Shown here: in pieces, positions 1 to 23,826 of the stretch
Layout of the letters: each line of letters opens with the position of its first letter
Position numbering within the stretch: the stretch's first letter is position 1
IMG/VR virus record: IMGVR_UViG_3300046009_004784
Coordinates: 1-23,826 of that record
Source of the DNA: a virus
Length of the DNA: 23,826 nucleotides
Direction: 5' to 3' (one strand)
The notes under the pieces: generated by a model
Database searches by the model: none
What the model was told of the DNA's origin: nothing
The model's input: the letters and a program-made list of their open reading frames with translations, nothing else
Made by a program: the position numbers and the translations under genes

Positions 1-1
1 G

Positions 2-58
2 AATTATGTTCAAAACCTCGATTTTATGCGCTCTCTAAAGGTGTACAAAAAAAAATAA
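2..58 (+). CDS. possible C-terminal tail of an upstream gene (partial)
   Basis: An open frame enters from the left edge and ends at TAA 56-58, just before the promoter at 67. The 18 visible codons read NYVQNLDFMRSLKVYKKK, a basic tail that is plausible for a real protein end. Nothing identifies the protein. Another frame is also open through this short stretch, so this is only a suggestion based on position. Confidence 0.25.
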   Translation, partial: NYVQNLDFMRSLKVYKKK

Positions 59-66
59 AAAAAAGT

Positions 67-98
67 TTTGCAAATGGTTAAATAATGCCGTATATTTG
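67..98 (+). promoter_or_regulatory. Bacteroidota-type sigma-A promoter P1
   Basis: TTTG at 67-70 is followed by 20 bases and then TATATTTG at 91-98. This matches the -33 TTTG and -7 TAnnTTTG elements described for Bacteroidota housekeeping promoters. The start of transcription should fall a few bases after 98. It would give a short leader with GGAG at 132-135, seven bases before the ATG at 143. The whole unit is repeated at 352-383, which strengthens the call. Confidence 0.8.
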
Positions 99-142
99 TA
101 TCAACAAAATGACACAATAACAAACACACTCGGAGAAAGAAC

Positions 143-340
143 ATGAAAACAGTATTAACAACATTACTTGGTAGAACAAAAAAAGTTGTACTTGCTAAAG
201 AAACAAAATGGGGTATACATCCTTATTCATATTCTAATCATAAGCAAGCAGCAAAAAAAGTAGAAGAATTGAGAGCAATGGGCATTGAAGCTTGGTATAG
301 TGAATTTGATCACGTTAAATATGTTTATGTAAAACAGTAA
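143..340 (+). CDS. small early protein of unknown function (65 aa)
   Basis: A 65-residue basic protein that I cannot assign to a family. It has no membrane segment. It begins MKTVLTTLLGRTKK, and its middle, rich in Lys, Ala and Glu (about residues 33-45, KQAAKKVEELRAMG), looks helical. The pattern of an 'AAKKVEELRAMGIEAW' helix followed by a strand suggests a small alpha/beta fold. The start is supported by GGAG seven bases upstream and by promoter P1. It is the first gene after a strong-looking promoter, so an early host-interaction role is possible, but this is inference from position only. Confidence 0.75.
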   Translation: MKTVLTTLLGRTKKVVLAKETKWGIHPYSYSNHKQAAKKVEELRAMGIEAWYSEFDHVKYVYVKQ

Positions 341-351
341 TTAAAAAAACT

Positions 352-383
352 TTTGCAAATGGTTAAATAATATTATATTTTTG
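352..383 (+). promoter_or_regulatory. Bacteroidota-type sigma-A promoter P2 (copy of P1)
   Basis: TTTG at 352-355, 20 bases, then TATTTTTG at 376-383 fits TTTG...TAnnTTTG. The spacer begins with the same 15 bases as P1 (CAAATGGTTAAATAA). The downstream leader also ends in the same CGGAGAAAGAACATG start context as P1. It lies directly after the stop of the 143-340 gene and before the ATG at 410. Confidence 0.8.
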
Positions 384-409
384 AATCAACAAATAAACGG
401 AGAAAGAAC

Positions 410-547
410 ATGGAATCTTACGAAGACATCAAAAGACAAAGAGACTTCTACAAAAGTCAAGTTGCTAATTACGAAAACATTGTAGACTATGCCAAAATAG
501 TCATTGTCTTTGTTATTGGGCTTCTTACTTGTTGTATAGAATTTTAA
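410..547 (+). CDS. 45-aa small membrane protein
   Basis: A 45-codon gene whose start has GGAG at 399-402, seven bases upstream, in a leader nearly identical to that of the preceding gene. The first ~27 residues are charged (MESYEDIKRQRDFYK...). Residues ~28-43 (YAKIVIVFVIGLLTCC) form one hydrophobic segment. The layout suggests a single-pass protein with the charged part on one side and the C-terminus almost at the membrane face. No family is recognised. Its own promoter P2 suggests it is expressed on its own or strongly early. A superinfection or host-envelope role is possible but untested. Confidence 0.6.
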   Translation: MESYEDIKRQRDFYKSQVANYENIVDYAKIVIVFVIGLLTCCIEF

Positions 548-566
548 TCAATTAATGGAGCTTACT

Positions 567-773
567 ATGAATGAATGGCTTACGCCAAAAGAAGTCGCAG
601 AGTTGCTAAAAGTTTCACGAGTGTATGTTGACTATCTTATCAAAGGTAGGCTAAGAAAACTAAAGAACAGAACATACACAACACCGCCAGTATTTACAAA
701 TATTCAACAAACAGAATGCGCTAAGCGTTCACACTATTTAATACATTATCGAGAATTGGAGAAGTTGAGATGA
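567..773 (+). CDS. HTH DNA-binding protein (excisionase / HTH_17-like)
   Basis: A 68-residue protein beginning MNEWLTPKEVAELLKVSR. The pattern 'LTPKEVAELLKVSRVYVDYLIKGRL' is the winged-helix HTH of the MerR/excisionase (HTH_17) family, with the recognition helix around residues 16-26. Where these proteins normally have a short wing, about 30 residues (RTYTTPPVF...KRSHYLIH) intervene before a final 'YRELEKLR' helix, so the wing is enlarged. An in-frame ATG at 555 exists, but GGAG at 557-560 sits six bases before the ATG at 567, so 567 is the better start. It overlaps the ATPase gene at 770 by 4 bases. Likely an early regulator or recombination directionality-like factor. Confidence 0.75.
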   Translation: MNEWLTPKEVAELLKVSRVYVDYLIKGRLRKLKNRTYTTPPVFTNIQQTECAKRSHYLIHYRELEKLR

Positions 774-1666
774 TTAGAATTTACAGCCAAGTTGACGATC
801 TTGCATATCAAGGTCTTAACATCCTAATATATGGCGATCCCGGTATTGGTAAAACTACACTTGCAAACACCGCACCAAATCCACTTGTTTTGGATTTTGA
901 CAGAGGTTCACACAGAGCTTCGCATCGTCGAGGGAATGTAGTGCAATTTGATTCATGGATTGACATTATAAGTTCACAAAAAGAGCTCACAGAGCTTATT
1001 GCAAAGCATGATTCAATAGTAATCGACACCGCTGGCACTATGATTGAACTTATGCAAATGTACCTACAATCTTCACAGCCAGCACTTGCAAGAAACGGAA
1101 TTAAACTCTGGGGCGAAACAAAGAAGCTATTTGCGGAGTTCTTTGCGCCTTTGAAGTTAAGTGGTAAAAATGTAATCTTTATTGCTCATGCAAAAGAAAA
1201 AGAAGAAGGCGACTTCAGGATCAAGCGTCCACTTGTTCAGGGCGGTTCTTATGACTTGCTTATGCAATCATGTGACCTCGTTGGATATTATACAACAGTA
1301 AACAATCGTAGAATTCTTACTTTTGATTTGAGTGACACAGTAACCGCTAAAAATTGCGCAGGCATTGAACCAGTGCATATTCAAGAAGTTGATTCGATGG
1401 TCGGTACTCTTGAAAACATTATAAAACACACACAAGAAACGCTTGTAAAGCGATCAAAAGAGCAAGAAGAAGCAATTAGCCTTGTAAGTGAATGGATGCA
1501 AAAAGCAATGACTTCAAAGGATGCAAATAAGTTTATGCAAGAAATGGCAAAAGCTAACTTGCAAGCAAGCATTAAAAAATCTGTTTGGGCTGGCGTTCAG
1601 CAAACATTCAATAGCCGTGGATTGAATTACAATGCTGAGTCTAAATTATGGGAGGGCGTGCAATGA
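770..1666 (+). CDS. Sak4-like RecA-fold ATPase (AAA_24), candidate single-strand annealing/recombination protein
   Basis: A 298-residue P-loop ATPase. Walker A is GDPGIGKT at residues 22-29. 'LDFDRGSHR' follows at 41-49. Walker B is IVIDTAG at 83-89. A sensor-like 'VIFIAHAKE' lies at 135-143, and an 'FRIKRPLVQGGSYDLL' region follows at 149-164. This order is typical of the phage AAA_24 nucleotide-binding proteins, which include Sak4 recombinases: RecA-core proteins that anneal single strands with the help of an SSB. The C-terminal ~75 residues are helical and charged. GGAG at 758-761 is eight bases upstream. The RecB-family nuclease downstream and the SSB-like gene at 8962 make a recombination role plausible. 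The exact Sak4 assignment needs a profile search. Confidence 0.8.
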   Translation: MIRIYSQVDDLAYQGLNILIYGDPGIGKTTLANTAPNPLVLDFDRGSHRASHRRGNVVQFDSWIDIISSQKELTELIAKHDSIVIDTAGTMIELMQMYLQSSQPALARNGIKLWGETKKLFAEFFAPLKLSGKNVIFIAHAKEKEEGDFRIKRPLVQGGSYDLLMQSCDLVGYYTTVNNRRILTFDLSDTVTAKNCAGIEPVHIQEVDSMVGTLENIIKHTQETLVKRSKEQEEAISLVSEWMQKAMTSKDANKFMQEMAKANLQASIKKSVWAGVQQTFNSRGLNYNAESKLWEGVQ

Positions 1667-1944
1667 GTAACAAAGCAATTGAAGAAAGCATTATCTCTTA
1701 TTATGAAGATTTTTACGCAATACATGAATTACGTGAAAACTTTGATGGATATATTCAAGAAACTAAGAACCTTGAAATATGCGATCAAATAGAAGAAATA
1801 ATTTACACTGATTTGATTAAACAATGTAAGAGTGACGTTTTGCACTATATCATTGAAGATCTAGGCAATATGCTCGATTGGGATTATATTACAACGACAT
1901 TACAAGATGTGTACTTTGCGGAGCCGTCAAATGAAATGGAATAA
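1663..1944 (+). CDS. acidic early protein of unknown function (93 aa)
   Basis: The start at 1663 overlaps the stop of the ATPase gene (ATGA) and has GGAG at 1651-1654, eight bases upstream; an upstream in-frame start at 1648 precedes this signal and is less likely. The protein is strongly acidic and aromatic-rich (e.g. SYYEDFYAIHELRENFDGY at ~10-28) and probably all-helical. No family recognised. Such small acidic proteins between phage recombination genes can be DNA mimics or modulators, but nothing in the sequence proves this. Confidence 0.7.
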   Translation: MSNKAIEESIISYYEDFYAIHELRENFDGYIQETKNLEICDQIEEIIYTDLIKQCKSDVLHYIIEDLGNMLDWDYITTTLQDVYFAEPSNEME

Positions 1945-2176
1945 ACTTAAAGATCATGAAAAATTTCCTATAGGATTGTTGCTTATTAGATTCAAAGCTT
2001 TTCAAAACATTAGATTTCATTATGTTACAGGTCATATTGAATATAATGTTTTAGAAAAAAAATGGTTTTTATATTGCAATACTGAACATGAAGCTTTAAT
2101 GAGATTTGAATTTTTTATTGAGCATAATGCAGACTATATACTACTTGATAAGATTGCGGAGCCTTGCAATGATTAA
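1931..2176 (+). CDS. small early protein of unknown function (81 aa)
   Basis: Begins MKWNKLKDHEKFPIGLLL inside the last 14 bases of the previous gene. GGAG at 1920-1923 is seven bases before the ATG, which decides this start over the in-frame ATG at 1907. The sequence is rich in aromatic and charged residues and has alternating strand-like stretches (IRFHYVTGHIEYNVLEKKWFLY, ~28-49), suggesting a small beta-rich fold. No family recognised. It overlaps the nuclease gene by 8 bases, so it is likely translationally coupled to it. Confidence 0.7.
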   Translation: MKWNKLKDHEKFPIGLLLIRFKAFQNIRFHYVTGHIEYNVLEKKWFLYCNTEHEALMRFEFFIEHNADYILLDKIAEPCND

Positions 2177-2768
2177 AGTAAGCGCAACGAATCTCGAAGC
2201 ATATAGAAGATATATCAATGAAAAAATTACACTCGATCAATTAATCGACTCAATCTTAAGACGCTTCGAACCTAATGAAAAAATGATAAAAGGAACCAAG
2301 TTTCATGAGATGCTACAAAGCAAGAACCCAGAACCATATACTGAATATTTTACAAAAGATTGTATCACAGCTGCACGAAATTTTATGGACTATAGAAGCC
2401 CGCTTTTTGAAATAAAAGTACGCAAAACATACGAAACAAAACGAGGGCTTGTTTCACTGACTGGAATGGCGGATCAAATCGTTGGCAATAAGATCATTGA
2501 AATTAAAACAACGTATTCTCCTATTCAATATGAAACCTATGCAGATTCTTTGCAGTGGCGTGTGTACTGCGATGTGTTCCAAGCGCCAGAAGTACAATAC
2601 AATGTTTTTGAATTCAAAGATAGTCTTGCAACTGATTTTAAGAATTGCGCATTCTTCAATTTTTTTGCGCCCGCAAACAATCATGAAACGGTAAATAATT
2701 GGGTTTCAGATTACACAGATTTTTTATATTTAGTTGGATTGGAGAACGCTCTGGAGGTGCAGTTATGA
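2169..2768 (+). CDS. RecB-family PD-(D/E)XK nuclease
   Basis: A 199-residue protein with the ordered motifs of RecB-family nucleases: GTKFHE at 42-47 (the G-x-x-x-H motif), Asp102 in 'GMADQ', Glu111-Ile-Lys113 (the E-x-K core), and Q129-WRV-Y133 (the QxxxY motif). These residues bind Mg2+ and cut DNA. The conserved cysteines of an iron-sulfur cluster, as in Cas4 or AddB, are not present in the right arrangement, so it is a cluster-free version. The start at 2169 has GGAG at 2158-2161. A longer frame from 2106 would have a hydrophobic extension and no such signal. With the Sak4-like ATPase it could supply the exonuclease of a two-part recombination system. PDDEXK assignment is firm; biological role is inferred. 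Confidence 0.85.
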   Translation: MIKVSATNLEAYRRYINEKITLDQLIDSILRRFEPNEKMIKGTKFHEMLQSKNPEPYTEYFTKDCITAARNFMDYRSPLFEIKVRKTYETKRGLVSLTGMADQIVGNKIIEIKTTYSPIQYETYADSLQWRVYCDVFQAPEVQYNVFEFKDSLATDFKNCAFFNFFAPANNHETVNNWVSDYTDFLYLVGLENALEVQL

Positions 2769-2851
2769 ACATGACACGCCAAATGTTTAGAAGTCAATTT
2801 GCACAATGGTTATTATTCTGGAGGTGCGTATGCAAGCGATTCAATATTTAG
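2765..2851 (+). CDS. 28-codon micro-ORF, possibly a translational coupler
   Basis: ATG at 2765 overlaps the nuclease stop (ATGA) and has CTGGAGGTGC at 2751-2760, with GGAG eight bases upstream. The peptide MNMTRQMFRSQFAQWLLFWRC... is basic and hydrophobic and ends at TAG 2849-2851, past the next gene's start at 2830. The same CTGGAGGTGC occurs again at 2818-2827 before that next start, so the ribosome-binding site is duplicated. It may be a true micropeptide or only a bridge that carries ribosomes to the 2830 gene. Confidence 0.4.
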   Translation: MNMTRQMFRSQFAQWLLFWRCVCKRFNI

Positions 2852-3225
2852 AACTTCCAAGTTCATTCGATCCTAACGTTCCTATGAGTGTTCAACTTAG
2901 AAAAGAACGACTCAAACTGTTCCCTATCAAAAAAGTAGTTGAACCAGTAACGTGTAAACATCCTATCATAGCTGAAGCTTGCAAAAAGCTGAATATAACT
3001 TTTGATGAACTTGCTTTGATTAAAGCTTCTCGACATACTGGATGCAATCTTAATCTTTTTGCAATTGTATATTATTTTAGATCTCGAAATATTTGCAAAC
3101 TTTCATATTTGCAAAAGTATATATTTACACAAAGAGATATCTACAATTACAAAAGACATATACCGCAATTTATAGACAAAAAAAAATATATAGATTTATT
3201 TAATTATCTGGATGCAATGAAATGA
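2830..3225 (+). CDS. possible diverged DnaA domain IV-like protein (131 aa)
   Basis: A 131-residue protein. Residues 22-33 (QLRKERLKLFPI) resemble 'QIREERMKLFGI' at the start of the next gene. The C-terminal half (~50-125) is helical and shows the spacing of a DnaA domain IV: a first helix pair (ACKKLNITFDELALIKASRH), a long helix (NLFAIVYYFRSRNICKL), then 'YLQKYIFTQRDIYNYKRHI'. Here the usual DnaA signature around 'DHSTV' is replaced by 'TQRDIYNYK'. I therefore read it as a degenerate relative of its neighbour, which is inference and not a clear family match. GGAG at 2820-2823 supports 2830 over the in-frame ATG at 2806. It overlaps the next gene by 4 bases. Confidence 0.55.
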   Translation: MQAIQYLELPSSFDPNVPMSVQLRKERLKLFPIKKVVEPVTCKHPIIAEACKKLNITFDELALIKASRHTGCNLNLFAIVYYFRSRNICKLSYLQKYIFTQRDIYNYKRHIPQFIDKKKYIDLFNYLDAMK

Positions 3226-3662
3226 CACTAAGCGAGCAAATAAGAGAAGAACGAATGAAACTATTTGGAATTACCTATAAGCCAAAGCAAGACCGTGTAA
3301 TAGGTGAAACTCCTGACATCATGAAAAAATACATTAAAGCAAAGAAACAATTTGACAAAGATCCAGACTTTGCAATAAATAAAATTACTAATTGGCTAGC
3401 TCAAGAAAAAAAAGTGCTTGTTGAAGATATCTACTCGAATAAACGATATAGAAACTTAGCAGATGCAAGACATATCTTATTCTTTTTACTATATTTTACT
3501 TTGCCAGTTACACAATCATTCATAGGATTAAAATTCAATAAACATCCGTCAAGTGTAGTTCATTCAATCTTAAAAGTGAAGGACGTTTTTATCAATTCAC
3601 TTGATTTTCAAGCGTTTATTCAAGAATTTGAAAGTTTTTACTTTGATAGGGTGGCAAAATGA
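3222..3662 (+). CDS. stand-alone DnaA domain IV-like DNA-binding protein (146 aa)
   Basis: Residues ~51-130 align well by eye with the C-terminal DNA-binding domain of DnaA. 'VEDIYSNKRYRNLADARHILFFLL' (67-90) matches the 'V..L.S.RR.R....ARQ.AM.L' helix region. 'TQSFIGLKFNKHPSSVVHSILKVK' (97-120) matches the '..EIG..FGGRDHTTV.HA..KI' signature, with HPSSVVH at 108-114 in place of DHTTVLH. The AAA+ domain and the rest of DnaA are missing; the first ~50 residues are a short charged helix and linker. It should bind specific duplex DNA without hydrolysing ATP. Position directly before the primase-helicase and near an iteron block suggests a role in origin recognition or control of host DnaA. Overlaps both neighbours by 4 bases. 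Confidence 0.8.
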   Translation: MTLSEQIREERMKLFGITYKPKQDRVIGETPDIMKKYIKAKKQFDKDPDFAINKITNWLAQEKKVLVEDIYSNKRYRNLADARHILFFLLYFTLPVTQSFIGLKFNKHPSSVVHSILKVKDVFINSLDFQAFIQEFESFYFDRVAK

Positions 3663-5845
3663 ACATTTCAGTATTCAAAGCAGCTCTGGATACGAATCCA
3701 GAAGTAAATATCTCTTTCTACACCTTTCTAGGCTATGTGAAAGACGGCCGCTGGCAAGATGAAGTGCTGGCCGTTCGCCTTGGTAAAAAGGACAAGAAAA
3801 CAATGCCAGCCGTGACGCCATCTGGAACGTTTTCGAAAAGGCGGGCGGACTCTTTACAGCAGCATAGCAATATCCTTTGTGTAGATATCGACTTCAAAGA
3901 TAATGAAGACGCCGATATAGAAGCGCTTAAGAATGATCCATATACGTGGGCGGTTCACCGTTCTGTTGGTGGTCTTGGTTGGGTGGCATATTTCAAGATA
4001 GACGGCTCAAAACATCTTGAAGCATATCTCGGGCTTGAAAAATATCTTGCTGATTATTACAAAGTAATTGCAGATAAGTCTTGCAAAGATGTTTCACGAT
4101 TGAGAATAGTTTCATGGGATCCAGATTTATATCAAAAAGACCATGAACCAAAGCAATTTAAGCTGTACATTAAAGATAAAACACAAGAAATCGAACGCAA
4201 GCCAGTAATTGCTACAAATGAAGACTATAAACATATCATAAAACAGATTCAAGACAAGAAAATCGATCTTACTAACAATAGCCACCATGATTGGATTCAG
4301 ATTGGTTATTCTTTGGCAAATGGACTAGGAGAGCAAGGGCGCGAACTTTATCACGCTGTAAGCTCTATAAGCCCTAAATATGACGAATTGCAAACAGATG
4401 CGAAGTACAATTTGCTTATTAAGAACAAAAACGGCTCTGTAAGTCTTAATACGTTCTTTTATCTATGCTCACAAGCTGGAATTGAAACACAAACAGATAC
4501 AACACGCAAAATTATCAATCTTACACAACTTGCAAAGTCACGAGATAGCCAAAACGCAGAGCAAGCCAAGGCTTCAACTCTGAAACTACTTGAACAACAA
4601 GGGATTAAAGGCCCTGAAATCGTTGCAACTGTTGACAAAGCCTTTGATCTCGATATAAAGACAAAAAAAGCACAAAAAAGCTCTGGAGAAATAGAATCTA
4701 TTAAGTTAATGCTGAAAAGTTATGATCTAAGGTTCAATCTTGTTACGCAAAACATGGAAATCGACGGCCGTAACTTTACAGACCGTGAATTCAATAACAT
4801 TTTTATTCAGTTACGTGAGCAATTAGGTAACACCGTTCAATCGCAAATAGTTAATAGCATAATTGATAGCGATAATACGCAAAGCTTCAATCCTTTTACT
4901 GAATATTTGAAAGAATGCCGTGACATCAAAACAAGCGGCCATATTACAAGGCTATGCGAAGCGATTCAGTACAAAGAAAGCAAGTATATGACGCCCGCAA
5001 CGCTTGAAAACTATGTCAAAAAATGGCTTCTTGGAATCATTGCTTCAATGCACGGTACTCACTCTGTTACTATTTTAGTTCTTTGCGGCGGGCAAGGCAT
5101 AGGGAAAACGAATTTCTTTAGAAAGTTACTCCCTGAAAAGCTACGCAGCTACTATGCTGAATCTAAACTTGATCTTGGCAAAGATGATCTGATCTTGATG
5201 TGTAATAAGCTGATAATATGCGACGATGAGTTTGGTGGCAAGTCCAAAAAAGAAGAAAAACTACTCAAAGAGCTAAGTTCAAAGCAAATCTTTTCAGTTA
5301 GACCACCATATCAAAAAAGAAATATTGATATGCAACGCTATGCAGTTCTTTGCGGTACTTCTAATGATTCTCAACTACTTAACGACTTGACAGGCAATAG
5401 AAGGATCATTCCGATTGATATTACTGGAATTGATTGGGATTTGTATAATTCAATCGATAAAGACCTACTTTTTGCGGAGCTTTATAATGAATATATATCA
5501 TGTGGCAAAGAATGGCAGTTGAATTCTTTGGATATTTCCATCTTAAATGAACTCACATACGCAAATCGTTCCATTTGTATTGAAGAAGAATTACTGATTC
5601 AATATTTCAAAGAACCAGAAGCAAAATACTCCGAATGGCTAACAAATACCCAAATTTTGAACATTATTAGCCAAGATACTAACCAAAGACTAACATCTCA
5701 CAAATTAGGCCAAGTCCTTAAAAATTATGGATATAGAAAGGAATACAAATCCATAAATGGGAAAACTTCTGGCGTATGGTGGGTATGCAAACGCAATGAT
5801 CTTGAACCAACGTTTACTATTACAGATATTACAGATATTATGTAA
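3659..5845 (+). CDS. primase-helicase replication protein (BT4734-like PrimPol + PriCT_2 + VirE helicase)
   Basis: A 728-residue fusion. Residues 1-~165 resemble the BT4734/BF3469 N-terminal domain, a primase-polymerase-like fold: D76-I-D78 in 'CVDIDF', 'RSVGGLGWVAYF' at 101-112 and 'SRLRIVSWDPD' at 146-156 would be the metal and nucleotide-binding motifs. A PriCT_2-like helical domain follows at ~190-275 (HHDWIQIGYSLANGLGE). Residues ~400-640 are a VirE-type SF3-like helicase: Walker A GGQGIGKT (~477-484), Walker B LIICDDEF (~518-525), sensor GTSND and 'LTGNRRIIPI' at ~565-585. A small C-terminal wing domain (HKLGQVLKNYGY) may bind DNA. It is the likely replication initiator/primase, common in Bacteroidota phages. 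Its last codons (TITDITDIM) are formed by a tandem DNA repeat, TATTACAGA at 5818 and 5827. Confidence 0.88.
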   Translation: MNISVFKAALDTNPEVNISFYTFLGYVKDGRWQDEVLAVRLGKKDKKTMPAVTPSGTFSKRRADSLQQHSNILCVDIDFKDNEDADIEALKNDPYTWAVHRSVGGLGWVAYFKIDGSKHLEAYLGLEKYLADYYKVIADKSCKDVSRLRIVSWDPDLYQKDHEPKQFKLYIKDKTQEIERKPVIATNEDYKHIIKQIQDKKIDLTNNSHHDWIQIGYSLANGLGEQGRELYHAVSSISPKYDELQTDAKYNLLIKNKNGSVSLNTFFYLCSQAGIETQTDTTRKIINLTQLAKSRDSQNAEQAKASTLKLLEQQGIKGPEIVATVDKAFDLDIKTKKAQKSSGEIESIKLMLKSYDLRFNLVTQNMEIDGRNFTDREFNNIFIQLREQLGNTVQSQIVNSIIDSDNTQSFNPFTEYLKECRDIKTSGHITRLCEAIQYKESKYMTPATLENYVKKWLLGIIASMHGTHSVTILVLCGGQGIGKTNFFRKLLPEKLRSYYAESKLDLGKDDLILMCNKLIICDDEFGGKSKKEEKLLKELSSKQIFSVRPPYQKRNIDMQRYAVLCGTSNDSQLLNDLTGNRRIIPIDITGIDWDLYNSIDKDLLFAELYNEYISCGKEWQLNSLDISILNELTYANRSICIEEELLIQYFKEPEAKYSEWLTNTQILNIISQDTNQRLTSHKLGQVLKNYGYRKEYKSINGKTSGVWWVCKRNDLEPTFTITDITDIM

Positions 5846-5872
5846 TTTTTTGTAGTTCTATATATATATAAA

Positions 5873-5907
5873 ATGCGTGTGTGTATGTGTGTATGTATGT
5901 ATATATA
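5873..5907. repeat. alternating purine-pyrimidine tract (GT/AT microsatellite)
   Basis: Thirty-five bases alternate purine and pyrimidine without a break, made of TG/CG steps, then GTGTATGTGTGTATGTATGT and a TA run. Such tracts can adopt Z-DNA or unwind easily under negative supercoiling. A 61-codon reading frame runs through it (5877-6062) but is low in complexity and not treated as a gene. Confidence 0.75.
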
Positions 5908-5923
5908 AATATATGTTTAATAC

Positions 5924-5950
5924 CTATAATATCTATAATATCTATAATAG
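5924..5950 (+). repeat. three tandem 9-bp iterons, left cluster
   Basis: CTATAATAT (5924-5932), CTATAATAT (5933-5941) and CTATAATAG (5942-5950) follow each other without a gap. The same 8-base core returns three times at 6007-6034. Their even spacing on one face suggests a binding array for an initiator protein. Confidence 0.85.
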
Positions 5951-5990
5951 TTTGCGCAACTTATTGAAAATTAAGAACTTAACCTATTAC

Positions 5991-6008
5991 AGACTTTTGA
6001 AAAAGTCT
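5991..6008. repeat. perfect inverted repeat between the iteron clusters
   Basis: AGACTTTT (5991-5998), spacer GA, AAAAGTCT (6001-6008). After one mismatched pair, symmetry continues for three further pairs (5987-5989 with 6010-6012). It is not followed by a T-run and sits before a start codon, so it is not a good terminator; a binding site or cruciform is likelier. Confidence 0.8.
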
Positions 6009-6034
6009 ATAATAAACTATAATATCTATAATAA
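6007..6034 (+). repeat. three 9-bp iterons, right cluster
   Basis: CTATAATAA (6007-6015), CTATAATAT (6017-6025) and CTATAATAA (6026-6034). The first overlaps the right arm of the inverted repeat, and the last ends on the A of the helicase ATG. Protein bound here would cover the translation/transcription entry of the helicase gene, so the repeats could also regulate it. Confidence 0.85.
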
Positions 6035-7446
6035 TGACACAACTAAGACAATATCAACTTGATGCAATTCAAAAACTCCGCAATGCAATTACAAGCGGAC
6101 ACAAAAGAATTATTCTTTGCGCTCCAACGGGAGCGGGCAAAACGGTAATCTTTTCAGAGATGTGCAGGAGCGCAATCGAAAAGGGCAAGACAGTGATGAT
6201 CATTACAGACCGTGTGGAACTGCTTACACAATCTGGAGGCGCATTAAACCGCCTCAAAATATTACCAGAGTACATTCAAGCCTTTACAACGCACTTGAAT
6301 AGGTATTCAATTTATGTTGCAATGGTGGAGACAATCTACAGACGCTTAAGCCAGCCCGAATACTTAGAGCTATTCAAAAGACTTGATCTAATAATATTCG
6401 ATGAAGCTCACAAGCAAACCTTTTCAAAGTTAATGCCGTTCGTTAGTGATAATGCAATCGTAATTGGCGCAACGGCTACACCATATCGCCAAGGTAATCA
6501 AGAAAGTTTAGACAAGCACTACACCGAAATTGTAAACGTGATCGACGTTCAAAACTTGATCGAACAAGGCTATTTAGCAAAGCCGACTTATTACGGTGTC
6601 GAAGTAAATTTACAAGGCATAAAGACGCGCGGGGGTGACTACGACACGGCCAGCCTTGGAGCAATGTACAGTAATTCGCAAATATACAAGGGTGTTTTAA
6701 GCAATTACAAGCGCCTTGCAAAGAATAAAAAGACTTTAATATTCAGTTCTAATATTGAAAGTTCAAAAGAGCTATGTGCGGAATTCACATCGCATGGAAT
6801 CCCTATAATGCACGTGGACGCCTCTACAAGCCCCGCAGAGCGACGAAACGCACTCGAGTGGTATAAAGTGACGCCTAACGCTGTTTTGTCAAATGTAGGG
6901 CTTTTTACAACGGGTTTTGATGAACCTTCTACAGAATGCGTAATACTATACCGAGCTACAAAGAGCTTGCCTTTATATTTGCAGATGTGTGGTCGTGGAT
7001 CAAGAACGGCTCCTGGTAAGGATAGTTTTATGATTCTTGATTTTGGTAATAACGTTTTGACACATGGTTTTTGGGATGATCCACGTGAGTGGAGTTTACA
7101 AAAGAAAGAAAAGAAGAAATCAAGTGGCGTTGCGCCCGTGAAGTTGTGTAAAGATTGCGGAGCTTTGATTCCTAGCGTTGCGAGAGCGTGTGTGTATTGT
7201 GGTTGTGTGATACCAAAAACAGAACGTGAAGTGATTGCAGAGCTTCAAGAACTTACAAAAAGTCATGCGATGAACATGGCACGATATGGCAATATTGAAA
7301 CCTGGGTAATGCTTGCTAAAGCAAAAAAAATAAATTCTATTTGGATTGTTAAAACTTTATGTCGTAACTTGCATGAAGCGAAACAATTTACGCAAATGAT
7401 GGGCTATGCCAACGGCTGGCTCTGGATGCACTGGAGAAAGAAGTGA
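6034..7446 (+). CDS. SF2 DEAH-box helicase with C-terminal zinc ribbon
   Basis: A 470-residue superfamily 2 helicase of the type I restriction HsdR/XPB-like (ResIII) branch. Q-like 'LRQYQLDAI' is at 4-12, Walker A APTGAGKT at 30-37, DEAH at 123-126, GATATP at 145-150, and motif VI QMCGRGSR at ~316-323. Near residues 370-393 'CKDCG...CVYCGC' forms two CxxC knuckles of a zinc ribbon. It should use ATP to move on or unwind duplex or branched DNA. Phage enzymes of this type act in replication fork remodelling or initiation. There is no Shine-Dalgarno; the start codon abuts the last iteron. It overlaps the next gene by 4 bases. Confidence 0.88.
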   Translation: MTQLRQYQLDAIQKLRNAITSGHKRIILCAPTGAGKTVIFSEMCRSAIEKGKTVMIITDRVELLTQSGGALNRLKILPEYIQAFTTHLNRYSIYVAMVETIYRRLSQPEYLELFKRLDLIIFDEAHKQTFSKLMPFVSDNAIVIGATATPYRQGNQESLDKHYTEIVNVIDVQNLIEQGYLAKPTYYGVEVNLQGIKTRGGDYDTASLGAMYSNSQIYKGVLSNYKRLAKNKKTLIFSSNIESSKELCAEFTSHGIPIMHVDASTSPAERRNALEWYKVTPNAVLSNVGLFTTGFDEPSTECVILYRATKSLPLYLQMCGRGSRTAPGKDSFMILDFGNNVLTHGFWDDPREWSLQKKEKKKSSGVAPVKLCKDCGALIPSVARACVYCGCVIPKTEREVIAELQELTKSHAMNMARYGNIETWVMLAKAKKINSIWIVKTLCRNLHEAKQFTQMMGYANGWLWMHWRKK

Positions 7447-8102
7447 GTGTAATGCTGAATGTAATGACTGCAGAATATGTTGGTGTGGACTTCGCTCATA
7501 AAGATATAGCAAACTCTAGTGGTGAAGGATATTTACACAAGCTAGCGAAAAGTGTATTCTTTGAAAACAAAGCAATGCAAATAATTAGTTACAAGGAATT
7601 TGCATTCTCTTTGTTAAATGATAGCAAAGGTAAATTATCAGATGTATTTGATATATGGGAATATGAAAAAACTATAGGAAAATACCGTGCAGATATACTT
7701 CTTTCTAGTTCAAAACATGATTACAAAGTAATGGTAGAAATTAGGGTTACTCATGAGTCAAGTCGAGATAAAATTGATTCAGGGATACCAATAATAGAGA
7801 TAAGAATACAAAATCAAGAAGATATTGAAAACCTAAAAAAAGGTAAGTTAACAGATAGTACAAGTTATCACCTAGCTGGTAATTCTTCTATATATACAAA
7901 ATATTACAATCTTTTTAAGGAATACCCTTATAAATTTAATAAAGATTATGTGAACGATGGTCAAATGTGTTATAATTGCGTAAATTACAAAACTATAGAA
8001 AGCAAAAAACATCTAATATATTGTAACTTATTTAATGAAGAAAGGTTGTATGGGCAAGCTAAAAGATGCGAAAATTATACCAATATGATCAACTATGAAT
8101 GA
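7443..8102 (+). CDS. CoiA-like PD-(D/E)XK nuclease-related protein with Cys cluster
   Basis: A 219-residue protein starting at GTG, which overlaps the helicase stop (GTGA) and has GGAG at 7433-7436. 'GEGYLHKLAK' (27-36), 'KYRADILL' with Asp84 (80-87) and 'VMVEIRVTHE' with Glu99 (97-105), followed by 'IPIIEIRI', resemble the core of CoiA-like competence nucleases. The usual third catalytic residue after E-x is Arg101 here rather than Lys or Gln. The C-terminus carries C176-x2-C179, C194 and C209, a likely zinc site. The gene is visibly AT-richer than its neighbours, hinting at separate acquisition. It may process DNA in replication or attack competing DNA. Family assignment is by eye and moderate. 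Confidence 0.6.
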   Translation: MSVMLNVMTAEYVGVDFAHKDIANSSGEGYLHKLAKSVFFENKAMQIISYKEFAFSLLNDSKGKLSDVFDIWEYEKTIGKYRADILLSSSKHDYKVMVEIRVTHESSRDKIDSGIPIIEIRIQNQEDIENLKKGKLTDSTSYHLAGNSSIYTKYYNLFKEYPYKFNKDYVNDGQMCYNCVNYKTIESKKHLIYCNLFNEERLYGQAKRCENYTNMINYE

Positions 8103-8415
8103 ATCCCAACTACAAGCCTTTTGTTTTCAATCGCATTGGAATGCATATCCAGAAGAACGTGGACTGTTATACATGAACTTCAATAATCCCCAGAATGCAC
8201 GGCACGGAATTCACTTGCGTTCGATAGGCTTGGTTGCTGGTGTTGCTGACATGACGTACTTGCATTCTGGTGGCGTGGTGTTCTTGGAATTCAAAGCTTT
8301 GAAGGGACGCCAAAGCGTGCTTCAAATCGAGTGGCAAGCGAAAGTTATGAGCGTTGGTTGCAAGTATGCAATAATTAAATCGATTGAAGAATTTTACAAG
8401 GCAATAGGAAAATAA
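8095..8415 (+). CDS. VRR-NUC domain nuclease
   Basis: A 106-residue protein covering the whole VRR-NUC fold. 'GLVAGVADMTYL' holds Asp52, 'VVFLEFKALKGRQSVLQIEWQ' holds Glu65-x-Lys67 and Gln77, and 'GCKYAIIKSIEEF' forms the final strand and helix. These match the PD-(D/E)XK core of VRR-NUC nucleases, many of which are phage Holliday-junction or flap-type endonucleases. In a phage they are thought to resolve branched replication and packaging intermediates. The start overlaps the previous gene by 8 bases and has no clear ribosome-binding site. Nuclease call is strong; substrate is inferred. Confidence 0.88.
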   Translation: MNESQLQAFCFQSHWNAYPEERGLLYMNFNNPQNARHGIHLRSIGLVAGVADMTYLHSGGVVFLEFKALKGRQSVLQIEWQAKVMSVGCKYAIIKSIEEFYKAIGK

Positions 8416-8416
8416 T

Positions 8417-8965
8417 ATGAGTATATACAACAAACAATTTTATGCTTCACAAAGCCCTGGTTCTTATAACTCTGCTTTGGTTGTAGTTCCACATATAATC
8501 GAGCTTTACAAGCCAAAAAAAGTTGCGGATGTAGGTGGTGGGGTTGGTACATGGTGCAAAGTATTTGATGATCTTGGAATTGATGCAACTTGCTTTGATG
8601 GTGATTATGCAACTCCAATTTGCAAAAACTTTATTTCGATTGATCTTGAGGAACCTTTGAAAATCAAAGGGCGTTTTGATGCTGTTTTATGTTTAGAAGT
8701 TGCTGAACATTTGCCAGAATCAAGAGCGGAATATTTTGTTAAAGATTTGTGTTCTATATCAAATATAGTTATATTTAGCGCAGCTATTGTTGGACAAGGT
8801 GGCACAAATCACATAAATGAACAGCCACATGAATATTGGCATAAATTATTCAAATTGAATGGTTATAAGATTAATACAGATTTAAGAGATATAGTACAAA
8901 CTTTACAAGGTGTAGAGTGGTGGTATTCTCAAAACATATTTACATATGAAAAGGCTAGAGTATGA
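8417..8965 (+). CDS. class I SAM-dependent methyltransferase
   Basis: A 182-residue Rossmann-type methyltransferase. Motif I is 'VADVGGGVGTW' (36-46), which binds SAM. 'CFDGD' (59-63) supplies the acidic residue for the ribose, and 'FDAVLCLEVAEHL' (87-99) is the methyltransferase-23 style motif IV/post-I region. 'INEQPHEYWHKLF' follows at ~133-147. It has none of the DPPY/NPPY (N6A/N4C) or PCQ (5mC) motifs of DNA methylases, so a small-molecule, sugar or lipid substrate is more likely. A glycosyltransferase lies three genes downstream, making sugar methylation a reasonable guess. AGGA lies just upstream; it overlaps the next gene by 4 bases. Confidence 0.85.
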   Translation: MSIYNKQFYASQSPGSYNSALVVVPHIIELYKPKKVADVGGGVGTWCKVFDDLGIDATCFDGDYATPICKNFISIDLEEPLKIKGRFDAVLCLEVAEHLPESRAEYFVKDLCSISNIVIFSAAIVGQGGTNHINEQPHEYWHKLFKLNGYKINTDLRDIVQTLQGVEWWYSQNIFTYEKARV

Positions 8966-9279
8966 GCAAGATTGATTTAAGTGGATTCATTGAACACGTT
9001 GGAGCAGTTCAACAAATTAGCGATAAGTTTTCAAAACGTGATTTTGTTTTACGTATTGATTCTGGAAAGTACACAGAGTTCATAAGATGTGAAGCAACGA
9101 ACAACGCTTGTGAGATGCTGAACGGATTCAAGCAAGATGACGAGGTCAAAATCAGCGTGTACTTAACAGGCCGTAAGTACAATAAGCCGACTGGTGAAGT
9201 TGCTTACTTTACAAGTGTGAAGTTAAGTGCTATAAACAAAGTGGAACCTATCAGCCATGCCGAAAATATACCATTTTAA
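8962..9279 (+). CDS. DUF3127-like single-stranded DNA-binding protein
   Basis: A 105-residue predicted OB-fold. 'GFIEHVGAVQQISDKFSKRDFVLRI' (8-32) gives strands 1-2, 'YTEFIRCEATNNACEMLNGFKQDDEVKI' the middle, and 'VYLTGRKYNKPTGEVAYFTSVKLSAI' (~71-96) the last strands. This order is that of DUF3127 proteins in Bacteroidota and their phages, proposed to act as SSBs. The C-terminus ends in 'AENIPF', like the acidic-then-Phe tails by which SSBs recruit partners, though less acidic. It probably coats single-stranded DNA for the primase-helicase and the Sak4-like protein. It overlaps neighbours on both sides. Confidence 0.75.
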   Translation: MSKIDLSGFIEHVGAVQQISDKFSKRDFVLRIDSGKYTEFIRCEATNNACEMLNGFKQDDEVKISVYLTGRKYNKPTGEVAYFTSVKLSAINKVEPISHAENIPF

Positions 9280-9511
9280 CGAGTCGCCTTTCTTTGATTG
9301 GCGAAGTTACAAAGACGGTTGCAAAGCTAGTATTTTTTATAATGGCGTGCAATCGTTTTGCGTTTTATTACCTTATGACAATGGTTGGAAGTTCACTATC
9401 TACGATATGCAAGGCAAAGGCTTAATTAAGTACAGATTCAGAAATTGCACTTTGCAAGAAGCACAAGGCAAAGCGGAATTTTACGCAATGAGTGAGGACG
9501 AATGCAATTAG
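9257..9511 (+). CDS. hypothetical protein (84 aa)
   Basis: An 84-residue protein starting inside the SSB-like gene (23-base overlap) and overlapping the glycosyltransferase gene by 10 bases. It is rich in aromatic residues (FFDWRSYKDG, NGWKFTIYDMQGKGLIKYRF) and probably beta-rich with a C-terminal helix. No signal peptide or membrane segment. No family recognised. The tight overlaps on both sides and good codon flow suggest that it is real and translationally coupled. Confidence 0.65.
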   Translation: MPKIYHFNESPFFDWRSYKDGCKASIFYNGVQSFCVLLPYDNGWKFTIYDMQGKGLIKYRFRNCTLQEAQGKAEFYAMSEDECN

Positions 9512-10128
9512 CAATCATAGTGCCTTTTAGAGATAGGCACGAGCACGCAAAAGAGTTTATTCCGTACATGAGTACCTACTTGACTATGCAAGGTCACGAC
9601 TTTCATATCTTGATAGTTGAACAAGAACCTGGTTTGCCGTTCAATCGTGGCAAACTTTGTAATATAGGCTATAATTCAATTGAAGCGGATTATTACGTAT
9701 TCCATGATATTGATATGCTACCTATCACAGCGGATTATTCGCCATGCTTAAGCCCGACTCACTTAGTTGCAAGCGCAACGCAATTCGAGGACGGTATTCC
9801 ATATGAAACCTATTTCGGTGGCGTTACGATGTTCCCAAATGCTGACTTCATGAGAGTAAACGGATTTTCTAATGAGTTCTGGGGATGGGGTTCTGAAGAT
9901 GATGACTTGATAAAAAGATGTGCAAATGAAAAACTAGTGATCACAAGACGTGAGGGCGGTACATTCAAAAGTCTTGATCATGCAATAAATATAGATTCAA
10001 CACTTGCAAAGGCTAACTGGGAACGCTATGCAAAAGGCACAAGCGACGGTTTAACAACATTAAAATTCACTCCTTTATATAAAAAGATCTTGACTTCTAA
10101 AGTCTCAATTTTACACGTATCAATTTAA
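9502..10128 (+). CDS. GT7-like glycosyltransferase (beta-1,4-galactosyltransferase fold)
   Basis: A 208-residue cytosolic glycosyltransferase with all the hallmark motifs of the animal beta-4-galactosyltransferase family (GT7) in the right order. VPFRDR is at 7-12, FNRGKL at 47-52, the metal-binding D69-I-D71 in 'HDIDM', 'YFGGV' at 104-108, and WGWGSEDDD at 127-135. His160 in 'LDHAI' takes the place of the final metal-ligand His. There is no transmembrane stem or signal peptide, unlike the Golgi enzymes. It would transfer a sugar (Gal, GalNAc or similar) from a UDP donor; the acceptor is unknown and could be phage protein, DNA, or host glycan. Last gene before the lysis region; start set by GAGG five bases upstream. 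Confidence 0.88.
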   Translation: MQLAIIVPFRDRHEHAKEFIPYMSTYLTMQGHDFHILIVEQEPGLPFNRGKLCNIGYNSIEADYYVFHDIDMLPITADYSPCLSPTHLVASATQFEDGIPYETYFGGVTMFPNADFMRVNGFSNEFWGWGSEDDDLIKRCANEKLVITRREGGTFKSLDHAINIDSTLAKANWERYAKGTSDGLTTLKFTPLYKKILTSKVSILHVSI

Positions 10129-10137
10129 GGATTCATC

Positions 10138-10401
10138 ATGCAAGCTCTTAAAACTTTTGCGCCCTTATTTTTAGGCGCATTTCTTGCAATCTTTTTCACA
10201 CTAAATTCAAACTGGCAGTTCAGTACTTTTGCTTTTGGTTTAAGCAAATACGCTCTTGCAATCGGCTGCGCTTGGTTTGTAGATTCAATATTAATAAAAG
10301 AGGTTAACACACGTGAAATCATATCTTCTAGTCCTATTGCTTACAGCTTGTTTCTTACAGCCAATATACTCACAGCCGCTTTGTGCTTCTCGCAGTCATA
10401 A
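10138..10401 (+). CDS. small multi-pass membrane protein, holin candidate
   Basis: An 87-residue very hydrophobic protein with three likely membrane segments: ~8-22 (APLFLGAFLAIFFTL), ~36-53 (KYALAIGCAWFVDSILI) and ~66-82 (PIAYSLFLTANILTAAL). AGGA is six bases before the ATG. Its last 30 codons overlap the start of the CHAP endolysin in another frame. A membrane protein next to an endolysin is the usual setting of a holin, so this is the leading candidate, but two more small membrane proteins lie downstream and could also fill that role. Confidence 0.6.
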   Translation: MQALKTFAPLFLGAFLAIFFTLNSNWQFSTFAFGLSKYALAIGCAWFVDSILIKEVNTREIISSSPIAYSLFLTANILTAALCFSQS

Positions 10402-10861
10402 GACATACTTGATCGCACGTGGATTCATAGGAACTAAAGAAGTCGGTAACAATGGCGGGTACTGGGTAGAGCGCTTTCAAAAGGTATCCAAAGCGCCGCG
10501 CGGTTCGCAATGGTGTGCAGCATTCGTGAACTTTTGCCTTGATTCAGCAGGCGTCAAGGGATTACCTTTTACGGGTTCAGGTCTTGCTCGTAGTTTTGCA
10601 ACTAAGAACAAAACAATCAAAGCAAACACATTCAATGGTGAATTACCAGCGGGAACGATTATTGTTTGGAGACGTGGTAATACAATCTTTGGCCATGCTG
10701 GCGTTGTTGAAAAGTGGAAAGGCACGAAAGGCACGACGGTTGAGGGCAACACTTCGAGTGGTGTCAGAGGTAGCCAAAACGATGGCGACGGCGTTTGGAG
10801 GCGAAGACGTTCAATCGATCCGAGCAACTATTTTAGGATCACAGACTTCATACTTTTTTAA
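10313..10861 (+). CDS. exported CHAP-domain endolysin
   Basis: A 182-residue cell-wall hydrolase. The CHAP core has Cys68 in 'GSQWCAAFVNF', His128 in 'FGHAGVVEKW' and Asn146 in 'VEGNTSSG', the usual catalytic set for cutting peptidoglycan peptides or amide bonds. The N-terminus MKSYLLVLLLTACFLQPIYS is an export signal; LTAC at 10-13 also fits a lipobox, so it may be lipidated at Cys13 or cleaved after ~residue 20. GTG at 10313 is the only usable start (no internal Met), with GAGG eight bases upstream. It starts inside the upstream membrane gene, an 89-base overlap. A secreted endolysin would not strictly need a holin pore to reach the wall. Confidence 0.87.
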   Translation: MKSYLLVLLLTACFLQPIYSQPLCASRSHKTYLIARGFIGTKEVGNNGGYWVERFQKVSKAPRGSQWCAAFVNFCLDSAGVKGLPFTGSGLARSFATKNKTIKANTFNGELPAGTIIVWRRGNTIFGHAGVVEKWKGTKGTTVEGNTSSGVRGSQNDGDGVWRRRRSIDPSNYFRITDFILF

Positions 10862-10877
10862 GCTCCCCCCAGAGCTT
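10860..10877 (+). repeat. small hairpin at end of endolysin gene
   Basis: AAGCTC (10860-10865) pairs with GAGCTT (10872-10877) over a C-rich loop. It begins on the stop codon and stands nine bases before the terminator hairpin. It could protect the transcript end. Confidence 0.5.
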
Positions 10878-10885
10878 CGGACATT

Positions 10886-10904
10886 AGCCCTTCGGGGCTT
10901 TTTT
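10886..10904 (+). terminator. rho-independent terminator after lysis gene
   Basis: AGCCC (10886-10890), loop TTCG, GGGCT (10895-10899), then a run of six T (10899-10904) and further T-rich sequence. The C(TTCG)G tetraloop is exceptionally stable. It marks the end of the early/middle operon and the only clear transcription stop in the window. Confidence 0.85.
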
Positions 10905-10912
10905 ATTTTTTA

Positions 10913-10944
10913 TTTGGAATTGTCAAAAATATTTCTTATTATAG
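10913..10944 (+). promoter_or_regulatory. weak candidate promoter for the late operon
   Basis: TTTG (10913-10916), 20 bases, TATTATAG (10937-10944). The spacing equals that of P1 and P2, but the -7 box differs from TAnnTTTG at two positions. A promoter is expected here because a terminator lies just upstream and all late genes follow. A phage activator could compensate for the weak box. Confidence 0.3.
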
Positions 10945-10973
10945 TTATACTTCTCATGCTCCTTCTCCAGACG

Positions 10974-11006
10974 AGGGGGGCGCAACTTTGCAACCCCCTT
11001 GTTTTT
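10974..11006 (+). terminator. second G/C-rich hairpin followed by T-run
   Basis: AGGGGG (10974-10979) pairs with CCCCCT (10994-10999), with an inner GCA/TGC pairing, and TTGTTTTTA follows. By shape it is a terminator or attenuator. If the candidate promoter at 10913 is used, the hairpin would lie in the leader of the late transcript and could act as an attenuator. Confidence 0.5.
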
Positions 11007-11020
11007 ATATATATATCGAA

Positions 11021-11311
11021 ATGGATTTTGTACCAGAAATACTTAAGAACATTTTAGCCAGCTTAGTAAGTACAATTACAATTGTGCTTATGTTTTTGCG
11101 ATACATGAATAAGACACAGATAAGCCACGCAAATCAAATCAGTTCAATAATAAAAGAGACGGCTCATGCTGTCTTCAACAATTCACAACTTGAATACCGA
11201 GTGAAGCAATTGGAAAAAACTGAAAAAGAAAATGCTGCTAAGATGGACGAGCAATTCGAGAAAGTCAATGCAAGACTAGATCAGATTTACGCAATAATGG
11301 CGAACAAATAA
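11021..11311 (+). CDS. membrane-anchored coiled-coil protein (96 aa), spanin/holin-associated candidate
   Basis: Begins MDFVPEILKNILASLVSTITIVLMFLRYM, with a single membrane segment at ~8-27. It is followed by a charged coiled coil at ~55-92 (EYRVKQLEKTEKENAAKMDEQFEKVNARLDQ shape of heptads). An N-terminal anchor with a helical tail fits an inner-membrane spanin, or the XhlA/DUF2746-like partners of holins. The upstream frame extension to 10988 lies inside the hairpin sequence and is not convincing, so 11021 was chosen. No clear ribosome-binding site. The stop overlaps the next ATG. Confidence 0.6.
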   Translation: MDFVPEILKNILASLVSTITIVLMFLRYMNKTQISHANQISSIIKETAHAVFNNSQLEYRVKQLEKTEKENAAKMDEQFEKVNARLDQIYAIMANK

Positions 11312-11505
11312 TGAAGTTTGGTTTTGAATATTGGAATGAACCTACACCAAGATTGGTGAGACGAATAGCAGGCGCTTTTGCAAGCGCTGGTATTGCTGGT
11401 TGTGGTTTTGCACTATTAAGTCAAAGATTATGGTTAGCAATCACTTTGCTTTGTCTTGCAGTTGGTGGTTCTTTTGTAGCCAAATTATTTGCGGAGAATC
11501 CATGA
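11311..11505 (+). CDS. small two-pass membrane protein (64 aa), alternative holin candidate
   Basis: A 64-residue protein with two hydrophobic segments, ~20-36 (GAFASAGIAGCGFALLS) and ~40-58 (LWLAITLLCLAVGGSFVA), after a short soluble N-terminus with 'RLVRR'. Two segments with both ends on the same side match class II holins. It overlaps its neighbours at TAATG and ATGA, so it is co-translated with the coiled-coil protein. Function is by shape and position only. Confidence 0.6.
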   Translation: MKFGFEYWNEPTPRLVRRIAGAFASAGIAGCGFALLSQRLWLAITLLCLAVGGSFVAKLFAENP

Positions 11506-11840
11506 GAAACAAGCTAAACATAAAAATTTACAGAGGCGAAACGTTCAACTACGTTATTGCCTTCAGTGATTCAAGTGGAGCGGCGATTGATTTAACAGGC
11601 GCAACGCTTTCAAGTCAATGCAAAGATAAGAGTACAGACTCTGTAGTGTTTACGTTTGTAGCAACGTTAGACACTCCGCACACGGCTGGTAAGATTATTC
11701 TTAATTTGCCAGCTTCGACTTCACTTGCTTTGACTCCTACAAAAAATTTATATTACGATGTAAGAATCACTTTTGCAAGTGGCGAAATTGTCAGATGGGT
11801 ACAAGGTGATGTTCATATACTAGATACGGTGACTACATGA
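11502..11840 (+). CDS. phage tail/baseplate accessory protein (BppU-N-like Ig fold)
   Basis: A 112-residue beta-rich protein. The pattern 'IKIYRGETFNYVIAFSD...AIDLTGATLSSQCKD' (6-43) and 'YYDVRITFASGEIVRWVQGDVHILDTV' (~84-110) is that of small beta-sandwich domains often found N-terminal in baseplate or fibre proteins (e.g. BppU N-terminus). Here it stands alone. GGAG five bases before the ATG at 11502 and the ATGA overlap decide the start. It opens the tail-fibre cluster and may attach fibre to tail. Confidence 0.6.
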   Translation: MRNKLNIKIYRGETFNYVIAFSDSSGAAIDLTGATLSSQCKDKSTDSVVFTFVATLDTPHTAGKIILNLPASTSLALTPTKNLYYDVRITFASGEIVRWVQGDVHILDTVTT

Positions 11841-12121
11841 GTTTAGTTAATGTCGGTGATGTAACTGTAGAATGGAATGGATTCTTAACAACAACGGCAA
11901 ACAGTCAAGTTGTGCAAGAAACTCCAAACGGTGCAATCAATGGAACGAACGCAACGTTTACTGTAGATTATGCTTTTGATCCAGACACGGTAGAAGTGTA
12001 CGTAAACGGCATTCATGCAACGAACGGGATTGACTACACAACAAGCGGAACTTTGACAATAAACTTTACTTATTCTTTGGCGGTTGGTGACGTTTTAAGA
12101 GTTAATTACAAAAAGGCTTAA
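11837..12121 (+). CDS. tail-fibre module protein (94 aa)
   Basis: Residues ~26-93 (QETPNGAINGTNATFTVD...VEVYVNGIHATNGIDYT...AVGDVLRVNYKKA) form one beta-domain that recurs at the C-terminus of the next protein (from EETPSGSVNGSNTSY). Such 'ETPxGxxNGxN...LYLNG...DYT' modules occur in phage tail fibres. The gene seems to be one domain split from or donated to the fibre. It overlaps its upstream neighbour by 4 bases. Confidence 0.65.
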   Translation: MSLVNVGDVTVEWNGFLTTTANSQVVQETPNGAINGTNATFTVDYAFDPDTVEVYVNGIHATNGIDYTTSGTLTINFTYSLAVGDVLRVNYKKA

Positions 12122-12123
12122 CA

Positions 12124-12945
12124 ATGGCAGAAACACAAATAGCAGGCCGCCAAATAAAAGACGGTGCAATAGATAATAACAAGATACAAGCGGGCGCTGG
12201 AATAGCAAGTTCAAAGCTAGCAGACGGTTCAAACTTTATAAAGAAAGACGGCTCTGTGGCTTTTACGGGTTCTGTTTCTTTAGGCAATCAGACTATAACA
12301 AGCTTAGGAACGCCAAGCAATTCAACAGACGCCAGCACAAAGGGCTATGTAGACACGGCAATCGCGGGCTTATCAAGTGCTTATAAATATAGGAACGTTC
12401 ATGTAGCAAGTATTGCGGACGTGAATATTTCAAGTGCACCAAGTTCAATCGATAGTCACTCTCTTTCGAGTGGCGAAAGGGTATTGCTTAAAAATCAATC
12501 AACTTCAAGCCAAAACGGGATTTACGATTGGAACGGCACGGGCGTTGCGATGACAAGGTCAAGTGATTCTAATGTGTGGGATGAAATTACAGGAACGCTA
12601 GTATTTGTAGATCAAGGTACAACGAATGCCGATACGAGGTTTTATTGCACATCGAATTCAGGTGGCACGCTAGGCTCAACTGCTATCACGTACGTGCAAG
12701 ACACGGCGGGTGCTTTTGGTGCTTCTAATATCGTGACAGAAGAAACTCCGAGCGGTTCTGTTAATGGTTCTAATACAAGTTACACTTTAGCAAACACACC
12801 AACGGCTGGATCATTGAAGTTATATTTGAATGGTATTCGATTAAAGAGCGGAGCAGGCAATGATTACACAATAAGCACAAATACAATTACAATGACAACG
12901 GCTCCAATAAGTGGCGATGTATTAATAGCAGACTATCTAAAGTAA
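12124..12945 (+). CDS. tail fibre protein
   Basis: A 273-residue Gly/Ser/Thr/Asn-rich protein. The N-terminus 'RQIKDGAIDNNKIQAGAGIASSKL' and 'NQTITSLGTPSNSTDASTKGYVD' (~55-77) are classic tail-fibre attachment and trimerisation motifs. Residues ~85-195 (SSGERVLLKNQSTSSQNGIYDW) form a central repeat-like domain seen in many phage fibres. The C-terminal ~70 residues repeat the module of the previous gene. It would form a trimeric fibre used in host recognition. Start follows the previous stop by two bases. Confidence 0.8.
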   Translation: MAETQIAGRQIKDGAIDNNKIQAGAGIASSKLADGSNFIKKDGSVAFTGSVSLGNQTITSLGTPSNSTDASTKGYVDTAIAGLSSAYKYRNVHVASIADVNISSAPSSIDSHSLSSGERVLLKNQSTSSQNGIYDWNGTGVAMTRSSDSNVWDEITGTLVFVDQGTTNADTRFYCTSNSGGTLGSTAITYVQDTAGAFGASNIVTEETPSGSVNGSNTSYTLANTPTAGSLKLYLNGIRLKSGAGNDYTISTNTITMTTAPISGDVLIADYLK

Positions 12946-12954
12946 GGAATTGAG

Positions 12955-13770
12955 ATGCCAGAAACTAAAGTAAGAAGCGGTCAATTAGGCTCGACACTAA
13001 GTAGCAAGACAATTGACAATACAAATACAATTAATACCGACTTAACAAAGTTAAAAGTTGCGGGCGGTACAAATGGACAAGTTTTGAGTACAGACGGTTC
13101 AAGCAATCTGTCTTGGACAACTGCCAGCGGTGGGGGTGTTTCCGACGGTGACAAAGGAGATATAACTGTTAGTAGTTCAGGCGCGACTTGGACTATTGAT
13201 AATGATGCCGTAACCTATGCAAAAATTCAAAACGTTTCAGCCGCTTCTAAACTTTTGGGGCGTGGCGATTCTGGTTCTGGAGACGTGCAAGAAATTACAT
13301 TAGGCACGGGCTTAACAATGTCAGGAACTACACTTGCTGCTAGTGGTGGTAGTTCTTTAGGAGCTCCGACTGCAGTAGTGAATAAGACTGCAGACGAAAC
13401 AGTTACAAACTCTGATACATTACAAACAGATAACCACTTAACATACGCTTTTACAGCAAACAAATCTTATTACATAGAATTTAGACTTCTAGTAAGTAGG
13501 ACTAATACTACTGACTCCCCTATGATAAAGTTAGGATTTGATGGAAGTTCTAAGGGCTATATATCAAATAGAATAGCTGATGGTGTAGCTTATCTTGATA
13601 ATATTGTAAATACATTAGGTGCTATACCAAGAGTAATAAGAGTCGAAGCTTCATTGCTACCAACTTCTAATATAACAGGTTCTTTAATGTGGGCTCAGGT
13701 TGATATATCTTCAAGTACTGGAATAACAGTACACAATGGAAGTCAAATGTTTATTTGGGAGGTTGCATAA
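12955..13770 (+). CDS. tail fibre / receptor-binding protein
   Basis: A 271-residue protein. Its N-terminal half has fibre motifs '[18 protein letters not shown]', '[18 protein letters not shown]' and '[21 protein letters not shown]' (~residues 35-125), shared by many fibres. From ~residue 135 it changes to a beta-rich domain ([20 protein letters not shown]...[12 protein letters not shown]) like the jelly-roll tip domains that bind receptors, and the DNA there becomes AT-richer, a sign of tip exchange. AAGGA lies seven bases before the ATG. It overlaps the next gene by one base. Confidence 0.8.
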
Positions 13771-13973
13771 TGGAAATTACATTTTATAAAAAAACTCAAG
13801 CCGTAAATACACCTGTTTTGTCATTCGATGCTGATGGCAATCCGACTGAATACGGCGTTCCATATCCCGTAATGCTTTGGAAGTTCATTGATGAAAATGG
13901 CAATTTATGGAATACCGAAACTTCTATAGATGGTACAGAAGAAGAAGCTAAGAACTTAATTTTACAAGCATGA
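13770..13973 (+). CDS. small tail-associated protein (67 aa), possible fibre accessory
   Basis: A 67-residue acidic protein: 'VLSFDADGNPTEYGVPYPVMLWKFIDENGNLWNTE'. GGGAGG before the ATG and the TAATG overlap with the fibre stop set the start at 13770 rather than at the in-frame ATG at 13755. No family recognised. Its place directly after the fibre gene is the usual one for fibre-assembly chaperones or caps. Confidence 0.6.
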   Translation: MEITFYKKTQAVNTPVLSFDADGNPTEYGVPYPVMLWKFIDENGNLWNTETSIDGTEEEAKNLILQA

Positions 13974-14119
13974 AATACGCATTAATTAATAAAGACACTG
14001 GCAAAGTGATTGATATAATTACATGGGATGGTTTTTCAGTTATTGAATTACCTGACAATGTGCAAGCAGAAGTTTGTACAGAAGATCATGAAATTGAATT
14101 TCCACTTGGATTGTCTTAA
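13970..14119 (+). CDS. 49-aa small protein after fibre genes
   Basis: ATG at 13970 overlaps the previous stop (ATGA). The protein reads MKYALINKDTGKVIDIITWDG... and ends ...IEFPLGLS. 'MKYALINKDTGKVIDIITWDG' type sequences are seen in small phage proteins beside tail fibres, some related to fibre assembly proteins, but I cannot name the family. Acidic C-terminal half, no membrane segment. Confidence 0.6.
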   Translation: MKYALINKDTGKVIDIITWDGFSVIELPDNVQAEVCTEDHEIEFPLGLS

Positions 14120-14121
14120 TC

Positions 14122-14976
14122 TTGAGCTATCGTGAAACAAAGCACACTATCCGCCACCGTCTAAAATTAGACGAGGCGGAGGTAATATACAAGATGCGAG
14201 GTATTGCAAGCCCAGACGCTCCTATGGACTGGTTGGATGCAATGCCAGACGGTCGTGATCAATCTTATAGCCTTGTAAGGATTGAAGGCAAAACAGCGGT
14301 GTTTTGTGATATTCATTTTGGCTCTCATGATATTGTAGCTTTGAAGGCGGCTATACAAACGGCAAAGCGTGAAAAGTGTATAAACATAGTTCTAAACGGT
14401 GACGTAATAGACTCTCACAGACTTTCAAGACATCCACAAGAGCCAGATGCGCCGAGGTTCTTGCAAGAACTTGAATTGACAAGGCAATTTTTAAGAGGTT
14501 TACGCAATGAGTTTCCAGACGTTCGAATTATATTCAAAGCTGGTAATCATGAAGACAGGTTGCAAGCCTATTTAGTTAAGAACGCAGACGCCGTTCAAGA
14601 ATTAATTAATTGGCCTAGCTTATTACATCTTGAAGAACTTGGAATTGAATTTGTAGAGTCTGGTCAGTTTATGAAAGTTGGTAAAACGTTTATTGCTCAC
14701 GGCCATGAATTCAAAGTGAGTGGAGGTATTAATCCAGCAAGAAATCTATTGCTAAAGACATATTCAGATACGGTAATAGGCCACGTGCATAGGACAAGTT
14801 TCTCGAGTGGTAGGAGCTTAGAAAATAAGTTTATAAAGTGTTATTCAATTGGTTGTTTGTGCAAGTTGGTTATGAACTATATGCCTCATTCGAATAGCAA
14901 TCACGGTTTTGCAATTATTGATCAAGATGGCGGTGTGAAAAATTATTTAATTGAAAACGGAATAGTATTGCAATGA
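14122..14976 (+). CDS. calcineurin-like metallophosphoesterase
   Basis: A 284-residue phosphoesterase with the five metal-binding blocks: D-x-H in 'CDIHFGSHD' (63-65), GDVID (93-97), GNHED (141-145), HGHEF (193-197) and GHVH (220-223). The first ~50 residues are a helical extension. It should hydrolyse a phosphomono- or diester; nucleic acid end repair or cyclic-nucleotide cleavage (which would counter CBASS/Pycsar-type signalling) are possible but not shown. TTG at 14122 is the only start close to the previous gene; ATG at 14194-region codon 25 is the alternative and keeps the whole fold. It overlaps the next gene by 4 bases. Confidence 0.8.
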   Translation: MSYRETKHTIRHRLKLDEAEVIYKMRGIASPDAPMDWLDAMPDGRDQSYSLVRIEGKTAVFCDIHFGSHDIVALKAAIQTAKREKCINIVLNGDVIDSHRLSRHPQEPDAPRFLQELELTRQFLRGLRNEFPDVRIIFKAGNHEDRLQAYLVKNADAVQELINWPSLLHLEELGIEFVESGQFMKVGKTFIAHGHEFKVSGGINPARNLLLKTYSDTVIGHVHRTSFSSGRSLENKFIKCYSIGCLCKLVMNYMPHSNSNHGFAIIDQDGGVKNYLIENGIVLQ

Positions 14977-15443
14977 TGAATCGAAATTTCATAGCGTGTT
15001 TTATGTGGGCTTTACTTATGCTTCTAATAGGCTTAAGTTACGGTCATTCATGTAACAAAGGCTCTGCAATAAAAAGTGATACGAGTGTTGTAACTAAATT
15101 AGTTGAGCGCCCTGTTTATATCAAAGACACAATCAAAGTGAAAAGCGTTCAATTAAAATATAAAGACTATTTTCACACAGACACAGTAGACATTCCTTGC
15201 AACGATACGAACTTTATAGCCCAAGCAGATTCAGTAATCACGTCCACAAACGACACGATAAACATGGCGTTCAATTACACTAATCGCAGGGGCTATTTTT
15301 CTTTAGTCTATAGACCACGTCCAGATTCTATTCAAGTGAAAACAATTACCTTTCCAGTTGAAGAAAAACAAAATTACGGTTATTTAGTTGGAACGTTTGG
15401 TCTTGGTTTGGTTTTAGGAGTATTGGGAGGAGTGAAAAAATAA
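14973..15443 (+). CDS. membrane protein with periplasmic domain, spanin-like candidate
   Basis: A 156-residue protein: N-terminal membrane segment ~8-24 (ACFMWALLMLLIGLSYG), an exported middle domain (residues ~28-130, with 'VERPVYIKDTIKVKSVQLKYKD' heptad-free beta/helix), and a glycine-rich hydrophobic end at ~135-153 (YGYLVGTFGLGLVLGVLGG). Two cysteines (27 and 76) might form a disulfide. This layout is frequent among Bacteroidota phage genes of unknown role beside the terminase. It may be a spanin or a superinfection protein. Function unknown. Confidence 0.55.
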   Translation: MMNRNFIACFMWALLMLLIGLSYGHSCNKGSAIKSDTSVVTKLVERPVYIKDTIKVKSVQLKYKDYFHTDTVDIPCNDTNFIAQADSVITSTNDTINMAFNYTNRRGYFSLVYRPRPDSIQVKTITFPVEEKQNYGYLVGTFGLGLVLGVLGGVKK

Positions 15444-15796
15444 TGCCAGCAAAACACATTCAAAAAGGTAAAGTGAATCCACACTTGGCGCCGCATTCTT
15501 TTGCGAACAAGCCAGAGTACAGAAACAACAAAGGGCGCCCGTCTGGTTCTATTGTGTACGTTAAAGATTTGGCAAAGATAGCAGCAGAAGAACTTGCAAA
15601 ACCTGGCAAAACAAAAGAGACTATTGCTCAAGAAGTTATTCATATGCTGATTCATAAAAAGATTTTGGACAAAGAAGACATGGCAGCAATGAAGGTTCTT
15701 ATTGATTTGCTTTCTCATTTGAATACAAATGTTCAAGAAGCGAATGTCATGAAAATTGAGTGGGGTGGCAAAAGTGGAAACGATAGTCAGGATTAA
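15443..15796 (+). CDS. small terminase subunit candidate
   Basis: A 117-residue basic protein directly before and overlapping (23 bases) the large terminase. 'HSFANKPEYRNNKGRPSGS' (19-37) is a basic 'NxKGRPxGS' segment like the N-terminus of DUF5681 small terminases, which bind DNA. The rest is helical (KDLAKIAAEELAKPGKTKETIAQEVIHMLI). Small terminases recognise the packaging site and stimulate the large subunit. The call rests on position and the GRP motif. Confidence 0.6.
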   Translation: MPAKHIQKGKVNPHLAPHSFANKPEYRNNKGRPSGSIVYVKDLAKIAAEELAKPGKTKETIAQEVIHMLIHKKILDKEDMAAMKVLIDLLSHLNTNVQEANVMKIEWGGKSGNDSQD

Positions 15797-16934
15797 GCCT
15801 CATGAAAAACAACTTGAAATTATTAACAATCGGAACCGGTTTAATGTTATTCGGTGCGGGCGTCGTTTTGGTAAATCTTATCTCGCTTTTGCTCTTGCCC
15901 TTGAAAAGATGCTGGAAATTGATGGAGCGATGGTTCTTTACACCGCGCCCAGTTACACGGAACTCAAAGGACGGCAAAACGAAGCAAGACAATTATTTGC
16001 GCCACTTGGAGCAACTTTCAAAGACGGCGAAATTAAACTAGGAAATTCGCAATTGAATTTGGAAGGTATTTGGCGTGCGGATGGTTTACGTGGTAATAAG
16101 TTCCACAGAGTGATTCTTGACGAGTGGGCTCACTGCCCAAATGCTGAAGACGCATGGAACTTTGTTATAAGTCCGATGCTAGCAGATTATGAAGGCGATG
16201 CTTATTTCTTTTCGACACCAAAAGGCAAAAACCATTTTTATGAAGTCGACCAGAATTCAAATATATACTCCGATTGGCAATCGTTCCATTACTCAACTTA
16301 TGAGGGCGGACAGATTAAAGAATCCGAGATTGATCGCCAAAAGGAACAGATGCCGTCAGTTGTTTTCGCACAAGAATTCTTGGCTGAATACGTTGACCGT
16401 TCCGCTAGTAAAGTTAAGCGGGATTGGATCAAGATTTCAGATAACAAACAATGCACGGCTTATTATATTGGTGTCGATCTTGCAATCAGCCAAAAAGAAA
16501 CAGCGGATTATACGGCGATCGTTACAATTGGCACGACTTCACAAGGTGAGATAGTGGTAGTTGACGCTAAACGAGGGCGCTGGAGCTTTGTAGAAATTGG
16601 CGCAGAAATTATCGCAATGGAATCAAAGTGGCAAGCCCGTGTAGTTGCGGTCGAATCAAACCAAGCGCAAGCATATATGGTTCAAGAACTTAAGAGAAAT
16701 ACAAAGATGAATGTTGTTGGTGTTGTTTCAACACGTGATAAAATTACACGGTTTCAACCAGTTGAAGCACGATACGAGCAAGGCCTTGTATATCATGTTG
16801 GCCACTTAGATCCAGACTTTACAGATGAACTGTTGAGCTTTACAGGAACGCCACAAGATAGGCACGACGATTATATAGACGCGTTAAGTCACGCGTTCAA
16901 TGCTATTCGCAAAACTCCGAGTATATACGTATGA
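15774..16934 (+). CDS. terL: terminase large subunit
   Basis: A 386-residue DNA-packaging motor. Walker A is RCGRRFGKS (27-35), Walker B with catalytic Glu is VILDEW (113-118), and motif C is 'FFSTPKG' (~145-151). The RNase H-fold nuclease has D235 (YIGVDLAIS), E294 (VAVESN) and D365-D369 (HDDYIDA). This is a compact terminase typical of phages with small heads. The start is uncertain: GTG at 15774 follows GGGGTGGCAAAA, nearly the same context as the ATG at 3659 (AGGGTGGCAAA), and was preferred to TTG at 15756 (six residues longer). It overlaps the portal gene by 4 bases. Confidence 0.92.
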   Translation: METIVRIKPHEKQLEIINNRNRFNVIRCGRRFGKSYLAFALALEKMLEIDGAMVLYTAPSYTELKGRQNEARQLFAPLGATFKDGEIKLGNSQLNLEGIWRADGLRGNKFHRVILDEWAHCPNAEDAWNFVISPMLADYEGDAYFFSTPKGKNHFYEVDQNSNIYSDWQSFHYSTYEGGQIKESEIDRQKEQMPSVVFAQEFLAEYVDRSASKVKRDWIKISDNKQCTAYYIGVDLAISQKETADYTAIVTIGTTSQGEIVVVDAKRGRWSFVEIGAEIIAMESKWQARVVAVESNQAQAYMVQELKRNTKMNVVGVVSTRDKITRFQPVEARYEQGLVYHVGHLDPDFTDELLSFTGTPQDRHDDYIDALSHAFNAIRKTPSIYV

Positions 16935-18949
16935 GTTTACTTGACGATATTCGACAAAGAATTTCAAATGCTATTTTGCCTAGTGGCAAAAGGCTACAAC
17001 GTCCATATCAATCGTATTCAGGATATAGACAAGTTGCTTCTATTCCACAAGGTAACGAGCTTGCAATGAGTTTGCGTGGCACGGTGTTTGCGTGTTTACA
17101 ACACAGAGCAAATGCTTTAAGTGCTATTCAGTTTAACACGTTCAAAGAGCACAACTTCACTAAATCTGAACTTGGAAACGATAACTGGGCGGCTCACTTA
17201 ATAGCGAATCCAAATCCGTATTTCACACGTTCACAAGTTTTTAGTTTTATTGAAAATTGGCTTTCAATAAACGGTAACTGTTTTATATGGACGCCAACAA
17301 TTGGCTACAAAGTACCGCTTCAAATGTGGGTTTTGAATCCAACTCGTGTGCGTGTCATAATGGGCGGGGATAACTTTATACAAGGGTACACGTATCAAAG
17401 CGTTTCAGATGGCTTAATCCCTATTCCAGAAAATGAAGTGATTCACCTAGCAAGAGTACATCCAGCGGCAAGACCAGATGAAATCGTAGGAATGAATATG
17501 TTTGGTGTTGGTCTGGTTACGGCTGCTCTTGATTATGCGAATATCGACGTTGAAGTAAGTGAATACTTACATAGGCTTTTTGCAAATAATGCCGTTCCGC
17601 CTTTGATAGCAACGTTCCCTGAAAGATTCGATATTGAAGAGTGGCACAAGCTAAAATCTTCATGGAATGAAGAACTACCAGACTACAAATTGCGTGCCTT
17701 GTTAGGGGGTGGAATGCAATTACAACTACCGCCAAAAAGTGAACTAGGTATAAATTACGATTCAGTAAGCAAAGACACGAGAGCGCAAATTGCTCAAGTG
17801 TTTGGCGTGCCACCTGGGATGCTTACAGGTGAGTTTCAAAACAGAGCAACTGCAGAAGTCCAGTTTGCAATCTTTAGACAGAACACAATCGATCCAGAAG
17901 CAATCTATATTGCGGAAGAATTCACAAGACATTTTAGACGTTTTGAAGAAGATATTCTAATAGAACCCGTTCCGTATGCTTACGCAGATCCCGAAATGGA
18001 TATGCGCAAAGAAGAATTTGAATTGAAATGGGGAATTAAAACTATTAACGATGCACGTAAAGAGCGTGGCTATGATGCTGTAGAGGGTGGCAACGTTCCG
18101 CTAATAGGTAGCGGGCTTGTTCCTTTGTCAATAAGTACAGAACCAAAACCAATAGCACCCGTTCCGCAGTTAGCAAATAGAAGTCTTAACTTAGTTACGG
18201 CCAACGCTAAAGATTTATTCTGGCGCAATTACGATACCCTTACAACAGCAACTGAAAATGAATTAAAGATTGTTGTTTCTGGCATGGTGAACACACTTGA
18301 AAACCAAGCGTTTGATATTGTTCGCAATGAAGGAATAAGCGCAACTACTTTAGATGTAACTAATGAACAACTAGATTTATTCGATGCTACGGTTCAAGAA
18401 GCTTGTGACAGAGTTCAACAAAGATTGCTTATTGATTTAGGTTTAGGCATTGAAGATTTGACAAGTCAAACAGGCCAAGAAATAACAGCTTTAGTAAACG
18501 AAAACAGCGCAAAAATATCCGAATCAATCGGAGTTATTAGAAGCGAAGTTCAAGCTACTTTAGCAGCGAATGCAAGCAAATCAAGTGCAGAATTAAGAGA
18601 GATTCTAAAACAGCAATTTGCAAGTCTTAAGACAACACGTGTAAACATGATTGCAAACACAACGGCTGCTAATGTAACAAGTGGAATGCAATATAGTGTT
18701 TATAAAGGTCAAGGTTACAAGATGGTATGGCTAACACAAAGAGACGGCCGTGTACGTCCGAGTCATGCAGCGATGGAAGGGCAAACACAAGGCGAAGACG
18801 GTTACTTCGATGTTATAACAGAAAAGAGAGATAAAGACGGTAATATCATATCGACCACCGTAGAGAAAGCGCCCCGTCCACTTGGTGAGGGCTTAAGCGC
18901 TTCGAATGCAGTTAATTGTAGGTGTCAATTATTCCCAGTAGAGATATAA
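16931..18949 (+). CDS. portal protein fused to Mu gpF-like head morphogenesis domain
   Basis: A 672-residue protein. Residues 1-~390 are an HK97-type portal: 'SLRGTVFACLQHRANALSAI' (~48-67), 'YDSVSKDTRAQIAQVFGVPPGMLTG' (~275-300) and 'ATAEVQFAIFRQNTI' are its signatures. Residues ~430-672 are helical and end in the SPP1 gp7/Mu gpF pattern 'KMVWLTQRDGRVRPSHAAM' (~597-615) with 'NAVNCRCQL' near the end. The two functions are normally separate genes. As a fusion each of the twelve portal subunits would carry a MuF domain, which is thought to act in DNA ejection or head assembly. Starts at the ATGA of terL, ends one base into the protease. Confidence 0.88.
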   Translation: MSLLDDIRQRISNAILPSGKRLQRPYQSYSGYRQVASIPQGNELAMSLRGTVFACLQHRANALSAIQFNTFKEHNFTKSELGNDNWAAHLIANPNPYFTRSQVFSFIENWLSINGNCFIWTPTIGYKVPLQMWVLNPTRVRVIMGGDNFIQGYTYQSVSDGLIPIPENEVIHLARVHPAARPDEIVGMNMFGVGLVTAALDYANIDVEVSEYLHRLFANNAVPPLIATFPERFDIEEWHKLKSSWNEELPDYKLRALLGGGMQLQLPPKSELGINYDSVSKDTRAQIAQVFGVPPGMLTGEFQNRATAEVQFAIFRQNTIDPEAIYIAEEFTRHFRRFEEDILIEPVPYAYADPEMDMRKEEFELKWGIKTINDARKERGYDAVEGGNVPLIGSGLVPLSISTEPKPIAPVPQLANRSLNLVTANAKDLFWRNYDTLTTATENELKIVVSGMVNTLENQAFDIVRNEGISATTLDVTNEQLDLFDATVQEACDRVQQRLLIDLGLGIEDLTSQTGQEITALVNENSAKISESIGVIRSEVQATLAANASKSSAELREILKQQFASLKTTRVNMIANTTAANVTSGMQYSVYKGQGYKMVWLTQRDGRVRPSHAAMEGQTQGEDGYFDVITEKRDKDGNIISTTVEKAPRPLGEGLSASNAVNCRCQLFPVEI

Positions 18950-20244
18950 TGGCCTACGTACCTACAAAAGGAATGCAAGAAGAAGCCGAGCGTGCTATCA
19001 AGTGGAAAGAAGAAGGCCGCAAAGGTGGCACTCGAATAGGCTTAGTGAGAGCAAGGCAAATTCTAAGAGGCGATCCAATGAGTTTGGATATTGTTAAAAG
19101 AATGTACTCTTACTTTTCTAGGCATGAAGTTGACAAACAAGCTGAAGGTTTTGAACCCGGTGAAAATGGTTATCCATCCGCAGGCCGTGTGGCGTGGGGC
19201 TTGTGGGGTGGCGATGCTGGTTACTCATGGAGTACAAATATAGTTGAAAACTTAAAGAAACAAGGATATAACATGAATATATTAAAACGTGAATTTGATC
19301 TTATAAAAAAAGATTATTATGAACATGAACAAGAAGAAAAAAGCGTAGTTGAAGACATCTACACTTTTGTAGTGTCAACTCCAGAAGTTGACCGCTATGG
19401 AACAATCATTGTTCCAAGTGGCATTGATTATACTTCGTACTTGAATAATCCAATAGTGTTAGCTCAGCATGATTCTGACGACTGGCCAATAGGCAAATGC
19501 CTAGGTTTTGCCATGAACGGTGAAAACTTAGAAGCTACTTTGCAATTTCATAGAATAACAGATGAAGCTTGTGAAGTTGCGGACTTGGTTGCGGCTGGGT
19601 ATGTTCGTGCCGTGTCGGTTGGTATCATTCCAATTGAAAGCGAAGAACAAACAATTGACGGTAAAAGAATTACAGTCTATACTAAATCTGAACTAGTTGA
19701 ATTTAGTGTAGTCTCAATTCCTGCTAATAGAGAAGCTCTTATCAAAAAATCAATAAAACTAAAATTAGAAACAATTTTCAACAAATTAAAAAAGGTCAAC
19801 AGAATGTTAACCCCAGAACAAACACAAGCAATAACAGACAACTTTTTGCCTATATTGCAAGATGCTGCACTCACTTACTTACGTGACGAGCTAGGCATTG
19901 CAGAAGAAGAAGCAATCGCAGCCGCAGAAGCTGGAACGATGGCAGCCGCAGAAGCTATGCTTCAAGTATTAAACGGAAACGCTCCAGAAGTTGCGCCAAC
20001 AACCGCCGAAGAGCCAACTCCAGAGGTAGCTCCAGAAGTTGCAACAGCAAGCGTGCAAGCTCCTATTCAAAGAGTAGGCAAAAAGATTGCGGCTTCAACA
20101 CAAGCACAAATAAGCCAAGGTTTAAGCATGATTCAAGACGGTTACAAAACTATAAACAAAGCTATCATAAGCGAAAGCGCACGTTCAATTAACATCAAAC
20201 CATTGACAAAATTGTCAACAGATGATATCATGAATTTAATCTAA
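18949..20244 (+). CDS. HK97-type prohead protease with N-terminal extension and scaffold-like C-terminus
   Basis: A 431-residue protein with three parts. Residues 1-~105 are a conserved extension (KGGTRIGLVRARQIL, FSRHEVDKQAEGF, GYPSAGRVAWGLWGGDAG) found on phage head proteins and of unknown role. Residues ~130-265 are the S78 protease: His174 in 'LAQHDSDDW', Ser223 in 'RAVSVGI' and Glu251 in 'ELVEFSVVSIP'. Residues ~285-431 are Ala/Glu/Pro-rich and helical, like a scaffold or delta domain. It would cut the capsid protein's N-terminus and itself during maturation. In-frame internal starts exist at 19273 (AAGGA six bases upstream) and 19804. Start at 18949 overlaps the portal stop (TAATG); the longer frame from 18922 has no support. 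Confidence 0.88.
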   Translation: MAYVPTKGMQEEAERAIKWKEEGRKGGTRIGLVRARQILRGDPMSLDIVKRMYSYFSRHEVDKQAEGFEPGENGYPSAGRVAWGLWGGDAGYSWSTNIVENLKKQGYNMNILKREFDLIKKDYYEHEQEEKSVVEDIYTFVVSTPEVDRYGTIIVPSGIDYTSYLNNPIVLAQHDSDDWPIGKCLGFAMNGENLEATLQFHRITDEACEVADLVAAGYVRAVSVGIIPIESEEQTIDGKRITVYTKSELVEFSVVSIPANREALIKKSIKLKLETIFNKLKKVNRMLTPEQTQAITDNFLPILQDAALTYLRDELGIAEEEAIAAAEAGTMAAAEAMLQVLNGNAPEVAPTTAEEPTPEVAPEVATASVQAPIQRVGKKIAASTQAQISQGLSMIQDGYKTINKAIISESARSINIKPLTKLSTDDIMNLI

Positions 20245-20267
20245 ATTAATAAAGGAAAATTTAAAAA

Positions 20268-21461
20268 ATGGAAAATTTAATAGTAACACCAGACCAACTT
20301 AAAGAAGTTGTAAACAGAAAGGTTCAAGATACCTTAAGAACAGCAAATCCAATTAATCAAGGCAAAACAAATGGTTTTGTTCAAATCAAAGCAGATCACG
20401 ATTCACGTCGTGAGCAAGCTCGTGTTGTTTCTGATTATATCTTAGCTATTCACAAAGGACGTGAAGGCGCTGCAGATGAAATTGCAAGAAAAGCAAATGA
20501 AAGATATATCACACGTGCTAACTTCAACACAGGAACAGCTTCACAAGGTGGCGCAGCGGTTCCACAATTCTGGATTGAAGAAATCATGTCTTTTGCGGAT
20601 CAATTTGGATATGCTAGAGCGCTTGCAAAAATCTATCCAATGCGTGGCAAAACTGAAAATCTTGTAAGCTCTGGAGCGTTCACAGGCGCTGTAGTTGCTG
20701 AAGGTTCTGGCTTAACTTTAACAGATTCAACATCATTCTTTACAGCAACAGCAATGACTGCAAAGAAAATCGTTGCGGGTGCTATTGTTTCAGAAGAACA
20801 ATTACAAGATGCTACACCAGCATTCTTAGACTATATCATAAACGGTTTAGGACGTGCTTTAGCAGAAACTGAAGATAAACAGTTTTTTAACGGTGATGGT
20901 AACTCACCAAACTTTACAGGTTTAACAGGAATTTCAGGAACAACTACAGTTCGTCAAGGTGGTGCAAATAACTCTGGAAAAGATACATTCGGTGAAATCT
21001 CATGGACTGACTTATGGAACTTGCGATTAGGTGTTAATTCTGGAGTTGGTGCAAATGGCGTGTTTGTTGTACCTCAATCAGTTTTCGGCTTCTTAATGAA
21101 AGAAACAGCTGGCAGCCGTCCAGTTTATGATCAAGTTCGCCCGATTGAAATCACTTCAATAGGCTTAACAGCATTAACAAACAACACATACTTTACACCG
21201 ACTGGACGCCCTATGCACGTTGTACCAGATTCATTATTCCCAACAAGCGCAGCGAACACAGCAAGCGCATTCTATGCAGACTTTGCACAATTCTCTGTAA
21301 TGGGAATCCGTGAAGATGTAACTGTAAACGAATACAAAGAGTACTTTGGTGCAACTGGTTTAGGCGGAACACACCAAAAAGGTATTGAAGTTGTTGAAAG
21401 AGTTGCTTTTGCATTCCCTGCACCAAGCGCTATCGGTGTTCTTAAAACATCTACAACCTAA
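20268..21461 (+). CDS. major capsid protein, HK97 fold
   Basis: A 397-residue protein. The first ~90 residues are charged and helical (the delta region removed by the protease, e.g. RREQARVVSDYILAIHKGREGAADE). The core has HK97 capsid signatures: 'GGAAVPQFWIEEIMSF', 'KTENLVSSGAFTGAVVAEGSGL', 'TATAMTAKKIVAGAIVSEEQLQDA', 'ALAETEDKQFFNGDG' (~200-215), and the C-terminal 'FAQFSVMGIREDVTVNEYKEYF'. Cleavage probably falls near 'YITRANFNTGTASQGG' (~80-95). AGGA lies upstream. It is set off by 23 bases from the protease, the largest gap in the head cassette, consistent with separate strong expression. Confidence 0.92.
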   Translation: MENLIVTPDQLKEVVNRKVQDTLRTANPINQGKTNGFVQIKADHDSRREQARVVSDYILAIHKGREGAADEIARKANERYITRANFNTGTASQGGAAVPQFWIEEIMSFADQFGYARALAKIYPMRGKTENLVSSGAFTGAVVAEGSGLTLTDSTSFFTATAMTAKKIVAGAIVSEEQLQDATPAFLDYIINGLGRALAETEDKQFFNGDGNSPNFTGLTGISGTTTVRQGGANNSGKDTFGEISWTDLWNLRLGVNSGVGANGVFVVPQSVFGFLMKETAGSRPVYDQVRPIEITSIGLTALTNNTYFTPTGRPMHVVPDSLFPTSAANTASAFYADFAQFSVMGIREDVTVNEYKEYFGATGLGGTHQKGIEVVERVAFAFPAPSAIGVLKTSTT

Positions 21462-21474
21462 TTAGGAAATATTT

Positions 21475-21639
21475 ATGTTACATAGTATTATCTTAACGCA
21501 ACCTTACAATGGTATTTCGGCTGGTTATGAGACTTCATTACCTAAAGAAATAGCAGAACAATTAATCAAAGAAGGCAAAGCAGTTGAATTACCAACTGCA
21601 AAAGCTCCTAAAGTTGAACCAAAAAAAATAGGTAAATAA
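21475..21639 (+). CDS. 54-aa small head-associated protein
   Basis: Starts at ATG with AGGA eight bases upstream. 'MLHSIILTQPYNGISAGYETSLPKEIAEQLIKEGKAVELP' then a Lys/Pro-rich tail (KAPKVEPKKIGK). Small proteins with 'LP..iA..Li..GkA.e' between capsid and gp6-like genes are frequent in siphophages, and a head-stabilising or completion role is supposed. No catalytic motif. Confidence 0.65.
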   Translation: MLHSIILTQPYNGISAGYETSLPKEIAEQLIKEGKAVELPTAKAPKVEPKKIGK

Positions 21640-21640
21640 A

Positions 21641-22267
21641 ATGCCATATACAAGCGCATATCCAAAGCAGTTCACAGCATTCATGAAGTTTCTTAATATG
21701 GAAACCTCTGGCGATCCTACCGCAGAGGAGATTGCCTTGTATACTTGGTTCGATGATGTATTTACAACTTGTTACGTAGAGGCTGAAAGCTATTGCGGTC
21801 AGCCTTTGCGAACAAGTACGATACAATATCAGTTTTTGGCTTCTAAAGGCCAGCAAGGGCTCGATGCTTCTCATTGGTGGAAGTTTGTTCCTTATAATGC
21901 AAACACGACGCTCACGGCCTTGCAATGGCGTGATAATGAATTCGCAACGTATGCAAATTACAGCGGTTCAGATTATGTGTACAATCAAGAACCGTATGCA
22001 AACTATATTGTTTTCAGAAACAAGTCAACAGGACAATTCAAAGCTACTTTGTCGACAGGATGGACAGACACGAATATGCCGTATCAAATCTTGCAAGGCA
22101 TTGCAGAAATGGCGGCTTTGATTTATAAGCAGTCGCCACAGGGTGGCAATTGGTTTGGTTTAAGTTCAATCTCAAGCGGTGGCGCTGGCCAAACGGTGTC
22201 GAATAGCTTGAAAGAAAAGATTGACTGGCAAAAGTATTTTGCAAAGTATGTAATCCCAACGGTTTAA
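21641..22267 (+). CDS. head-tail connector (gp6-like)
   Basis: A 208-residue protein. The helical N-terminus 'FDDVFTTCYVEAESYCGQPLRTSTIQYQF' (~38-66) is the pattern of gp6/head-tail adaptor Ad1 proteins, with 'AEMAALIYKQSPQ...' near the C-terminus (~155-170). Between them lies a beta-rich region (NANTTLTALQWRDNE). It likely forms the ring under the portal. One base separates it from the preceding stop, fitting a co-translated cassette. Confidence 0.75.
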   Translation: MPYTSAYPKQFTAFMKFLNMETSGDPTAEEIALYTWFDDVFTTCYVEAESYCGQPLRTSTIQYQFLASKGQQGLDASHWWKFVPYNANTTLTALQWRDNEFATYANYSGSDYVYNQEPYANYIVFRNKSTGQFKATLSTGWTDTNMPYQILQGIAEMAALIYKQSPQGGNWFGLSSISSGGAGQTVSNSLKEKIDWQKYFAKYVIPTV

Positions 22268-22268
22268 G

Positions 22269-22811
22269 ATGCTTAATATTAGCCAATTAGAAAGTGATTT
22301 GAAACCGATAATAAGTAATGAATTATTACGGTTTCCTTTTATCATGCAAGCCTATATAGGTGCTAACATGGTGAATACTGGATTGAAGACAAGGATTGCT
22401 CCGAGTACAAATGCAAAACTTGAAATCAATACAGGTGGTTTATTTAGAAGCTTTTCACGAGGTGGCGTTGGTAATATATTCAAAACCAGTTCAACTGGCA
22501 ATTTTTACCAATTAGAATACGGATCTAGTTTGCCATATGCAGCTATTCAAGAATACGGCGGCTTCATAAAGTCAAAAGGACGGATGCATAAATACTTCTG
22601 GGCAAAGTTCAAAGAAACTAAACAACCGTATTTTAAGAATCTTGCTTTGCACGTGGAAAAGAAAGGCGGTGTCCAAATACCAAAACGTCCGTATTTTGCG
22701 CCTGCGGTCGAAAAGTTCAAAGCGTCAAATCAATTTCAGCAAGAAGTTAAAGCAAAAGTAATACAAGGAATAAGAGCATGGCAAGAGAGACAGCGGCTAT
22801 CGAATCAATAA
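22269..22811 (+). CDS. HK97 gp10/Mu gpG-like tail completion protein
   Basis: A 180-residue protein. 'NTGGLFRSFSRGGVGNIFKTSSTGNFYQLEYGSSLPYAAIQEYGG' (~55-98) is the 'TG.L..S......EYG..YA..qEfGt' core of gp10-like / virion morphogenesis proteins, and 'IPKRPYFAPAVEKF' (~140-155) is the usual 'pPRPFl.pa' end. It is a neck or tail completion protein. It overlaps the next gene by 34 bases in another frame. Confidence 0.8.
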   Translation: MLNISQLESDLKPIISNELLRFPFIMQAYIGANMVNTGLKTRIAPSTNAKLEINTGGLFRSFSRGGVGNIFKTSSTGNFYQLEYGSSLPYAAIQEYGGFIKSKGRMHKYFWAKFKETKQPYFKNLALHVEKKGGVQIPKRPYFAPAVEKFKASNQFQQEVKAKVIQGIRAWQERQRLSNQ

Positions 22812-23233
22812 CAACGCAACTTCGCAAAATGCAAGGCGTAAAAGTGTATGATCAAGTCCAGATTGATAAATGGAATACGTACGGCTTTGATTTTGTAGGT
22901 GTTTTAAGTGGAGCAGACACACGAGAAAATGAACTCATGGAAGACGATTCGGCTTTTGCGAATCGTGGAACCTTAGATATCTATATGCTAGTTGGTGTTC
23001 AAGTCAAGAAATCAAATACACAAAAGGCAGTTTTAAGAAATGCGCTTGCTGATCTTTGCGAAAAAGTGGAATATATGCTTCAAAACTTAGATTTAGGAAG
23101 CTATGTAACTGATTTTGAAAGTACAGAGTTTGCACCTTTGCACTTTGTAGATTCACAAGCCGTCACCTTTTCAGATGACGAAACAAAAGGCGTTGCTTTC
23201 ATGACGTTTAGAACATTGTACTATAGGAGCTAA
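22778..23233 (+). CDS. tail terminator candidate (neck/tail junction)
   Basis: A 151-residue protein with a mixed alpha/beta plan: 'RGTLDIYMLVGVQVKKSNTQKAVLRNALADLCEKVEYML' (~69-106) then 'DFESTEFAPLHFVDSQAVTFSDDETKGVAFMTFRTLY' (~112-149). The strand-helix-strand order, small size and place after a gp10-like protein fit tail terminator proteins. AGGA is eight bases upstream, inside the previous gene. Assignment is by position and fold pattern, not by clear motif. Confidence 0.6.
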   Translation: MARETAAIESITTQLRKMQGVKVYDQVQIDKWNTYGFDFVGVLSGADTRENELMEDDSAFANRGTLDIYMLVGVQVKKSNTQKAVLRNALADLCEKVEYMLQNLDLGSYVTDFESTEFAPLHFVDSQAVTFSDDETKGVAFMTFRTLYYRS

Positions 23234-23234
23234 A

Positions 23235-23826
23235 ATGAGATTGACAGTATGTGTTCTTTATGAAGATAATGATAATTTAGTAAGATGGCGTAAAGCATTG
23301 CCGATTGATAACGTGCAAGTAATTGCATTGAAAACAAACTACGATGATAAATTAACAGAACCGACACTTGAAGAAGTTGGCGTGACTCCAAATCTTGTGG
23401 CGTTGCAATGGAATTACAATGATTTTGAAGAACAATTTGACTTTAGCTATTTGCGTAATAAATGCGACGAGTACGCACAAGGCGATTGGATCCTACACAT
23501 TGATTCAGATGAATACTTAACGACGCCTCACGTCGATTTATGGGCGTTTCTTGATGCTTTAGACGATACGGACGCCGTGGCTGGTTACGTTACAATTTAT
23601 GGATTGCAAAATCAAAAAGAAAAATTAAGAATGCGATATGCTTTTCAAAACATGAGACTCCATAAAAGGTCGGCTGGTTTGAAGTGGAGCGGTATATGTC
23701 ATGAAACAATTGATTCAGACGCACATAAACATACGTGGGCGGACACTGAAATCATGCTTTATCATGAAGGCTATATGATTGATGAAGAAGACTATCAAAA
23801 AAAATGTGAAAGGAATGCGAAGTTCT
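23235..23826 (+). CDS. GT2-family glycosyltransferase (partial, runs off right edge)
   Basis: 197 codons are visible of an incomplete gene. 'FDFSYLRNKCDEYAQGDWILHIDSDEYL' (67-94) is the classic GT2 pattern with metal-binding D90-S-D92, and 'WSGICHETI' (151-159) with His156-Glu157 fits the 'G..HE' motif of related enzymes. GGAG lies six bases before the ATG. A second glycosyltransferase beside tail genes, with the GT7 gene at 9502, suggests glycosylation of virion or host structures. The tail-end domains are not visible. Confidence 0.8.
   Translation, partial: MRLTVCVLYEDNDNLVRWRKALPIDNVQVIALKTNYDDKLTEPTLEEVGVTPNLVALQWNYNDFEEQFDFSYLRNKCDEYAQGDWILHIDSDEYLTTPHVDLWAFLDALDDTDAVAGYVTIYGLQNQKEKLRMRYAFQNMRLHKRSAGLKWSGICHETIDSDAHKHTWADTEIMLYHEGYMIDEEDYQKKCERNAKF

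Follow-up and report, generated by a model that had tools for sequence, protein, structure and literature searches.

A shared N-terminal peptide marks small, putatively DNA-binding proteins encoded before a phage VapE-type primase-helicase

Introduction

Why would a phage place two small genes, one of them encoding what looks like the DNA-binding domain of DnaA without its ATPase, directly before the gene for its primase-helicase? The locus that raises this question comes from an IMG/VR virus record, of which we analyzed a stretch of 23,826 bases (hereafter the window, to which all positions refer unless a relative is named). Two near-identical Bacteroidota-type promoter-like stretches, seen by eye at 65-101 and 350-385 (TTTTGCAAATGGTTAAATAAT...TATATTTGTA / TATATTTTTGA), point to Bacteroidota-type bacteria as the host of this phage.

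On the plus strand, the window encodes a Sak4-like single-strand annealing ATPase (770-1666) and a Cas4-like or PD-(D/E)XK-type nuclease (2169-2768; PHROG 34697, and weakly 1706), followed by the two small proteins that we call P1 (2830-3225; 131 aa) and P2 (3222-3662; 146 aa) and by a VapE-type primase-helicase (3659-5845) with a BT4734-like N-terminal domain, PriCT_2 and a VapE AAA+ domain. An origin-like region comes next on this strand (about 5818-6033), a ResIII-type helicase gene begins directly after it (6034-7446), and 8962-9279 encodes a DUF3127 protein, whose counterparts in related phages carry the annotation SSB. The window also holds a phage-encoded glycosyltransferase family 7-type (galactosyltransferase-like) protein at 9502-10128.

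Standalone DnaA domain IV (DnaA-IV) proteins are already known as annotations in phages and are common in phages of the Bacteroidota, with no role assigned as far as we found; for Polaribacter phages, a protein named "replication initiation protein DnaA" has been reported (PMC4615864). Here we ask what P1 and P2 have in common, which other genes accompany them in related phages, and whether they or the primase-helicase would read the repeats of the origin-like region.

Results

P2 matches DnaA domain IV and has no AAA+ domain

The two reading frames proposed by the initial annotation of the window (2830-3225 and 3222-3662) are both open, and its description of the second as a full DnaA DNA-binding domain without an AAA+ domain, encoded directly before the primase-helicase, held up. 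P2 matched PF08299 (Bac_DnaA_C) above the cut-off (E 4.4e-9; 36.7 bits against 31.5) and over the entire profile (1-69 of 69), which places the domain at 3375-3578 on the plus strand. It also matched the DnaA C-terminus in NCBIfam and in PDB sequences, while its match to TIGR00362 was confined to 329-432 of 437 and lay far under the cut-off; at 146 aa, the protein amounts to domain IV only. In a profile-profile comparison, the P2 core scored against the DnaA-IV profile with E 1e-12, a value reached by 0 of 40 shuffles. By these matches, P2 consists of a DnaA domain IV and lacks the ATPase. Zero matches to P2 were found in PHROGs or PADLOC or in a scan of genome contigs, and tblastn against phages and plasmids returned no close isolate relatives.

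We aligned P2 with the DnaA proteins of E. coli, M. tuberculosis, Aquifex, Bacillus, Thermotoga and Bacteroidetes, and in this alignment HPSSVVH (3543-3563, plus strand) stands for DHTTVLH, as had been read from the sequence before. The DHTTVLH segment makes the major-groove contact in E. coli DnaA domain IV. In the recognition segment of P2, the D, the H and both T are replaced and the final H is kept; the arginines of the basic loop and helix are retained (SNKRYRNLADARH), and R75, R77 and R83 sit at conserved arginine positions, with the DHTTVLH-type signature absent. Since HPSSVVH replaces DHTTVLH, P2 is unlikely to target an ordinary DnaA box.

P1 had likewise been credited with a helix order similar to that of DnaA domain IV, which we could not confirm: no Pfam, PHROG, NCBIfam or PADLOC match was found for it, and the profile signal was weak. 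The P1 core scored 19.1 against the DnaA-IV profile (shuffles 11.3 +/- 2.1, with 0 of 200 reaching the score; E 0.015, probability 3%), an enlarged DnaA-IV profile gave no signal with this core, and a profile-profile comparison of P1 with P2 aligned only their shared N-terminal motif. The helical core that follows this motif in P1 may be a DnaA-IV-like domain that has diverged. Both proteins gave poor AlphaFold models (pLDDT 48-53), as too few relatives were available as input; fold searches with them gave no meaningful match, and the P2 model did not retrieve DnaA.

P1 and P2 share an N-terminal peptide

When P1 and P2 were compared by BLASTP and by profiles, essentially one stretch was aligned, namely MSVQLRKERLKLF of P1 (residues 19-31; 2884-2922) with LSEQIREERMKLF of P2 (residues 3-15; 3228-3266), both on the plus strand. 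This docking-like peptide has about 13 residues and the form [LM]S-x-Q-[LI]-[RK]-x-E-R-x-x-L-F. The N-terminal motif that had been noted earlier, R.ER.KLF.I, is therefore real and far above chance, but it stops short of [LM]S.Q[LI], the part to the left, where conservation is higher. A relaxed 9-position regular expression, run on the open reading frames of relatives retrieved via the primase, matched 55 times, always on the coding strand and always in small genes preceding the primase. On the reverse strand of these relatives there were zero matches in 890,009 residues, and composition shuffles of all open reading frames gave about 0.2 matches per pass. The peptide shared by P1 and P2 is clearly not a product of chance.

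Searching with the peptide alone led to further contigs and to a third clade, and carriers now comprise 38 contigs in three clades, the window included. In these contigs, an array of two to four small genes lies between the Cas4-like nuclease and the VapE-type primase-helicase, and [LM]S-x-Q-[LI]-[RK]-x-E-R is found near the N-terminus of neighboring small pre-primase genes, not invariably at the extreme N-terminus. The peptide stands out from the rest of its carriers, with 13/16 conserved in P1 versus 55% elsewhere, 21/26 versus 50% in D2 and 17/23 versus 35% in the AT-hook protein (the latter two are proteins of related phages, described below). Identical residues are often encoded by different codons, so that conservation is at the level of protein and not of DNA; for the same reason, we rejected recent copying of the peptide between genes at the DNA level.

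In both the P1 and P2 models, the peptide is a predicted helix and is among the best-modelled parts. A beta-clamp motif (QLxLF), prompted by RLKLF/RMKLF, was considered and discarded, as LF is not retained in the clade-2 members. Among open-licence papers, we found no description of this peptide across folds.

The same peptide heads different modules in related phages

In clade 2 (e.g., L106 and L126), up to four consecutive peptide-bearing genes are followed by the primase, and they encode an AT-hook-like protein, a ribbon-helix-helix (RHH) protein and two DnaA-IV-like proteins, U2 and D2. The AT-hook-like protein has the stretch RRGPKPGSGGRPRK in clade 2, with KRGRPPK and MGRPKK as its counterparts in clade 3, and reached 14.5 bits with the AT_hook profile, below the cut-off of 17.4; the RHH protein matched RHH_1 above the cut-off, with 25.3 bits. 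D2 matched DnaA_C with E 3.5e-5, and the cores of D2 and U2 scored against the DnaA-IV profile with E 8.6e-8 and 1.6e-6, respectively, neither of which any shuffle reached. As judged from these profile matches and stretches, one peptide heads AT-hook-like, RHH and two DnaA-IV-like modules at the same place before the primase. The pairing of P1 with P2 in the initial annotation gains meaning here, since in a related clade both pre-primase genes are DnaA-IV-like. In L140, a clade-3 contig, a U2 relative (6315-6740) is without the shared peptide, so that the tag can be lost.

All array relatives are metagenomic, and queries with the clade-2 RHH protein, the peptide and U2 against isolates returned no relevant relative. 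The peptide is absent from Sak4/nuclease phages of other hosts (Aaphi23, BS-TP2, BS-TP3 and FP_Taranis), and a primase-alignment scan of genome contigs gave four distant loci, all of them without it. In Bacteroides phage BS-TP3 (PQ571276.1, 28054-30021; L162), the gene annotated as "terminase large subunit" overlaps a match to the Sak4-like ATPase, and this annotation may be wrong.

The peptide array co-occurs with Sak4, nuclease and DUF3127 genes

The Sak4-like ATPase and the Cas4-like nuclease were found upstream of the array in every peptide contig with enough upstream sequence, and the DUF3127 protein downstream of it wherever the sequence of peptide-bearing contigs covers this part. In peptide-less contigs with similarly distant primases, all three were absent from the covered stretch. 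Primase identity to the window is 43-47% in the other peptide-bearing clades and 44-47% in the peptide-less contigs, while Sak4 (62-67% identity) and the nuclease (46-50%) are common to the window and the peptide-bearing clades. Because Sak4 and the nuclease are shared and the primase is no closer, the recombination module is a candidate for the partner of the peptide; the co-occurrence with Sak4 may equally reflect common descent of the whole region. DUF3127 alone is a less likely partner, as phages with DUF3127 and no peptide exist. Most of the peptide-less phages with this primase whose sequence reaches far enough (contigs from L064 to L129) have one untagged DnaA-IV gene near VRR-NUC, 2-4 kb after the primase.

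The same predicted helix on proteins of one neighborhood would also fit an oligomerization helix, through which these proteins might assemble into mixed oligomers or into filaments along phage DNA with no separate partner, replacing domain I and the AAA+ domain of DnaA. That a standalone DnaA-IV protein has no oligomerization domain of its own speaks for this possibility, but the presence of the array follows other genes (those for Sak4, the nuclease and DUF3127), and the peptide is lost in the U2 relative of L140. We regard self-association as unlikely.

Iterons change with the primase while DnaA-IV-like proteins stay nearly the same

In the origin-like region of the window, ATTACAG repeats lie at the primase 3' end, an AT-rich (TA)n/(TG)n core extends over about 5857-5918, and iterons of the sequence TCTATAATA are found at 5932, 5941, 6006 and 6025. 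These four copies, where 0.24 would be expected in the window, are all in the origin-like region. In nearly all contigs examined, the gap between the primase and ResIII helicase genes measures 120-255 bp and contains repeated 7-10-mers (iterons), which usually lie to the left and right of a (TA)n/(TG)n core. About 90 loci have, in the corresponding gap, the same architecture as the window (5846-6033), with phage-specific iterons that often extend into the primase 3' end, and array-less phages have this architecture as well.

Iteron sequence varies between phages, and clade 2, from which the following argument is drawn and extended to the clade of the window by analogy, has three types (GACAAC, ACCAC and ACTAC). 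Within versus between these types, identity was 97.6% versus 97.0% for D2, 92.9% versus 92.0% for U2 and 92.7% versus 93.2% for the RHH protein, and the ResIII helicase showed little or no covariation. The primase, on the other hand, covaries with iteron type from about residue 351 on, most strongly at its end (95.0% versus 51.5%); when a divergent ACTAC subgroup was added, the contrast became weaker and protein-wide but was still strongest at the C-terminus. L082 and L127 differ in iteron type (GACAAC in one, ACCAC in the other), yet their D2 proteins are 100% and their U2 proteins 99.4% identical. Upstream of the primase start, the DNA of the two contigs is 95-99% identical; identity falls to 60-88% in the primase and origin and rises again to 85-96% for most of the helicase gene. 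Divergence is thus limited to the primase and the adjacent iteron origin, which are exchanged here as one cassette (L082, 8001-10429; L127, 8001-10407).

Since iterons differ while D2 and U2 remain near-unchanged, iteron reading by the DnaA-IV-like array is unlikely. The proposal that P1 and P2 act as a phage-specific pair for origin recognition, which would bind the iterons of 5846-6034 and load the primase-helicase, does agree with the gene order, in which P2 directly precedes the primase and the origin-like region comes right after it, and with the DnaA-IV-like nature of both upstream genes in clade 2. However, in clade 2 the iterons track the primase and not the DnaA-IV-like proteins, and the same origin architecture occurs in phages without the upstream array, which together make this proposal improbable. 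The covariation instead suggests that the primase most likely reads the iterons, and that its C-terminal part is the likely reader. As the origin adjoins the primase gene, this covariation may partly be linkage; linkage alone could yield a primase-origin association, but it cannot save the idea that DnaA-IV-like proteins which stay unchanged read the iterons. Beside the right iterons, an AACTTAA-like element was seen by eye with several iteron types (TTAAGAACTTAA in the window; 5971-5982, plus strand), and its candidacy as a site for the accessory proteins is only a suggestion.

Displacement of host DnaA, which the initial annotation had offered as a second possibility, or its regulation by P1 and P2 in a manner comparable to HdaB of Caulobacter, can point to the precedent of standalone DnaA-IV proteins that reportedly act on host initiation. 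It found no positive support in the window, where the base-contact residues of P2 are altered and DnaA boxes are not enriched (2 TTWTNCACA against 5 expected); moreover, the gene lies in the phage replication region and not among host-takeover genes, and AT-hook and RHH proteins carry the same peptide. We hold this reading to be very unlikely. Titration of host DnaA was rejected on the same count of boxes. Least credible is a tag that directs small DNA binders into the virion, as the capsid-targeting peptide at the N-terminus of T4 internal proteins does. A short N-terminal peptide on unrelated small, partly basic proteins would fit this reading, but the genes are flanked by those for recombination and replication, a long way from terminase (15756) and capsid (20268), and the peptide is sometimes away from the extreme N-terminus.

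Discussion

The origin swaps seen in nature are a strong argument against iteron reading by the tagged set and so narrow its role to an accessory one. On the basis of sequence comparison and analogy, we give a probability of about 50% to the reading that P1 and P2 are tagged accessory DNA binders of the replication/recombination region, that their peptide docks one partner, and that the primase reads the iterons. P1, a putative DNA binder, and P2 would then act as accessory proteins and not as iteron readers, and the VapE primase-helicase would read the iterons via its C-terminal part and initiate replication in the manner of SaPI Rep. The shared peptide would be an amphipathic helix by which DNA binders with different target sites all dock to one partner. 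Docking would gather this partner on the DNA of the phage, perhaps at the AT-rich elements that are conserved close to the origin. Our guess is that the partner belongs to the module of Sak4, the Cas4-like nuclease and DUF3127; alternatively, it may be the primase or a protein of the host replisome. A docking helix for one partner is the most economical reading of the tag, and self-association is its main rival.

Stated more generally, and with a confidence that falls slightly short of even, the arrangement may be one of "address and plug," in which one docking helix on AT-hook, RHH and DnaA-IV proteins gathers one partner at many genome sites while an exchangeable primase-origin cassette reads the iterons. 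The peptide forms MSVQLRKERLKLF and LSEQLREERMKLF offer a direct experimental handle for fishing the partner, and the swap of the primase-origin cassette is a natural experiment on the specificity of VapE-family initiators.

Comparison with known systems

Cellulophaga phage phi46:1 gp40, Flavobacterium phage mumin9-1 gp28 and Pelagibacter phage HTVC204P gp23 resemble P2 in having a PF08299-type domain without AAA+, and two of the three phages have a VapE-type primase, like the window; unlike P1 and P2, these proteins are without the shared N-terminal peptide. Their genes are present in single copy and at another place, which in related contigs is 2-4 kb 3' of the primase near VRR-NUC. HdaB of Caulobacter is said to be a small standalone DnaA-IV protein without an ATPase that acts on host initiation. 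It is encoded by a chromosomal gene and P2 by a phage gene, and their likeness is one of description only. The HdaB study (Frandi and Collier, NAR 2020) is cited in PMC8034640.

For the primase, PMC7581432 describes how the C-terminal domain of SaPI Rep reads an iteron origin downstream of the helicase gene. The self-loading helicases SaPI Rep and SCCmec Cch2 have a short-iteron origin directly downstream, as does the window primase (3659-5845), and the passages of PMC7581432 on this system report no peptide-tagged accessory array for them. The likeness to SaPI Rep concerns the window primase, through the downstream iterons and their covariation with it, and not P1 or P2. In PLE RepA, the origin and the DNA-binding region of the initiator are exchanged jointly, as one module (PMC8263062). 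Compared with the window, this initiator is of a different family and has no accessory array. The KilA-N and Bro-N phage regulators have one shared module joined to varied partner modules. Their shared module is a folded domain, whereas the one described here is a peptide of about 13 residues carried by neighboring genes of one genome.
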